From contig NZ_CP077077.1 in assembly GCF_019139675.1 (NCBI RefSeq), positions 4,216,001-4,280,000 on the forward strand: a stretch of DNA of 64,000 nt, read 5' to 3'. A program made the position numbers and the translations under genes. Source of the DNA: Pseudomonas maumuensis. GTDB lineage: Bacteria > Pseudomonadota > Gammaproteobacteria > Pseudomonadales > Pseudomonadaceae. A model generated the notes under the pieces. That model was given only the letters and a program-made list of their open reading frames with translations. It made no database searches and was not told where the DNA came from. Below, piece after piece: positions 1-64,000 of this stretch; the first letter of the stretch is position 1; the number at the start of each line of letters is the position of its first letter.

Positions 1-133
1 CCAGGCGCGCCTCCAGTTGGGCGACGTTCTTGCCCACCGCCGCAGGGGTCAATGACAAACGCCGCGCCGCCTCGGCGAAACTGCCGACCTCGGCACTGCG
101 CACGAAGCATTCCAGGCTACTGAACGATTCCAT
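1..133 (-). CDS. LysR-family transcriptional regulator (5' part only)
   Basis: Only the first 44 codons lie in the window; the gene continues beyond base 1. The reverse-strand translation begins MESFSSLECFVRSAEVGSF and continues through a typical LysR winged-helix segment (AEAARRLSLTPAAVGKNVAQ), so the DNA-binding domain is present and the effector domain is cut off. It is divergent from the SDR gene at 258, the usual LysR arrangement with a target gene. Start is ATG at 133. The family call is secure; the effector and regulon are unknown. Confidence 0.85.
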   Translation of the reverse strand, partial: MESFSSLECFVRSAEVGSFAEAARRLSLTPAAVGKNVAQLEARL

Positions 134-141
134 ACTCTTAA

Positions 142-170
142 TTGACAACCAAAGGTTTACTCTGTAGATC
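142..170 (+). promoter_or_regulatory. candidate sigma-70 promoter for the SDR gene
   Basis: A perfect -35 hexamer TTGACA (142-147) is followed after 17 bases by TAGATC (165-170), a partial -10. It lies in the gap between the LysR start and the SDR start. A weak -10 would fit an activator-dependent promoter. This is pattern matching only. Confidence 0.4.
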
Positions 171-257
171 GCGATTACCATCTTATCAGCATGCAATCCA
201 CGTTCGATACTGTGTCCATCCAAGGCATCCGGCCTTGCTTGAACGCAGGAGATCAGC

Positions 258-1007
258 ATGTCCCAAGCACTTCCCCTCACCGGCAAGGTGGCCCTGGTCC
301 AGGGCGGTTCCCGCGGTATCGGCGCGGCCATCGTCCGCCGCCTGGCCCGCGACGGCGCCAAGGTCGCCTTCACCTATGTCAGCTCGAGCACCAGCGCCGA
401 GGCCTTGGCAGGCGAAATCAACAGCGGCGGCGGCCAGGCCCTGGCCCTGCGTGCCGACAGCGCCGACACCCAGGCCGTGCAGCAAGCCGTGGCCGACACC
501 GCGAAGGCCTTCGGCGGCCTGGACATCCTGGTCAACAATGCCGGCGTGCTGGCGGTGGCGCCGGTCGCCGAGTTCGACCTGGCCGATTTCGACCGGCTGC
601 TGGCGGTCAATGTGCGCAGCGTGTTCGTGGCCACCCAGGCGGCGGTAAAACACATGGGCCAGGGTGGGCGGATCATCAACATCGGCAGTACCAATGCCGA
701 GCGCATGCCATTCGCTGGCGGCGCGCCCTATGCCATGAGCAAGTCGGCGCTGGTCGGCCTGACCAAGGGCCTGGCCCGAGACCTCGGGCCGCAGGGGATC
801 ACCGTCAACAATGTGCAGCCTGGGCCGGTGGACACCGACATGAACCCGGCCAGCGGTGAGTTCGCCGAGAGCCTGATTCCGTTGATGGCCATCGGGCGCT
901 ACGGGCAAGCGGACGAGATCGCCAGTTTCGTGGCTTACCTGGCGGGGCCTGAAGCGGGGTACATCACCGGGGCGAGCCTGTTGGCCGATGGTGGTTTTGC
1001 GGCCTGA
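258..1007 (+). CDS. SDR-family NAD(P)-dependent oxidoreductase
   Basis: A 249-residue classical short-chain dehydrogenase/reductase. It has the N-terminal Rossmann motif (QGGSRGIGAA), the NNAG strand motif (VNNAGVLAV), a catalytic serine region (IINIGST) and the YAMSK active-site Tyr-Lys pair. Length is normal for the family. The start ATG follows a GGAG-like ribosome site (cgcaggagatcagc). It resembles 3-oxoacyl-ACP-reductase-like SDRs, but the substrate cannot be read from sequence. The divergent LysR gene at 1-133 probably regulates it. Confidence 0.9.
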   Translation: MSQALPLTGKVALVQGGSRGIGAAIVRRLARDGAKVAFTYVSSSTSAEALAGEINSGGGQALALRADSADTQAVQQAVADTAKAFGGLDILVNNAGVLAVAPVAEFDLADFDRLLAVNVRSVFVATQAAVKHMGQGGRIINIGSTNAERMPFAGGAPYAMSKSALVGLTKGLARDLGPQGITVNNVQPGPVDTDMNPASGEFAESLIPLMAIGRYGQADEIASFVAYLAGPEAGYITGASLLADGGFAA

Positions 1008-1030
1008 TTGGTAATTGCCTGTTCCGGCCT

Positions 1031-1057
1031 CATCGCCGGCAAGCCGGCCCCCACAGG
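1031..1057 (-). repeat. REP element
   Basis: A copy of the P. putida-type REP palindrome (catcgccggcaagccgg core, then cccccacagg). It lies just past the SDR stop, between convergent genes. Such elements are extragenic and can act in mRNA 3'-end stability. Confidence 0.85.
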
Positions 1058-1111
1058 TACAGCGCCGCGTTCAACATCCGCGCCGTACCTGCAGGAGTCG
1101 GCGGCGAAGGG

Positions 1112-1996
1112 TTATCCACCGGCCGCCAGCAGCTTTTCTTCGAGTACGTCCAGAAATGCCCGCGCCGCCGGCGTGGGGCTGGGCGACCAGACCGCGTACA
1201 GATGCCGCACCGGCGCATCCGCCAGCGGCACCATGGCGACATCCTGGAAGCCCCGAGCGATACGCTCGGGGACCAGGCCCACGGCCATACCCCGCTGCAC
1301 GAACTTTTCCACCAGGCGGATATGGCCGATCTCGAACTGCACCCGATGCCGCAACCCCGCCGCCTGGAACGCCTCGTCAGTCTGCCGGCGTGCCCCGGTA
1401 CCTTCGGGAAAATCCACCAGCACCTCATCCACCAGCTCGGCCAAGGTCAGCTGCGCACTGCCCGCCAGCCGGTGGAACGGCGGCAGCACTGCAACCAGTT
1501 CCTCCCGCGCCAACAAACGGTGCTGCACGCCTTGCAGCGTTTCCCCCTGCCACAGCCCGATGAACCCCACGTCCAGGCGCCGCTCGCAGACATCAGCCAT
1601 CAACAGTTCGCTCTTGGCCGTCAGCCAGCGCACATCCACATCCGGGTAGCGCCGATGAAACACCGCCAGCAGATCGACCAGGTCCAGCGCCGTGAGCGAG
1701 CTGATCTCTCCGATCGACAAGCGCCCGCGCACCTGCCCGCAGGCGGCGGCGACATCCTCGGCCACCCGCCGCGCCGCCGCCACCGCTGGCCGCGCGCTGA
1801 GCACGAAGGCCTCGCCGGCCGGGGTCAGGCGCACCCGCCGCGAACTGCGCTCGAACAAGCTTACCCCCAGCTGTGCCTCCAACCGTGCGACTTGATGGCT
1901 GAGGGCCGACTGCACCACGTGGCAGCGCTCGGCGGCGCGGGTGAAACTGCCGGTGTCGGCCACGGCGAGAGCGTATTCGAGCTGCTTGAGATTCAT
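1112..1996 (-). CDS. LysR-family transcriptional regulator
   Basis: A 294-residue LysR regulator. The N-terminal winged helix (MNLKQLEYALAVADTGSF, then AAERCHVVQSALSHQVARLE) is followed by a periplasmic-binding-protein-like effector domain from about residue 90. The ATG at 1996 is chosen because the alignment of the helix-turn-helix starts at MNLKQLEYAL; an upstream in-frame start at 2014 would add six residues. The gene is divergent from the MFS transporter at 2105, and an inverted repeat sits between them, so control of the exporter and autoregulation are likely. The effector is unknown. Confidence 0.88.
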   Translation of the reverse strand: MNLKQLEYALAVADTGSFTRAAERCHVVQSALSHQVARLEAQLGVSLFERSSRRVRLTPAGEAFVLSARPAVAAARRVAEDVAAACGQVRGRLSIGEISSLTALDLVDLLAVFHRRYPDVDVRWLTAKSELLMADVCERRLDVGFIGLWQGETLQGVQHRLLAREELVAVLPPFHRLAGSAQLTLAELVDEVLVDFPEGTGARRQTDEAFQAAGLRHRVQFEIGHIRLVEKFVQRGMAVGLVPERIARGFQDVAMVPLADAPVRHLYAVWSPSPTPAARAFLDVLEEKLLAAGG

Positions 1997-2008
1997 CGAT
2001 CTATCTGC

Positions 2009-2038
2009 TTTCAAGATGGATAAGTTGAAAACTATACA
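2009..2038. promoter_or_regulatory. LysR-type operator and overlapping promoter element
   Basis: Inverted arms TTTCAA (2009-2014) and TTGAAA (2025-2030) flank 10 bases, the dyad geometry expected of a LysR box. A TATACA -10-like hexamer (2033-2038) follows at once on the + strand, 67 bases before the MFS start. The left arm occupies the -35 position. Confidence 0.5.
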
Positions 2039-2104
2039 TTGGCGTCATGCCGGACACTTCCTGATACTTGTCGCCATTCAACCTTGCCTGCAACGAGACT
2101 GCCC

Positions 2105-3292
2105 ATGAACTCCCCGACTCTAGGTCGCGCCCTGATCCTGCTGATGGCCACCGCCACCGGCCTGGCCGTGGCCAGCAACTACTACGCCCAGCCCCTGCTG
2201 CACAGCATCGCCGAGCAGTTCGGCCTGAGCACCGCCAGCGCCGGCACCATCGTCATCGCCGCCCAGCTCAGCTACGGCGCCGGGCTGCTGTTGCTCGCGC
2301 CACTGGGCGATCTGTTCGAGCAGCGTCGACTGATCGTCACCATGGTGCTGATCGCCACCGCCGGCCTGGTGATCAGCGCCTGTGCGCCAAGCCTGCCATG
2401 GCTGTTGTTCGGCACGGCGCTGACCGGGCTGTTCTCGGTGGTGGCCCAGGTGCTGGTACCCATGGCCGCTGCGCTCAGTGCTCCGGATCAGCGCGGTCGC
2501 GCCGTGGGCACGCTGATGAGTGGCCTGTTGCTGGGCATCCTGCTGGCGCGCACCGCCGCAGGCTTCATGGCCGAGCTGGGAGGCTGGCGCAGCATCTACG
2601 TGCTGGCCGCAGTGCTGATGGCCATCAGTGCCCTCGCCCTGTACCGCAGCCTGCCGCAACACCACAGCCACGCAGGCTTGAAATACCCGGCGCTGATCGG
2701 CTCGGTGTTCCGCCTGTTCGTCGAGGAACCGGTGCTGCGCCTGCGCTCGCTGCTGGGCTTGCTGGCGTTCAGCCTGTTCGCGCTGTTCTGGACACCGCTG
2801 GCGTTCCTGTTGAGCGAGGCCCCCTACCATTACTCCGACGCGGTGATCGGCCTGTTCGGCCTGGCCGGGGCGATCGGCGCACTGGCGGCGAACTGGGCCG
2901 GGCGCCTGGCCGACCGCGGCAAAGGCTCGCTGGGCACTACCGTGGGGCTGGTGGCGCTATTGCTGTCGTGGGTGCCGCTGGGGTTTGCGCAGAGCTCGCT
3001 GGTGGCGTTGCTGGTGGGCGTGCTGTTGCTCGACCTGGCGGTGCAGCTGGTGCATGTGAGCAACCAGAACGCGGTGATCGTGCTACGCCCCGAGGCGCGC
3101 ACGCGACTCAATGCCGGGTACATCACCTGCTACTTCGTTGGCGGGGCGCTGGGGTCGCTGCTGGGGACGCAACTGTTCGAGGTGCATGGCTGGGATGGGA
3201 TCGTGGTGGCCGGGCTGGTGATCGGTGCGCTGGCGCTGCTGGTGTGGGGGCTGGCTGAGCGCCGGCGGGGGAAGGCAGTGGTGCCAGCCTGA
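2105..3292 (+). CDS. MFS transporter (drug/metabolite exporter type)
   Basis: A 395-residue polytopic inner-membrane protein of about 12 hydrophobic segments. The first segment reads LILLMATATGLAVASNYYAQ and the MFS loop-2/3 signature appears as LAPLGDLFEQRRLI. The ATG at 2105 is preferred over an upstream TTG at 2039 because the added residues are hydrophilic and unlike MFS N-termini. The N-terminal NYYAQPLLHSIAEQF is typical of the small exporter group often paired with LysR regulators. The substrate is unknown. REP elements follow the stop codon. Confidence 0.88.
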   Translation: MNSPTLGRALILLMATATGLAVASNYYAQPLLHSIAEQFGLSTASAGTIVIAAQLSYGAGLLLLAPLGDLFEQRRLIVTMVLIATAGLVISACAPSLPWLLFGTALTGLFSVVAQVLVPMAAALSAPDQRGRAVGTLMSGLLLGILLARTAAGFMAELGGWRSIYVLAAVLMAISALALYRSLPQHHSHAGLKYPALIGSVFRLFVEEPVLRLRSLLGLLAFSLFALFWTPLAFLLSEAPYHYSDAVIGLFGLAGAIGALAANWAGRLADRGKGSLGTTVGLVALLLSWVPLGFAQSSLVALLVGVLLLDLAVQLVHVSNQNAVIVLRPEARTRLNAGYITCYFVGGALGSLLGTQLFEVHGWDGIVVAGLVIGALALLVWGLAERRRGKAVVPA

Positions 3293-3318
3293 AAGTATTC
3301 TACTGACAACACCTGCCT

Positions 3319-3388
3319 CATCGCCGGCAAGCCAGCTCCCACAGGGTATCGCGCAACATCTGTGGGAGCCGGCTTGCCGGCGATGAGG
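3319..3388. repeat. inverted REP pair (BIME-like)
   Basis: One REP copy at 3319-3345 (catcgccggcaagcc orientation) and a second in opposite orientation at 3361-3388, separated by 15 bases. They sit between the converging MFS and aprF genes, where the pair could form a long hairpin protecting both 3' ends. Confidence 0.85.
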
Positions 3389-3400
3389 CCCGCGCAAGAA

Positions 3401-4750
3401 TCAGGGTCTGCCTTCGATGAACGCCTCATCCACCCGCGCCAGCTGGGTCTCGCTCAACACCCCGGCCTGGTAATGCAACTTGATCCACGCCAACAGGTAG
3501 TCGTAGCGCGCCTGGGCCAGGTCGCGGCGGGTGGTGGCCAACTGCTGTTCGGCGTTGAGCACGTCCAGGTTGACCCGCTCGCCACCTTGCACGCTCTTGC
3601 GCGTGGACACCACCAGCGCCTCGGCCGCCACCAACGCCCGCTGGTAGGCACGCAGCTGGCTGGCACCGGACTGGCAGGCGTTGTACTGCTTGCGCAGCTC
3701 GATCAAGGCGCTGCGCGTGTTGCCATCGAGCTCGTACTCTGCCTGCTCCAGGTGCCGGCTGGCCTGGCGGGTCGAAGCCAGCACCCCGCCCCCGGCGAAG
3801 ATCGGCACGCTCACTTCGATGCCCACGGTATTGGTGTCGTAGCGCTGGTTATAGGTGTTGCCGCTGTCCGACTCCTGGCGCCGCGAAGTAGCGAACGCGG
3901 TGACCTTGGGCAGGTGCCCGGCGCGGTTGCGCTCGACTTCGTAGCGCGCCACTTCCAGGGCTTGGCGCGACGACGCCAGTTGCGGGTTGTTGGCCAGGGC
4001 CCGCTCCTGCCAGGCCTCGTAGCCGCTGGGGTCGACCACCGGCAGGGCGAAGCCCAGGCGCAGCGGCGCCAGGTCCTCGACCCGCACCGCCGGCTCGCCG
4101 ATCAGCGCGCCCAGTTCGCGCAGCGCGGCATCCTGTTCGTTGCGCGCCTTGATCTCCTCGGCATCGGCCAGCTCGTAGCGGGCCTGGGCCTCGAGAATAT
4201 CGGTGCGCGTGCCCTCGCCGGCGTCGAACAGACGCTGGTTCTGCTGGAACTGCTGGCGGTAGGCCTGCTTGCTGGCGACGCTGATGGCGATCTGGTCCTG
4301 GGCGAACAGCGCCTGGGTGTAGCTGGTCATCACCCGCACCAGCAGTTGCTGGCTCTGGTCGCGGAAGCTCTCATCGGCGAACAGCGCCTGGGCCACGCCC
4401 TTGCGGTAGCTCGAATAGGCTTCGTAGTCGAACAGCGGCTGCTGGAGGATGAAGGTCGAGCCCATGCTGTTGTAGGTGCGGTCCTCTTTCTGTCGACGCG
4501 AATCGCCGAGGTAGCGCACCTCGGAATCGTTGCGCCCCTTGTTGTAGCTGTACGACAGGCTGGGTAGCAGGCCGGCGCGGCCGATGGCGCGGTATTCCTG
4601 GCCGGCTTCGCGGGCCTTGAACGCCGCGAGGTAGGTCGGATCGCGGCGCAGGGCCTGCTCGTATACCTGGAACGGCCCCATGGCGGCCTGGGCGGCGGTC
4701 GGCAGCCAGGCGCAGGCCAGCAGCAGCCCGATCAGTGGGAACTTCTTCAC
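3401..4750 (-). CDS. aprF: TolC-family outer-membrane channel of the protease type I secretion system
   Basis: A 449-residue outer-membrane efflux protein. The signal peptide is LIGLLLACAWLPTAAQA, followed by two repeated coiled-coil/OEP segments. It ends with the pattern LLAWIKLHYQAGVLSE common to PrtF/AprF proteins. It is the last gene of the apr operon, starting 9 bases after aprE ends, and provides the exit duct for AprA across the outer membrane together with AprD and AprE. Family and operon place are clear; the symbol rests on gene order. Confidence 0.9.
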   Translation of the reverse strand: MKKFPLIGLLLACAWLPTAAQAAMGPFQVYEQALRRDPTYLAAFKAREAGQEYRAIGRAGLLPSLSYSYNKGRNDSEVRYLGDSRRQKEDRTYNSMGSTFILQQPLFDYEAYSSYRKGVAQALFADESFRDQSQQLLVRVMTSYTQALFAQDQIAISVASKQAYRQQFQQNQRLFDAGEGTRTDILEAQARYELADAEEIKARNEQDAALRELGALIGEPAVRVEDLAPLRLGFALPVVDPSGYEAWQERALANNPQLASSRQALEVARYEVERNRAGHLPKVTAFATSRRQESDSGNTYNQRYDTNTVGIEVSVPIFAGGGVLASTRQASRHLEQAEYELDGNTRSALIELRKQYNACQSGASQLRAYQRALVAAEALVVSTRKSVQGGERVNLDVLNAEQQLATTRRDLAQARYDYLLAWIKLHYQAGVLSETQLARVDEAFIEGRP

Positions 4751-4759
4751 TGGCGGTCC

Positions 4760-6052
4760 TTATTGTTCGGTCAAGGCGGTGCCTGCACGGTCGAGCAGGG
4801 GTTTGAACAGGTAGTTGAGCAGCGAGCGCTCGCCGGTGCGCACGAACAGCTCGGCGGGCATGCCCGGGCGTATGGCCAGGCCCTGCAGACGCGCCAGCGC
4901 TTCTTCGCTAACCGTGCTGCGCAGCACGTAGTACGGCTGGCCACTGCGCTCGTCGATCAGCTGGTCGGCCGACACCAGCGCCACTTCGCCGGTAACCCGT
5001 GGCGTGCGGTTCTGGTTGAAGGCGGTGAACAGGATGTCCACCGGCAACTGCGGTGCCACCTTGTCCACCAGGTTCACCGGCAGGCGCCCTTCCACTTCCA
5101 GCGCGGTGCCCTGGGGCACGATCTCCAGCAAGGTATCGCCGGCCCGCACCACGGCGCCTTCGGTATGCACGCCAAGGTTCACCGCGATGCCGTCGGCCGG
5201 GGCGATAATCTCGCTGTGCTGCAGCTCAAAGTGCGCGGAGTTGAGCTGCTGCTCCAAGGTCGCGGCCTTGACCTGGGCTTCGGCCAACTGGCTGCGCACC
5301 TCTTTCTGATACTCTTCGCGGCGCTGCTGCAAGTTGAGCCGGGCCTCGACGATCACCTGCTCCAGACGCGCGCTTTCGCCGGCGTTCTGCGCCAGGTCGC
5401 GCTGCACCTGCGACAGCTGGCGCTGGTACTCCAGCACGCGGTTGCGTGGGATATAGCCCTCGCCGGCCAGCGGGCGCAGGCTGTCGAGCTGCTCGCGCAG
5501 CGAATCGGCCTGGGCCTGCAGGTCGCTGCGCGCCCGGCGCATGCCGGTCAACTGCGCCTGGGAGCCATCGATGCTGGCGGCCAGGGCGCCCTGCTCGCGG
5601 GCCTGGGCCTGGCGGCGGCTGTCGAACAGCTGGCGCTGGCCTTCGAGGATCAGCGCCAGGCGAGCATCGGCGTCTTCGAGCAGTTCCCCGGGAAACTGCA
5701 CCTGGCCAAGGTTGTCGCGCTCGCTCTGCCAGCGCGCCAGGGCGGCGCGGGTCATGCGGTACTGAGCCTGCAGCGCATCGACGTCGGCCTGCACCTGGGT
5801 GCGGTCGAGGCGGAACAGCGGCTCGCCCTGGCGCACTAACTGGCCTTCGCTGACCAAAATGCGGCTGACCACGCCCGCGCCCATGGACTGCACCGCCTTG
5901 CGCTTGCCCGACACCACCACGGTGCCCTGCACCGGCACGCCTTGGTCGAGCGGGGCGAGGCTGGCCCAGGCCATGAAACCGCCGAAACCGACCAGGGTCA
6001 GCCACCACCCCAGACGAACATGGAAACGTGCATCACGGGTGTGCTGGCTCAT
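4760..6052 (-). CDS. aprE: HlyD-family periplasmic adaptor of the type I secretion system
   Basis: A 430-residue membrane-fusion protein. A short cytoplasmic N-terminus is followed by one membrane segment ([21 protein letters not shown]), a lipoyl-like half motif ([18 protein letters not shown]), a long coiled coil (about residues 90-280), the second lipoyl half ([19 protein letters not shown]) and a beta-barrel domain with the [10 protein letters not shown] ending typical of HlyD/PrtE. Its ATG overlaps the aprD stop by four bases, so translation is probably coupled. It joins AprD in the inner membrane to AprF in the outer membrane. Confidence 0.92.
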
Positions 6053-7770
6053 GCGCCACCTCCGGCTTGCAGGGGTCGTTGCGCCGGGGCCTGGCCCATG
6101 GCGTGGAGGATGTCGCGGGCCGGGCCGAAGCCCTGCATGCGCCCTTCGTTCATCACCAGCAGCTTGTCGGCCTGGGCCAGCGCCGCGCTGCGGTGGGTCA
6201 CCAGCACCACGGTGCGGCCCTGGGCCTTGAGCTGGACGATGGCGTTGGCCAGGGCGGCTTCGCCGTGGCTGTCGAGGTTGGAGTTGGGTTCGTCGAGCAC
6301 GATCAGCCGGGCATCGCCGTACAGGGCGCGGGCCAGGGCGATGCGCTGCTTCTGGCCGCCGGACAGGTCCACCCCCTCCTCGCCGAGGCGCGTGTCGTAG
6401 CCCTGGGGCAGGCGCAGGATCAGGTCATGCACGCCCGCCAGGCGCGCCGCCTCGACCACCTTGATGCCGTCCAACTCGCCAAAGCGGGCGATGTTCTCGG
6501 CGATGCTGCCACGCAGCAACTCGATGTTCTGCGGCAGATAGCCGATGTGCGGGCCCAGTGCGTCGCGGTCCCATTGGCTGAGTTCGGCGCCATCGAGGCG
6601 CACATGGCCGCTCAGGGTCGGCCAGACGCCGACCAACACTTTGGCCAGGGTCGACTTGCCCGAACCCGAAGCCCCCAGCACGCCGAGCAGCTCGCCCGGC
6701 GCCAAGGCGAAGTTCACTTGTTGCAGGGTGGCCAGGTTGCGCCCGGGCGGGCCAGCGCTGACCTGCTCCACCGCCAGTTGCCCGGTGGGCACCGGCAAGG
6801 GCATCGGAGTCGGCGGCTCGGGGTGCTCGCGCAGCAGCCCGTCCAGGCGTTGGTAGGCCAGCTGCGCGCCGCTCCATTGCTTCCATACCGCGATCAACTG
6901 GTCGATCGGCGCCAGCACCCGGCCCATGAGGATGGAGCCGGCGATCATCATGCCCGGGGTCATCTGCCCCTCGATCACCAGCAGCGCGCCCAGCCCCAGC
7001 ACCAGCGATTGCAGGCACAGGCGCAGGCCTTTGCTGGTGGCGGTGATCACCGCCGAGGTGTCGCTGGCCTTGTTCTGCAGGTCGAGGAACCGTCCGTGCA
7101 GGCTGAACCAGCGCTGGCGCAGCGCGCCAAGCATGCCCATGGCCTGGATGCTCTCGGCGCTCTGCAACTGGCTGCCGGCCAGTTGCGTCGACTGATGCTG
7201 GAAGCCACTGGCCTCGGCCAGGGTGGCATGGGTGAGGCGCTCGTTGAGGATCGCCAGGGCGATCAGCAGCAGCGCGCCGACCGTGGCCATCACGCCCAGC
7301 CAGACGTTGAAAGCGAAGATCACCGCCAGGTAGATGGGGAACCAGGGCGCATCGAAGAAGGCGAACAACGCGGGGCCGGTGATGAACTGGCGCAGCTGGG
7401 TCAGGTCGCCCAGGGCCTGGCCGGCGGCGCCGTCGCGCTGGCGCAGGTTGCGTTCAAAGGCGGCGCGATAGACCTTCAGGTTGAACGTCTTTTCCAACTG
7501 GTTGCCGACCCGGATGACAATGAAACTGCGTACGGCCTCGAGCCCGCCGATATAAACGAAGAAGCCGACAACCATCAATGTCAGCACCCACAAAGTTGTC
7601 GTGCTCTGCGAACTCAGTACACGGTCGTACACTTGAAGCATATATATCGACGGCACCAGCATGAGCAAGTTGATCAATGCCGTGAAACAGCCGACGCTGA
7701 TCAAAGTCGACTTATGTTCGCCGAGTGCCGCCCACAAAGGCGCCCCGGGCTTTTTGCTCGGTAGTTTCAT
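6049..7770 (-). CDS. aprD: type I secretion ABC transporter (permease-ATPase)
   Basis: A 573-residue half-transporter with an N-terminal six-helix membrane domain (to about residue 310) and a C-terminal ABC ATPase. The Walker A is GASGSGKST, the signature is [14 protein letters not shown], and the Walker B is [12 protein letters not shown] with an H-loop (VVLVTHR). There is no N-terminal C39 peptidase domain, as expected for exporters of RTX proteins with uncleaved C-terminal signals. It energises export of AprA. A 24-bp perfect palindrome lies just upstream of its start. Confidence 0.94.
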
Positions 7771-7785
7771 GTTTCGCCCTTGCTT

Positions 7786-7809
7786 GCCTGAAACTTTAAA
7801 GTTTCAGGC
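7786..7809. promoter_or_regulatory. 24-bp perfect palindrome between aprI and aprD
   Basis: Bases 7786-7797 (gcctgaaacttt) are exactly repeated in reverse complement at 7798-7809. The element fills half of the 44-base gap between the aprI stop and the aprD start. No U-run follows on the minus strand, so it does not look like a simple terminator. Possible roles are an mRNA stem controlling the protease:transporter ratio, a processing site, or an operator. Confidence 0.7.
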
Positions 7810-7814
7810 CGGGG

Positions 7815-8192
7815 TTATTTGTCCAAGTGCTGGAGCACCAGTTGGGTACCGTCCGGCCGAGTCCAGGCGTAACGCTTGGCCCCCTCGCGACTGAAATGCA
7901 CCACGCTGCTGCCGTCGCCGCCCACCAGGGCCAAGGTGTCGGGCGTCACCAGCCAGCTGCCGGGGCGCAGGCCCAACAGGTCCCTGGCACAGTCCAGGTC
8001 GCCTTCGATTTCGCCTTCCGTGGCGCCCAGGTGCAGGTTGCAGGCCTGCGCCTGCTGCTGTTCGGGGTAAAGCGTCCAATCACCGGCCATTTGCGCGGCG
8101 TTGGGGAGTAACAGGCTGCTCGCCATACCTACCTCGGTCATCGACATCAGGGTAATCGCGGCCAGCGCGATCGTTCGCAAGGTTGCTTTCAT
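7815..8192 (-). CDS. aprI: serralysin inhibitor (Inh/AprI family, I38)
   Basis: A 125-residue secreted protein. A Sec signal (TIALAAITLMSMTEVGMAS) is followed by a small beta-barrel inhibitor domain with AGDWTLYPE near the mature N-terminus and two cysteines (about 51 and 68) placed for the family disulfide. In related bacteria this protein stays in the periplasm and inserts its N-terminus into the serralysin active site, protecting the cell. It lies 51 bases after aprA in the same operon. Confidence 0.88.
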   Translation of the reverse strand: MKATLRTIALAAITLMSMTEVGMASSLLLPNAAQMAGDWTLYPEQQQAQACNLHLGATEGEIEGDLDCARDLLGLRPGSWLVTPDTLALVGGDGSSVVHFSREGAKRYAWTRPDGTQLVLQHLDK

Positions 8193-8243
8193 TCGTCCGC
8201 CTCGCCGGCAAAAGGGCGACGCGCGAGCGCCGCCCCTGTTGCA

Positions 8244-9701
8244 TCAGACCACGATGTCGGTGACAGCGGCCTGGCCAACGGTGGTCACCAGGAAATCAGC
8301 CGAGGCGTTTCCGGTGAAGTCGATGGACAGGCTGCCCAGGTTGGTGGCCTGGTCGTAGGTCAGCAGAGCCTCGCCGGCGTGGCCGGTGAAGGCGTTGACG
8401 AACTGCAGCGGCAGCTTGTTCACGGCAAACGCGGAGATGGCCGACAGGTCGATCTTGTCCACGCCCGAGGTGAAGTCCATGATGCGATCCGGTGCCGCCT
8501 TGGTGGAATCGCTGACAGCCGCGAACACGAAGGTGTCCGAGCCGCTGCCGCCCCACAGCTGGTCGGCGCCGCCGCCGCCGTAGATGATGTCGTTGCCGGC
8601 ACCACCCTTGAGCACGTTGGCCAGCGCATTGCCGATCAGCAGGTCGTTGCCCGAGCCGCCGAAGGCGTTTTCGATGGTCACGCCCTTGGCGATGGACACG
8701 TTGCCGACCATACCGCCGACATCGGAGAACGACGCTTCGTTGAGGTTGATCTTCTGGTTCTGGGTGAAGCCCGAGAAGTCGAAGGTGTCGTTGCCGCCGC
8801 CGTCCCACACCGAGAACACCAGCTTCGACGAGGCCGAGGTGGCCGAGTAGAAGTCGCGATCAGCGGTGGAGTTGAAGCCGTAGGTGGTGTCGCTGGCACG
8901 GGTGGCGTAGTTGGCGCCGTAGAGCTTCTGGATCGCCAGGATGTCGTCCATCAGCGGGGCCGAGGCGTAGTACTGACCGCCGCCCTTGATGAAGTTCTGC
9001 CCGTTGTTGCTTTCGCTCCAGTAGCTCATGACGCTGTAGCCACGGGTGTCCTGGGCGTAGTCGGCGTCACGGTAGGTCGGGTTGCCCTCGCCAGCGTTGT
9101 AGTCGCCGGGGTGGGACAGGCCGAGCACGTGGCCGATCTCGTGGGTCAGGGTCTGGCGCCCGTAGTTGCCGGTGCCTGGGGTGATGTTGACCTGGTAGCC
9201 GCTGTTGATCAGGTACCAGGACTCGCCCTTGTGCGAACCTGGGCCGTCGAACGGCAGGTAGGCGAACGCTGCGCCGCCGTTGCTGGCGCTGAAGTTGCCG
9301 AAGGTCATGTGACCGTCGCCGCCCGACCCTGCCTCGGTGAAGGTGACCTTGGCCACGTCCGCCCAGGACTGCATGGAGAGCTTGGCCTGTTGTTTCTGCA
9401 GGTCGCTGAACTGGCTGAACGAGCCCAGTCCGCGGCTGTAGAAGTCAGACGGTGCCTTGGTCAGGAAGGTGTAGGTGAGGCTGATCGTGCCGTCCTTGTT
9501 CAGGTCCTTCCAGGCTGCGCCATCACGCAGGATGTGGTCGGCGGCCTGGTCGGCCGTGAAGGACTTCTTGCCATTGATGTTCGCGCCGCCGCGATCGTAC
9601 TGGTGGGCAAAGCTATCGATCAGGCCGAACGAAGAACTTGGCCCCTTGGGTTGCAGTGCGGAAACGGCCGATGCAATAGCGTTTTCTTTGACTTTCGACA
9701 T
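8244..9701 (-). CDS. aprA: serralysin-family zinc metalloprotease, secreted RTX protein
   Basis: A 485-residue extracellular alkaline protease. It has no Sec signal. The zinc motif [11 protein letters not shown] spans residues 187-197 and the Met-turn (SVMSYW) follows at about 223-228. Calcium-binding RTX nonapeptides of GGxGxDxxx type run from about 348 to 391 ([30 protein letters not shown]). The C-terminus ends in an acidic residue plus three hydrophobics (DIVV), the uncleaved type I secretion signal. The whole export system follows in the operon. Homologues are virulence factors against insects in P. entomophila and are GacA/Rsm-controlled in other pseudomonads; that role here is inference. 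Confidence 0.97.
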
Positions 9702-9708
9702 GCAGGTT

Positions 9709-9774
9709 ACTTCCTTGTTTACAAAAAAGCAGTTGATGTCAGACAGGATTTCCCACCTGGCGAGAACTTCCTGT
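9709..9774 (-). promoter_or_regulatory. two RsmA/CsrA-type GGA sites in the aprA leader
   Basis: On the minus strand ACAAGGAAGT occupies 9718-9709 and contains the aprA Shine-Dalgarno (GGAAG, 8 bases before ATG). A second ACAGGAAGT lies at 9774-9766. Both match the Rsm/CsrA consensus core (CANGGANG). One site on the SD plus one upstream is the classic repression layout for exoprotease mRNAs. The match is visible; binding is inferred. Confidence 0.65.
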
Positions 9775-10142
9775 CACTCGCCTTTATGAGGCGCAAAAAA
9801 ACTGACACACATTGAAACTTGATGTCCAGCGTTTTTTGACGTCATTTTTTCGTTTTCGAAAACCCAACTGCATCGTAGTTATTTGCGCAAACTGCCATGG
9901 ATCAATGGCGCCAGCTGCAAGCATTAGTTCCAATCATGACCCCAGGACTTTATAGACGACGATTCGAAGTTTACTTTCGAAAATGCGACTTGTGCCTGTG
10001 GTTTGCCATCAACACTTCGTTTAGGCGCTTTACTACGCGACAACCTGCCGCACGACCCTCCGTCGCCTCGACGTTGACTTGCCAGCGTGCGGAGCGCTCA
10101 GTAGGCGTTGGTCAAAGGCCCCCTTCCTGACAGGACGACACA
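9775..10142. other. intergenic control region between aprA and the 10143 gene
   Basis: About 370 AT-richer bases with no convincing gene. It must hold the aprA promoter (minus) and the promoter of the 10143 gene (plus), but I could not fix either. It contains a perfect 12-bp palindrome GTTTTCGAAAAC at 9852-9863 and two further TTCGAA copies (9961-9966, 9976-9981), possible regulator sites. Confidence 0.5.
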
Positions 10143-10520
10143 ATGACAAGACTCACGGTGCAATCCGGCGATTTCTTGCAAGGTGAAGGCGAGTATCGCA
10201 ATGGAGCGCTCACACTCAAGACCCCGCGCAGCCCTTCGCCCGGCGAGCGCATTTCGCTGGCACGGATCAAGGATCTGAAGCTGGCCAACCTCGAGTCGAC
10301 CCGCAGCCTGGGCAGCGCCCTGGGCTGGGGGGTGGCCGGCGCCCTGGTGGCCGGCCCGGTCGGCCTGCTCGCCGGCCTGCTGCTGGGCGGCAAGGAAGAG
10401 GAAGTCACCTTCCTCGCCACCTTCAAGGATGGCCGCAAGCTGCTGGCCATCACCGACGGCAAGACCTGGTCGAAGATCGACGACAGCTGGCGCCGGCACC
10501 AGCGGCCAGCAGCGGCCTGA
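10143..10520 (+). CDS. conserved hypothetical protein with glycine-rich hydrophobic segment
   Basis: A 125-residue protein of unknown function. An N-terminal beta-rich part (about 1-50) is followed by a glycine-zipper-like hydrophobic stretch (GWGVAGALVAGPVGLLAGLL, about 62-81) and a short C-terminal part ending WRRHQRPAAA. The hydrophobic stretch could span or insert in a membrane. It has no obvious operon partner; it diverges from aprA and is followed by a REP element. GC content and codon use match housekeeping neighbours, supporting a real gene. Confidence 0.75.
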   Translation: MTRLTVQSGDFLQGEGEYRNGALTLKTPRSPSPGERISLARIKDLKLANLESTRSLGSALGWGVAGALVAGPVGLLAGLLLGGKEEEVTFLATFKDGRKLLAITDGKTWSKIDDSWRRHQRPAAA

Positions 10521-10558
10521 ATCGCGCCCCGCTTCGTTCGTATTGACTGTACTGGCGT

Positions 10559-10585
10559 CATCGCCGGCAAGCCGGCTCCCACAGG
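10559..10585 (-). repeat. REP element
   Basis: A full copy of the REP core (catcgccggcaagccggc, then tcccacagg) between the hypothetical gene and the TonB receptor gene. Confidence 0.85.
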
Positions 10586-10747
10586 GAAAGCGCATGCCTC
10601 AGGATTGCGCAGAACCGATGGGAGCGGCGACGCCTCCACTGCACCCTGCATCCCTGAAAGGCGCGGCAGCCTGCTACCATGGCGCCCTTTTGCCTGCCCG
10701 ACAGCTGCCGAGCGATAACGGCGCGTCCGCTTTTCAAGGAGCCTTGC

Positions 10748-12877
10748 ATGACCCCGCTTCGCCCCCGCCTGCCCCTGGGCCTGCTCGGCCTGGGCCTTGC
10801 CCTGCACAGTGGCCATGGCCTTGCCGACGACAGTGTGGCCCTGGCCCCCGTGCGCATCTCGGATGTTCAGGACAGCGGCTACCAGGCACGCGAAGCCCAG
10901 GTCGGCGGCCTGTACAACGCACCGCTGCTCGACACACCGGCGTCGGTCAGCGTATTCAGCCGCCAGTTGCTGGACGACCGCCAGGTGCGCAAGCTGAGCG
11001 AAGTGCTACAGAGCGATGCCTCGGTGGGCGAAAGCTATGCGCCGATCGGCTATTACGAGAACTTCAACGTGCGCGGCTTCGAGCTCAACGCCGCCAGCAG
11101 CTATCGGGTAAACGGCCAGACCATCGCCGGCGAGCAGAACGTGGCGCTGGAAAACAAGCAGCAGGTAGAACTGCTCAAGGGGCTGTCCGGCTTGCAGAGC
11201 GGCGTGTCGGCCCCCGGCGGGCTGGTCAACTACGTGACCAAGCGCGCCGAGGATGTGCGCTCGGTCACGGTTTCGACCAACGAGCAGGGTGAACGCTACC
11301 TGGCCACCGACCTGGGCGGCTGGTTCGGCGCCGAGCGCCAGCTGGGCCTGCGGGTGAACCTGGCCCACGAGGACATCCGCTCTTATGTCGATCATGCCGA
11401 CGGCAAGCGCGATTTCGCCGCCCTGGCCCTCGACTGGCAGCTCAACCCGAATGCCGTGCTGGAACTGGACGCCGAGTACCAGCACCGCGAGCAGTACTCG
11501 GTGCCGGGGTATCAACTGCTCGGCGGCTCTCAGTTACCTCATGGCGTCGACCCCAAGGATCACCTGGCCTGGCAGTCCTGGGCCAAGCCCGTGCAGAACG
11601 ACTCGCTGAACCTGGGCGGGCGCTTCAAGTACCAGTTCAACGACAACTGGAACGGCACCTTGAGCGCCTCGCGCAGCAAGGTGGTGATTGATGATTACAG
11701 CGCATTCGCCTGGGGCTCGAACGAAGGATCTTACTTCGGCAGCAATGGCGACTACGACATCTACGATTTCCGCAGCCCTGACGATACCCGTCGCATCGAC
11801 GAAGCCCAGGCCACGCTCGACGGGCGTTTCGACGCTTTGGGTGTGAGCCATGAGTTGACCGTCGGTACCAGTGCGCAACGCCGCACGCTCGACCAACGGC
11901 CGGGCTACAACGAGTGGCGAGGGACGAGCAATATCCATACCGGTGCGCCAGCCGTGGAGCCGTCGGACAAGCCCATTGGCAGTAGTGAACGCCGCCTGGA
12001 CAGCCGCCAGTACGGCCTGTTCTTCAGCGACCGGATCACCTTCAACGACAATTGGCAGACCGTGATCGGCGCCCGGGAAGTGCGCCTGGACGAAAAGACC
12101 TGGGACCAAAATGGCGTTGCCGGGCGCCACACCCGACAGTACCAACTGCTGCCCAACGCAGCGCTGATCTACAAGCCGCAGCCGGACACCACCTTGTACG
12201 CCAGCTATGCGAAAGGCTTGTCCTCGGGTGGCATCGCTCCCTGGTATGCCAGCAACGCGTTCGAAATCCTCGCCCCGACCCTGTCGCGCCAGCTCGAAGT
12301 GGGCATCAAGCGTGAATGGCAGGGCATGAGCTTCAGCGCGGCCCTGTTCCAGATCCGCCAGGCCTACCAGTACGCCCGCCCCGACGGAACCCCAGCGCCG
12401 ACCTACGTGCAGTCGGGCCAGCAGAAGAACACCGGCCTGGAACTCGGCGCCAGCGGCTGGGTGACCTCCAACCTGCAAATCCACGCCAGCGCCGCAGCAA
12501 TCCGAGCCCGGGTGCAGAACAGCGACACCGCCGCCTACGAAGGTCACCAGGCGATCAACGTGCCACGCCTGCGCGCCGCCCTGCAGGCCGACTACGCCCT
12601 GCCCGTTCCCGGCCTGGCCCTGCTCGGCGGCGCCCGCTACAGCGCCAGCAAGTACGCAAGCTCAGCAGGCAATGTCGAAGTCGGCGGCTACACAGTGTTC
12701 GACATCGGCAGCCGTTACCGCACGAGCATCGGTGGCTACGACACCGTGCTGCGCCTGACCGTGGACAACGTCTTCGACAAGCGCTACTGGCGCGACGTGG
12801 GTGACTACCTGGGCGACAACTACCTGTTCCAAGGGGCACCACGCACCGCCCGCCTGTCGGCCAGCGTGAGTTTTTGA
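10748..12877 (+). CDS. TonB-dependent outer-membrane receptor (siderophore type)
   Basis: A 709-residue receptor. The signal peptide is LLGLGLALHSGHGLA, then a plug domain (TPASVSVFSRQLLDDR, a VRGFELN-type motif, GGLVNYVTKR) and a 22-strand barrel ending in ASVSF with the terminal aromatic needed for BAM assembly. The ATG at 10748 follows a strong AAGGAG site; an in-frame ATG at 10679 would spoil the signal peptide. There is no N-terminal signalling domain and no sigma/anti-sigma pair beside it, so it is not of the FecA/FpvA type. I saw no clear Fur box. The ligand is probably a ferric siderophore but unproven. Confidence 0.92.
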   Translation: MTPLRPRLPLGLLGLGLALHSGHGLADDSVALAPVRISDVQDSGYQAREAQVGGLYNAPLLDTPASVSVFSRQLLDDRQVRKLSEVLQSDASVGESYAPIGYYENFNVRGFELNAASSYRVNGQTIAGEQNVALENKQQVELLKGLSGLQSGVSAPGGLVNYVTKRAEDVRSVTVSTNEQGERYLATDLGGWFGAERQLGLRVNLAHEDIRSYVDHADGKRDFAALALDWQLNPNAVLELDAEYQHREQYSVPGYQLLGGSQLPHGVDPKDHLAWQSWAKPVQNDSLNLGGRFKYQFNDNWNGTLSASRSKVVIDDYSAFAWGSNEGSYFGSNGDYDIYDFRSPDDTRRIDEAQATLDGRFDALGVSHELTVGTSAQRRTLDQRPGYNEWRGTSNIHTGAPAVEPSDKPIGSSERRLDSRQYGLFFSDRITFNDNWQTVIGAREVRLDEKTWDQNGVAGRHTRQYQLLPNAALIYKPQPDTTLYASYAKGLSSGGIAPWYASNAFEILAPTLSRQLEVGIKREWQGMSFSAALFQIRQAYQYARPDGTPAPTYVQSGQQKNTGLELGASGWVTSNLQIHASAAAIRARVQNSDTAAYEGHQAINVPRLRAALQADYALPVPGLALLGGARYSASKYASSAGNVEVGGYTVFDIGSRYRTSIGGYDTVLRLTVDNVFDKRYWRDVGDYLGDNYLFQGAPRTARLSASVSF

Positions 12878-12905
12878 GGGGAACGCCGACGGCCCGGCAA
12901 ACATA

Positions 12906-12939
12906 GTCCCCGCTTCACGGTCGAACGCGGGGCTTTTTT
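12906..12939 (+). terminator. rho-independent terminator after the TonB receptor
   Basis: Stem ccccgc/gcgggg (12908-12913 with 12927-12932) with a 13-base loop and a following run of T (12934-12939). Confidence 0.85.
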
Positions 12940-13074
12940 CTCCTGCCATTGCAGCCCCTGCAACGCAGTCGTAGCCATACACGCGCAAAGCCGTTTCTGG
13001 AGCCTTCAGGACGATTCTGGCACTATGCACCCGAAAGGCGTGGAGCCGGATAGGAACATTGGAATTCAGTTTTT

Positions 13075-14106
13075 ATGCAGTCGAATCATCTGTTGTACCT
13101 CCTGTACGGTAAGAAAACCGCCTATCTGCACGAGGCAAAGTTCAGCATCCTCTCCGCCCTACGTCACCAGGCCGATCGCGAGAGTTTCAGCATTACCGTG
13201 TTCACCGACCATCCCGAAGCCTTCGAAGGCTGGCCGGTTCGTACGGTCTTTCTGGACGAGGCGACATTGGCGGACTGGATGGGGTCGGCCGGTTACGTTC
13301 ATCGACGCAAGGCCATGGCGATTCGCCGGGGCATGGAGCTCGCCGAAAAGACCATTTTCGTCGATACCGACACCATTTTCCTGAAAGATCCGGCAACTCT
13401 CTTCGAACGCGTGAGCGATGAGCAGTTCCTCATGGACCAGTTCGAGTTCTGTTGGCAGCAAGCGGCGCAGCGCGACGACTACACCGGGCTGGTCGCAGAG
13501 CTGGCGGCGAAAAAACGCCCTCCCAGCCCTTCGCTGCGTCTGTACAACAGCGGTATCTGCGGAATGACTCGCCGTCACACCGGCCTGCTGGACGAGGCGA
13601 TCGCCCTGATCGATCAATGGGCGCACTTGCATACGCAGTTGCACACCATGGAGCAGATCGCCGTTTCCTTCATGCTGGGCGACAAGCAGGTGGTCGAGGC
13701 CCGCGACTGCGTGCATCACTACTATTCACAGAAGTCCTATTACCACGCCATGGTAGGGCTGTTCTTCCAGCGCTTCGATGAGCAGTTCAGCCGCGCCCTG
13801 GTCGAAGTGTCGCGCGGCGTGCCCAGCCACATACCGTCCCCCAACCTTACACACAGGGTCGGCAACAGGTTCAGGCTCATGGGCCTGAGCAGCGAGCTGC
13901 GCAAAGTCGGTCGGTACTACCTGCTTGGCCGCAAGCCAAACCCCTGCGTCTACCTGGATGCAACCCGCTATGTATTCTGGGAGAAGGCGCTTAAGGCACT
14001 GCAAAAAATGCCCGCGCCGGAGAAACGCGACGAAGTGAACAAACTTTGGGCTCAGGATCGCGATTTCCACGCTTTTGTCGAACGTCGATCCGGCGTGGCC
14101 CATTAA
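13075..14106 (+). CDS. glycosyltransferase-like protein (GT-A fold), function unknown
   Basis: A 343-residue soluble protein. Residues 1-110 resemble a nucleotide-sugar-binding GT-A domain: an early hydrophobic strand (LLYLLYGK), a conserved-looking FTDHPEAF strand, and a DxD-type metal/nucleotide motif in IFVDTDTIFLKDP, followed by YNSGICGMTR. No membrane segment or signal is seen. It stands alone between a terminator and the tRNA-Ser gene, with no sugar-synthesis genes near it. The fold call is fair; acceptor and donor are unknown. Confidence 0.65.
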   Translation: MQSNHLLYLLYGKKTAYLHEAKFSILSALRHQADRESFSITVFTDHPEAFEGWPVRTVFLDEATLADWMGSAGYVHRRKAMAIRRGMELAEKTIFVDTDTIFLKDPATLFERVSDEQFLMDQFEFCWQQAAQRDDYTGLVAELAAKKRPPSPSLRLYNSGICGMTRRHTGLLDEAIALIDQWAHLHTQLHTMEQIAVSFMLGDKQVVEARDCVHHYYSQKSYYHAMVGLFFQRFDEQFSRALVEVSRGVPSHIPSPNLTHRVGNRFRLMGLSSELRKVGRYYLLGRKPNPCVYLDATRYVFWEKALKALQKMPAPEKRDEVNKLWAQDRDFHAFVERRSGVAH

Positions 14107-14242
14107 CCATCATTCGAAAAGCCCGGCCCGCATCCGGTCGGGCCGGGACTGCGCTGAAGTCCTGATGCTGGCCAGCCTTGCCTGATACGGAAAGGCATCT
14201 TCAAACCCTCGAGGTGATTTGAAGCAATTTACAGGCGCAAAC

Positions 14243-14275
14243 AAAAAGCCCCCGAACCTTTCGATTCGGGGGCTT
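14243..14275 (-). terminator. terminator downstream of tRNA-Ser
   Basis: On the minus strand a stem of aagcccccgaa paired with ttcgggggctt (14246-14275) is followed by a T run. It ends the tRNA transcript about 12 bases after the CCA. Confidence 0.85.
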
Positions 14276-14286
14276 CTCGTAGAATG

Positions 14287-14376
14287 TGGCGGTGAAGAAG
14301 GGATTTGAACCCTTGATACGATTTCTCGTATACACACTTTCCAGGCGTGCTCCTTCGACCACTCGGACACTTCACC
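14287..14376 (-). tRNA. tRNA-Ser (anticodon GGA)
   Basis: A 90-nt minus-strand tRNA. The acceptor stem GGTGAAG pairs with CTTCACC, followed by discriminator G and an encoded CCA. The anticodon loop reads CTGGAAA (GGA, serine UCC/UCU). The long variable arm (TACGAGAAATCGTA) is typical of class II tRNA-Ser. The T-loop GGTTCAAATCC is intact. Confidence 0.97.
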
Positions 14377-14414
14377 GTTTTCTCTTCAAGCTATTCAGCC
14401 TGTCGAGGCGCGCT

Positions 14415-14443
14415 AATTTAGTAGAAGAGCTTTTACTTGGCAA
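14415..14443 (-). promoter_or_regulatory. promoter of tRNA-Ser
   Basis: Minus-strand TTGCCA (14443-14438), 17-base spacer, TAAATT (14420-14415), then a GC-rich GCGCGCC discriminator. The GC discriminator is characteristic of stringently controlled stable-RNA promoters. Confidence 0.7.
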
Positions 14444-14584
14444 GCATTTTTTTCAGAATTTTCATGCGCTTAAGGCAATCGACCGAAAACTCCGGCCAAT
14501 CAGGGCGATGCTGCCATTGTGCCCAGCGCTTTTCCCCGCCCCCACGGCGCTGTCCAGATGGCACAGGGCACGGCGGCGCAGGGC

Positions 14585-14598
14585 TGACCGATCAGTCA
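14585..14598. promoter_or_regulatory. possible TetR-type operator upstream of the crotonase gene
   Basis: The sequence tgaccgatcagtca is a palindrome with six of seven base pairs matching, 68 bases before the crotonase start. The size and position suit a TetR-family repressor, but no regulator gene is adjacent. Confidence 0.35.
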
Positions 14599-14666
14599 GT
14601 CTTGGCGCTTTACCTGGCCGGCGCCGCTGGGTAACGTCATCGCCACGCCATCCAAAGGACTCTGCC

Positions 14667-15356
14667 ATGAGCGAGCTGATTACCTACCACGCCGAAGACG
14701 GCATCGCCACCCTGACCCTGAACAACGGCAAGGTCAATGCCATCTCCCCGGATGTGATCAAAGCCTTCAACGCCGCGCTCGATCGCGCCGTCGAGGAACG
14801 CGCGGTGGTGATCATCACCGGCCAGCCGGGCATCCTCTCCGGCGGCTACGACCTCAAGGTGATGACCGCCGGCCCCAAGGAGGCCGTTGGCCTGGTCACC
14901 GCCGGCTCCACCCTGGCCCGGCGCCTGCTGTCGCACCCCTTCCCGGTGATCGTCGCCTGCCCCGGCAATGCCGTGGCCAAGGGCGCCTTCCTGCTGCTGT
15001 CGGGCGACTACCGCATCGGTGTCGAAGGCCCCTACAAGATCTGCCTGAACGAAGTGCAGATCGGCATGACCATGCACCACGCCGGTATCGAGCTGGCCCG
15101 TGACCGCCTCGGCCGTGCGGCGTTCCAGCGCTCGGTGAACAATGCCGAAGTATTCGACCCGCAGGGTGCCCGGGAAGCCGGCTTCCTCGACAAGGTGGTG
15201 CCAGCTGAACAGCTGCACGAAACCGCCCTGGCAGCCGCCCGCGAAATGAAGAAGCTGAACATGCTGGCGCACAAGAACACCAAGCTGAAGGTGCGCAAGG
15301 GCCTGCTGGAGGCGCTGGACGAGGCGATCCTGGCGGACCAGAACCACCTGGGCTGA
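14667..15356 (+). CDS. crotonase (enoyl-CoA hydratase/isomerase) family protein
   Basis: A 229-residue crotonase. An N-terminal DGIATLTLNNGKVNAIS is followed by the first oxyanion-hole segment (GILSGGYDLKVM) and the second (ACPGNAVAKGAFLLLSGDYR). It is shorter than the usual 255-260 residues. The segment GGYDLKV replaces the more usual GADLKEM, so the exact reaction (hydratase, isomerase or hydrolase) is open. The start is the ATG at 14667 within a good AAAGGA context; upstream in-frame sequence runs through the tRNA and is not coding. Confidence 0.88.
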   Translation: MSELITYHAEDGIATLTLNNGKVNAISPDVIKAFNAALDRAVEERAVVIITGQPGILSGGYDLKVMTAGPKEAVGLVTAGSTLARRLLSHPFPVIVACPGNAVAKGAFLLLSGDYRIGVEGPYKICLNEVQIGMTMHHAGIELARDRLGRAAFQRSVNNAEVFDPQGAREAGFLDKVVPAEQLHETALAAAREMKKLNMLAHKNTKLKVRKGLLEALDEAILADQNHLG

Positions 15357-15386
15357 GTCCGCCCAGGGATTTTCCTCACAGGACTT

Positions 15387-15456
15387 TGTGGGAGCGGGCT
15401 TGCCCCGCGATGCGATCACCCAGGGTGACGCCATCGTCGGGCAAGCCCGCTCCCAC
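15387..15456. repeat. inverted REP pair (variant core)
   Basis: REP variants with the core gtgggagcgggcttgcccc at 15387-15412 and its inverse (gggcaagcccgctcccac) at 15432-15456. They lie between the crotonase and acyltransferase genes. Confidence 0.8.
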
Positions 15457-15540
15457 TTGACCTGCCACGCTACAGCAACGTTTGCCCCCACCAGTGCACA
15501 CCCGTACACTGCGCCGCGACTGTCCGGTGTGAGTCGTACC

Positions 15541-16260
15541 ATGCTTTATATGTTCCGCATGCTCCTGTTGGCGCTGCACTTTCTGCTCGTGGGTGTCGTC
15601 GGCCTGGTGATCGGCCTGCTGCGCCCGTTCAACCCCGACAACAGCCGCCTGTTCGCCCGCCTGTACAGCGTGCCGGCCGCCTGGTTGCTGCGCATCAAGG
15701 TCAAGGCCGAGGTCGGCCCGCTGTGGGACCAGCCCCCCGGCTGCGTGATCATCGCCAACCACCAGTCCAACTATGATCTGTTCATCCTCGGCCAGGTGGT
15801 GCCCCGGCGTACCGTGGCCATCGGCAAGAAGAGCCTGGGCTGGATCCCGCTGTTCGGCCAGTTGTTCTGGCTGGGCGGCAATGTGCTGATCGACCGCAAG
15901 AACGCCTATCAGGCACGCAAGGCCATGCAGACCACCACCCGCACCCTGCGCGACGATACTTCGATCTGGATCTTCCCCGAGGGCACGCGCAACCCCGGGG
16001 AACAGTTGCTGGCGTTCAAGAAAGGCGCTTTCCACATGGCGATCGAGGCCGGCGTGCCGATCGTGCCGGTATGCGTCAGCCGCTACACCAGGCGCCTGAG
16101 CCTGAACAGCTGGCGCCAGCGCACGGTGGTCATCCGCTCGCTGGCCCCCATCGCCACCGCGGGCCTGACCCATCATGACCTGCCGGCGCTGATCGAACAG
16201 TGCCGCAACCAGATGCAGCATTGCATCGACCATATGGAAAGCGAAGTCAGCGCGTCCTGA
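15541..16260 (+). CDS. plsC: 1-acyl-sn-glycerol-3-phosphate acyltransferase
   Basis: A 239-residue membrane-bound LPA acyltransferase. An N-terminal membrane anchor (LLLALHFLLVGVVGLVIGLL) precedes the HX4D catalytic motif in ANHQSNYD, the FPEGTRNPGEQ phosphate-binding motif, and a VPIVPVCVS motif near the C-terminus. It makes phosphatidic acid from lysophosphatidic acid at the inner membrane. The ATG at 15541 places the anchor at the start; upstream in-frame codons run through REP sequence and are not coding. Pseudomonads have several PlsC paralogues and which one this is cannot be told. Confidence 0.9.
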   Translation: MLYMFRMLLLALHFLLVGVVGLVIGLLRPFNPDNSRLFARLYSVPAAWLLRIKVKAEVGPLWDQPPGCVIIANHQSNYDLFILGQVVPRRTVAIGKKSLGWIPLFGQLFWLGGNVLIDRKNAYQARKAMQTTTRTLRDDTSIWIFPEGTRNPGEQLLAFKKGAFHMAIEAGVPIVPVCVSRYTRRLSLNSWRQRTVVIRSLAPIATAGLTHHDLPALIEQCRNQMQHCIDHMESEVSAS

Positions 16261-16335
16261 CCTGCCTGCGGACTTGCCCCGTGTCGCTACACAGCCCAAG
16301 CTGTGTAGCGTGTTCAATCGAATAAGCGGACAACC

Positions 16336-17307
16336 ATGGGTCGAGTCGTCGCGGCGGCGGTCTACAGCGCCGGCAGGAAGGTCACCAACATCAGCCTCGA
16401 CGAAGGCGCCGAATGGGCGCGCAAGCCCGGGCACTTCGTGTGGATCGGCCTGGAAGAACCCAATGCCGAGGAACTGGCCAACCTGCAGCGCCAGTTCGGC
16501 CTGCACGAGCTGGCCATCGAGGACGCCCTGGAAAAGCACAGCCGGCCAAAGCTGGAAACCTTTGGCGATGCGCTGTTCATCGTCACTTACTCCCCAGTAC
16601 GCCACGAAGGAAAACTCGAGTTCATCGAGACTCACATTTTCGCCGGCAACGGCTACATCATCACCTGCCGCAATGGCCACTCCAAGTCCTACGCCCTGGT
16701 GCGCCAGCGCTGCGAGGCGCGCCCGTTGCTGCTCGAGCACGGCGAGGACTTCGTGCTCTACGCCCTGCTGGATTTCGTCACCGAGAACTACCAGCCGGTC
16801 AGCGAGGCCATCCACGGCGAGATCGAGGAGCTGGAGCAGAGCGTGCTCAGCAACTCGCTCAAGGAAGAAGACATCCAGCGCCTGCACAGCCTGCGCCGCG
16901 ACATCCTGCGCCTGCGCCGCTACGTGGCGCCGATGGTGGAGGTCAGCGAAGAGCTGCAGCGCCTGAGCTTCCCGTTCATCGACAAGAACATGCGCCCGTA
17001 CTTTCGCGACGTGCAGATCCACGTGACCCGGCAGATGGAAGATTTGGCCGGCATCCGCGACATCGCCAGCCAGACCATCGAGATCGGCATGCTGCTGGAG
17101 TCGTCACGGCAAAGCATCACCCAGCGCAAGTTCGCCGCCTGGGCGGCGATCCTGGCGTTTCCCACGGCGATTGCCGGGATCTATGGGATGAACTTCCAGA
17201 ACATGCCGGAGCTGGGTTGGCACTACGGCTACTTTGCCGTGCTGGGGGTGATCGGGCTGGGGTGTTCGGGGCTGTATTTCAGTTTCAAGCGCTCAGGCTG
17301 GCTTTAG
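16336..17307 (+). CDS. corA: CorA-family magnesium/cobalt transporter
   Basis: A 323-residue CorA channel. A large N-terminal cytoplasmic domain (about 1-260) with long helices is followed by two transmembrane helices. The diagnostic GMN motif sits at the end of the first (IYGMNFQNMPELGWHYGY), and the protein ends in a short basic tail. It is expected to form a pentamer in the inner membrane carrying Mg2+ or other divalent ions. It follows plsC by 75 bases on the same strand and may be cotranscribed. Confidence 0.93.
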   Translation: MGRVVAAAVYSAGRKVTNISLDEGAEWARKPGHFVWIGLEEPNAEELANLQRQFGLHELAIEDALEKHSRPKLETFGDALFIVTYSPVRHEGKLEFIETHIFAGNGYIITCRNGHSKSYALVRQRCEARPLLLEHGEDFVLYALLDFVTENYQPVSEAIHGEIEELEQSVLSNSLKEEDIQRLHSLRRDILRLRRYVAPMVEVSEELQRLSFPFIDKNMRPYFRDVQIHVTRQMEDLAGIRDIASQTIEIGMLLESSRQSITQRKFAAWAAILAFPTAIAGIYGMNFQNMPELGWHYGYFAVLGVIGLGCSGLYFSFKRSGWL

Positions 17308-17330
17308 GATCGCCGGGAGCGCCTCCAACC

Positions 17331-17354
17331 CTGTGGGAGCCGGCTTGCCGGCGA
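17331..17354 (+). repeat. REP element
   Basis: REP core (ctgtgggagccggcttgccg, then gcga) between the convergent corA and amidotransferase genes. Confidence 0.85.
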
Positions 17355-17380
17355 AAAGGCCGCAAAGCGGCCTCGCTTGA

Positions 17381-18115
17381 TCAGGCAATGCTATCCCCGG
17401 CCTTCACCGGCTGCTGGACGAAGCGCAGCATCCACTCGCCCACCAGATCCCCCTGGTGCTCGGTAGCCAGGCTGGCCACCGCCTTGGCATAGACTTCGTC
17501 GCCCAACGAGGCCTGGCGCGCGTCGAGCAGCGCCCGCGAATAGTCGTGGACGAACTCCGGGTGTCCCTGGAAGCACAGCACCTGGTCGCGGATATGGTAG
17601 GCGGCGTTGGGGCAGAAATCGCTCGAGGCGATCACCGTGGCACCATCGGGCAGCTCGGTGACCTGGTCCTGGTGGCTGATCAGCAGGGTCAGCTCGGACA
17701 CCTGCGGGTCCATCCACGGCGCATGGGCCGCCAGGCTGTAGCGGTGGATGCCGACGCCCCAGCCCTTATCGGCGCGCTCGGCCTTGCCGCCAAGGGTCAA
17801 CGCCAACAATTGGTGGCCGAAACACACCCCCAGCAGCTTCTCGCCCCGCTCATACAGCTTGAGCAGGTAGGCCTTGAGCGTCTGGATCCACGGATCGTCG
17901 CCGAACGAATCGGCCTTGCTGCCGGTCACCAGATAGGCATCGAAGATGCGCTCGGCCGGCGGATAATCGCCGTTCATCACGTTGTACACATCAAACTCGG
18001 CGGCGATCGGCTGGCGTGAAAACAGCTGCTCGAACATCCTTCCGTAGCCCTGGTACTGCGCGATCAACTCCGGCCGCAGGACATCGGTTTCAAGGATGCA
18101 GATGCGTAACGACAT
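17381..18115 (-). CDS. class I glutamine amidotransferase-like protein
   Basis: A 244-residue GATase1 domain protein related to the glutaminase half of GMP synthase. The nucleophile elbow is LLGVCFGHQLLA (Cys), and the catalytic His-Glu pair appears in FQGHPEF. There is no synthase domain, so it is a free-standing amidotransferase or gamma-glutamyl hydrolase, like PuuD-type or GuaA-like proteins. The ATG at 18115 gives MSLRICILETDVL, a normal N-terminal strand; the longer open frame upstream reads noncoding sequence. Confidence 0.87.
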   Translation of the reverse strand: MSLRICILETDVLRPELIAQYQGYGRMFEQLFSRQPIAAEFDVYNVMNGDYPPAERIFDAYLVTGSKADSFGDDPWIQTLKAYLLKLYERGEKLLGVCFGHQLLALTLGGKAERADKGWGVGIHRYSLAAHAPWMDPQVSELTLLISHQDQVTELPDGATVIASSDFCPNAAYHIRDQVLCFQGHPEFVHDYSRALLDARQASLGDEVYAKAVASLATEHQGDLVGEWMLRFVQQPVKAGDSIA

Positions 18116-18481
18116 AGCGGTAGTCCTGAACGACATGTGGGTGGGATTTGCTGTAAAGACTGACGCGAAAGGGGCCCACAAGCAAGTAGGATGTCCAGAC
18201 GAACGGTAGGCCCTGTAACCCTTGGTAACCCTTGCCGCGCACTCGTCTAGCGTCAGCGTGCCAGCGGGGTGGCCAGTGGCCTTAAAACCATGAGGAATCG
18301 AGATTAGTTTTTTTAGAGCAAAGGGTTCTGAAACAGGGATGACGCGGGCCCTAGTGTTGGTTGTATATCCAGAAACACGCGGCAAGCAGTGAAGGCGTTC
18401 GATCACGCCACTGCGATCGACCCGAAGCCAGACAAGGAAGCCAAGGGTTATTCAGGAATAACAACAAGAAGGCGGTCCGCC
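18116..18481. other. intergenic region with a Crc/Hfq-type CA motif at its end
   Basis: About 365 bases with no gene of normal codon usage. The final part contains AATAACAACAAGAA at 18457-18470, matching the AANAANAA motif bound by Hfq with Crc. It overlaps the AAGAAGG ribosome site (18466-18472) of the small gene at 18482. Promoters for the divergent genes must lie here but none is unambiguous. Confidence 0.55.
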
Positions 18482-18577
18482 ATGTTCAGACAATCCAAAG
18501 TACGCCAAGCCGGGCTCATACTCTTCGCCACGACCCTGCTGCTGATCCTGCCCAACCTCACCCGGTTGTTCGGTTGA
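18482..18577 (+). CDS. 31-residue single-pass membrane peptide
   Basis: ATG-initiated 31-codon gene, too short for many gene finders. Product: a basic N-terminus (MFRQSKVRQA), one hydrophobic helix (GLILFATTLLLILP) and a short C-terminus (NLTRLFG). It has a good ribosome site (AAGAAGG, nine bases before ATG) overlapped by a CA motif. It lies 66 bases upstream of the cytochrome c gene on the same strand. The function is not recognised. The basic-then-hydrophobic order suits an inner-membrane peptide with its N-terminus in the cytoplasm. Confidence 0.5.
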   Translation: MFRQSKVRQAGLILFATTLLLILPNLTRLFG

Positions 18578-18643
18578 ACGCGGCAGTGGCCTTTTCCAAG
18601 CGTGCGTGGGTAACCTGCCGACCTTGATGGTTGGAGATCACCC

Positions 18644-19447
18644 ATGCGCCTGTGCCTTACCCTGCTCTGCTTGCTGATTCCCCTGCCAGCGCTGGCCGCG
18701 CAACTAACCCTCGAACTGGGTAACGGCAGCCGGCACTGGCAGAGCGAGCAATTGCTCACCCATCCCCAGGCGCGGGACGTCACTATTGAACAAGACGTTG
18801 CCTACAAGCGCACCATGCACTACCGCGCCGTACCGCTGGCAGCATTGCTCGAGGGCGTGAAACCGAGCGACCACCTGCAGGCGGTGGCCCTCGACGGTTT
18901 CGCTGCAGAAATGCCCGCCGGCCCGCTGTTGCAGCCAGGCCCGGCACAAGCCTGGCTGGCCATCGAGGACAACGCCCAGCCTTGGCCGCCACTGGGCCAG
19001 GGCAAGGCGGGAGCCGGGCCGTTCTATCTGGTATGGATCCAGCCCCAGGCGAGCGGCATCCGCCCGGAGCAATGGCCGTTCCAGATCGCCAGCATTCGCA
19101 GCCTGGCAGCGGTCGAGGTGCGCTTCCCCGCCCTATTGCCAGACCCAGCGCTGCCCGACGCGGATCCGGTGCGCCAGGGCTTTGCCCTGTTCCAGCAGAA
19201 TTGCCTGGCCTGCCACCGCCTCAATGGCGCTGGCGATGCGCACCTGGGTCCTGACCTGAACCTGCCGCACAACCCTACCGAATACTTTCAGCCGGCATTC
19301 CTGCGCCAATACATTCGCGATCCGCAGAGCCTGCGGCACTGGCCGCAGGCCAAGATGCCCGGGTTCTCCACCCAGGTGCTGAGCGAACAGGAACTCGATG
19401 CATTGCTGGCATACCTGAAGCATATGGCCGGGCGCAAGCAACAGTAG
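18644..19447 (+). CDS. periplasmic cytochrome c protein with N-terminal oxidoreductase-like domain
   Basis: A 267-residue exported protein. Signal peptide LTLLCLLIPLPALAA. Residues 20-165 form a beta-rich domain reminiscent of the molybdopterin/sulfite-oxidase-type fold (YKRTMHYRAVPLAALLEGV). A C-terminal class I cytochrome c domain has the haem motif CLACH at 187-191 and a probable Met ligand at 238 (KMPGF). A good GGAGA ribosome site precedes the ATG. It probably shuttles electrons in the periplasm; partners are unknown. Confidence 0.85.
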   Translation: MRLCLTLLCLLIPLPALAAQLTLELGNGSRHWQSEQLLTHPQARDVTIEQDVAYKRTMHYRAVPLAALLEGVKPSDHLQAVALDGFAAEMPAGPLLQPGPAQAWLAIEDNAQPWPPLGQGKAGAGPFYLVWIQPQASGIRPEQWPFQIASIRSLAAVEVRFPALLPDPALPDADPVRQGFALFQQNCLACHRLNGAGDAHLGPDLNLPHNPTEYFQPAFLRQYIRDPQSLRHWPQAKMPGFSTQVLSEQELDALLAYLKHMAGRKQQ

Positions 19448-19467
19448 GACGCACGGGGCCGCGTTGC

Positions 19468-19800
19468 CTAGGCAATCGGCCGTTCCTGCTTGACGCCCCA
19501 ACCCTCGACCTCGCCGCCATGGGGCGACACGAGCCGTTCGAATGCCTGTTCGAAGGCACCGATGCCGCCATGGGTGGCGTACATAACCTTGCTCAGTTCC
19601 AGGTGCCAGGCGCCGTCATCGCGCTCGCTCACCTGGGCGCTGAGCGACTCGCCACGGAACTGCACGGCCGCCCGGCGTGCGGCGGCCTCATCGGGAAACA
19701 CGGCATAGAACTCGATGGGATGAATACGGGTGAAATCAAAACCGCCAGCTTTCATCTGGCGCAGGACACTGCTGCTGATGTCGTCGTATTGGCTGCTCAT
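19468..19800 (-). CDS. rraB: ribonuclease E inhibitor RraB-family protein
   Basis: A 110-residue soluble protein matching the RraB family layout: DDISSSVLRQMKAGGFDF at the N-terminus, then HPIEFYAVFPDEAAARRAA, and GGEVEGWGVKQERP at the C-terminus. RraB-type proteins bind RNase E and change which mRNAs the degradosome cuts; whether this homologue does so in Pseudomonas is inference. It converges with the cytochrome gene. Confidence 0.8.
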   Translation of the reverse strand: MSSQYDDISSSVLRQMKAGGFDFTRIHPIEFYAVFPDEAAARRAAVQFRGESLSAQVSERDDGAWHLELSKVMYATHGGIGAFEQAFERLVSPHGGEVEGWGVKQERPIA

Positions 19801-19985
19801 GAAACGTCCTCCTGCAAAGCAATGGATAGACTTTCAGTGCACAAAGCACCTGCCTGGCAAGCGTGCCATGCCTGGCAATTCGAGCTGATGCAAGACGCGA
19901 GTGGAATCGACGCGGACCCGCAGATTTGGCCGGCGCCTGTCTCCAGCGTAGTGCCTGTGCAGGCACTGCGCCAGAGCGTGGCGGC

Positions 19986-20222
19986 TCAGGGTAGCTGGCG
20001 AATGGTGGTGATGGTCACGCCGCCCTGCTCCTTGAGCCAGCGTGCCGTGGGGGAAAAGCTGCGATCCTGGAAGTCATTGAGGTCAAGTTCATCCATGAGC
20101 GGGAACAAACGCGATCGGATGGCCCGTGCGGCGTCCTCCTCGCTGGGGCATTGCTCGGCATTGAGCAGCAGCGTCTGCGGCTCGCCCTTCTGGTCGGCAA
20201 AGCTGACTTCCCATGCTTTCAT
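19986..20222 (-). CDS. small conserved hypothetical protein
   Basis: A 78-residue acidic protein (MKAWEVSFADQKGEPQTLLL at the start, ending TITTIRQLP). No signal, no membrane helix and no motif I recognise. Codon use and GC match neighbouring genes. It lies 185 bases upstream of rraB on the same strand and could be cotranscribed with it. Confidence 0.65.
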   Translation of the reverse strand: MKAWEVSFADQKGEPQTLLLNAEQCPSEEDAARAIRSRLFPLMDELDLNDFQDRSFSPTARWLKEQGGVTITTIRQLP

Positions 20223-20318
20223 CGATCAGCCCTCGCTGGCACAACGGTGAATGGAAATGCGTACTAGCTTGACCATGACACAGCGGCAAATGTTCAGCCG
20301 CGTGCATGAAACCGCATG

Positions 20319-20347
20319 AAAAAAGCCCGCCGGTCAACGGCGGGCTT
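20319..20347 (-). terminator. terminator of the LTA-synthase-like gene
   Basis: Minus-strand stem AAGCCCGCCG/CGGCGGGCTT (20323-20332 with 20338-20347), five-base loop, then a run of T. It lies 20 bases after the stop of the gene at 20368. Confidence 0.88.
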
Positions 20348-20367
20348 CCTTGGGCCACTCGGCGCTA

Positions 20368-22443
20368 CTACTTCGGCGTGCCGTGGACGACACCGGCGGT
20401 ATTGTCCAGCAGGCTCTTGGTGGCCGTCTGGATGTACGCCTCGAGCTTCTTGAGCATTTCCGGCTGGTCGGGGCTGTCGATCAGCTCGGCCTTGAACTCG
20501 CGGCCCAGCTGGTAGCGGTACATGCGTGGGGTCATGTCCTTGGACTCGATGAGGATGCGGTCGCCCTGCACCAGGCCGACAATCTGCTCGCTGCCCGACG
20601 GCTTGATCATGCCCACGCCCTGGTCGCCCTCAGGCAGGTTGAGCAGGTCGCGCCCCCAGCACTGATGGCGGGCCTGGCCACCGAGACGGCCCATGATGGT
20701 CGGCACGATGTCGACCTGGGTGCCCACGGTGTGGTTGACCGCGCCGAACTTCTCCTGGATGCCTGGGGCGATCAACAGCAGCGGCACGTTGAAGCGGCCC
20801 AGGTCCAGCTCGGTGACCTGCTGGTGGTTGCCGAAGCCGTGGTCACCGACGATGACGAACAGGGTGTCCTTGAAGTACGGCTCCTTGCGCGCCTTCTCGA
20901 AGAACTGGCCCAGCGCCCAGTCGGAGTAGCGCATGGCGGTCAGGTGCTCGTCCAGCCGGCCCTGGCCGGTGACCTTCTCCACCGGCAGGTCCTTGGGCAA
21001 GGCGTACGGGGTGTGGTTGGAGAGGGTCTGCAGCAGCGCGTAGATCGGCTTCTTGCCGTCATGCTTGGCCAGCTCTTCGTTGCCACGGTCGAACATGTCC
21101 TGGTCGGACACGCCCCAGGTCGGGTCGGAGAACACCGGGTCGACGAAGTCGTTGCGGCCGATAAAGGTGGTCATGCCCTGGTTGCCGAAGAATCCGGACT
21201 GGTTGTCCCAGGCGAAGTCACCGTTGTAGACGTAGACGTCGTCATAGTCGCGGGCACTGAGCAGCGCCGGCAGGCCGGACAGCTTGTGGCCGCCTTCCGG
21301 GGTCTGCATCAGGTATTCGAAGCCCGGCAGGTTGGGGAAGCAGGCCATGGTGGCGAACATGCCCTGGTGGGTATGGGTGCCGTTGGAGAAGAAGCGGTCG
21401 AACAGCAGACCCTCCTTGGCCAGCTTGTCGAAGTACGGGGTGATGTTGTTCGGGCTGCCCAGGGCACCGACCGAGTGGCCGGCGAAGCTTTCCATGAGGA
21501 TCACCACGACGTTCTTGACCGCCAGCGTGTTCGCCGCGGGCGGCACGAAGTCACGGCGGATCGCGGCCTCGTCGGCATCGACCAGGGTGTCGTTGGCGGT
21601 CAGCAGCTGCTCGCGCACGGTCTGGGTGGCCAGCGGTTGGTCGAGTACGGGCTTCCAGATATTGCCGCGATCCTCGCCGAAGCGGCTCTTGGCGGCATCG
21701 ATCAGGGTCAGGGTGCCGTTCAGGCCCAGCTGGTTGACGAAGTTGGAGTCGGTGGTGAAGGCATCACCCCAGCGCATCGGCGGGCCCTGGCGCAGGGTGC
21801 CACGGGCGGCGACCACGGCCACCAGCAGGACCACCATGAACACCGCCAGGCGACCGTACCAGGGCGCCAGCTTGCGGCTGCCCGATAGCTGGGCGCTGCC
21901 GTTGCCGCGGGTCAGGCGGTCGATGCCCTTGAACAGCAGGCTCAGCAGCCAGGTACCAACCAGCCAGGCCAACAGGTAGCGGACCACCGGGAAGCCGTAC
22001 CAGAGCATGCTCATGACGGTCTTGGGGTCTTCCTTGATGTACTGGAACACCAGGCCGTTCAGGCGCTGGTGGAACTCACGGTAGAAGTCCATCTCCATCA
22101 GGCCGAGGAACATCACCACGCTCGAAGCGATGGTCAGCCAGAAGCGGAACAGGCCACGGCGGGCCATCAGCCAGGGGCTGAGCAGCGCCAGCAGCAACGG
22201 GATGCTGATGTACACCACCACGCGCAGGTCGAAGCGCAGGCCGTTGAAGAAGCCCTCGGCGACTGTCGAGTACGGCGTGTCGCCGATCATGTCGCTGTTG
22301 TAGACCAGCAGCGCCAGGCGCACCAGGCTGAGCATCAGCATGATCACCAGGCCACTGAGCAATGTGTAGGCCAGGTGGGATTTCAGGGTCGGCGAGAACG
22401 AGCCTCGCACGCCCTGTTGCTTCAAGGCGTCCGTGTTAGCCAT
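20368..22443 (-). CDS. LTA synthase family (phosphoglycerol transferase-like) membrane protein
   Basis: A 691-residue protein. About five N-terminal membrane helices (to about residue 215) are followed by a periplasmic alkaline-phosphatase-fold sulfatase-like domain. Visible catalytic features are MESFAGHSVGALG (metal Glu), NGTHTHQGMF with the nucleophilic Thr, and VIVGDHGFGNH (metal Asp-His). Gram-negative members are thought to add phosphoglycerol to periplasmic glucans or other glycans. The ATG at 22443 starts MANTDALKQQG; a longer frame reads noncoding sequence. It has its own terminator and is probably monocistronic. Confidence 0.88.
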   Translation of the reverse strand: MANTDALKQQGVRGSFSPTLKSHLAYTLLSGLVIMLMLSLVRLALLVYNSDMIGDTPYSTVAEGFFNGLRFDLRVVVYISIPLLLALLSPWLMARRGLFRFWLTIASSVVMFLGLMEMDFYREFHQRLNGLVFQYIKEDPKTVMSMLWYGFPVVRYLLAWLVGTWLLSLLFKGIDRLTRGNGSAQLSGSRKLAPWYGRLAVFMVVLLVAVVAARGTLRQGPPMRWGDAFTTDSNFVNQLGLNGTLTLIDAAKSRFGEDRGNIWKPVLDQPLATQTVREQLLTANDTLVDADEAAIRRDFVPPAANTLAVKNVVVILMESFAGHSVGALGSPNNITPYFDKLAKEGLLFDRFFSNGTHTHQGMFATMACFPNLPGFEYLMQTPEGGHKLSGLPALLSARDYDDVYVYNGDFAWDNQSGFFGNQGMTTFIGRNDFVDPVFSDPTWGVSDQDMFDRGNEELAKHDGKKPIYALLQTLSNHTPYALPKDLPVEKVTGQGRLDEHLTAMRYSDWALGQFFEKARKEPYFKDTLFVIVGDHGFGNHQQVTELDLGRFNVPLLLIAPGIQEKFGAVNHTVGTQVDIVPTIMGRLGGQARHQCWGRDLLNLPEGDQGVGMIKPSGSEQIVGLVQGDRILIESKDMTPRMYRYQLGREFKAELIDSPDQPEMLKKLEAYIQTATKSLLDNTAGVVHGTPK

Positions 22444-22629
22444 GAATGGAGAGGTCCTAGGATTGCGGTTTGCGGGAAGGCGAAAGCGCCAATAGCCTGG
22501 TGATCTGGCCCTTGTGGGCAAGGTGAGACCAAGGCCGCATTGTGCGGCGCGGATTTTCAAAAATCGAGTGTGAAAATTTTGTCGAGAGCAGCCTTCCCTT
22601 ACAAAGTTACACAGTTGCGATGCAAGGCT

Positions 22630-22821
22630 TCAGATCCGCACATTGCCCCGTGGCCCGGCGATCGCCCAGATGATCAGCCCCAGCACCGGCAACAACAGGA
22701 TCAGCAGGATCCACAGCACCTTGATCCCGACCTCGGTGCCGCTCTTGAGCACATTGAGAATGGCCCAGATGTCCAGGGCCAGGATGATCAAGCCGACCAG
22801 GCTGTTGAAGGTGGACCCCAT
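22630..22821 (-). CDS. small membrane protein with PLDc_N-type (phospholipase D-nuclease N-terminal) domain
   Basis: A 63-residue protein with two hydrophobic helices (LVGLIILALDIWAILNVL and LWILLILLLPVLGLIIWAI) and the family ending AGPRGN. PLDc_N proteins are small two-helix membrane proteins of unknown role. The ATG at 22821 gives MGSTFNSLVGL; the longer in-frame extension is noncoding. Confidence 0.78.
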   Translation of the reverse strand: MGSTFNSLVGLIILALDIWAILNVLKSGTEVGIKVLWILLILLLPVLGLIIWAIAGPRGNVRI

Positions 22822-22947
22822 GGTGCCGCTCCCGCACGGTGTGTGTGCCCCAGAGCATAGCTGGCTATGGCCTCGATAGAAGGGAATCCTTGGCCGCGAA
22901 TGCCGGTCAGTGAATAAACTGCTGTCATCCACTGCCCAGAGGTCCGC

Positions 22948-23886
22948 ATGCCCCCCGCCCACACCCAAAGCGCCGCCCCCGATTCACTGTTCAGCGCCTG
23001 GCGGCAACAGGCGCTGCAGACCCCTTGGCTCAGCGCCGGCCTGGTGCTGAGCCTGCTGGCCATCGGCGCATTGCTGCTGGCGAGCATCTGGAACGCCGTC
23101 AACGGCGATCATGCCGACCATCTGCACCTGGCACTGCTCGGCGGCCTGTCCGGCTTCGGCGCCACCGCCCTGGGCGCGGTGCTGGCGGTGATCCTGCGCG
23201 ACGTCAGCGCGCGCACCCAGGACGTCATGCTCGGTTTTGCCGCCGGCATGATGCTCGCCGCCAGTTCGTTTTCGCTGATCCTGCCGGGTCTGGATGCTGC
23301 CCGCGAGATCACCGGCAACGGCCCGGCGGCGGCCTTCACCGTAGTGCTGGGCATGGGCCTTGGGGTGCTGCTGATGCTGGGCCTGGACCGCTTCACCCCG
23401 CACGAGCATGAAAGCACCGGCCCCTGCGGCCCGCAGGCCGAGCGGGTGAGCCGGGTGTGGCTGTTCGTGCTGGCGATCACCCTGCACAACCTGCCCGAGG
23501 GCATGGCCATTGGCGTGAGTTTCGCCAACGGCGACATGGCCATCGGCCTGCCGCTGACCAGCGCCATCGCCATCCAGGACATCCCCGAAGGCCTGGCCGT
23601 GGCCCTGGCCCTGCGCGCCACGGGGCTGTCGAACTTCAAGGCGATGCTGGTGGCGATCGGCTCGGGGCTGATGGAACCGCTGGGCGCGGTGATCGGCCTG
23701 GGCATCTCCACCGGCTTTGCCCTCGCCTACCCGATCAGCATGGGCCTGGCGGCGGGAGCGATGATCTTCGTGGTGTCCCACGAGGTGATCCCGGAAACCC
23801 ACCGCAACGGGCACCAGACCGCGGCGACGCTGGGGTTGATGGGCGGTTTCGCGGTGATGATGTTCCTCGATACCGCGCTGGGTTGA
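22948..23886 (+). CDS. ZIP-family metal transporter (GufA type)
   Basis: A 312-residue inner-membrane protein with about eight helices. The ZIP metal-binding helix reads ITLHNLPEGMAIGVSFANGD, and the second reads SAIAIQDIPEGLAVALALR, giving the M1/M2 His-Asn-Pro-Glu site. A His-rich cytoplasmic loop (TPHEHESTG) occurs near residue 150. Zinc uptake is the likely function; selectivity cannot be read. Monocistronic, with a REP element following. Confidence 0.9.
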   Translation: MPPAHTQSAAPDSLFSAWRQQALQTPWLSAGLVLSLLAIGALLLASIWNAVNGDHADHLHLALLGGLSGFGATALGAVLAVILRDVSARTQDVMLGFAAGMMLAASSFSLILPGLDAAREITGNGPAAAFTVVLGMGLGVLLMLGLDRFTPHEHESTGPCGPQAERVSRVWLFVLAITLHNLPEGMAIGVSFANGDMAIGLPLTSAIAIQDIPEGLAVALALRATGLSNFKAMLVAIGSGLMEPLGAVIGLGISTGFALAYPISMGLAAGAMIFVVSHEVIPETHRNGHQTAATLGLMGGFAVMMFLDTALG

Positions 23887-23891
23887 CGCGC

Positions 23892-23919
23892 CGATCGCGG
23901 GACAAGCCCGCTCCCACGG
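23892..23919 (-). repeat. REP element (variant)
   Basis: A REP variant (cgatcgcgggacaagcccgc, then tcccacgg) between convergent genes. Confidence 0.75.
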
Positions 23920-23938
23920 GCTCCGCGACGGCTACGGC

Positions 23939-24469
23939 TCAGATGTGCACTGCCACCTTCAGCGCTTCCAGCGCCGGCTCCACCTTGATACCAACGGCCT
24001 CGCCCAGCTCCAGCACACGGGCCAGGTCGTGCTGCCCGACCATGATCATCTGCAGCTCATCGTCGAGCAACTGGCTGAAGTTCAGCAGCACGTAGCCACC
24101 GGCTTCCTTGTTCAGCGCGCCCATCTGCACCTGGATACGGTTGAGCGCGGTCAGCGCCTCGGTGCGCGCCAGCTGCTTGGGCTTGAGGGTGAAGGGCACG
24201 CTCTTGTCGAACGAATCGCTGATCTGCTGGAACAGGTCCTGGTAGCTGTCGGCCTGGAACAGCACGGTGTCGGGCAGGCTGCCGACCACCACCCATTCGC
24301 CCAGCGAGAAGGGGAAGGTGTCGTCGTAGTTGATGTCCGGGTTGGCGGCGAGGAAAGCGGCGGGGTCGGCGTAGGCCTCGGCGGCCTCGGCGGCGATGCG
24401 CTCGATATCCTCATCGCGCATGCAGCCGGCGCCGATGAGGCTGATGAATTCGAGCAACTGGTCTTTCAT
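23939..24469 (-). CDS. conserved hypothetical protein
   Basis: A 176-residue acidic soluble protein beginning MKDQLLEFISLIGAGCMRDE and ending ALEALKVAVHI. It is mostly helical by appearance, without signal, membrane helix or recognised catalytic motif. Normal codon use supports a real gene. It lies 60 bases after the ankyrin-repeat gene on the same strand; cotranscription is possible. Confidence 0.7.
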   Translation of the reverse strand: MKDQLLEFISLIGAGCMRDEDIERIAAEAAEAYADPAAFLAANPDINYDDTFPFSLGEWVVVGSLPDTVLFQADSYQDLFQQISDSFDKSVPFTLKPKQLARTEALTALNRIQVQMGALNKEAGGYVLLNFSQLLDDELQMIMVGQHDLARVLELGEAVGIKVEPALEALKVAVHI

Positions 24470-24529
24470 GGGGGGCCCTACGGGTTGGCGTGAAAGGCGC
24501 CAAGGATAGCCGCAAACGCCCCCGAAGGG

Positions 24530-25048
24530 TTAGCCGGCCTTCGCCTCCAGGCGTGCGGCGGCATCCACCGCACCCATGGTACGCGCGGCTGTCAGCGCGG
24601 TGGCACCGGCCGCGTCACGGTGCGCCGGGTCGGCCCCCTGGGCCAGCAGGTAGTCGATGATCTCCAGGCGGTTGAACATCGCCGCGAGCATCAGCGCGGT
24701 GCGACCGTCCATGGCGGCTGCATCCACCGGCACGCCGTGTTCCAGCAGCAGGCGGATCATGGCCAGGTCACCCTTGAAGGCGGCGCCGGCGATGGGCAAC
24801 TGGCCGTTGTCATTGGCGATCAGCGGGTCGGCGCCATGGGCCAGCAGCACCCGCACGGCGTCGTGGTGACCGTGGTAGCTGGCCAGCATCAGCAAGGTGT
24901 CACCCTTGTGGTTGCGCAGGTCGGCGGGCAGACCACCGTCGAGTAGGCGGCCGAGCATCGTGGCATCGCCCCTACGGGCGCGCTCGAAGACCTCCTCGGC
25001 GAAGGTCGCGGTCTCTTCGGCGGTCATGGTGGCGGGTTGATCGGACAT
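24530..25048 (-). CDS. ankyrin-repeat protein
   Basis: A 172-residue protein of about four ankyrin repeats (NHKGDTLLMLASYHGHHDAV, NDNGQLPIAGAAFKGDLAMI, DGRTALMLAAMFNRLEII, DAAGATALTAARTMG). The ATG at 25048 follows a strong GGAGG site; the longer frame upstream is not needed. No signal peptide is evident, unlike periplasmic AnkB proteins linked to catalase. Ankyrin repeats bind proteins; the partner is unknown. It diverges from the sigma-54-controlled gene at 25317. Confidence 0.85.
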   Translation of the reverse strand: MSDQPATMTAEETATFAEEVFERARRGDATMLGRLLDGGLPADLRNHKGDTLLMLASYHGHHDAVRVLLAHGADPLIANDNGQLPIAGAAFKGDLAMIRLLLEHGVPVDAAAMDGRTALMLAAMFNRLEIIDYLLAQGADPAHRDAAGATALTAARTMGAVDAAARLEAKAG

Positions 25049-25150
25049 CGGGAACCTCCTGGCATCGGGCAATGGGCCAAGTTTCTATCAGGCAGCGGCA
25101 ACAGGTCCAAGGTTCAGATTCTATCGATGGCAGAGAGCCACGCTATGACC

Positions 25151-25200
25151 GTGCAAAATGCACTGTGCAAAATGCACGGGCGTGCAGAATGCAATGCACG
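25151..25200. promoter_or_regulatory. tandem palindromic upstream activating sequence
   Basis: Two exact copies of GTGCAAAATGCAC (25151-25163 and 25165-25177), each a palindrome with a 3-base centre, are repeated at 14-bp period. A third arm pair (CGTGCA ... TGCACG) spans 25181-25200. They lie about 85-135 bases before the expected start of the sigma-54 promoter, the distance used by bacterial enhancer-binding proteins. TGCAC half-sites recall NtrC sites, but the spacing differs. Confidence 0.7.
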
Positions 25201-25218
25201 ACCTCACAAATTTAAATA

Positions 25219-25231
25219 TAACTAATTGATT
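25219..25231 (-). promoter_or_regulatory. IHF binding site
   Basis: The minus strand reads AATCAATTAGTTA, an exact match to WATCAANNNNTTR. It lies in AT-rich DNA between the tandem palindromes and the -24/-12 element, where IHF bends DNA in sigma-54 promoters. Confidence 0.7.
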
Positions 25232-25258
25232 TTAAAGGAATTTATTTTGCGAGATGAC

Positions 25259-25274
25259 TGGCACGGTCGCTGCA
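25259..25274 (+). promoter_or_regulatory. sigma-54 (RpoN) promoter, -24/-12
   Basis: TGGCACGGTCGCTGCA matches the consensus TGGCACGN4TTGCA with one mismatch (C for the first T). GG at -24 and GC at -12 are 10 bases apart, as required. The implied start of transcription is about 25285, giving a leader of about 30 bases before the ATG at 25317. Confidence 0.8.
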
Positions 25275-25316
25275 ATCATCACCTCAAGTCTGCCAGTACA
25301 ACAGTCAGGAGTTGAT

Positions 25317-25589
25317 ATGGACCTCATCCAGGAAAAATTCGCCTCGGTCTTCGCCGCCTACCAGGTCGCCACCCAGCCACGTCCGGACGGTGGGGTCCTG
25401 CTGACCCTGCGCGCCAGCGACGGCGTGGTCACCCGCCGGGTGCTGACCTATGCGCAACTGCACAGCGCCGAGCAACTGTCCTGGGCGATCAGCGCCATCC
25501 GCCGCGACCTTGCCGGGCAACCGAGCGAGCTGCCGGTGATCTCGATGCTGCAAAGCCAGCAACGCTTCGCCCTGCCGACCTATCGCTGA
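25317..25589 (+). CDS. small DUF3509-like protein
   Basis: A 90-residue soluble protein (MDLIQEKFASVFAAYQVATQ at the start). It looks like the Pseudomonas DUF3509 family, whose function is unknown; recognition is from overall pattern (DGGVLLTLRASDGVVTRRVL, then LSWAISAIRRDLA). The ATG at 25317 has a CAGGAG site; an upstream extension would read through the promoter. It has a complete sigma-54 promoter layout, so expression should depend on RpoN and an activator, for example for nitrogen or carbon status. Confidence 0.75.
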   Translation: MDLIQEKFASVFAAYQVATQPRPDGGVLLTLRASDGVVTRRVLTYAQLHSAEQLSWAISAIRRDLAGQPSELPVISMLQSQQRFALPTYR

Positions 25590-25591
25590 TC

Positions 25592-25615
25592 GCGTGCCCC
25601 CTTCGCGGGGCACGC
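25592..25615 (+). terminator. hairpin downstream of the DUF3509-like gene
   Basis: Stem cgtgcccc/cggggcacg just after the stop codon. It lacks a clear T run, so termination efficiency is uncertain. Confidence 0.4.
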
Positions 25616-25668
25616 CTGCACTCATCTACGGACGAGGTGGGCGCAGGCGGCCCCGCGAGCCAATCCCC

Positions 25669-26205
25669 TCAGAGTTCGTCGAGCCCGGCAAATTGCCGGG
25701 CCGTAGCATCGCCGGTGAAGCGCGGCTGCACCGCCTGCTCGCTGGCGAAAAGCCGCAGGGCCAGACAGAACGGCGTGTCACCCAGGTCCAGCCAGCGGCG
25801 TGTGCCGGCCGGCACCAACAGCATGTCGTCCTTCTCGCACAACACGGCATACACCGTATCCCCCAGGCGCAGGCTGATCTGGCCGCGCCCGCTGATCAGC
25901 GCGAACACTTCCTCGCCGTCATGCACATGCTCGTCGCGCAGGGCGGCCTGGCTCGGGTCTACGCCATCGCGGCTGAGCACAGCGAACACCTTACTGCCAT
26001 GAGCGGTCATCAGCTGGTCGAGGGGCCCACGGCACGCCGCGATCACTTCTTCCTGGCTGCTGCCCGGGCGCAGGCGCGCGCCGGACTGCCAGCGGCCGAA
26101 ACGCACGCCCTGCTCGGCCAGGGTCGCGGCGATGTCGTCGTGGTGGGTCAGCACCTTGTACGGCTGGTCCGGGCTGGAAACGGCGAATACGCTGAGGATG
26201 CTCAT
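25669..26205 (-). CDS. acireductone dioxygenase-like cupin with an altered metal site
   Basis: A 178-residue cupin clearly related to acireductone dioxygenase (MtnD). It has MSILSVFAVSSPDQPYKVLT at the start and the ARD block GDTVYAVLCEKDDMLLVPAG. Three of the four expected metal ligands are present: His93, His95 and Glu99 in EHVHDGEE. The fourth, normally His in VPAGTxHW, is Arg137 (VPAGTRRW; codon CGC). Methionine-salvage activity is therefore doubtful; it may be a paralogue with a new role. Its ATG overlaps the stop of the MFS gene upstream by one base, so the two are probably cotranslated. No other mtn gene is nearby. Confidence 0.82.
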   Translation of the reverse strand: MSILSVFAVSSPDQPYKVLTHHDDIAATLAEQGVRFGRWQSGARLRPGSSQEEVIAACRGPLDQLMTAHGSKVFAVLSRDGVDPSQAALRDEHVHDGEEVFALISGRGQISLRLGDTVYAVLCEKDDMLLVPAGTRRWLDLGDTPFCLALRLFASEQAVQPRFTGDATARQFAGLDEL

Positions 26206-27359
26206 CAGGGGTGGTTCCTGCTTTCTTTGAGTCGGAAGGCAATGATAACGGCTGCCGCGAGCGCCGCGACGCTGGCCATACCAAAGGTGAAGTGTGGGCC
26301 CAACAGTGTCCAGCTGTAGCCCGAATACAAGGCGCCCAGCGCGCCGCCGGTGCCCGAGAGCGCCGCGTACAGCGCCTGGCCCTGGCCCTGCTGGCGAGCG
26401 CCGAAGCTGGCCTGGACAAAGGCGATGGCCGCGGCATGGAAACAGCCGAACGTGGCCGCGTGCAGTACCTGGGCGAACACCAGCACAGCCGGGATATCCG
26501 CCAGGCTGCCCAGCAACAGCCAGCGCAGGGCGGCCAGCAGGAAGCTGGCCAGCAGCACCTTGCGTACCGAGCAGCGGGCGAAGATCCGGCTCATGACCAT
26601 GAACACCAGCACCTCGGCCACCACCCCGAGCGCCCACAGCAAGCCTATGGCGCCGCGGCTGTAACCCAGGTGCTCCAGGTGCAGGGTGAGGAACGTGTAG
26701 TACGGCCCGTGGCTGAGCTGCATGAGGGCCACGCACATATAGAATGCCAGCACCCCCGGCGCCCGCACCTGCCTAAGAAAGCCCCCCACCCCGCGCTGCT
26801 CGGCCTGATCGACGGGTTGCGCATTGGGCACCCAGAGGCTGGCAACGACGATACCGGCCATGATCGCCACCAGCGCCAGCGGGTAGATGTCCAGGCTCAG
26901 CCATTCGAACAGGCGCCCGAGGCCCACCACGGCGAGGATGAAGCCGATCGAGCCCCATAGCCGTACCTGGCTGTAACGCGAGGTCTGGCCGTGCAGGTGG
27001 GCCAGGGTGATCACTTCGAACTGGGGCAGCACCGCGTGCCAGAAGAAGGCGTGCAACGCCATGACCAACGCCAGCCAGGCGTAGCTCTTGGCGAAGAAAA
27101 TCAGCGAGAAGGCCGCCAGGGTCGACAGCGCACCCAGGCGCACGATCAGCAGGCGCTGGCCGCTGCGGTCACCGAGCCAGCCCCACAGGTTGGGGGCCAC
27201 GCAGCGCATGAGCATGGGAATGGCCACCAGTTCGCCGATGCGCGCCGGGGAGAAGCCCAGGTGGTCGAAGTACAGGGCCAGGAACGGCGCGGTGGAACCG
27301 AGCAGGGCGAAGTAGAAGAGGTAGAAGCTGGAGAGGCGCCAGTAGGGGATGGGGGACAT
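26205..27359 (-). CDS. MFS transporter (3-phenylpropionate/HcaT-like group)
   Basis: A 384-residue protein with about 12 membrane helices. It starts MSPIPYWRLSSFYLFYFALL and has the GWLGDRSGQRLL motif after helix 2, resembling the HcaT/PPP-symporter branch of MFS. The ATG at 27359 is used because the residues further upstream come from REP sequence. Its stop overlaps the start of the ARD-like gene, indicating an operon and suggesting that transporter and cupin act on the same compound. Confidence 0.85.
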   Translation of the reverse strand: MSPIPYWRLSSFYLFYFALLGSTAPFLALYFDHLGFSPARIGELVAIPMLMRCVAPNLWGWLGDRSGQRLLIVRLGALSTLAAFSLIFFAKSYAWLALVMALHAFFWHAVLPQFEVITLAHLHGQTSRYSQVRLWGSIGFILAVVGLGRLFEWLSLDIYPLALVAIMAGIVVASLWVPNAQPVDQAEQRGVGGFLRQVRAPGVLAFYMCVALMQLSHGPYYTFLTLHLEHLGYSRGAIGLLWALGVVAEVLVFMVMSRIFARCSVRKVLLASFLLAALRWLLLGSLADIPAVLVFAQVLHAATFGCFHAAAIAFVQASFGARQQGQGQALYAALSGTGGALGALYSGYSWTLLGPHFTFGMASVAALAAAVIIAFRLKESRNHP

Positions 27360-27390
27360 CGTTCGGCCCTTGGTGATGACCTGTTCCTGC

Positions 27391-27477
27391 CCTATCGCCG
27401 GCAAGCCGGCTCTCACAGGTCCGTCGCAGGGCTCAAGCCTGCGGTAATCCTGTGGGAGCCGGCTTGCCGGCGATAGG
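27391..27477. repeat. inverted REP pair (BIME-like)
   Basis: REP copies in opposite orientation at 27391-27419 and 27449-27477. Their outer arms (cctatcgccggc and gccggcgatagg) are fully complementary, so the transcript downstream of aroC can fold into a large hairpin. Confidence 0.87.
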
Positions 27478-27492
27478 GCCAGCGCAGGCTGA

Positions 27493-28584
27493 TCAGAGCT
27501 GGCCCAGTACCGGGGTGCCCACCTTCACTTCGGCATTCTGCGCCCGGTGGCGCAGCAGGTGGTCCATCAGCGCAATGGCCATCATCGCCTCGGCGATCGG
27601 CGTGGCGCGGATGCCGACGCAAGGGTCGTGGCGGCCCTTGGTGATCACCTCGACCGGGTTGCCGTCGACGTCGATCGAATGGCCCGGGGTGGTGATGCTC
27701 GAGGTCGGCTTGAGCGCCAGGTGGGCGACGATCGGCTGGCCAGAGGAAATGCCGCCAAGGATGCCGCCGGCGTTGTTGCTGAGGAAGCCCTCGGGCGTCA
27801 TCTCGTCACGATGCTCGGTGCCGCGCTGGGCGACACTGGCGAAACCGGCACCGATCTCCACGCCCTTGACCGCGTTGATGCTCATCAAGGCATGGGCCAA
27901 CTCGGCGTCGAGGCGGTCGAAGATCGGCTCGCCCAGGCCCGGCATCACGCCTTCGGCGACCACGGTGATCTTCGCCCCTACCGAATCCTGGTCACGGCGC
28001 AGTTGATCCATGTAGGCCTCGAGCTCGGGCACCTTGTCCGGGTCGGGGCTGAAGAAGGCGTTTTGCTCAACCGAGTCCCAGGTCTTGAACGGGATTTCAA
28101 TCGGCCCGAGCTGGCTCATGTAGCCGCGCACGCGGATGCCCTGGGTGGCCAGGTACTTCTTGGCGATGGCGCCGGCCGCTACGCGCATGGCGGTTTCGCG
28201 CGCCGAGCTGCGGCCACCGCCACGGTAGTCGCGGATGCCGTACTTGTGGTGGTAGGTGTAGTCGGCATGGGCCGGGCGGAACAGGTCCTTGATCGCCGAA
28301 TAATCCTTGGACTTCTGGTCGGTGTTGCGGATCAGCAGGCCGATCGAGCAGCCGGTGGTACGGCCTTCGAACACGCCGGAGAGGATCTCCACTTCGTCCG
28401 GCTCCTGGCGCTGGGTGGTGTGCCGGCTGGTGCCGGGCTTGCGCCGGTCGAGGTCGTGCTGCAGGTCGGCAAGGGAGATTTCCAGGCCAGGCGGGCAGCC
28501 GTCGACAATGGCGACCAACGCCGGGCCATGGCTTTCGCCAGCGGTGGTGACAGTGAACAGCTTGCCGTAGGTATTGCCGGACAT
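27493..28584 (-). CDS. aroC: chorismate synthase
   Basis: A 363-residue enzyme that makes chorismate from EPSP using reduced FMN, the last step of the shikimate pathway. Family signatures are clear: [18 protein letters not shown] near the N-terminus, the Arg-rich [13 protein letters not shown] loop, [20 protein letters not shown], and the C-terminal [16 protein letters not shown]. Length is normal. It is followed by an inverted REP pair. Confidence 0.98.
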
Positions 28585-28727
28585 GGACGCTCCGCGAATC
28601 AGCCTGAAGTGAACGAAAGCGGCAGTATACGGAAAACCGCGTGGCTGTGGTTGCCCCGCGATGGGGCCCGCGAACCTTCAGAGCAACCCAATGTCGAAGC
28701 AACAATGTCCCACGTAGTACCCCGCCC

Positions 28728-29690
28728 ATGAAGTCGCGCCTCGCCGCCCTGCTCCTGCTGTTCTGCGCCAGCCTCGCCCAGGCCGCCCCCACCGTGCTGC
28801 AACGCCCCATCGACCTGGACACCGGCCAGGGCGTGCTGCATGGCAGCCTGCTGTTGCCGCAGCAGGCCACGCCGCCGCCGGTGGTGCTGATCATCGCCGG
28901 TTCCGGGCCTACCGACCGCAATGGCAACAACCCTGCCGCCGGGCGCATCGACAACCTCAAGCGCCTGGCTTTGCTGCTGGCCGGCGAGCACATCGCCAGC
29001 GTGCGCTTCGACAAGCGCGGGGTGGCCGCCAGCCAGCCGGCCACCCCGGACGAGCGTGACCTCAGCGTCGAGCGCTATGTCGCCGACGTGGTGGCCTGGG
29101 GCCGCGCGCTCAGGCAGGACCCACGCTTCGGCCCGCTGATCCTGGTCGGCCACAGCGAAGGCGCGCTGATCGCCAGCCTCGCCGCGGAGCAGGCCGGCGC
29201 CAGCGCGGTGATCACCCTGGCCGGCAGCGGCCGGCCGGTAGCCGACGTGCTGCGCGAGCAACTGGCCCAGCGCCTGCCACCGGCGCAACTGGCCGGTGGA
29301 GTGGCGCTGATCGACCGCTTGCAGGCCGGGCAGACCAGCCTCGACGTACCCGCGCCGCTGCGCCAGGTGTTCCGTCCCAGCGTGCAGCCGTACCTGATCA
29401 CCTTGCTGCACCAAGACCCGGCGGCGGCGTTCGCCCAGCTCAAGGTACCCGCGCTGATCGTCCAAGGCCGCAATGACATCCAGGTGGAGGTGGCCGACGC
29501 CGAGCGCCTCAAGGCCGCCAAGCCCGATGCGCAGTTGGCGCTGATCGACGGTATGAACCACATGCTGCGCATCACCCCGCGGGACATGGGCCAACAGCGC
29601 GACAGCTACCGTAATCCCGAACTACCGCTGGCACGGGAACTGGGCGAGCGCATCGTCCTGTTCATCCATGGGTTGCCACAGGCCGGATAA
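28728..29690 (+). CDS. exported alpha/beta hydrolase
   Basis: A 320-residue serine hydrolase with a signal peptide (LAALLLLFCASLAQA). The oxyanion region is LIIAGSGPTDRNGNN, the nucleophile elbow GHSEG (VGHSEGALIASL), and the late His lies in IDGMNHMLR. This matches the family of periplasmic esterase/acyl hydrolases with GSGPTDRNGN. The substrate is unknown. It diverges from aroC. Confidence 0.88.
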   Translation: MKSRLAALLLLFCASLAQAAPTVLQRPIDLDTGQGVLHGSLLLPQQATPPPVVLIIAGSGPTDRNGNNPAAGRIDNLKRLALLLAGEHIASVRFDKRGVAASQPATPDERDLSVERYVADVVAWGRALRQDPRFGPLILVGHSEGALIASLAAEQAGASAVITLAGSGRPVADVLREQLAQRLPPAQLAGGVALIDRLQAGQTSLDVPAPLRQVFRPSVQPYLITLLHQDPAAAFAQLKVPALIVQGRNDIQVEVADAERLKAAKPDAQLALIDGMNHMLRITPRDMGQQRDSYRNPELPLARELGERIVLFIHGLPQAG

Positions 29691-29837
29691 GTGCCCTCAG
29701 GTATTGACCGCGCCTGCCGATAACGCGGCTGAGAAGGCAGTGATTCGGGGCTCGCGCGCCCTGATCACGGGCAAACCCGCACTTACGACGACTTGGTAGG
29801 TGCCCGCCCCGGCCGCCGCGCACCTGAGGATTCCCTG

Positions 29838-30620
29838 ATGACCGATGCCCCCGCCGCCGAGGCGACCGAAGAACAAGTGCCAGAAAGCGCCCCGCAGCCC
29901 TGGGCCGACCTTGCCGCCGAGCACTTCCAGCTGCTGCGCCTGGCGCCGCTGCCGACCGACCGCAACAGCGGCGCCCGTCCGCTGCGCTTCGTCCAGTTCG
30001 GCTACGCCGAGCGCCACGACAAGGCCCACAGCCTGCTGCGCATGGAAATCTGCCTGCCTGGGCAGAAGGTGCGCAAGGAACAGAACCAACTGGACATCCG
30101 CGTCGACCACGAAACGCGCACGGTGCGCATCGGCGACCCGGTCGGCCTGCAGCTCGAGCCCCTCAACCGTGGCGTTGGCCGCTACCTGCTGGCGCAGGCG
30201 GTGCAATGGCTGCAGCACCGCTGCTCGCACTACCAGATCGAGGGCATGAGCCTACCGAACAAGGACGCCCTGAACGAAGACACCCGCCTGCGCCGCGACC
30301 ATGTGCTACGCAGCGTCGGCCTGGAAGTGGAATACACCGATGGGCAGTTGCTCAAAGGGCGCCTGGTGGAAACGCCGGTGGGCCAGCTCAAGGGCGGCTG
30401 GAACACCGAGAAGGTGCAGCGCGTGGACAACCTCGAGGCCGCCGGCATGCTGCAGCAGGCCGAGCAGAACCTGATGGAGAAGGAAGCGCAGCTGCGCGAG
30501 CGTGACGAACGCGTGGCCAAGTACCGCCGCGAAGACAGCGGCTTGCGCTTTACCATCACCTGCCTGGTGGCGTTCGCGGTGTTCCAGGCCGGACTGCTGA
30601 TCTGGATCGCCACCCGCTGA
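29838..30620 (+). CDS. conserved hypothetical protein with C-terminal membrane anchor
   Basis: A 260-residue protein. A soluble domain (about 30-180) has a possible GNAT-like segment (LNRGVGRYLLAQAVQWLQHR). It is followed by a charged coiled-coil stretch (AEQNLMEKEAQLRERDERV) and one C-terminal membrane helix (FTITCLVAFAVFQAGLLIWI). It could be a tail-anchored cytoplasmic protein. The GNAT resemblance is weak; the function is unknown. Confidence 0.72.
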   Translation: MTDAPAAEATEEQVPESAPQPWADLAAEHFQLLRLAPLPTDRNSGARPLRFVQFGYAERHDKAHSLLRMEICLPGQKVRKEQNQLDIRVDHETRTVRIGDPVGLQLEPLNRGVGRYLLAQAVQWLQHRCSHYQIEGMSLPNKDALNEDTRLRRDHVLRSVGLEVEYTDGQLLKGRLVETPVGQLKGGWNTEKVQRVDNLEAAGMLQQAEQNLMEKEAQLRERDERVAKYRREDSGLRFTITCLVAFAVFQAGLLIWIATR

Positions 30621-30643
30621 CAGCCTGGGGCCGCCAGTCGGCC

Positions 30644-30728
30644 CATCGCCGGCAAGCCGGCTCCCACACCGACCGCGCCGCCTTCAGGCCAAGCGCCATC
30701 CTGTGGGAGCCGGCTTGCCGGCGATGGG
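30644..30728. repeat. inverted REP pair
   Basis: REP copies at 30644-30669 and, in opposite orientation, 30701-30728, between converging genes. Confidence 0.85.
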
Positions 30729-30759
30729 CTGCGCAGCAGCCCTGGCTACTCGAGAAGGG

Positions 30760-31668
30760 TCAGACCCGCGCCTTGAACAGCTCCTGATGCTGCCGGCACT
30801 GTTCGGCCGTCAGCATGAACACCCCGTGCCCACCGCGCTCGAATTCCAGCCAGGCGAAGTCCACCTCGGGATAGAGCGCCTCGACATGCACCTGGCTGTT
30901 ACCTACCTCGACGATCATCAAGCCCTTGTCGGTCAAGTGGTCGGCCGCCTCGGCCAGCATGCGCCGTACCAGGTCCAGGCCATCGTTGCCGCAGGCCAGG
31001 CCCAACTCGGGCTCATGGTGATATTCGGCCGGCATGTCACCGAAGTCCTCGGCATCGACATAGGGCGGGTTGGAGAGGATCAGGTCGAAACGCTGCCCCG
31101 GCAGCCCGGCGAAACCATCGCCCTGCACCGTGTACACACGCTCTTCCAGGCCATGGCGCTCGATGTTCTGGTTGGCCACCGCCAACGCATCGAAGGACAG
31201 GTCGGCCAGCACCACTTCGGCGTCCTGGAACACATCGGCGGCGACGATGCCGATGCAACCGGAACCGGTACACAGGTCGAGGATGCGCGCAGGTTCGGCG
31301 GCGAGCCACGGCTCGAAGCGCTTCTCGATCAGCTCGCCAATGGGCGAGCGCGGCACCAGCACGCGTTCGTCGACGATGAACGACATACCGCAGAACCAGG
31401 CCTCACCCAGCAGGTAGGCGGTGGGCACACGTTCTTCGATGCGGCGCTTGAGCAGGTGCTGCAGGCGTACCCGCTCATCATCCTCGAGTGCGCAATCCAG
31501 GTAGCTGTCGGCCACCTCCCAGGGCAGATGCACCGCGCCGAGCACCAGCAGACGGGCCTCGTCCCAGGCATTGTCGGCGCCGTGGCCGAAGAACAGTTCA
31601 TGCTCATGGAAGCGGCTGACCGCCCAGCGGATGTGGTCGCGCAGGGTGCGCAGGCGGGATGTGATCAC
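30760..31668 (-). CDS. prmB: ribosomal protein L3 glutamine N5-methyltransferase
   Basis: A 302-residue SAM-dependent methyltransferase of the HemK/PrmB group. An N-terminal helical domain is followed by a Rossmann MTase: motif [15 protein letters not shown] and the catalytic NPPY in [13 protein letters not shown]. It methylates Gln150 of L3 in E. coli. The N-terminal domain ([19 protein letters not shown]) fits PrmB rather than PrmC. Confidence 0.92.
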
Positions 31669-31847
31669 GGGGTACTCCTTTTCAGACAGGACAAAAGTCT
31701 AACAGCCCACACCGCACAAATGTTCGCCCCGATGCCCGAATGGATAGCCACAAGCCAGTAACCACGCCGCCTGCGCTGTCAACCATTCACATTGGCGCCA
31801 AGGCAAGGGAGAATAGGCCCACAAAAGCCCTACCCAAGGAGCCCTTG

Positions 31848-32438
31848 ATGTCCGTTCCAACCACGATGTTCCGCCTCACTGGCCGCGACTACCCGCCGGC
31901 CAAGCTGAGCCAAGCCAGCCTGATCGTCATCGATGCGCAGAAGGAGTACCTGAGCGGTCCGCTGGCGCTGTCGGGCATGGACGAGGCCGTGGCGAACATT
32001 GCCAGGTTGCTCGACGCCGCCCGCAAGGCCGGCCGCCCGATCATCCATGTCCGCCACCTCGGCACCGTTGGCGGTCGCTTCGACCCGCAGGGCCCGGCCG
32101 GCGAGTTCATTCCCGGGCTGGAGCCGCGCGAAGGCGAGGTGGTGATCGAGAAACGCATGCCCAACGCCTTCAAGAACACCAAGCTGCACGAGACCTTGCA
32201 GGCATTCGGCCCGCTGGACCTGATCGTCTGCGGTTTCATGAGCCACTCCAGCGTCAGCACCACCGTGCGCCGCGCCAAGGACTATGGTTATCGCTGCACC
32301 CTGGTCGAAGATGCTTCGGCGACCCGTGACCTGGCCCTGAAGGACACCGTGATCCCCGCCGCGCAGATCCACCAGTGCGAGATGGCCGTGATGGCCGACA
32401 ACTTCGCCTGCGTCGCCCCTACCGCCAGCCTGGTCTGA
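31848..32438 (+). CDS. isochorismatase-family cysteine hydrolase
   Basis: A 196-residue hydrolase of the isochorismatase/nicotinamidase fold. The Asp is in LIVIDAQKEYLSGPL, the Lys in VIEKRMPNAFKNT, and the cis-peptide/nucleophile segment is LIVCGFMSHSSVSTTVR. In the nucleophile position, GFMSHSSV has Ser where many members have Cys (GxxTxxCV), so catalysis may differ or be absent. The ATG at 31848 follows AAGGAG. Confidence 0.83.
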   Translation: MSVPTTMFRLTGRDYPPAKLSQASLIVIDAQKEYLSGPLALSGMDEAVANIARLLDAARKAGRPIIHVRHLGTVGGRFDPQGPAGEFIPGLEPREGEVVIEKRMPNAFKNTKLHETLQAFGPLDLIVCGFMSHSSVSTTVRRAKDYGYRCTLVEDASATRDLALKDTVIPAAQIHQCEMAVMADNFACVAPTASLV

Positions 32439-32526
32439 ACCACGACCGCCCGGCGGACGGGCGGAACCCCCAGGTGACCCGCAGGTCGAAATCCGGATCA
32501 GCACCACCCGATCCTGAGGAATTCGA

Positions 32527-32847
32527 ATGAAGCTCAAAGGCAGTTTCGATGCCAAGCGCCTGCGCCAGCGCGAGCCGAGCAACTGGGGCGCGCGCATCGC
32601 CGCGGCACTCTCGGTACTGCTGGCCACCCTGGGCATCCTGCTGGCAATGGCAGGCTTCGCCGGCTTGTTGGGCAACTACGCCGCCCTGGCCGAACTCAAT
32701 GCCAACCGTCCATTGGCGGCGACACTGACCGTCGTCGGGCTGGCCCTGCTGTACTTCGGCGTGCGCCTGTGGCGGCGCAGCCGCATCCGCCTGCGCCGCG
32801 GGCGCGAGCTGAACCTGTCGCCGCACCTGATGAAGAAGCACGACTGA
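32527..32847 (+). CDS. small two-helix membrane protein
   Basis: A 106-residue protein with a basic N-terminus, two membrane helices (IAAALSVLLATLGILLAMAG and AATLTVVGLALLYFGVRLW) and a strongly basic C-terminal tail (RRSRIRLRRGRELN). Unknown function. It lies between the isochorismatase-like gene and the Smr gene on the same strand. Confidence 0.72.
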   Translation: MKLKGSFDAKRLRQREPSNWGARIAAALSVLLATLGILLAMAGFAGLLGNYAALAELNANRPLAATLTVVGLALLYFGVRLWRRSRIRLRRGRELNLSPHLMKKHD

Positions 32848-32856
32848 CGCGCCGAG

Positions 32857-32883
32857 CGCGGGGCCAGGCTTGCCCCGCGATGA
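32857..32883 (+). repeat. degenerate REP-like element
   Basis: A variant palindrome (cgcggggccaggcttgcccc, then gcgatga) between two same-strand genes. It keeps the gcttgccccgcga half typical of REP variants here. Confidence 0.55.
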
Positions 32884-32919
32884 CAGTCGCGTAAACTACG
32901 CCGCCCACGTGGAGGCACC

Positions 32920-33480
32920 ATGCAAGACGACGACTTTTCCCTCTTCCGCAGCCAAGTGCAGGGCGTCAAGCCGATCAAGCACGATCGCGCCGAAGTCGGC
33001 AAACCCAAGGCCGACCGCAAGCAGCTGGCAGGCCTGCGCCAGGCGGCGACCATCCGCAGCGACCAGACGCTGGTGATCGACGGCCTGTCCGACCAGTTCG
33101 TCATCGACGTCGGCGCCGAGGATGAACTGATGTGGCGGCGTGACGGCGTGCAGGAAACCCAGCTGCGCAAGCTCAAGCTCGGCCAGATCGCCTTCGAGGG
33201 CAGCCTCGACCTGCACGGCATGAGCGTCGAGAAGGCCCGCGAGACGCTGTGGGCCTTCATCGCCGAAGCGACCAAGCTGGAAGTGCGCTGCGTGCGCGTC
33301 ACCCACGGCAAGGCCGCGCGCCTGGACGGCAAGCGTCCGATGATCAAGAGCCACGTCAACACCTGGCTGCGTCAGCATCCGCAAGTGCTCGGCTTCACTT
33401 CGTGCCAGGCCCGCCACGGCGGCACCGGCGCGGTCTACGTGATGCTCAAGCGAACCATGCTCGAAGGGCGCGACGAGTGA
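32920..33480 (+). CDS. Smr-domain protein (MutS2 C-terminal type nuclease domain)
   Basis: A 186-residue protein of the SmrA/YdaL-like group. A charged N-terminal region precedes an Smr domain with LDLHGMSVEKA and VTHGKAARLDGK, ending with an RHGGTGAVYVMLK strand. The LDxH and THGxG-like motifs are the family's putative nuclease residues. Role is probably nucleic-acid processing; the substrate is unknown. Confidence 0.88.
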   Translation: MQDDDFSLFRSQVQGVKPIKHDRAEVGKPKADRKQLAGLRQAATIRSDQTLVIDGLSDQFVIDVGAEDELMWRRDGVQETQLRKLKLGQIAFEGSLDLHGMSVEKARETLWAFIAEATKLEVRCVRVTHGKAARLDGKRPMIKSHVNTWLRQHPQVLGFTSCQARHGGTGAVYVMLKRTMLEGRDE

Positions 33481-33549
33481 CATCGCGCTTGCAGCGCCGC
33501 CGCCGCCGCCGTACCCTTCGCCTTTGCGAAATTTTCCACAGGTAGATCC

Positions 33550-34095
33550 ATGTCCCTGGAACAGAACTACACCGCGATCCTCAGCCAGATCGGCGAGGAT
33601 GTCTCCCGCGAAGGCCTGCTCGACACGCCCAAGCGGGCAGCGAAGGCCATGAAGTACCTTTGCCGCGGTTATGAGCAAACCCTGGAAGAAGTGACCAACG
33701 GCGCGTTGTTCACCTCCGACAACAGCGAAATGGTGCTGGTCCGGGATATCGAGCTGTATTCGATGTGCGAACACCACATGCTGCCGTTCATCGGCAAGGC
33801 CCACGTGGCCTACCTGCCCAAGGGCAAGGTGCTGGGCCTTTCGAAGGTGGCGCGGATCGTCGACATGTACGCCCGCCGCCTGCAGATCCAGGAAAACCTC
33901 AGCCGCCAGATCGCCGAGGCCGTGCAGCAGGTGACCGGCGCCGCAGGCGTGGCGGTGGTGATCGAGGCCAAGCACATGTGCATGATGATGCGCGGTGTCG
34001 AAAAGCAGAACTCGACCATGCTCACCTCGGTGATGCTCGGCGAGTTCCGCGAGAACGCCGCCACCCGCAGCGAGTTCCTCAGCCTGATCAAGTGA
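33550..34095 (+). CDS. folE: GTP cyclohydrolase I
   Basis: A 181-residue type I GTP cyclohydrolase, first enzyme of tetrahydrofolate synthesis. The zinc ligands are in [10 protein letters not shown] and [11 protein letters not shown], and the GTP-binding segment is [20 protein letters not shown]. Normal length. Pseudomonads often have several folE paralogues; which this is cannot be decided. A terminator follows. Confidence 0.95.
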
Positions 34096-34110
34096 TCGGC
34101 CTGTTTTCCG

Positions 34111-34136
34111 AGCCGACCCCCTGGGGTCGGCTTTTT
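34111..34136 (+). terminator. terminator after folE
   Basis: Stem agccgacccc/ggggtcggct (34111-34120 with 34123-34132), two-base loop, T run. It ends 18 bases before the glutaredoxin start. Confidence 0.88.
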
Positions 34137-34153
34137 CATGTCAGGAGTTGCCC

Positions 34154-34525
34154 ATGATCGTCAAAGCCCTGCGGGTTGGCCTCGGCCAGCTTATCGTGTT
34201 CGGCGACTGGATCAGCCGTCCAGCCAAGAAGCAGCGCGATGCCGCGGCCCAGGCCCAGGTCGAACAGCAGGCCAAGGGCCTGGCGCTGTACCAGTTCCAT
34301 GCCTGCCCCTTCTGCGTGAAGACCCGCCGCACCCTGCACCGCCTCAATGTGCCGGTGGCGCTGCGCGATGCGAAGAACGATGCGCAGCACCGTCAGGCGC
34401 TGCTCGAAGGCGGTGGCCGGGTGAAAGTGCCGTGCCTGCGGATCGAGGAACAAGGCGAGGTGACCTGGATGTACGAGTCCAAGGACATCATTGCCTATCT
34501 GGACAAGCGTTTCGCCACGGTCTGA
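34154..34525 (+). CDS. membrane-anchored glutaredoxin
   Basis: A 123-residue protein. A short N-terminal segment (MIVKALRVGLGQLIVFGDWI) precedes a glutaredoxin fold with the CPFC redox motif (FHACPFCVKTRRTL) and the VPCLRI cis-proline region. The ATG at 34154 has CAGGAG at correct spacing. The charged linker (PAKKQRDAAAQAQVEQQAKG) suggests the N-terminus may anchor it peripherally. Confidence 0.85.
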   Translation: MIVKALRVGLGQLIVFGDWISRPAKKQRDAAAQAQVEQQAKGLALYQFHACPFCVKTRRTLHRLNVPVALRDAKNDAQHRQALLEGGGRVKVPCLRIEEQGEVTWMYESKDIIAYLDKRFATV

Positions 34526-34574
34526 CAGATTGCCGCCCGCTTCCACAAGCGGGCTTGCCCCACGATAAGGCCGG

Positions 34575-35177
34575 TCAATCCACCATCGGCACATGCCGAG
34601 GATGACTGGCCACCCGCGCCAACCAGGCCTGCACCGCCGGGTAAGGCGCCAGGTCGAAGCCGCCCTGATGCGCCACATGGGTATAGGCGTACAACGCCAC
34701 GTCGGCGATCGAGTACTGCTCGCCGACCAGGTAAGGCGTCATTTCCAGCTGCTTGTTCATCACTTTGAGCGCCTTGTAGCCGCCCTTGTGCAAGCCCCGG
34801 TATTCCTCCAGGCGCTCGTCCGGCAGCCCCAGGTAGAACTGGATGAACCGCGCCACGGCGATGTAGGGCTCATGACTGTACTGTTCGAAGAACTGCCATT
34901 GCAGCACCTGGGTGCGCAGCCGCGGTTCGCTGGGCAGGAACTCGCTGCCATCGGCCAGATAGTTGAGAATCGCGTTGGACTCCCACAGGCAGGTGCCGTC
35001 CTCGAGCTTGAGCACCGGCACCTTGCCGTTGGGGTTCATGGCCAGGAACTCGGGCGTTTCCGTTTCACCCTTGAGAATGTCCACCGGGTGCCACTCATAC
35101 GGGCGGTCGAGCAGGCTCAGCATCAGCTTGACCTTGTAGCAGTTGCCCGACTGGTAATCCCCATACACCTTGTACAT
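34575..35177 (-). CDS. glutathione S-transferase family protein
   Basis: A 200-residue GST. The thioredoxin-like N-terminal domain (to about 78) has GDYQSGNCYKVKLMLS with Ser/Cys in the catalytic region, NPNGKVPVL (cis-Pro) and WESNAILNYLA. An all-helical C-terminal domain follows. Probably detoxification or thiol transfer; substrate not predictable. Confidence 0.88.
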   Translation of the reverse strand: MYKVYGDYQSGNCYKVKLMLSLLDRPYEWHPVDILKGETETPEFLAMNPNGKVPVLKLEDGTCLWESNAILNYLADGSEFLPSEPRLRTQVLQWQFFEQYSHEPYIAVARFIQFYLGLPDERLEEYRGLHKGGYKALKVMNKQLEMTPYLVGEQYSIADVALYAYTHVAHQGGFDLAPYPAVQAWLARVASHPRHVPMVD

Positions 35178-35321
35178 CGCCCCTCCCCTTTCACGCAGTT
35201 GCGTAGTAATGCCCCATAGTTGGCGACTGTACGGCTAAATGCAATGCCTGCTGTATGGCAAGGATCACGCCATGGCACGGTAGCCTGAAAAAACTGCTTA
35301 CACCTGCACAAGGAATTCCCT

Positions 35322-36512
35322 ATGACCGATGCCACCTCAGCGCGCCTGCGGCCGCTGGCGGACAGCTCGCCGTCGGCGATCGTCGCCGGCTTTATCGCCA
35401 TGCTCACCGGCTACACCAGCTCGCTGGTGCTGATGTTCCAGGCTGGCCAGGCGGCCGGTCTTACCAGCGCGCAGATTTCCTCATGGATCTGGGCCCTGTC
35501 GATCGGCATGGCAGTGTGCAGCATCGGCCTGTCGCTACGCTACCGCACGCCGATCACCGTGGCCTGGTCGACACCCGGTGCAGCGCTACTGATCACCAGC
35601 CTTGGCGGGGTGAGCTACGGCGAAGCGATCGGCGCCTACATCACCTGCGCCGTGCTGGTGTTGATCTGCGGCCTGACCGGCAGTTTCGAGCGCCTGGTGC
35701 GGCGTATTCCCGCCTCCCTGGCCTCGGCCCTGCTGGCCGGCATCCTGTTCAAGATCGGCAGCGAGATCTTCGTCGCCGCTCAACATCGCACGCTACTGGT
35801 GCTGGGCATGTTCTTCAGCTACCTGCTGGTCAAGCGCCTGTCGCCGCGCTACTGCGTGCTGGCCGCGCTACTGGTCGGCACCGCGCTGTCCGGCGCCCTG
35901 GGGCTGCTGGACTTCAGCGGCTTCCAGTTGGAAGTCGCAACACCGGTGTGGACCACACCGAGCTTCTCGCTGGCCGCGACGATCAGCATCGGAATCCCGC
36001 TGTTCGTGGTGGCCATGACCTCGCAGAACATGCCCGGCGTCGCCGTGCTGCGCGCCGACGGCTACCAGGTGCCCGCCTCGCCGCTGATCTCGGCCACCGG
36101 CTTCGCCTCGCTGCTGCTGGCGCCATTCGGCTCCCACGGGATCAACCTGGCAGCGATCAGCGCGGCGATCTGCACCGGGCCGCATGCCCATGAAGACCCG
36201 GCCAAGCGCTACACGGCGGCGGTCTGGTGCGGGATCTTCTACGGTATCGCCGGCACCTTCGGCGCCACCCTGGCAGCGCTGTTCGGCGCTTTGCCCAAGG
36301 AGCTGGTGCTGTCGATCGCGGCGCTCGCGCTGTTCGGTTCGATCATGAACGGTTTGAGCGTGGCCATGGGCGAGGTGCGCGAGCGCGAGGCGGCCCTGAT
36401 CACCTTCATGGTCACGGCCTCGGGCTTCACCCTGTTCTCGATCGGCTCGGCGTTCTGGGGGATCGTGGCGGGGGTGCTGACCTTGCTCATACTCAGCCCA
36501 CGCAAGAGCTGA
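35322..36512 (+). CDS. BenE-family benzoate/H+ symporter
   Basis: A 396-residue inner-membrane protein with about 12 hydrophobic segments. BenE family features are the N-terminal PSAIVAGFIAMLTGYTSSL, the AWSTPGAALL segment and the NMPGVAVLRADGY loop. No aromatic-degradation genes are nearby, so benzoate is not assured as substrate. A good AAGGAA site precedes the ATG. Confidence 0.88.
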   Translation: MTDATSARLRPLADSSPSAIVAGFIAMLTGYTSSLVLMFQAGQAAGLTSAQISSWIWALSIGMAVCSIGLSLRYRTPITVAWSTPGAALLITSLGGVSYGEAIGAYITCAVLVLICGLTGSFERLVRRIPASLASALLAGILFKIGSEIFVAAQHRTLLVLGMFFSYLLVKRLSPRYCVLAALLVGTALSGALGLLDFSGFQLEVATPVWTTPSFSLAATISIGIPLFVVAMTSQNMPGVAVLRADGYQVPASPLISATGFASLLLAPFGSHGINLAAISAAICTGPHAHEDPAKRYTAAVWCGIFYGIAGTFGATLAALFGALPKELVLSIAALALFGSIMNGLSVAMGEVREREAALITFMVTASGFTLFSIGSAFWGIVAGVLTLLILSPRKS

Positions 36513-36527
36513 GACAGGCACAGGCAA

Positions 36528-38468
36528 TCACAAGCGGAAATGCCCCACCATCCCCTTCAAGTCATTGCCCAATTGCGCCAGCTCGACACTTGAACGGGCA
36601 TTGTCCTCCATCGCCAGTGCCGCCTGGTCGGCACTACCGCGTATCTGCGTGACGCTGCGGCTGATCTCCTCGGCCACCGAGCTCTGCTGCTCGGCCGCCG
36701 CGGCGATCTGCTGGTTCATCTGCTGGATCAACGACACCGCCGCCGCGATGCTGCCCAGAGCACTCTCGGTCTGCAGCGTGTCGGCCACCGCCAGGCGCAC
36801 CAGCTCGGTACTGCCGCGGATCTGCATCACCGACTGCTGGGCATTGCCGCGCAGGCTGGCGACCAGGCGCTCGATCTCCTCGGTGGACTGCCGGGTACGC
36901 CGCGCCAGGGCGCGTACTTCGTCGGCCACCACCGCGAACCCGCGCCCCTGCTCCCCGGCCCGCGCCGCCTCGATCGCGGCATTGAGCGCCAGCAGGTTGG
37001 TCTGCTCGGCCACGCTCTTGATCACCTCGAGTACATCACCGATGGTATGGATCTCGGCACTGAGACTGTCGATGCCGCTGCTGGCGGTTTCGGCGGCCAG
37101 CGCCAGTTGCTCGATGCGCTGCATGCTCTGACGCACCACCTGCTGCCCAGACCCGACCTTGTCGTCGGCTGCCTGCGCCGCCTGGGCAGCCTGCTCGGCA
37201 TTACGCGCCACATCATGGACGGTCGCAGTCATCTGCTGCATGGCGGTGGCCACCTGCTCGGTCTCGTCCTTCTGGCTACCGACTTCGCGGTTGGTCTGCT
37301 CGGTGACCGCCGACAAGGCCTGGGCACTGCCGGCCAACTGGTCGATACCCTGCTGCAAGCCACTGACGATACCGGACAAGCCCTCGGCCATCTGCTGCAT
37401 GGCCTGCAACAACTGGCCGACCTCGTCGGCCCGCGGCGGCTCGGCCTCGATAGCCAGCTCGCCTGCGGCAATGCGCCGGGCCCGGCTGATCACCCGCTTG
37501 AGCGGCGCGACCACGGCGCGGGTTATGAGCCAGGCCGCCAGCACGCCTACCAGCAGCGCCAGCGCCGTGGCCGCAGTAATGGCGACGGCGTTGCGTGCCA
37601 GTTCCGCCTGCATGGCCTGCTCCTGATCGGCATACACCTGGTCGACACGCGCGGTAACCTGCTCGGCACGCGCCTGCAACTGCTCCTTGATACCCCGCTC
37701 CTGGCCCAGCAGGTCGGTGTACTCATTGAGCTTTTCGGAGAAACTGCCAATATGCCCGGCCACTTCGCCCAGCACGCTCTGGTAGCCGACATCGGCGACG
37801 GAAGCCTTGAGCTGGTCCACCAGGGTCGCAGCTTCCACAGTCTGGGCGATGCGGCCCTCGGCGCTGGCTTCACCGCCCTTGCGGCTCTGGTCCAGGCGCA
37901 CCCGGGCCTCGTCCATGGCCTGCAGCATCAGCCGCGACACCTGCGCCACCTGCCCGGCCTGCTCCAGGAACTCACCACCCTGCTGGCCCTGGGACTGCTT
38001 GAGGGTATAGGTGCCATCGTCGGCCAGGCCGGCCTGCAGCACATCGAGGTTGTTGGCCACGCTCGACACCGACCAACTGGCCATGTCCAGCGCCAGCTCC
38101 TTGGCCTGCACCGCCTGGACGAACTGGTCGAAAGCTTGCCCATAGGCATTCAGATCGGCCCCGGTCGAGGCCAGTGCCGGCACTGCCTGGGCCCGCTCCA
38201 CCAACCCCTGCAGCCCCGTGCGCAGGGCATCGGCCTCTTTGATGTCCGAGCGCAGGGCGAAGGCCTGTTCGTGCTGGCGCAGCTTCAACAGGTCGGTATT
38301 GAACTGAGCCATCTGCCGCAGCCCATCGAAGCGCTGGCCGACATTGGCCAAGGCGTATACACCGATGGCAGCCACCACCAGGGTGAGCAGCAACACCAGG
38401 GCAAAGCCCAGGCCGAGCTTGCGCGCCATGCCCAGATTGGCCAGTACACCGTGCTTGGTCGCCGCCAT
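36528..38468 (-). CDS. methyl-accepting chemotaxis protein with HBM-type sensor
   Basis: A 646-residue chemoreceptor: a membrane helix ([20 protein letters not shown]), a large periplasmic all-helical domain of about 250 residues (helical bimodular type, as in the TCA-intermediate receptor McpS), a second helix ([20 protein letters not shown]), HAMP and a signalling domain with the hairpin [20 protein letters not shown]. It ends without the C-terminal CheR-binding pentapeptide. The ATG at 38468 follows GAGGGGA. The ligand is not readable from sequence. Confidence 0.92.
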
Positions 38469-38582
38469 CACCAATCCCCTCGCCTTGTCGGACTTTACCT
38501 ACAGCAAGAGTGACAATGGCGCCGACTCCGTCACAAGAGCCAGACGCGCCAATGGTGTCATTTAGCTATGAGCGTGTCGCTT

Positions 38583-39980
38583 TCAGACCGTCAGAGGTCG
38601 CCCCGCATGCCGGAAGAACGCCTCGGCCCGCGAGTCCTGCCCATAGGCGACATTGATACGCAGCCACTCACTGGCCCGGCCCTGCGGATCGAAGGCACTG
38701 CCTGGGGTAAGCAGCACCGCATGCTCCAGCGCCAGCCGCTCCAGCTCGACGAAGTCGCGCCCCGGTACCCGGGCCCAGACGAACATGCCGCCGACGGGCT
38801 CGCAGAACACCTCCCAGCCGCAAGCCTCCAGCAGCCCCAGCGTCCTCGCCCGGTGCTGGCCCAGGCGCAGGCGCAGGCGCTGCACGCTCTTGCGGTAGCT
38901 ACCGTTGGCAAGCATCTGCCCGACCACCTGCTCGGCGAAGCGCGAGGTGCCGATGCCCGCGACCATCTTCAGCTCGGCCAGACGCGCCACCAAGGGCGGA
39001 TCGGCCACCACATAGCCGACCCGCAGCGAACTGCTGAGGGTCTTGGAGAAGCTGCCCAGGTAAATAACCCGTTGCTCGCTGTCGAGGGTAGCCAGCCGCG
39101 TCGCCGGTCCGTCCTGGAAGTCGGCGTAGAGGTCATCCTCGACAATCCGCAGGTCATGCCCACGGGCCAGTTCCAGCAGGCGATAGGCGACCTTGGGCGT
39201 CAGGCTGGTGCCGGTCGGGTTCTGGTACAGGCTGTTGATGAACAGACAGCGCGGCTGGTGTTCGGCGAGCAATTGCTCGAGCACGGCCAGGTCTGGACCA
39301 CTGGCAGTGCGCGGTACCTCGAGCATGCGCACGCCGTGCAGGCGCAGCAGGTTGTAGAGGTTGTAGTAACCGGGTCGCTCCACCAGCACTGTGTCGCCCG
39401 GCGCCAGCAAGGTCCGCACCAGCAGGTCGAGGGCATGGCTGGCACCCTGGGTGGTGACGATACGCTCAGGTTCCGCGGCGATATCCAACCGCGCCAACCC
39501 TTTGTGCAGTTGCAGGCGCAGGCTCGCCAGGCCTTGGGGCGGGCAGTAGTCGAACAGTGCCTCGGGCACGCCACGGCTGACCTGGCGGATGGCCTGGGCC
39601 AGTTCAGCCTCGGCTCGCCAGGCCACGGGCAACCAGCCGCAGCCGAGCTTGAGCAGTTGCTCATGCCCTTCGCGAAACTGCCGCCAGCTGCCGTCGATCG
39701 CCTCGCCCCACGGTTCGCCGGGATCGGGACACAGGCCCGGCTTGCGCTCGGCAACGAAGAACCCGGCACCGTGCCGTGCCTCCAGCCAGCCGCTGGCCAC
39801 CAGCCGGTCGTAGGCTTCGATCACGCACGAAGCACTTACCGCCTGGGCCTTGGCCAAGGTGCGGATCGATGGCAAGCGCGCACCCGGGCGCAAGCGCTGC
39901 CGAGTGATCCAGCCCTGCAACTGCTCGGTCAGCTGCTGAACCAAGGGTGTGGGGAGACCGCGATCAAGATTGAAGTGCAT
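38583..39980 (-). CDS. MocR/GntR-type transcriptional regulator with aminotransferase domain
   Basis: A 465-residue fusion. An N-terminal GntR winged helix (residues 1-75: LVQQLTEQLQGWITRQRLRP, LPSIRTLAKAQAVSASCVIE) joins a fold-type I PLP domain. The PLP lysine is in SFSKTLSSSLRVGYV, preceded by VEDDLYADF. MocR proteins sense PLP or an amino compound. It diverges from an MFS exporter at 40096, with direct and inverted repeats in the gap, so it probably controls that gene. Confidence 0.9.
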   Translation of the reverse strand: MHFNLDRGLPTPLVQQLTEQLQGWITRQRLRPGARLPSIRTLAKAQAVSASCVIEAYDRLVASGWLEARHGAGFFVAERKPGLCPDPGEPWGEAIDGSWRQFREGHEQLLKLGCGWLPVAWRAEAELAQAIRQVSRGVPEALFDYCPPQGLASLRLQLHKGLARLDIAAEPERIVTTQGASHALDLLVRTLLAPGDTVLVERPGYYNLYNLLRLHGVRMLEVPRTASGPDLAVLEQLLAEHQPRCLFINSLYQNPTGTSLTPKVAYRLLELARGHDLRIVEDDLYADFQDGPATRLATLDSEQRVIYLGSFSKTLSSSLRVGYVVADPPLVARLAELKMVAGIGTSRFAEQVVGQMLANGSYRKSVQRLRLRLGQHRARTLGLLEACGWEVFCEPVGGMFVWARVPGRDFVELERLALEHAVLLTPGSAFDPQGRASEWLRINVAYGQDSRAEAFFRHAGRPLTV

Positions 39981-39986
39981 GGCAAG

Positions 39987-40049
39987 TGTTCGCTTATTTC
40001 AGGCGAACAGTTAAGCACAAATCCGTACTGGGTGTGCCTTGGCGAACAG
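39987..40049. promoter_or_regulatory. probable MocR operator: direct and inverted repeats
   Basis: GGCGAACAG occurs at 40002-40010 and again at 40041-40049 (direct repeat, 39 bp apart). An inverted partner TGTTCGC lies at 39987-39993, facing GCGAACA at 40003-40009. Direct repeats plus an inverted half site are the known MocR-family arrangement (as in GabR). The second copy lies 47 bases before the exporter start. Confidence 0.65.
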
Positions 40050-40095
40050 CCACCCAGGGCCGATGCTGACGCAATCGATCCTGCGGAAACCACCC

Positions 40096-41277
40096 ATGCC
40101 CACTCGCCACGCCCCGGCCCTGCTGGCCTTCGCCCTGTGCCTGATCACCCTTGCGGTGAACCTCCAGGCTCCGTTGTACATCACCTACGCCGACCTCTCC
40201 GGGCAAGGCGCCGCGGCGACCGCCGTGGCTTTCTCCGGCTACGTGCTCGGTGTATTGCCAGTGCTGCTGGCCCTCGGCGGCCTGGCCGACCGGGTCGGGC
40301 GACGCCCGTTGATCCTGGTCGCACTCGCCCTGTCGATGATCGCCACCTTGATCATGCTGCTGTCCCCCAGCCTGGCATCCCTGGGCGTGGCGCGCTTGTT
40401 CCTGGGCCTCGGCACCGGCCTGGCCTCGGCCACGGCCACCGCCTACATGAGCGAACTGATGACGCCCGGTGAACGTGACCGCGCCGCGACCTGGGTCACC
40501 GCCAGCACTTCCCTGGGCTTTGGCCTGGGCGCGGCACTGACCAGCGTGTTCCTGCTGCGCGGGCCGACACTCACCCCGAGCAGCTTCCATCTGCAACTGG
40601 CGCTCGCCGCCTTTGCCCTCGCGCTGGTCTGGCGCCTGCCCGACCCACGCCCGACGCAACGCAGCGCCATGCTGCGTCTGCCCTACTATCCCAGCGGCAG
40701 CCTGGCCTATGGCCTGGCGATCCTGCTGGCCTGGGCCTGTGTCGGACTGGTCATCGCCCTGCTGCCGGGGGTCCTGCGCCAGCATGGCCTGAGCGCCTGG
40801 TCGGGGTTCTCGACCTTCTGCGTGATCAGTTGCGGCCTGCTGTTCCAGCCCCTGGCCCGGCGCATGGCCAGTGCCCGGGCGACCCTGCTCGGGCTGTCGA
40901 TCCTGCCGTGCAGCTACGCGCTGCTGGCCTGGGGCGCCGACAGCGGCAATCTGCTGGGTGTGCTACTGGGAGCCGTGGCCGCAAGCAGCGCCTGCTATGG
41001 CTTCATCTACCTGGGCGGGCTGGCTGCGGTGAATCAACTGGCCGGCCAAGAAAAAACCCGGGCCAGTGCCGGGTTCTTCCTGCTGGCCTACCTGGGGTTC
41101 AGCCTGCCGGTGATCTTCACCGGGCTGCTCAGTGACCGGCTGGGGTCGCGGCTGGCCCTGATCGTGTTTGGTGGTGTGTTGCTGCTGGGCTGCGCGGCGG
41201 TGGCACTGGCCCTATGGACCACTTCGATCAGATCGCCAACGCACCACCGTCGACCGTCAGGCTGTGCCCCGTCGTGA
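40096..41277 (+). CDS. MFS exporter
   Basis: A 393-residue, 12-helix MFS protein (MPTRHAPALLAFALCLITLA at the start) with the motif GGLADRVGRRPLIL after helix 2. Upstream in-frame starts (40039, 40063) would add hydrophilic residues over the operator region, so ATG at 40096 is preferred. Its 3' end overlaps the convergent SDR gene by 50 bases. The substrate is probably set by the divergent MocR regulator. Confidence 0.87.
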   Translation: MPTRHAPALLAFALCLITLAVNLQAPLYITYADLSGQGAAATAVAFSGYVLGVLPVLLALGGLADRVGRRPLILVALALSMIATLIMLLSPSLASLGVARLFLGLGTGLASATATAYMSELMTPGERDRAATWVTASTSLGFGLGAALTSVFLLRGPTLTPSSFHLQLALAAFALALVWRLPDPRPTQRSAMLRLPYYPSGSLAYGLAILLAWACVGLVIALLPGVLRQHGLSAWSGFSTFCVISCGLLFQPLARRMASARATLLGLSILPCSYALLAWGADSGNLLGVLLGAVAASSACYGFIYLGGLAAVNQLAGQEKTRASAGFFLLAYLGFSLPVIFTGLLSDRLGSRLALIVFGGVLLLGCAAVALALWTTSIRSPTHHRRPSGCAPS

Positions 41278-41989
41278 AGGCTGCGCCATCGCTGCACAGG
41301 TACAACACCGCGCTGGCGATCTCCTCCACTTTGCCGATGCGCCCGACCGGGTGCATCGCCGCGGCGAACTCGGCCTTGCGCGGATCGGCCTCATAGGCGC
41401 GGCGAAACATGTCGGTGTCGATCACCGCCGGGCACACCGCGTTGACCCGGATACCCTTCTTCGCATACTCGATGGCCGCCGACTTGGTCAGGCCGATCAC
41501 CGCATGCTTGGACGCCGCATAGATGCTCATCTTCGGTGCCGCCGACAGGCCGGCTACCGACGCCGTGTTGACGATAGCGCCACCGCCTTGGGCCAGCAGC
41601 AGGGGCAGCTGATACTTCATGCACAGCCAGACGCCCTTGACGTTGACGCCCATGATCGCGTCGAACTCCGCCTCGCTGCCCTCCGCCAATCGCCCCTTTT
41701 CGATTTCGATGCCGGCATTGTTGAAGGCGTAGTCCAGACGCCCGTATGCCTCGACCACCCGCTCGTGCAATTGCCGCACATCTTCGTCGCGGGTAACGTC
41801 GCAGGCGATGAACAATGCTTCGCCACCAGCCTGGCGAATCAGTGCCACCGTGGCTTCGCCACCGTGCGCATCACGGTCGGCCACCACCACCTTGAGCCCC
41901 TCGGTGGCAAACGCCTGCGCCGTCGCCCGGCCGATACCCGCCGCGCCACCGGTGACCAGGGCAACCTGGCCGGAGAAAGTCATGCTCAT
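41228..41989 (-). CDS. SDR-family oxidoreductase
   Basis: A 253-residue classical SDR: VTGGAAGIGRATAQ cofactor motif, NNAG (FNNAGIEIEKGR), catalytic Ser (VNTASVAGLSAAP) and YAASK. ATG at 41989 has AGGAG six bases upstream; a second in-frame ATG at 41983 lacks this spacing. It overlaps the MFS gene tail to tail. Substrate unknown; a 2,5-dichloro-2,5-cyclohexadiene-diol dehydrogenase-like annotation would be unsupported. Confidence 0.88.
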   Translation of the reverse strand: MSMTFSGQVALVTGGAAGIGRATAQAFATEGLKVVVADRDAHGGEATVALIRQAGGEALFIACDVTRDEDVRQLHERVVEAYGRLDYAFNNAGIEIEKGRLAEGSEAEFDAIMGVNVKGVWLCMKYQLPLLLAQGGGAIVNTASVAGLSAAPKMSIYAASKHAVIGLTKSAAIEYAKKGIRVNAVCPAVIDTDMFRRAYEADPRKAEFAAAMHPVGRIGKVEEIASAVLYLCSDGAAFTTGHSLTVDGGALAI

Positions 41990-42164
41990 CACTGGCTCCT
42001 GCAAAAGGATGGGAAGTCGTGGCTGAGTCTAGTCAGGGCACCGCTGGGCTGGGCAGCATCATCAAGGGCACGGTTGGACTACTATCGTTCGCAGTGATCT
42101 TGCGTGACGCGGCCCATTCAACCCGCCGATCATCCCCCCTCACACTCGTTCAGGAGAACTCGCC

Positions 42165-43166
42165 ATGCCCCACACCAACCGCCGTTTCCTGCTGACCAAG
42201 CGCCCGGTCGGCGCCGTGCGCCGTGACGACTTCACCTATGAGCAGGCCCCTGCCGACGAGCCAGGCGAAGGCCAGGTGCTGGTGAAAAGCCTCTACCTGT
42301 CCCTGGACCCTGCCATGCGCGGCTGGATGAACGAAGGCAAGTCGTATATTCCCCCGGTGGGCTTGGGCCAGGTGATGCGCGCACTCGGCGTGGGCGAAGT
42401 GGTCAGTTCCAAGCACCCGGACTACAAGCCCGGCGACCATGTCAGCGGCGCCCTGGGCGTGCAGGACTACTTCACCGGTGAACCTCAGGGCCTGCACAAG
42501 ATCGATCCGCGCCTGGCCCCCCTGCCCCGTTATCTGTCGGCACTAGGCATGACCGGCATGACCGCCTACTTCGCCCTGCTCGATGTCGGCCAGCCCAAAT
42601 CCGGCGAAACCGTGGTGATCTCCGGCGCCGCCGGCGCGGTCGGCAGCATTGCCGGGCAGATCGCCAAGCTCAAGGGTTGCCGCGTGGTCGGCATCGCCGG
42701 TGGCACGCAGAAGTGCCAGTACCTGCTGGATGAACTGGGCTTCGACGGGGTCATCGACTACAAGGCCGAAGACGTGCTCGCCGGGCTCAAGCGCGAATGC
42801 CCCAAGGGCGTGGACGTGTACTTCGACAACGTCGGCGGCGACATCCTCGATGCGGTGCTGTCGCGCCTGAACGTCAAGGCCCGGGTGGTGATCTGCGGTG
42901 CCATCAGCCAGTACAACAACAAGGAAGCGGTCAAGGGCCCGGCCAACTACCTGGCGCTGCTGGTCAACCGCGCGCGCATGGAAGGCTTCGTGGTGATGGA
43001 CTACGTCAAGGAATACGGCAAGGCCGCGCAAGAAATGGCCGGCTGGCTGGCCAGCGGCAAGGTCAAGAGCAAGGAGGATGTGGTGGAGGGGTTGGAGACC
43101 TTCCCCGAGACGTTGCTCAAGCTGTTCAGCGGGGAGAATTTCGGCAAGTTGGTACTGAAGGTCTGA
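42165..43166 (+). CDS. NADP-dependent medium-chain reductase (CurA/PTGR type)
   Basis: A 333-residue zinc-independent medium-chain dehydrogenase/reductase. Features are LSLDPAMRGWMNEGKSYIPP, the cofactor motif VISGAAGAVGSIAGQIAKLK, and VDVYFDNVGGDILDAVL. These fit the leukotriene B4 dehydrogenase/curcumin reductase branch, which reduces alpha,beta-unsaturated ketones. Complete length. Probably monocistronic. Confidence 0.93.
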   Translation: MPHTNRRFLLTKRPVGAVRRDDFTYEQAPADEPGEGQVLVKSLYLSLDPAMRGWMNEGKSYIPPVGLGQVMRALGVGEVVSSKHPDYKPGDHVSGALGVQDYFTGEPQGLHKIDPRLAPLPRYLSALGMTGMTAYFALLDVGQPKSGETVVISGAAGAVGSIAGQIAKLKGCRVVGIAGGTQKCQYLLDELGFDGVIDYKAEDVLAGLKRECPKGVDVYFDNVGGDILDAVLSRLNVKARVVICGAISQYNNKEAVKGPANYLALLVNRARMEGFVVMDYVKEYGKAAQEMAGWLASGKVKSKEDVVEGLETFPETLLKLFSGENFGKLVLKV

Positions 43167-43171
43167 TCATT

Positions 43172-43197
43172 GCGGGCTGCGCTCAGGCGCAGCCCGC
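43172..43197. terminator. hairpin between convergent reductase and pyrF genes
   Basis: An 11-bp perfect stem (gcgggctgcgc with gcgcagcccgc) and a four-base loop five bases after the reductase stop. There is no T run on either side, so it may end or protect transcripts from both directions. Confidence 0.5.
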
Positions 43198-43213
43198 GCC
43201 GCAGTCTCTCGGG

Positions 43214-43915
43214 TCAACCGCGAATTTCAGCCACCACAGCAGCCAACGCCTTGGCCGGATCCGCCGACTGGCTGATCGGACGCCCGATCACCAAGTAATC
43301 AGAACCGGCGTCCAGCGCCTGGCGTGGAGTCAGAATCCGGCGCTGATCATCTTGCGCGCTGCCCGCCGGGCGAATCCCCGGGGTCACCAGTTGCAACGAT
43401 GGGTGCGCAGCCTTGAGTGCCGGCGCCTCCAGCGCCGAACACACCAACCCATCCATGCCAGCCTTCTGCGCCAGCGCCGCCAAACGCAGCACCTGCTCCT
43501 GCGGGTCGACATCCAGGCCAATCCCGGCCAGATCCTCGCGCTCCATGCTGGTCAGCACGGTCACGCCGATCAGCAGCGGCTGCGGACCGCTGCGCTTGGC
43601 CAGCTCTTCACGGCAGGCCGACATCATCCGCAGACCGCCGGAGCAGTGTACGTTGACCATCCACACGCCCATCTCGGCCGCAGCTTTGACCGCCATCGCG
43701 GTGGTGTTGGGGATATCGTGGAACTTGAGGTCGAGGAACACTTCGAAGCCCTTGCTGCACAGGGTTTCGACGATGCCCGAGGCGCTGCTGGTGAACAGTT
43801 CCTTGCCCACCTTGACCCGGCACAGGGCGGGGTCGAGCTGGTCGGCCAGCTTCAGGGCGGCGTCACGGGTGGGAAAATCCAGGGCGACGATCAGGGGCGT
43901 CTGGCAGGCGGACAT
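43214..43915 (-). CDS. pyrF: orotidine 5'-phosphate decarboxylase
   Basis: A 233-residue TIM-barrel enzyme that makes UMP from OMP. The motif [10 protein letters not shown] contains the catalytic Asp-Lys-Asp triad with FLDLK; the N-terminus reads [14 protein letters not shown], and the phosphate site TPGIRP is present. The ATG at 43915 gives the normal length. It is divergent from the small DUF2897 gene. Confidence 0.97.
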
Positions 43916-44097
43916 GGGCAGGGTCTCTTGGCAAGTCGTAAACGGCGCGCATTGTAAACGAAGTGGGACGGGGTTTGGGGGCCGCGGGTCATGAGAATTG
44001 GCCCAGGTGGGGGTGGCTCCTATAATGGAACCAACGGCTGCGGCAATGGCTCGAATGCCATGTAAGCGGTGCCCTGTACGCTTTCTGGAGAATCTCG

Positions 44098-44265
44098 ATG
44101 CCTTGGTATGCCTGGTTGATACTGCTTGTTGCGCTTGGGTCGATTGTCGGCGGGTTGATGCTGCTGCGCGATACGGCGAAGAAGTTGCCGTTGACCGAGG
44201 AGCAGTTGAAGAAGGTGCATGAGCGTAATGCCGAGGCGGATGCAAAGGATGCAGAGGACCGCTGA
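44098..44265 (+). CDS. DUF2897-like small membrane protein
   Basis: A 55-residue protein. It starts [20 protein letters not shown], one membrane helix, followed by a charged helical tail ([20 protein letters not shown]). It is below common length cut-offs, but the TGGAG site at correct spacing and typical helix-plus-tail pattern support it. Function unknown. It diverges from pyrF. Confidence 0.75.
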
Positions 44266-44320
44266 GTGTTATTGGTTTTCGACAGCCGATCGCTTTACCA
44301 CGACCGGCTGACGAGTCTAT

Positions 44321-44656
44321 TTACTCCACTGACAATTTTGCGCGGTTGCGATCCAGCAGCGCCTTTCCAATGCCTTTGACTTCAAGCAATTCATCTACCG
44401 ATGTGAAGGGGCCGTTGTTTTCGCGGTAAGCGACGATGGCTTCGGCCTTGGCCATGCCTATGCCGTTAAGTTCGCGCTGCAGAGTAACGGCGTCGACTGT
44501 GTTGAGGTCAAATTTAGGTGGGTTGCCAGTTGGGGCTACTACATGGCTGGCATCGCTTTCAGTCGCCGACACTGCAGTGGTTGCGGGCGCGGCATGCACA
44601 GCAATTGAGAGACCCAGTAGCGGAAGCAGCAGGTAGCTGAGGACGGTATTGCGCAT
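44321..44656 (-). CDS. comEA: ComEA-family helix-hairpin-helix DNA-binding protein
   Basis: A 111-residue exported protein. Signal peptide (LLLPLLGLSIAVHA), a short linker and a tandem HhH DNA-binding domain (FDLNTVDAVTLQRELNGIGM, then LLEVKGIGKALLDRNRAKL). ComEA binds incoming DNA in natural transformation; small periplasmic ComEA proteins are widespread in pseudomonads and may be involved in DNA uptake. The ATG at 44656 has GGAGTG upstream. It flanks the O-antigen cluster on the conserved side. Confidence 0.9.
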   Translation of the reverse strand: MRNTVLSYLLLPLLGLSIAVHAAPATTAVSATESDASHVVAPTGNPPKFDLNTVDAVTLQRELNGIGMAKAEAIVAYRENNGPFTSVDELLEVKGIGKALLDRNRAKLSVE

Positions 44657-44947
44657 TGTTCGACACTCCATGAGTCGGTACGGGAGCAACCTTCTTGGTT
44701 GCCTGGCAAACCGTAGTTAGGAACAAGGGGCAGCGCAAACCGGTGGTAGCCATGATTTTTTTCTAGATGATTCATCAGATTACCGTTTTCGAAACAACCT
44801 ACAATTAAATCCGATGCTTCGCCGTTGAGCTGATGCCTGAAGTCCTTACTGTCGAGATGCTCGACTGTTCCCCTGAGCTTAGCCGAACTTACAGTCGGCG
44901 GCCAAGCAGCCTATCCCCCAAGAGTAGGCAGAAACGCCTGCCCCTCA

Positions 44948-45904
44948 TTAACTTTTTAAAAGCTTGAATGCTTTACCTGCCTCAACTAGAGCCGCCCGAG
45001 CACAGACTGGAGCGGACCAGCCAAGTAAAGTCCTAGCTTTTGATGCATCGACCTGCAGTGAACCGCATAGCTGGGTGTACATGTTCCGCTTGCCTACCAA
45101 GCCTGCAGCCCACTCAAGCACCGCCGACGGAACGGGTAGTATCAGGGGTCTCTTATTCATACCCTTGGCCAACAGCCTCACAATTTCCTCAGTCGATATG
45201 TCTTCCATATCACTGACTAGGAATGTCTGATTCGCGGCACCTGGGTGGGTTGCGCAAGTCAAAATAAAGTCAACCAGATTATCCAGGGAGACCATGCTTC
45301 TCAAGTTCCGTACACTACCGAATGGTAAAGGCATACCCATTTCAACCAGCTTCAGCAATCTACGGAAGTTCCCCGGCGCGTTTGCAGCGTAGACTAAAGG
45401 CGGACGAATGATTACAAGCTCCATCCCTGAACCTTGCACCACCGATTTAAGCGCATTCTCCGCTTCTAACTTTGACTTGGCATAATCGGCGTGCGGTTCC
45501 TCTTTAGAACACTCGGAAAATGGCGACTCTCGGGTGAGATTGCCATTCACGCCTATGGAGCTGATAAAGATGAATCGCTTCACGCCCTGAGCAATCGCTT
45601 GAGAAGCAAGAGCCAGCGCTCCGTCGACGTTAACCCGACGAAACTCGGCCAATGGCTCAGTAATCGTATCGTTCATTACATGCGCTCGAGCGGCTAGATG
45701 AACGACTACCTCAACACCCTTCAAGGCGCTAGACCAATCCGTAGCGCTGTCGATATCCCCCACCGCGTACAAGCCCTCGGTAATCTGAGCGCTGGCAGGC
45801 AATACGCGAACCGTACCGGATGACCGATGCTTCCTCTCCTGCCGCAAACGCGAAAGAACCGCGCTCCCTACGAATCCATTTGCGCCAGTCACGAGTAGGT
45901 GCAT
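44948..45904 (-). CDS. NAD-dependent epimerase/reductase, WbpV-like (UDP-D-QuiNAc/FucNAc synthesis)
   Basis: A 318-residue extended SDR: VTGANGFVGSAVLSRLRQE cofactor motif, VHLAARAHVM, Ser in FISSIGVNG and YAKSK. The pattern resembles the 4-ketoreductases (WbpV type) that reduce the product of WbpM. It is the last gene of the O-antigen cluster, 78 bases after wbpM, whereas in P. aeruginosa O6-like clusters such a gene precedes wbpL. Start ATG follows GGGAG. Product stereochemistry (QuiNAc or FucNAc) is not certain. Confidence 0.8.
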   Translation of the reverse strand: MHLLVTGANGFVGSAVLSRLRQERKHRSSGTVRVLPASAQITEGLYAVGDIDSATDWSSALKGVEVVVHLAARAHVMNDTITEPLAEFRRVNVDGALALASQAIAQGVKRFIFISSIGVNGNLTRESPFSECSKEEPHADYAKSKLEAENALKSVVQGSGMELVIIRPPLVYAANAPGNFRRLLKLVEMGMPLPFGSVRNLRSMVSLDNLVDFILTCATHPGAANQTFLVSDMEDISTEEIVRLLAKGMNKRPLILPVPSAVLEWAAGLVGKRNMYTQLCGSLQVDASKARTLLGWSAPVCARAALVEAGKAFKLLKS

Positions 45905-45982
45905 TTTAACTCCCGAAATAATTTAATGAGGCAGTTGCCGTCGAAATGCGGCATAAACTTCCTCGGACTTACTGCTCACAGC

Positions 45983-47992
45983 TTAAGGTTCAAGACGGCG
46001 CTGTATGTGAATCCAGTCCACGATTTCCCCTTCCGGAGCATAGCCGCTCACCGTTTCACGCAACAACTGTCGCACACGGTCATAATCATCACTGGAAACC
46101 GCAGCAATCAATTGATTGAGCTTTTCCTTGAGTATGTCCCACTCAATAAAGTCTTCATTGGCACTCATGATCATGGGGTGCGGGGTAGCGGCCACATTGT
46201 CGCCAATCAAAAGCTCTTCATAAAGTTTCTCGCCCGGCCGCAAGCCACTGAACTCTATGGAAATGTCACCATGAGGATTGCGCTCCGAGCGAATGCTCAA
46301 CCCAGACAAATGAATCATTTTTTCCGCGAGATCAACAATACGTACAGGCTCCCCCATATCAAGAACAAATACGTCCCCCCCCTGCCCCATCGAGCCGGCT
46401 TGGATAACCAGCTGTGCCGCCTCAGGAATCGTCATGAAATAACGCGTGATTTTAGGGTGGGTAACGGTGATAGGACCACCGGACTTGATTTGTTTATGAA
46501 AAAGCGGAATGACCGAGCCGGACGAACCCAGCACATTGCCAAAGCGAACCATGGTGAAGCGTGTCTTATTAACCTGAGAGATATTACTGAGATCACCGAA
46601 AAGCACCGGGGCGGGCTCACGACTCAGAGCCTGTAGCGTTAGTTCGGCCAAACGCTTGGTACTGCCCATTACGTTGGTAGGACGAACGGCTTTGTCGGTG
46701 GAAATCAGGACAAAGTTAGCAATGCCTGCCTGTAATGCAGCCTGTGCTGTACTCAATGTACCGATTACATTGTTAAGCACCCCTTCCGCGATGTTATGTT
46801 CAACCATCGGCACGTGCTTGTAAGCCGCAGCGTGGTAAACGGTGTCGACATGCCAGGCCTTCATGATGTCGAACAGTTGGACCTGGTTCCGCACGGATCC
46901 TAGAATCGGCAATAAGCGGATAGGAAGAGACTCACGCGCAACGCGCTGTTCGAGCTCGGAAAGGATGTTATACAGGTTGAACTCGCTGTGCTCGAACAGA
47001 ATCAGCGTTGTAGGCGTCAACCCTAAAATCTGTCGACAAAGCTCGGATCCGATCGATCCACCCGCACCAGTAACTAGTACCGTCTGCCCCTTGATACAAC
47101 GCTCAAGCAAGTCTTCCTGAGCGGGCACTGCATCACGGCCTAATAGGTCAGCAATATCAACCTCTTGAATATCGTCAACCTTGACCCGACCACTGGCCAA
47201 ATCCATAAAACCAGGAATACTGCGCACATGAAGAGCAAACCCCTGAAGATCGCCCAAAATTTCACGTCGACGCCCGCGGCTTGCTGAAGGAATAGCCAGC
47301 AAGACCTCCTCAGCACCAGTGGCATCAATCATGCGCTGGATATGATTCGACTTATAGACCTGCAAACCGGAAATAACACGATCGGCGATGCTTGCATCGT
47401 CGTCGATGAATGCAACAGGTCGCATCATCTTTCCCATCCGCAATGCGGCAACCAATTGATTACCAGCCGAGCCAGCCCCATAGATTGCAACCTTCGGCAA
47501 TCCGTTATCACGACTGGTAAACGGCATATGTTGGGCCGCGGCAAACCAGTCACCCAGAAAGTATTGGCGCATCGCCAAGCGTAGACCGCCAACCATCACT
47601 AAGCTCAACCACCAGTAGTTGAAAATGATTGACCGAGGAACAACATTCTGGTGATTGCTATACCAGTAAACGACGACACCAAGAATAAGGGAGGACAAGC
47701 TGACAGCTTTGATGATTGTCACTAGCGCGTCATTACCGAAATAGCGCATTACAGCACGATACATGCCAAACCGGATAAACAATGGAATCGCTACAACAGG
47801 CGCAGAAAGAAAAAGCCACAGATGGTCCGTGAGCGGGTCTGCCATGTCTTCGACGCCCAGCCGAACCAAAAAAGCAAGCCAAAGAGCTGCCCACACAAGG
47901 ACGACATCAGTCAAGACCTGAAGTAAGCGCTTCTGCCGGCGCGGAAGGCCCAGCATCATGACTCGCAATTTGTCCAAAAGCCCTTCGAACAC
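45983..47992 (-). CDS. wbpM: UDP-N-acetylglucosamine 4,6-dehydratase
   Basis: A 669-residue membrane dehydratase. Four N-terminal helices and a linker domain precede an extended SDR domain with GAGGSIGSELCRQILGL and the SMK-type site (STDKAVRPTNVMGSTK) in which Met replaces the usual Tyr. WbpM converts UDP-GlcNAc to the 4-keto-6-deoxy intermediate of D-QuiNAc/D-FucNAc. The GTG at 47992, eight bases after GAGGAG, gives about the length of known WbpM; the longer open frame upstream overlaps nothing and lacks a site. Confidence 0.94.
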   Translation of the reverse strand: MFEGLLDKLRVMMLGLPRRQKRLLQVLTDVVLVWAALWLAFLVRLGVEDMADPLTDHLWLFLSAPVVAIPLFIRFGMYRAVMRYFGNDALVTIIKAVSLSSLILGVVVYWYSNHQNVVPRSIIFNYWWLSLVMVGGLRLAMRQYFLGDWFAAAQHMPFTSRDNGLPKVAIYGAGSAGNQLVAALRMGKMMRPVAFIDDDASIADRVISGLQVYKSNHIQRMIDATGAEEVLLAIPSASRGRRREILGDLQGFALHVRSIPGFMDLASGRVKVDDIQEVDIADLLGRDAVPAQEDLLERCIKGQTVLVTGAGGSIGSELCRQILGLTPTTLILFEHSEFNLYNILSELEQRVARESLPIRLLPILGSVRNQVQLFDIMKAWHVDTVYHAAAYKHVPMVEHNIAEGVLNNVIGTLSTAQAALQAGIANFVLISTDKAVRPTNVMGSTKRLAELTLQALSREPAPVLFGDLSNISQVNKTRFTMVRFGNVLGSSGSVIPLFHKQIKSGGPITVTHPKITRYFMTIPEAAQLVIQAGSMGQGGDVFVLDMGEPVRIVDLAEKMIHLSGLSIRSERNPHGDISIEFSGLRPGEKLYEELLIGDNVAATPHPMIMSANEDFIEWDILKEKLNQLIAAVSSDDYDRVRQLLRETVSGYAPEGEIVDWIHIQRRLEP

Positions 47993-48066
47993 AACTAAAA
48001 CTCCTCTAACGAACCTGATCGTAACTGCCACGCCTTGACGCATTGACCATGAAAAGCGACTGCAGA

Positions 48067-49080
48067 TCAAATTTCTTCCGAAGACCCTGCCTTGAATTTT
48101 ACTGCCAAGGCCACCAAAGGCGCATACGCAAGTAACACTCCAACCGTGCCATCCAAGCTCAGCAGCATCACGCACAACGCTATAGGTAACAACCACATAA
48201 GATTCAGGGCGACGACAAAGAGCGTAACCGGCAAGTGCTTACCATAGGCTCTTGAGGCAAACTGATACGCATGACTACGATGAGCTTCATAAACCTTGTC
48301 GCCACGAGCCAAACGCCGAACTAAGGTGAAGGTCGCATCCACGATAAAGACACCCAGCAATATCAACCAGCACCAGAACAATTGAGATGAAACCCAGACA
48401 GCCTGGATCGACAGCACCCCAAGAATGACACCTAGAAAGCCGCTGCCGGCATCCCCCATAAAAATCCGTGCAGGCGGGAAATTCCAGTACAAGAAGCCCG
48501 CTACTGCACCGACTAGCAGCATCGGCAGAGCGACCAACTGATCAAACCCGCCGATGACATAGATTAAAATGGCTCCCCCACACACGCAGATGGCCTCGAC
48601 ACTCGCAATTCCGTCGATACCGTCCATGAAGTTATAGAGGTTCAACAGCCACACCAGATAAAAAGCGGCTATCACTACACCGAACCAAGCAAGATCAAGT
48701 GTCCAGCCAAAAAACTCAAGCGGTGGAAGGCCCCCGAGCCAAAAGAGCGCCCAGAAAGCAGCAATAAAGTGCCCTAGCAAACGCCAGCGAGCAGCGATGT
48801 GCCCGTGGTCATCCATGAAGCCAATCACTGCGATCATGCCACCAGAACCGGCCAAGGCGATCAACACGTTGTTAAGCTCACCGCCTACATCCAGAAAAGG
48901 CATTGACGCGAGAAACGAAATGACGATCGCTACGCCCCCACCGCGCGGTGTAGGCACCACGTGCGAACTACGGTCATTGGGAATGTCAATAATGCTCTTG
49001 GCCAGCGCGTAACGACGCAACACTGCTGTTAACAGCAGAGAGGCAAGGAACACCAGTGGAATCAGCCACCATTGAGTCAT
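48067..49080 (-). CDS. wbpL: initiating sugar-phosphate transferase to undecaprenyl phosphate
   Basis: A 337-residue polytopic protein of the WecA/MraY/WbpL family. Visible landmarks are NDRSSHVVPTPRGGG, the NLYNFMDGIDGIAS catalytic Asp region and the IFMGDAGSGFLG motif, and a basic HRSHAYQ loop. WbpL starts O-antigen units by placing D-FucNAc-1-P or D-QuiNAc-1-P on the lipid carrier. It is transcribed just before wbpM. Confidence 0.93.
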   Translation of the reverse strand: MTQWWLIPLVFLASLLLTAVLRRYALAKSIIDIPNDRSSHVVPTPRGGGVAIVISFLASMPFLDVGGELNNVLIALAGSGGMIAVIGFMDDHGHIAARWRLLGHFIAAFWALFWLGGLPPLEFFGWTLDLAWFGVVIAAFYLVWLLNLYNFMDGIDGIASVEAICVCGGAILIYVIGGFDQLVALPMLLVGAVAGFLYWNFPPARIFMGDAGSGFLGVILGVLSIQAVWVSSQLFWCWLILLGVFIVDATFTLVRRLARGDKVYEAHRSHAYQFASRAYGKHLPVTLFVVALNLMWLLPIALCVMLLSLDGTVGVLLAYAPLVALAVKFKAGSSEEI

Positions 49081-49183
49081 CGTAAAATATTTCCTGGGCG
49101 GTGCTTTGCGGCAACTGTATCTACAGGATGAATACTATCCAGTATCGCCTGTTTACTAGTTCCAATAGGATAACCGTGGCAGA

Positions 49184-50311
49184 TCATTCCTTGCGCCAGA
49201 CGGTGCGATTGACGTAGTCCGTATAGCTCAATACAACGCGAACAACTTGCAAGGAGACAGGCCCCCCCTCGTAGTCTGCTACGACTGGGATGACACGACT
49301 GGATCTTGAGTGTTGCGAAGTAACGACTTTTACCGCCGCCAAAACAGAGTCTTTCTTCAGCCCACTCATGATCAGGGTACCAACATCCATGCCTTCCGGG
49401 CGCTCATGCGCATTACGCAGCGTAACGGCTGGCAAGTTAAGCAAAGACGCCTCTTCCGTAATGGTCCCGCTGTCAGAAAGCACACAAAATGCGGACATCT
49501 GAAGCTTGATATAGTCAAGTAAACCAAATGGTTTGACAAAGCGAATCAACGGGTGCGCCAACGACTCGCCCAAGGCTTCCAAGCGCTTATGCGTTCGCGG
49601 ATGCGTAGAAACGATGACTGGGTATCCGTAAACGTCCGACAACGCCTTTAACGTCTCGAGCAGGTCCTTGAGATTATCTGGTGTGTCGACGTTTTCTTCA
49701 CGGTGCGTGCTGACAACGAAAAACTTCCCGGCTTCAAGGCCAGTACGCTCCAGAACATCAGAGCGGTCGATCTTAGGCATGTAGTAATCCAATACTTCAT
49801 GCATGTGCGAACCAGTTTTTATGATGGTTTCTGGACGAACGCCCTCCGCGATTAAATAACGGCGAGCATGCTCAGTAAGGACCATATTAATATCACTTAA
49901 ATGATCCAGTACTTTCCGGTTCAGCTCTTCGGGGACCCGCTGATCGAAGCACCGATTACCGGCTTCCATGTGAAAAACTGGAATTTTCCGGCGTTTGGCT
50001 GCAATAACCGCTAGGCAGGTATTGGTATCTCCATAAAGAAGCAGCGCATCAGGCTTCTCAAGTTCGAAGATTTCATCGGCCTTAGCAATGACCTCTGCAA
50101 TGGTTTGGGCAGCAGTGGCGCCCGCAGCCCCAAGGAAGTGATCCGGCTTACGAATTTCCAAATCGTCAAAGAAAACCTGACTCAACTCATAGTCATAATT
50201 TTGCCCGGAATGCACAAGAACATGATTAACTTGTTGGTCAAGCTCAGCGATTACCCGGCTCATTTTTATAAGCTCAGGACGCGTCCCCACCAAGGTCATT
50301 ACTTTAAGCAT
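49184..50311 (-). CDS. wbjD: UDP-N-acetylhexosamine 2-epimerase (WbjD/FnlC/QnlC type)
   Basis: A 375-residue non-hydrolysing 2-epimerase with LVGTRPELIKMSRVI, the MEAGNRCFDQRVPEE loop and SDSGTITEEASLL. It acts last in the pathway to UDP-L-FucNAc or UDP-L-QuiNAc, inverting C2 of the L-6-deoxy sugar. The ATG at 50311 is preceded by AGGAG and overlaps the end of the dehydratase gene by eight bases. General WecB-like function is possible but the trio context argues for WbjD. Confidence 0.9.
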   Translation of the reverse strand: MLKVMTLVGTRPELIKMSRVIAELDQQVNHVLVHSGQNYDYELSQVFFDDLEIRKPDHFLGAAGATAAQTIAEVIAKADEIFELEKPDALLLYGDTNTCLAVIAAKRRKIPVFHMEAGNRCFDQRVPEELNRKVLDHLSDINMVLTEHARRYLIAEGVRPETIIKTGSHMHEVLDYYMPKIDRSDVLERTGLEAGKFFVVSTHREENVDTPDNLKDLLETLKALSDVYGYPVIVSTHPRTHKRLEALGESLAHPLIRFVKPFGLLDYIKLQMSAFCVLSDSGTITEEASLLNLPAVTLRNAHERPEGMDVGTLIMSGLKKDSVLAAVKVVTSQHSRSSRVIPVVADYEGGPVSLQVVRVVLSYTDYVNRTVWRKE

Positions 50312-51314
50312 TAAGTTGCTCCTGTATGTATTCAAGATTGAGCAGCAAACGCTTTATACCTGCAATATCCAGACGCTCGGTATTGTGCGACGTGTAGTCG
50401 TCGAGCTCGGAAATCTTCTGCTCACCCTCCACAAAGTATTTTTTGTAGTTTAAATCACGGTTATCTGCGGGAATACGGTAATAGCGCCCCATATCCTCAG
50501 CTTTTGCCATCTCCTCTCGCGACACCAATGACTCGTATAGCTTTTCTCCATGCCGTGTACCGATCACGCGAATAACATTGTCTTTTGCAAATATTTCCCT
50601 GATCGCCTCTGCCAGATCCCCAACCGTCGATGCTGGAGCTTTTTGAATGAACAAATCGCCCTGCTGGCCATGCTCGAAAGCATGCAGAACCAAATCAACG
50701 GAATCCTCTAACGACATCAAGAATCGAGTCATGGCAGGATCGGTGACAGTCAAGTCATCGCCAGCACGCAATTGCTCCACAAACAGCGGAATAACCGAAC
50801 CGCGAGATGCCATCACGTTACCATAGCGTGTAGCACAAATAACGGTTCCCCCCGCAGGGATCATTCGCGACTTGGCAACCATTAATTTTTCAGCCATCGC
50901 TTTTGAAATACCCATCGCGTTGATCGGGTACACCGCTTTGTCCGTACTCAACACTACAACACGCTTAACGCCACTGGCGATGGCAGCATTGAGCACATTT
51001 TCTGTACCCTGGACGTTGGTCCGTACGGCTTCCATAGGGTAAAACTCACAGGAGGGTACCTGCTTGAGTGCAGCAGCGTGGAAGATGTAATCCACTCCGA
51101 CCATCGCTTGCCGCAAACTGTCAGAGTCACGAACATCACCGATGTAGAACTTGACTTTGTCGTTCGCCAAGGCGATTCGCATATCTTCTTGCTTTTTTTC
51201 ATCTCTGCTGAAAATTCGAATCTCGCGAACATTGGTGTTCAAGAACCGCTTCAGCACAGCATTACCGAACGATCCGGTGCCACCAGTAATCATCAAAACT
51301 TTATTATCAAACAT
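50304..51314 (-). CDS. wbjB: UDP-GlcNAc 4,6-dehydratase/5-epimerase (WbjB/FnlA type)
   Basis: A 336-residue cytoplasmic extended SDR with ITGGTGSFGNAVLKRFL and an SMK-type catalytic site (STDKAVYPINAMGISK). It begins the L-6-deoxyhexosamine pathway from UDP-GlcNAc. Unlike WbpM it lacks membrane helices. It is flanked by the 2-epimerase and an RmlD-type reductase, forming the expected three-gene module. Confidence 0.9.
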   Translation of the reverse strand: MFDNKVLMITGGTGSFGNAVLKRFLNTNVREIRIFSRDEKKQEDMRIALANDKVKFYIGDVRDSDSLRQAMVGVDYIFHAAALKQVPSCEFYPMEAVRTNVQGTENVLNAAIASGVKRVVVLSTDKAVYPINAMGISKAMAEKLMVAKSRMIPAGGTVICATRYGNVMASRGSVIPLFVEQLRAGDDLTVTDPAMTRFLMSLEDSVDLVLHAFEHGQQGDLFIQKAPASTVGDLAEAIREIFAKDNVIRVIGTRHGEKLYESLVSREEMAKAEDMGRYYRIPADNRDLNYKKYFVEGEQKISELDDYTSHNTERLDIAGIKRLLLNLEYIQEQLNA

Positions 51315-51407
51315 ACAAACCTTCCAGGTTAGCTCAATCCATTGCCATACACGGTTGACAAAGGTAGGGTCTGAGCAGTGTCACTGCAAATTACCCGATA
51401 CTGGGAC

Positions 51408-52265
51408 TTAACGTCCTGCCCACATGATACGAACGAGCTCAGGCCAAGCCGGAGCTATGTATCCAGTTATTTCACTGAAGCGATTACCGTCAAGCGATCT
51501 GTCAATCACTAACTTGTCGTCCGGAATGATTTCAGTATGTTTGTCATACTGCTTGGCCACTAGCCGCAGAAGTCCAAGCTTGTCAATAGGTTGTGCTGCA
51601 ACATGATACAAACCGCTCAACTCGGGACGAGGCAGTACGTAGTCTTTCATGACTCGTGCCAGCTCCACCGTTGGCAATCCAGAAAAAATGGCCTTGGAAA
51701 AACCCTTCACAGCACCTTGCTGCGAGAGGAACCAGTCAACCAATGACTGAGACGAATTCAATTCGTGCCCGATGATGGACGTGCGCAAAGTTATCGCACC
51801 CGGGCGATCATGCAGCTCACCGATATATTTGGACTTACCATAGAGATCTTCGGCATCAGAAATATCATCTTCACGGTAGCCGCCCCGTCGCCCCGAAAAT
51901 ACACAGTCTGTACTGACGTGAATTAACCGCGCCTGAGCCAATGAGCAGAGCAACGCCAGTTGGTGAGGTAGCATAGAATTGATCGGTAAGGCCGTCAGAG
52001 GGTCTTTCGCGTCTGCAATTTGCTTAATCAACCCCACGCAATTGATGACAACTTCCGGACGGACCTTATCCAGTACGGAAACGAGGGCCTGCAGATCCAA
52101 TGCGTCAACGTCTGTGATCAGCCTCGCGTGGCTCGAGGGCAAAAAGCTCTTAAGCCCCGAGCGGCCTCGCAGGGTACCCCATACCTCATGGGTATCGTCA
52201 CTCTCGAAAACCTTGAATACTGCATTGCCCAGCATCCCGGTTACACCAAGTACCAAAACCCGCAT
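51408..52265 (-). CDS. RmlD-type 4-ketoreductase (WbvR/QnlB-like)
   Basis: A 285-residue SDR of the dTDP-4-dehydrorhamnose reductase type: LGVTGMLGNAVFKVF, HVSTDCVFSGRRGGYREDD and YGKSK. It lacks the C-terminal cupin domain of the roughly 370-residue WbjC/FnlB reductases. In the V. cholerae O37 and E. coli O98 systems, short RmlD-like enzymes lead through L-RhaNAc to UDP-L-QuiNAc instead of L-FucNAc. ATG has GGAGT upstream. It starts two bases after the upstream GT4 stop. Confidence 0.82.
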   Translation of the reverse strand: MRVLVLGVTGMLGNAVFKVFESDDTHEVWGTLRGRSGLKSFLPSSHARLITDVDALDLQALVSVLDKVRPEVVINCVGLIKQIADAKDPLTALPINSMLPHQLALLCSLAQARLIHVSTDCVFSGRRGGYREDDISDAEDLYGKSKYIGELHDRPGAITLRTSIIGHELNSSQSLVDWFLSQQGAVKGFSKAIFSGLPTVELARVMKDYVLPRPELSGLYHVAAQPIDKLGLLRLVAKQYDKHTEIIPDDKLVIDRSLDGNRFSEITGYIAPAWPELVRIMWAGR

Positions 52266-52267
52266 AA

Positions 52268-53524
52268 CTACTCCTTAACACCGGACTTTTTGAGCATCTC
52301 TGCCAACGACTGAACCTGATGGCGCATATCGAAGTGGGCTTCAAAATAAGCCCTCCCGCTTCTGCCCATCTTTTCACGCTCATCCTTACCAACCGCCCGC
52401 ATCCGCTGAATGGTCTCGACCAGCGCTCCTGCCTGCTCGGCAGGTGTTGCAATACCGGCTCCGGCCTCGACGACTACCCTGGCACCTTCCCCGTTCAGGC
52501 AGGCGATGATCGGTCTGCCCGAAGCAAGGTAAGCTTGGACCTTGCTAGGGATGGTTTGGGTAAAAATCTCATCGGCGTTGAGAGTAACAAGCAATGCGCC
52601 AGCGCGCTCGAAAACCTGCGGCATCATGTCCATTGAAAAACGGCCAGGAAGAATGAGGTTATCCAGTCGATGTAGCACCTTCTGTTCTTGAAGCCAAGCA
52701 AAGCGACTGCCAGTGCCTACCAATACTAATCGAATTCCTGGCTCATCGCGAAGGCTGATAGCGGACTGCACGACAGTATCCAATGCTTGCGCGGTCCCGA
52801 GATTACCGGCAAACACGACGCAAAAATTCTGTTCAAGCAATTGAATCAATTCGTCGGGAATAGAGCTTGATGATACTACTGGAGTGGCATCAATACTATT
52901 TGGATAATAGACAATTTTGTCGCGACTTGCATAACGCGCCACAGGATCAAAAAAAGCTTTTGACTGCACAAAAAGTTTGTCACAAAAGGCGTAGATACCC
53001 TTTACAACAGCGCCCGCAACCCTCAAGGCAAATTTACTCTTCACATACCCTGTGGCTGCCAAACTTTCCGGCCACAGGTCCTGAACCCAGACCGTCAACG
53101 GCGCACGCTTGATATACTTCAACGGAATCGCCGGTATGGCCTGCGTCAAAGGGGACATCGCAAATACAAAAATGGCGTCAAACTTTCGCTTGCGCAACAT
53201 AAATGGAAAACAAACCAAACCAAACAATACAAAAGACAAATAGTTGAGAATCAAATTTTTTACACCGCCAGCACCTCGAGCGTACAGCGGTACCCGCAGG
53301 ACTTCGATTTTGCCAAGGTACCGCTCGCGCTGGGTACCACCAAAGCGATAACCAGAGAAAAATTTACCCTCTGGGTAGTTAGGCTTTCCTGTCGCCACGA
53401 CTACTTCATGTCCTGACTCATGTAGGTGACGAACGATATCATTAATGATAAATGACTCAGGCCAAAAGTACTGAGTCACCACCAATATTTTCAACTTATT
53501 GTCCTCTGAATTATTTAGCATCAT
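52268..53524 (-). CDS. GT4-family glycosyltransferase (WbuB-like)
   Basis: A 418-residue GT-B enzyme. N-terminal LKILVVTQYFWPESFIINDI, and the C-terminal donor domain has FAGNLGTAQALDTVVQSA and IPSKVQAYLASGRPI, with Glu in place for the family. Start: ATG at 53524 lies within the end of the upstream gene; a TTG at 53494 preceded by GAGGA is an alternative that would give LKILVVTQYFW. WbuB relatives transfer L-FucNAc or L-QuiNAc, consistent with the sugar module next to it. Confidence 0.87.
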   Translation of the reverse strand: MMLNNSEDNKLKILVVTQYFWPESFIINDIVRHLHESGHEVVVATGKPNYPEGKFFSGYRFGGTQRERYLGKIEVLRVPLYARGAGGVKNLILNYLSFVLFGLVCFPFMLRKRKFDAIFVFAMSPLTQAIPAIPLKYIKRAPLTVWVQDLWPESLAATGYVKSKFALRVAGAVVKGIYAFCDKLFVQSKAFFDPVARYASRDKIVYYPNSIDATPVVSSSSIPDELIQLLEQNFCVVFAGNLGTAQALDTVVQSAISLRDEPGIRLVLVGTGSRFAWLQEQKVLHRLDNLILPGRFSMDMMPQVFERAGALLVTLNADEIFTQTIPSKVQAYLASGRPIIACLNGEGARVVVEAGAGIATPAEQAGALVETIQRMRAVGKDEREKMGRSGRAYFEAHFDMRHQVQSLAEMLKKSGVKE

Positions 53525-54638
53525 CGATTAACTTGAATATGTTAGACCAAGTGGAGTCAGCTGTTTTCTCCCAATCGTATTTCTTCGCCTGCAAAACAGC
53601 AGCTTCAGACAGCGTGCGAGCATAAGCATCGTCTGACAATACCCTCTCCATTTTATTGGCGATATCGTCAGGACTGAAAGGAGAAAAATAAGCAGCAGCC
53701 TCTCCACCAAATTCAGGCATAGGCATAACGTCAGACGACAGAACAGGACGGCCTGCGCCCAGCGACTCCAGCAGTATGTTCGGGCAGTTTTCACAGGAGG
53801 AAGCAAACAGCACCAGCCCTGCGTGATGATAATAGGCTGGCAACTGTTTATACGGCACGGCACCGAGAATGGTGACTCGATCATCCAAACCAAGCGCTTT
53901 GATCAATTCATGTACTCGCTCGGCACCAGGCATATCAGACTCGCCGATTAGCAGCAGGCGAAACTGCTTCTGGTAATGGGCAGGTAATTTTGCATATCCA
54001 CTGACAACCTCATAGTGATGTTTGTATACATCAAACCGAGAAACATAAAGTATATACTCACCCTCAGCCAAACACTCAGGGCGAGCAACATTAATATCAA
54101 CCTCTCTAAACTCCTTACCTATACCATGTGGAATGGTTACCGGATTCGGAATACTGGTCAATTTCTCGATCACGCCACGAGCATAATCAGAAATAAAAAT
54201 TGTGAGATCAGCCCCGGACATACTACGCAGCATGGCTCTATACAACAGCCAGTTCCTGATCCGCTGAAGTCCGAACGGTATATATCCAAGAACTCGCTTG
54301 TCGAAGGGTATCATGTTGCGAAACATAGTAACCACTTTGCAGCCGCGAGGTACCGTACCAGCCACGACACCACCAGGACAAAACAAAACATCTGCACCTG
54401 CCCTTCGTAGATATCTAGGAAGAAACAACTTCTCCCAAATAGTTCTGGTTAATGGATTAGTAACTGGCCAGCTAGGATAATAACGATTAATGGCTGGATG
54501 ATCCGGCATCTGCAGCTCTTCCGGAGCCAGCACAGTAATTTTCAAGTCGCTACGATCTGGAATATGCCTTAGCAAGTTAATGAGGTAGGTCTGCCCACCA
54601 CCCAGCCTTGCGGAAAAGGCATTGATAACAATATTCAA
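53511..54638 (-). CDS. GT4-family glycosyltransferase
   Basis: A 375-residue GT-B transferase: NAFSARLGGGQTYLINLL at the N-terminus, ISDYARGVIEK in the middle, and the donor-site signature ASSCENCPNILLESLGAGRP. Start codon is TTG, overlapping the stop of the asparagine-synthase-like gene (TTGA), so translation is probably coupled. It is one of two GTs that complete the O-unit; the donor may be the uronic acid made by WbpP/WbpO. Confidence 0.87.
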   Translation of the reverse strand: MNIVINAFSARLGGGQTYLINLLRHIPDRSDLKITVLAPEELQMPDHPAINRYYPSWPVTNPLTRTIWEKLFLPRYLRRAGADVLFCPGGVVAGTVPRGCKVVTMFRNMIPFDKRVLGYIPFGLQRIRNWLLYRAMLRSMSGADLTIFISDYARGVIEKLTSIPNPVTIPHGIGKEFREVDINVARPECLAEGEYILYVSRFDVYKHHYEVVSGYAKLPAHYQKQFRLLLIGESDMPGAERVHELIKALGLDDRVTILGAVPYKQLPAYYHHAGLVLFASSCENCPNILLESLGAGRPVLSSDVMPMPEFGGEAAAYFSPFSPDDIANKMERVLSDDAYARTLSEAAVLQAKKYDWEKTADSTWSNIFKLIDDAK

Positions 54639-56605
54639 TTCACGACTTCCTTATTCCCAAAAGTCCCAGGAGAGCTGGCAGGTAACTGAATATCTCTTAG
54701 CCAAGCCTGGAACATCAAAACATTCCAGATATTCACACTCCGATCAAACTGGCCAAGCAGATGCTCACGCCACATCCTGCTAACTTTCTCTGCATCTAGG
54801 TACCCCTCATCGATTAGTCGGGGAGGACACAGCAGATCCTCAGCCCAAGCTCGCAGAGGCCCGCGCAGCCACTCCCCAAGCGGAATTGAAAAGCCAGCCT
54901 TCGGGCGGTCAATCAGCTGTGAAGGAACATATCGATCAAGCAGTCGACGCAGGGCCCATTTGCCGACCCCGTCTCGCACCAGGAAACGCTCCGGCAGCGA
55001 GAAAGCGAACTCAGCAACACGATGATCCAGTAGCGGAGCTCGCGACTCAAGGCTTGAATACATGGTCGCCCGATCCACCTTCACCAAGAGATCGTCCGGC
55101 AAGTACTGACCGACATCCCAAGACCTCATGGAAGCAATATCATCGAATGCTTGCACGGGAAAGCTATCAAAACCACTGCACTGCCCGCCAATAACTATGC
55201 TTTCCTCGGGCTGCCAGTGAGACATGAGCCGGATATACATCTCCCCTAAACTCTTCGACTCAATTAACTGTCCCAGACGATTGACTCGGCGTCCGTTGAT
55301 TGAGCGATGATAGCGCGCGGGCAGCAATCCGGTAACTTTGTCCCAATTAGCCGCAGAGGGATAGGTCAATACCGAGGCAAGTGCCGACCTTAGTGGCAGA
55401 GGTATCTTACTTACCTTACGCCAAAGATTGGCCGTGATTGGATACCGCGGGTAACCCGCAAACAATTCATCGCCGCCATCCCCAGTCAAGGCAACCTTGA
55501 CATGCTGGCGAGTGAGTTTTGATACTAAGGCTGTCGGGATCTGAGAGGAGTCGGCAAAGGGCTCATCATATATCTTTGGCAGGAGAGGGATTACGGCAGC
55601 TGCATCTGAGGCCTTTACATACATTTCGGTGTGATCGGTGCCGAGATGCTTCGCAACTTCCTGAGCATAAGGCGCTTCATTGAAGGCTGCCTCTTCAAAA
55701 CCTATTGTAAAACTACGCACCTGACTTGAGCTTTGCGCCTGCATCAAAGAAACAACCAAGCTGGAGTCCACCCCGCCTGAGAGGAAAGCACCTATTGGCA
55801 CATCAGAAAACGACTGTAGTTCGACCGAAGATGCCAAACGATCATGCAGCATATCGAGTACTTCGGCGTCTCCGGCCTGCTCGAGTTCACCTCGCATGGC
55901 GGCCAGGTTGTCACTACGAATACTCCAAAACGGACGCGGCTCACCCACCTCACCCCGCGCAGAAATGTTAATAAAATGCCCAGGTTGAAGCTTGAAGATA
56001 TCCTTGTAAATAGAACGAGGCGCGGAAATATAGCCAAACCGCATGAAATCGGCCAACACGTCTCGATCAATGTGAAGCTCTTGAGCACATTGTGTTCTAA
56101 TAGCCTTGAGTTCGGAGGCAAAATAAAATTCGCCTTTGATTCTACCAAAATAAAGTGGTTTTTCGCCCAAGCGATCGCGCGCCAATGTGAGTACACGGGC
56201 GCTTTTATCCCATACGGCTATTGCGAACATACCCAAAAGCCGAGTCAGGGTAGGTTCAACACCCCACAACTCAAATGCTGCAAGCATGACTTCAGTATCG
56301 GAATGTCCGCGCCAGTTCAAATTTGCACTGGTAGCGTCGATCTCCTTTCGCAAGCTAGCAAAATTATAAATTTCGCCATTAAATACAACTACATAGCGAC
56401 TGGACGCAGAATGCATCGGCTGATGCCCATGGGCAGACAAATCCAGGATCGCCAACCGTCGATGGCCAAGCGCCACCCCCTGCTGATTATCGACCCAAGT
56501 CCCCTCGTCGTCAGGCCCACGATGAAAAAGCGGCGCAAGCATGCACTGAACACGCTCTTCCAAAGCGCCTACGTTTCCCGTCATCAACCCCGCGAATCCA
56601 CACAT
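54635..56605 (-). CDS. asparagine synthase-like amidotransferase of the O-antigen cluster
   Basis: A 656-residue protein with an N-terminal class II glutaminase (MCGFAGLMTG, Cys2 nucleophile) and a C-terminal ATP-pyrophosphatase-type synthetase (FLSGGVDSSLV P-loop). In P. aeruginosa O6 (WbpS) and Francisella (WbtH) such proteins amidate N-acetylgalactosaminuronic acid to GalNAcAN. The presence of wbpO and wbpP in this cluster supports the same role. True asparagine synthesis is less likely in this context. Confidence 0.87.
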   Translation of the reverse strand: MCGFAGLMTGNVGALEERVQCMLAPLFHRGPDDEGTWVDNQQGVALGHRRLAILDLSAHGHQPMHSASSRYVVVFNGEIYNFASLRKEIDATSANLNWRGHSDTEVMLAAFELWGVEPTLTRLLGMFAIAVWDKSARVLTLARDRLGEKPLYFGRIKGEFYFASELKAIRTQCAQELHIDRDVLADFMRFGYISAPRSIYKDIFKLQPGHFINISARGEVGEPRPFWSIRSDNLAAMRGELEQAGDAEVLDMLHDRLASSVELQSFSDVPIGAFLSGGVDSSLVVSLMQAQSSSQVRSFTIGFEEAAFNEAPYAQEVAKHLGTDHTEMYVKASDAAAVIPLLPKIYDEPFADSSQIPTALVSKLTRQHVKVALTGDGGDELFAGYPRYPITANLWRKVSKIPLPLRSALASVLTYPSAANWDKVTGLLPARYHRSINGRRVNRLGQLIESKSLGEMYIRLMSHWQPEESIVIGGQCSGFDSFPVQAFDDIASMRSWDVGQYLPDDLLVKVDRATMYSSLESRAPLLDHRVAEFAFSLPERFLVRDGVGKWALRRLLDRYVPSQLIDRPKAGFSIPLGEWLRGPLRAWAEDLLCPPRLIDEGYLDAEKVSRMWREHLLGQFDRSVNIWNVLMFQAWLRDIQLPASSPGTFGNKEVVN

Positions 56606-57045
56606 GAATATGCTTAATCCTTAGTAAAATGACTGCTACGTCCGAAACACTCGGCACAGCGAAACAAAAATCCCATAGAACATTGCCCGCTTACCAACAG
56701 CAAAGGCCACCTCTGCCTGAGAATGCACTCCAACGTAAGGCTCAAGCGGAACACGGGTGACCAGTTACCCATTTTTAGCAGACCAGCCCCGAAAGCGGAG
56801 GTTGTCGCCCGCCATAGAATACCTTGTCGTGGGTGTCAACGCGAGCAACACAGCAATCCCCTCACGATTCAGTCACATCTACGAAAGTACGAAACAACCC
56901 CCATGAAACTCCCGCGTCGACGCTCAACAAAAATTTCTGCCGTCGCTCAGCACAATGAAAAACCAGTGAAGAAAGTACCATGCGCTGTGACTGATCGAAC
57001 GAGCCACACCATACGAAGAATAAAGCTCCTATTCAACATATGTCT
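56606..57045. other. 440-base gap inside the O-antigen cluster
   Basis: No credible gene on either strand. The only longer open frame (plus strand, 56723-57049) has poor codon bias and no ribosome site. I see no recognisable sugar-gene remnant. The gap may hold an internal promoter or be the scar of gene loss. Confidence 0.5.
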
Positions 57046-58329
57046 CTAGTAGCGGCGCTGTGGCGACAAGAGCGGCAAGCGTCGGATGACAACAACACCC
57101 AATCCGAGCAACAATCCAAATAGTAAGCTAAAGCCAACGATAAGCGCCTTTTTCGGATTAACAGGTGACTGAGGGTCCGTCGCAAGCTTATCGACACGAG
57201 CCAACTCGAGATTTTCGACGCTTATATTCAAATTCCGCAACCTCACCAATTCGCCACGTATATTTGCGATTTCTTTCAAAAATAGTTCGGAGTTTGCTCG
57301 CCCTTTAAGAACCTCTACTTCACGATTGGTGCTTAGCAAACTCAGTTCTTTTTGAATTTCATCAATACGGGGCTCTGTGAAATCATCGGAGCGGCGGGTC
57401 CGCAGCGTTTCGCGCTCTGCCTCAAGCGCCGACTGCCCCATAAAGTACAGCGGAATATTTTGTCCATTAACCTCCGTACGCATCATGTTACTGTGACCGG
57501 ATTGCTTATCATCACCAAAACTAGAAGGTGTTGTAGGATTGACGATACCGAGTTTTTTAGCGATGACAATTGCCTCACCCAGTTCCTTGAGTCGATTTTG
57601 CCTGCGACTTTGCAACTGTTGGCGTAATGCTTTGAGTTCATCCTGCAAACGCTGCTTTTTGAGTTGATCTTGCTCCAGTAGAGAAGCGATTTTCGAGCTC
57701 AACTCTGCTTCATAAGCTGCTTTCTTGGATTCTAAATCTTTTTCTATCTGGGAAATTCGGTTAGTCACAAGCACTTTCAGATCTGACGAGATTCTTTCCT
57801 TTTCGCCGTTAACCACATACCGAGTAAAATCTCTCACCAAGCCTACGCCATCTACACCCTCAGGATATCTCAGGGAAAGCATTAGGCTATCCGTCAAGCT
57901 TTTACTTTTATTCGGATCAATACTCTCAAGTGAAAAAGCCTTATCGCTAAACCTTTCTACAGTCTCTTCGAGAGTCTGCCCTGGGCGCTGAAGAGGAGAA
58001 AGGTACTGTGGACTTGCGCGAAAAAAATTCAATCGAACTTCATAAGATTGCATAGATGAGCCGACCCGTATCAGCGCATCCTTTGGCAAAAGTTTGTAAA
58101 GACCGGTACTATTCAACTCATCCAACTCTGCACGCGCAACAGGTCGAATGTAGGTGTCGACCTCATATTCCGGAGTCACCCATGTAATGTAAACTATTGC
58201 AGCAGCCACAAAGAGCACAGAAAACAATAGAACAATAGCCCTCTGATCCCAGATACTGCTGACAAACTCTTTAACCTCAAGCGATTCTTGACGAGAAACA
58301 TCTACTGGATTAACGGGAGTATTCATCAT
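57046..58329 (-). CDS. wzz: O-antigen chain-length determinant (Wzz)
   Basis: A 427-residue polysaccharide co-polymerase: membrane helix near the N-terminus (IVLLFSVLFVAAAIVYITWV), a long periplasmic coiled-coil region (about 180-260: EKDLESKKAAYEAELSSK), and a C-terminal helix after the proline-rich motif (DPQSPVNPKKALIVGFSLLF). It sets the modal number of O-units made by Wzy. It is longer than the E. coli Wzz (about 325) and near the size of Pseudomonas Wzz2-like proteins. Two in-frame ATGs begin it. Confidence 0.9.
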   Translation of the reverse strand: MMNTPVNPVDVSRQESLEVKEFVSSIWDQRAIVLLFSVLFVAAAIVYITWVTPEYEVDTYIRPVARAELDELNSTGLYKLLPKDALIRVGSSMQSYEVRLNFFRASPQYLSPLQRPGQTLEETVERFSDKAFSLESIDPNKSKSLTDSLMLSLRYPEGVDGVGLVRDFTRYVVNGEKERISSDLKVLVTNRISQIEKDLESKKAAYEAELSSKIASLLEQDQLKKQRLQDELKALRQQLQSRRQNRLKELGEAIVIAKKLGIVNPTTPSSFGDDKQSGHSNMMRTEVNGQNIPLYFMGQSALEAERETLRTRRSDDFTEPRIDEIQKELSLLSTNREVEVLKGRANSELFLKEIANIRGELVRLRNLNISVENLELARVDKLATDPQSPVNPKKALIVGFSLLFGLLLGLGVVVIRRLPLLSPQRRY

Positions 58330-58580
58330 ACGCTCATATAGACCGACAGCCCCACCACAACTGAGTGGCCATCATGAATGTTAATATGCATTGAACAGCA
58401 TCTGAGTTTCCAAAACCTAGAATCTTTCTACATTACTTAAATAAAGCAAGGCAGAATTCCATTCACGCACTCTATTGTGGTTCGACTCCAAGAGCTCGAC
58501 CTAGCCATCAATATAACTTCTACGCACCCTCAGCAACGAAGCATTACTAGCCGCGTGCAGCGCTTGCCCCCTCTGCCCTC

Positions 58581-59786
58581 CTAAGCTCGAGCGATCCTAA
58601 ATATAGAAAACAACCCCAGGGACAACACAAAAAACACCAATGAATTAAGCAAGTACATCTCCCCATACCATACCCAGTGCATAACTGAAGAACTACACAG
58701 CATATATAAAAAAGTACGCAAATAATCGTACTCACGAAAAGGCTTATCTATCACACTCAGGAAGAAAATACTGATTGCACTATTGAGGAAAACACCAAAT
58801 AAACCAAAATTCTCAAACGCCACACCGGCAACATGAATCCCACCCATATTTATAAGCTGATACCAATGCGCGGGATTATCCGCAGCGATCGGCTTATCAA
58901 TACCGAACATCGAATAGATAGGAGACGGGGCCAATGACAAAAACATATCTACATAGGTCTGACCATAGCGCAGATGCTCGCCACCCCAGAAATTACTCAA
59001 CTGCTCAACGAGCGGCAAAATTATCGCATTCCAGGAGTTAAATAGGAAAAACTCAGCAATATTGTCAGAGCTCAAATCTACATCCATGCGCACCATCGAA
59101 ATCATTACACCGCACGCAAGAACTAACAGCATGAAAACGGCGAGGGCGAAAAGCGCCATAAATTTAATATGCTTGCTGTAACGGGACATCAATCCGAGCA
59201 TGCATGCAACCAGGAGGACGACAAAATCCCGATCTCCAGTAATTGCATTAGCAACGCAGTAAAATATCACCAGCAACACAGAGCTAGTGGCGAGTAGCCG
59301 GGAAGGATAAACCAGGGCCAGCGCAACGACAGCTATGATAGAAAAAACCATTACCGACTCAGTGCCAGTAAACGCCTCGATCATTGAGTCTATATTAACA
59401 ACTCTATAAGATATAAGGCCCGCACTCACCCCGAAGAATATGAAACCGGCGATCTTAAAATCCAACGGAGAAAAAAAACCTTTCTCATAACATTGCAAAA
59501 CCCTGGTAGGCATCATCATCACCAATAGGTATGCCAGAAGCCCTCCCAGAACACCAAGCAGCCAGACCAGCGAAAGCCTATAAACGAAGAAGTCATCAAC
59601 GTTGAAATCATAACCCCCTCGGGGCCAGAGTGTAACGGTATCGCTCCAAAGGCTACTAATTAGTCCCAAAAATGGCACAGAGTAACAAACCGCGTACAAT
59701 GCCATTAAATACTTTTTGCTCATAAGACAGGCTGCGCACTGAATGACCAAGATCAGTAAGCACATCGAAACCATCATAGCGATCAT
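58581..59786 (-). CDS. wzy: O-antigen polymerase (Wzy)
   Basis: A very hydrophobic protein of about 401 residues with roughly 10-12 membrane helices and a large periplasmic loop (about 250-310: LSNFWGGEHLRYGQTYVDMF). Low sequence conservation is normal for Wzy; the call rests on topology and position between wzx and wzz. The start is uncertain: ATG at 59786 places a helix first (MIAMMVSMCLLILV), while a TTG at 59870 would add 28 hydrophilic residues. Confidence 0.8.
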   Translation of the reverse strand: MIAMMVSMCLLILVIQCAACLMSKKYLMALYAVCYSVPFLGLISSLWSDTVTLWPRGGYDFNVDDFFVYRLSLVWLLGVLGGLLAYLLVMMMPTRVLQCYEKGFFSPLDFKIAGFIFFGVSAGLISYRVVNIDSMIEAFTGTESVMVFSIIAVVALALVYPSRLLATSSVLLVIFYCVANAITGDRDFVVLLVACMLGLMSRYSKHIKFMALFALAVFMLLVLACGVMISMVRMDVDLSSDNIAEFFLFNSWNAIILPLVEQLSNFWGGEHLRYGQTYVDMFLSLAPSPIYSMFGIDKPIAADNPAHWYQLINMGGIHVAGVAFENFGLFGVFLNSAISIFFLSVIDKPFREYDYLRTFLYMLCSSSVMHWVWYGEMYLLNSLVFFVLSLGLFSIFRIARA

Positions 59787-59895
59787 GAGCGCCACCCGAC
59801 CAATGCAATAACTTCTATTAGCACGAAAGCCCCTTTTTTGGTTCCAAAAAACATTCGGACCTTTGGGCAAGAATTAGAAATAATAAAAAGAGCGC

Positions 59896-61158
59896 TCACT
59901 GACACGACCTACGTACACGCAGCATAACCAGCACTAGAACTACTAACTGAGCCACAAGCGCGAAGATAAACGATTTAAATAGATCAAGTGCCAGCATCCC
60001 GCCCTGCAAAGCCAAGAAAATTGTCGATGCTAGATAGACTACCGCATAAATCAAACTTGCCATAAAGACAATCTTACTTAATCGCTCACTATGCATTATT
60101 TGCGTTAATATAGCAGTAATCAACCCAAGTCCCCCTGCAATAGCAGCGGACTTTAAGAGCTCATTCCTACCGCAAACACTTTCACCCAAAAAGCACAACC
60201 AGTAATCTTGCGACATTATGATCAACAAGGGCAAACAGACCGATACGACACTACCCAATAATAAATACAGCTTGCTACCACGTCCACTCTGCCCTGCAAG
60301 CCGGACAATGGCGTAGGAAGCCAAAGAGCTAGGTAGCACGGTTACCAAAATATAGAATAAGAAGAAAATATTAAAAAGACCAACCTCTGCTGCGCTAGCA
60401 CTTGAGTTGCCGAATATCATCAAGCACATTATGTGGACGGGCGCGCCCAACAACATGCTGGCGGCAATTGCAGGCGTGCCAGAATTTGAAAGTAGCGCCC
60501 ATGTTTTCCCGAATGAGAAAAGCCCCCTCCCCAACGGCGAGGCTCCAGTCTCATTCCCCTTGATGATAAAAATCCCGAAAATAGGCGCAATGAAAGTACA
60601 AAGAGCTAATACCAAAAGCACCGACTCTACTCTACCATCAAGCTTCGCCACGCTAACGACCAATAGCATCCCGAACATCCCATGAGAGGCCAGAGCTATA
60701 GCCCATCTAATTGAACTATTAACGGCGTACATCATGCCAGTAATCGCTAGATTAGACACGCAAGCGAAACCGAGGAGAAAAGCCCCTAGAGTTATGTAAC
60801 TCAGACTGATATCGTGCGGTGAAGCAGGCGCGGGAAAGAGGTAAGGTACTACAACACATAGCGCGCCAGCACCCGTCCCCCCCCACACCAATACATTCAA
60901 CAATGTATTAAAGTTGACCTTTTCTGGCTCAAGAACTACATGGCGGCTTAACGCTACACTTAAGGACTCTCCAACAACCGTTGCGATACCTGTAATTATT
61001 GCGTAATGGTATGAGAAAACGCCATATAGTTCGATCCCTAACTCCCGAGCCAGGCTGAACAGCAAAATAAACATAAAGAGTTTATTCAGCAGTACGACAA
61101 CTGCACAAATTTCCCTGACCACAAGTATCAGCTTCGCGCAAAGAACGAGATATACCAT
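59896..61158 (-). CDS. wzx: O-unit flippase (Wzx)
   Basis: A 420-residue polytopic protein of the PST/MATE-like family with about 12 helices and the typical small basic loops. The N-terminal segment ([20 protein letters not shown]) and [20 protein letters not shown] fit Wzx proteins. It moves Und-PP-linked O-units across the inner membrane. Its ATG at 61158 lies within the end of wbpP (31-base overlap). Confidence 0.87.
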
Positions 61159-62177
61159 TCCACCGAATCAGTCAGCCCGGCGTTAACATTGAAATGGGGG
61201 GTATAGCCCAACAGAGCTCTAGCCTTTTCAATGCTCGCTTGGGAATGCCTAACATCTCCTGCACGGAAATCCCTATAAACCAGAGCGGAATGAGTTTCAA
61301 CACCCACCCGCGACAATGCTTGCTTAATGGACGTAAATAGTTGATTCAATGTCATTCTGTCCCCGACAGCAACATTGTATACATTATTCTTTGCGTCAGT
61401 ATCGGCACACGCGGCCAGAATATTGGCTTGAACCGCATTTTCCACAAAACAGAAATCCCGGCTCGTCTCGCCATCACCGTTGATGAAAACCTCTTCACCA
61501 TTAATCATGGCCGCCGTCCACTTCGGGATGACAGCCGCGTAGGCACCATTAGGGTCCTGACGCTTTCCAAACACATTAAAATATCGAAGACCAATACTAT
61601 GAAAACCGTAAGTACTGGAAAACACCTCGGCGTAAAGCTCGTTCACATATTTGGTTACCGCATAAGGTGAAAGAGGCTTGCCAATATTGCCTTCGACTTT
61701 GGGCAAGGCTGGGTGATCACCATAGGTAGAACTGGATGCAGCATAGGTAAAGCTATTGACCTTAGCATCTTTTGCCGCGACCAACATATTTAAGAAGCCG
61801 TCAATATTGGTAGAATTTGTCGCAACAGGATCATTAATAGAGCGCGGAACAGAGCCTAATGCAGCCTGGTGCAAAACAAAGTTTACCGGAAGGTTATCGT
61901 CGCCAGCGAAAACCATCGCCTTACGGCAGTCATCAATATTTCTGATATCACCGTTAACCAGAAAAAATTGCCCCCATTGCTCAGAGCTAACCGCTGAACG
62001 CACCTCATCCAAATTGCGCTGATGGCCCGTTGAGAAATTATCCAGCCCCACAACTCGCTGATTCAATTTCAACAAAGCTTCTAACAAGTTTGAACCAATA
62101 AAACCAGCCACGCCAGTGATCAACCACACTTTAGGGGAGTGGTAAATTTCATATTTTATTTCATCATAACGGCTCAC
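61128..62177 (-). CDS. wbpP: UDP-N-acetylglucosamine 4-epimerase
   Basis: A 349-residue extended [34 protein letters not shown] and the YAVTK active site. The ordering of residues ([15 protein letters not shown]) is diagnostic of the WbpP/Gne group that makes UDP-GalNAc. It feeds WbpO. The start is a GTG at 62177 with GGAGAG close upstream. Confidence 0.94.
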
Positions 62178-62241
62178 ATCGCTCTCCTGGCTTGGTAATT
62201 TTCAATCAACACTAAATAGTCAGAGAATTTTATGCTCAGGC

Positions 62242-63519
62242 TCAGAGACGCAGATCAGACTCAGAAGCGTCCAGTAGATACTTTAGGTCATAAAGAACAT
62301 GTTCTGCCTTACCTAAACGCCGAATACTTTCAACACCCATCGCCGCAAACTCATCGTGAGCGACCGCAAGGATAATGCCGTCATAATAGTTTTCTTGAGG
62401 AGCGTTGACTGGCGTTATCTCATATTCATGAACTGCTTCAATAACATCCACCCAAGGATCGTACACATCAACGATAATGTTGAATTCAGCCAGTTCGTTG
62501 ACAATATCAATGACTTTGGTATTCCGAAGATCCGGACAATTTTCCTTAAAGGTCAACCCCATGATCAGCACACGCGCACCATCAACGTGAATTTTACGCT
62601 TTAGCATTGCTTTGACAAGTTGAGATACAACATAGTTACCCATGCTGTCATTTAACCGGCGTCCCGCCAAGATAATTTCTGGGTGATAACCGATTGACTG
62701 CGCTTTGTGAGTCAAGTAATACGGATCCACGCCGATACAGTGACCTCCTACTAAACCTGGACGGAACGGCAAAAAGTTCCATTTTGTGCCCGCCGCTTCC
62801 AAAACAGCCTCAGTATCAATGCCCATTTTATTAAAAATAAGAGCTAATTCATTGATTAATGCAATATTCAAATCCCGCTGAGTATTCTCAATCACTTTAG
62901 CGGCTTCAGCCACTTTTATACTTGCCGCCTTGTGAGTACCTGCAATTATAATTTCATTATACAGATCATCAACCAACTCAGCGATGTACGGCGTCGAGCC
63001 TGCGGTTACTTTTTTGATAGTCGTGACACGATGCTCTTTGTCGCCAGGATTTATACGCTCAGGACTATAACCCGCAAAAAAATCGACATTAAATTTAAGC
63101 CCAGAAATTTTCTCTAGCACAGGGACACAGTCTTCCTCTGTCGCACCGGGGTAAACAGTGGACTCATAGATAACAACATCACCTGACTTTAATACTTTTC
63201 CAATTGTTTCACTTGCTTTAACCAAAGGAGTTAGGTCAGGTTTTTTGTGCTCATCTATCGGTGTAGGAACTGTGACAATATAGACATTGCAAGCAGAGAG
63301 ATCTTCCAATTTAGAGCTAAATCTTAATTTTTCCGCAGAGCGCAATTCATCCTCAGACACCTCAAGGGTAGAGTCACGACCCTCTATCAACGCTTCGATT
63401 CGCCTTTGATTGATATCGAAACCAATCACCTGCATTTTCTTGCCGAACTCAACTGCCAACGGCAAGCCCACATAACCGAGACCTACGATGGCCAACTTTA
63501 CGTCTTCGAGCTCAAGCAT
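62242..63519 (-). CDS. wbpO: UDP-N-acetyl-D-galactosamine 6-dehydrogenase
   Basis: A 425-residue UDP-sugar dehydrogenase: [17 protein letters not shown] cofactor motif, a catalytic Cys in [13 protein letters not shown], and [17 protein letters not shown]. It oxidises UDP-GalNAc to UDP-GalNAcA (WbpO/TviB type). As the first gene of the cluster, its ATG follows AAGGGG. It forms a two-gene module with wbpP. Confidence 0.95.
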
Positions 63520-64000
63520 TGTTTCCCCTTGCCATTCTTAATTACTGAGTAAATTTTAAAAATCATTTCACGCTTTTGGGGCAGCGTCTGACAATTCTCC
63601 ACGTTAAAGATTACACCGAAATCGCCAGAAGGAGCTATACTATTTTTGCCCGGCAGTATACCTCCTCTGAAGCAGGCAGCCCAGGAAGCTGTTTTTTGCT
63701 GCTAACGGTAGCCTGGAGAACCCGTACGCCCCGTAACAGCCATCCACAAGTCACATGCGTGCTGCGCCTCGAAAAACGCGTTTCTACATAGATAGCAGGA
63801 ACGGCGACATACCTGAAAGCTGGAGAGTGATCAGGGAACACCGCACATCCACACTTCACCGCCCCCTGCAAGGCTGTGAACCAACGACCTGTAGCAAATC
63901 CGCGACGACAACATGTCATCGGACCTTTGGAGCCTATGGTATCTGCGCAAGCTCTTGCCCCAAGGGGATTCGGCGAAACCATTACGACCTGCTAGGCTAG
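63520..64000 (-). promoter_or_regulatory. upstream region of the O-antigen cluster with JUMPstart/ops-like sequence
   Basis: No convincing gene in these 480 bases. On the minus strand GGCGGTGAAGTG (63863-63852) matches the ops element GGCGGTAGCGTG at 9 of 12 positions, and the bases before it (63864-63898) loosely follow the JUMPstart layout (TGCT ... GGTTCACAGCC ... AGGGG). A TATACT -10-like hexamer lies at 63660-63655. If real, an RfaH/NusG-type factor may act here. Confidence 0.35.

Follow-up and report, generated by a model that had tools for sequence, protein, structure and literature searches.

AlgB, an NtrC-type response regulator and partner of the sensor kinase KinB, is best known for its role in alginate and, from newer work, for the control of light responses and group behaviour in Pseudomonas aeruginosa. 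A KinB/RpoN regulon was reportedly described in P. aeruginosa by Damron in 2012, and the regulator pair and the sigma factor are the same as those proposed here for the promoter of a DUF3509 gene. Sites of the NtrC type are TGCAC-N7-GTGCA dyads with half-sites about 7 bases apart. According to excerpts of review literature (PMC10418997 / PMC13001231), KinB and RpoN regulate algW, and AlgB binds three sites at algD of P. aeruginosa, as against the two-site module described below; the same excerpts disagree on which phosphorylation state of AlgB is the active one. An AlgB/KinB ChIP-seq study in P. syringae is cited in a section of PMC11957545, and a partial text of PMC6932827 describes the in-vitro phosphorylation of AlgB, including AlgB of P. 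putida, by BphP. In Vibrio, the upstream activating sequence (UAS) of LuxO is given as TTGCAWWWTGCAA in an excerpt of PMC10162802, and the LuxO ChIP sites in an excerpt of PMC10328515 include ttgcaaaatgcaa, located between qrr1 and VC1021 (= luxO). In the literature searched, neither an enhancer such as the one described here is stated for AlgB nor is DUF3509 named as an AlgB target; the figures of PMC8041468 may carry an AlgB motif.

Results

Organization of the DUF3509 promoter

The window, that is, the whole 64-kb stretch of DNA that was analysed, contains upstream of a DUF3509 gene, in this order, distal, middle and proximal enhancer sites, an IHF site, a -24/-12 element, AGGAG and the ATG. 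On the side away from the DUF3509 gene, the promoter region is bounded by an ankyrin-repeat gene on the opposite strand. The features are as follows, with core positions counted from the T of TGGC:

25151-25163, plus strand: distal enhancer site GTGCAAAATGCAC, a perfect GTGCANNNTGCAC, TGCA-N3-TGCA core at -107
25165-25177, plus strand: middle enhancer site GTGCAAAATGCAC, a perfect GTGCANNNTGCAC, core at -93, an extra copy of the P. putida-type set
25182-25194, plus strand: proximal enhancer site GTGCAGAATGCAA, a GTGCANNNTGCAC with one mismatch, core at -76
25219-25231, minus strand: exact IHF consensus site, matching YAANNNNYTGATW
25259-25274, plus strand: -24/-12 element TGGCACGGTCGCTGCA of the sigma-54 promoter (25259-25273 reads TGGCACGGTCGCTGC)
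25285, plus strand: predicted transcription start, placed by promoter geometry 12 bases past the C at 25273
25307-25311, plus strand: ribosome-binding site AGGAG, read from the sequence
25317-25589, plus strand: DUF3509 gene of 90 codons plus stop, ATG at 25317

The four ordered parts that the original prediction had placed before a DUF3509-like gene were all found where it had put them. Its tandem palindromes at a 14-bp period are the two perfect GTGCANNNTGCAC sites, and its third TGCAC dyad is the proximal site, whose TGCA-N3-TGCA core (25183-25193) is spaced 31 bp from that of the distal site; another TGCAC is located just downstream at 25195-25199, and 25182-25199 reads GTGCAGAATGCAATGCAC. 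The IHF site is an exact match, as predicted, to the IHF consensus YAANNNNYTGATW, and the one mismatch announced for the -24/-12 element is the single base by which TGGCACGGTCGCTGCA departs from the usual TTGC. The gene product belongs to the DUF3509 family of Pfam (PF12021; 111.5 bits against a cut-off of 25), in agreement with the predicted family.

Single GTGCANNNTGCAC sites with at most one mismatch occur near chance level in the window (7, three of them at this promoter, against 4.04 expected). Without mismatch, GTGCANNNTGCAC was found at four other places in the 5.76-Mb genome, three inside long open frames and the fourth before a gene read by eye as a flavin monooxygenase, and no sigma-54-like element was found within 5 kb downstream of this fourth site. 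The combination of enhancer sites and -24/-12 element, hereafter the module, was seen at none of the other single sites of the genome. Because a perfect copy of the four-fold core TGCANNNTGCANNNTGCANNNTGCA is found once in 5.76 Mb and the closest other places carry two mismatches, the ordered set of sites is not due to chance. The module is absent from the other two DUF3509 genes of the same genome (L091, L093), and a stricter module pattern, in which TTGC and a shorter gap were required, for that reason had zero matches in this genome.

A leader hairpin, formed by pairing of ATCAACTC (present in many orthologs) with GAGTTGAT at the ribosome-binding site, was considered and rejected, since the first arm lies mostly upstream of the predicted start and since in three of four sequences the folding of the predicted leader does not surpass the mean of shuffles.

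Conservation of the promoter upstream of orthologous genes

In named genomes, 218 relatives of the DUF3509 protein were found, the genomes with the closest proteins being those of the P. putida group, and the best 80 of the 218 were used together with the window, which gave 81 promoters. A -24/-12 element, defined as TGGCA-N7-TGC with its invariant GG and GC, is present in all 81, 42-48 bases before the ATG. All 81 likewise contain a TGCA-N3-TGCA pair 30-32 bp apart with at most one mismatch per site, and in 80 the middle copy is present as well, giving the 14-bp tandem; conservation of the repeats in orthologous promoters, a check set beforehand, was thus observed. Counted from the T of TGGC, nearly all sites lie at -107 to -109, -93 to -95 and -76 to -78, and the core reads also at -100 to -102, an overlap forced by the 7-bp register. 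The best match to the IHF consensus is perfect in 42/81 promoters, carries at most one mismatch in 67/81 and starts at -41 or -40 in 78/81, as compared with perfect matches in 6/405 shuffled spacers used as control. The complete sigma-54 promoter with enhancer and IHF site that had been proposed is backed by both sequence and conservation, and it is a promoter of a known kind that is very well conserved.

A more distant set consisted of 30 Pseudomonas genomes picked for the absence of the exact four-fold core. A DUF3509 match of some kind was obtained in 28 of them and a clear ortholog, with 67-88% identity, in 22. The -24/-12 element is present upstream of all 22 distant orthologs and the TGCA-N3-TGCA pair upstream of 21, and a site at the middle offset was matched in none of the 22. 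Since the pair is kept without the middle copy, this comparison indicates that the module in its general form consists of two sites separated by about three helical turns, the 14-bp tandem resulting from an additional copy. The frequency of single sites in the window, being near chance level, would be in line with chance palindromes lying before an ordinary promoter; however, with order and spacing kept in 81/81 and in 21/22 promoters, and with the module repeated before unrelated genes (see below), we consider this explanation extremely unlikely.

The promoter and the DUF3509 gene (81% identity) were also encountered at 28442-28882 of NZ_CP085705.1; this Pseudomonas record of 31.8 kb is classified as a plasmid but may be a chromosome fragment.

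Occurrence of the module in Pseudomonas genomes

A broad four-fold pattern matched in 56 of 149 genomes and was dropped for a pattern that includes the -24/-12 element because many of its matches were 7-bp TGCAAGC repeats. Some Pseudomonas genomes, for example G113, G024 and G110, have tens of four-fold matches, and in other genomes the matches listed consist of arrays of the 7-bp TGCAAGC repeat. The module pattern employed instead, TGCANNNTGCA-N50..80-TGGC-N8-TGC, was detected in all 36 Pseudomonas genomes, two to eight times in each. In total, 164 module matches were obtained in the 36 genomes, versus 7 for the reversed control. Among the 150 matches listed (33 genomes), 100 have a length of 89-93, where 5/31 of the lengths would be expected (p 2e-43); the remaining third or so of the listed matches includes chance matches.

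Genes for BON-domain, DUF1328, DUF2383 and other DUF3509 proteins lie behind the module in related genomes. The BON domain was confirmed with Pfam in the second target of the genome studied here (L223, 116 aa) and in the neighbour of its algB (273 aa), and proteins called BON-like from likeness, outside the Pfam scan, lie behind the module in further genomes. The one DUF2383 protein scanned with Pfam was confirmed and is second in its gene group (L224), and a DUF2383-like protein starts directly behind the module at three other loci (L238, L243, L245). DUF3509-type proteins behind the module reach 26.8 bits in G001 and 26.5 bits in G013 (cut-off 25), and a similar protein in G028 is called DUF3509-like from likeness, again outside the Pfam scan. 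Small or membrane proteins that belong to no Pfam family are found behind the module at L229 and L231. DUF3509 seems to be associated with the module repeatedly. Genomes that lack the ortholog have other DUF3509-type genes behind the module (L227, about 6000-6510 and 15100; L236, 5018-5524; L244, 4712), and in G001 there are two such genes.

Comparison with LuxO and NtrC sites

The TGCA-N3-TGCA core is identical to that of the Vibrio LuxO sites at qrr (TGCA-AAA-TGCA), and the promoters are sigma-54 promoters in both cases; moreover, in the excerpted ChIP data a LuxO peak adjoins luxO, as the module adjoins algB (see below). In contrast, the outer bases are G/C here and T/A in LuxO sites, and unlike in the LuxO qrr promoters the targets are protein-coding and the sites are paired 31 bp apart. 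Judged by the arrangement of its bases, the site core is of the LuxO type and not of the NtrC type. A LuxO regulon was nevertheless rejected, as none of the activators scanned in the genome (20 of 21; L126 was not scanned whole) reaches the LuxO cut-off of 800, the best score being 351.8 bits. A search of 143 genomes for a LuxO sequence to serve in comparison, at E <= 1e-200, gave 0/143 and is uninformative.

With NtrC promoters, the locus shares TGCAC half-sites and paired sites upstream of the -24/-12 element, and NtrC is encoded in the genome (L112, 790.5 bits), so that binding of NtrC to the TGCAC half-sites had to be weighed. However, the order of the half-sites is reversed (GTGCA-N3-TGCAC), the spacer at the inverted junction TGCAC-T-GTGCA measures 1 versus about 7 in an NtrC site, no dyad of the NtrC type was found in the promoter, and no module lies upstream of L112. 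The likeness to NtrC sites noted in the original prediction does not extend to half-site order and spacing, and regulation by NtrC is hardly credible.

Association of the module with algB

In three genomes without an ortholog of the DUF3509 gene, module promoters were found clustered around one operon, algB-kinB. The KinB sensor domain PF16767 was confirmed in the neighbour of algB in the genome studied here and in L224, and the AlgB of the former carries receiver, sigma-54 activator and Fis-type domains and GAFTGA. A set of 37 algB loci, from 34 of the 36 Pseudomonas genomes (all except G012 and G013) plus G224, G241 and G168, was examined for a -24/-12 element accompanied by two UAS sites at a distance of 30-32 bp, all within 420 bp of algB and on the strand divergent from it. 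This arrangement is present in 28 of the 37 loci, with offsets of -106 to -110 and -75 to -78, and absent in 9; because the loci are related by descent, these are not 28 independent events. Upstream of 19 other activator genes of the genome studied here (L126 being left out) it was found in 0/19. The same search was positive in 2/554 stretches of the 64-kb window and in 156/4396 stretches of 84 loci, 80 of which hold a DUF3509 promoter, and these counts fit two overlapping stretches per known promoter. In 6 of the 33 genomes listed (G001, G014, G027, G028, G041, G042), the exact module pattern is matched at a distance of 75-110 bp from algB.

An AlgB ortholog was detected in 6 of 115 genomes of the order, one of them a fragment, and the best AlgB match in the remaining 109 is far weaker (E 1.7e-94 or worse). 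In these 109 genomes, 60 module matches of random lengths were found, 12 of them in the range 89-93 (p 0.25), and thus the length signal is present in Pseudomonas and none is seen in the AlgB-less genomes, in a sample with only six AlgB genomes. In G224, from another family, the sole match in the whole genome lies about 65 bp from algB and is divergent from it. In G168, AlgB is present and no exact module match was found.

The algB-side sites of the genome studied here have one mismatch each and are 24 bp apart in one of the two promoters. The gene group beside algB contains as its fourth gene one for Ivy (PF08816), behind a -24/-12 element with two imperfect sites. At this locus (L237, 8650-10607), the gene divergent from algB encodes the BON-domain protein, the group also comprises a 95-aa protein, DUF1328 and the Ivy-type lysozyme inhibitor, and each divergent gene set sits behind a -24/-12 element with imperfect UAS sites.

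The genome encodes 21 clear sigma-54 activators, several of them without an assigned site, and when ten DNA-binding ends were compared with the LuxO model, AlgB scored 15.1 bits and those of two other activators, L126 and L116, slightly more (16.4 and 17.2 bits), and AlgB did not stand out as LuxO-like. It might therefore be argued that another enhancer-binding protein with LuxO-like specificity drives a real sigma-54 promoter here and that the algB-side module is one of its targets. However, the other activator genes looked at lack the module upstream, the only match in G224 adjoins algB, and the AlgB-less genomes have chance-like matches only, which makes this explanation improbable. It is from the genomic position of the module beside algB that AlgB is named as the probable activator, and with a core of the LuxO type and a module adjoining algB, AlgB is the best candidate.

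L111 (G000:C1:3301046), an early candidate activator on account of its recognition helix, was dropped when the module was found to be absent upstream. It is a pseudo-receiver activator related to VpsR and reaches 414.6 bits with the PEP-CTERM regulator model (cut-off 502.6).

Discussion

What is observed directly comprises the sites with their fixed spacing and conservation, the repeated appearance of the module upstream of several other gene families, and its location next to algB; binding by AlgB, dependence on RpoN and IHF, and the nature of the signal are inferred. Very probably, the DUF3509 promoter is a sigma-54 promoter of the AlgB regulon and belongs to the KinB-AlgB system. AlgB would bind two TGCA-N3-TGCA sites 31 bp apart, a spacing of about three helical turns; in the P. 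putida group there is a third copy in between. IHF would bend the A/T-rich spacer between enhancer and promoter, the AlgB ATPase would open the sigma-54 polymerase at 25259-25274, and DUF3509 transcription would proceed from about 25285. Inputs to AlgB would come from KinB and, considering the published in-vitro work, from BphP.

The observation made in the original prediction is thus confirmed and its interpretation partly supported. The link of DUF3509 to the enhancer stands, whereas the palindrome, which had been regarded as impossible to assign, and its activator, which had been called unidentified, can now be attributed by comparison to AlgB as the candidate.

A wider reading, to which we give even chances, is that a sigma-54 regulon of envelope- and stress-type proteins is under direct control of AlgB throughout Pseudomonas and in some relatives (BON/OsmY-like, DUF2383, DUF1328, the Ivy-family lysozyme-inhibitor gene in the algB-side group and several kinds of DUF3509), which acts through one module of two TGCA-N3-TGCA sites 31 bp apart. 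Two signalling regulators of separate lineages, LuxO and AlgB, would then read the same DNA code, as suggested by the common core, and DUF3509 would be an effector that answers to KinB and, because BphP phosphorylates AlgB in vitro, to light.

As both a KinB/RpoN regulon and ChIP-seq of AlgB have been published before, the novelty is moderate. The gain, in all likelihood, is the assignment of the enhancer to AlgB and the sketch of a sigma-54 regulon under AlgB, with DUF3509 among its members. With a sharp motif and fixed spacing, lists of direct AlgB sigma-54 targets could be drawn up for any pseudomonad, and the DUF3509 family, whose function is unknown, gains a testable regulator and signal.

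A separate element was noticed in an AlgB-less genome (G210:C2:299096-299186), where TGCATTTTGCA is followed by an A/T-rich, IHF-like spacer and, at the usual length, by TGGC; possibly this is a promoter of the LuxO type.
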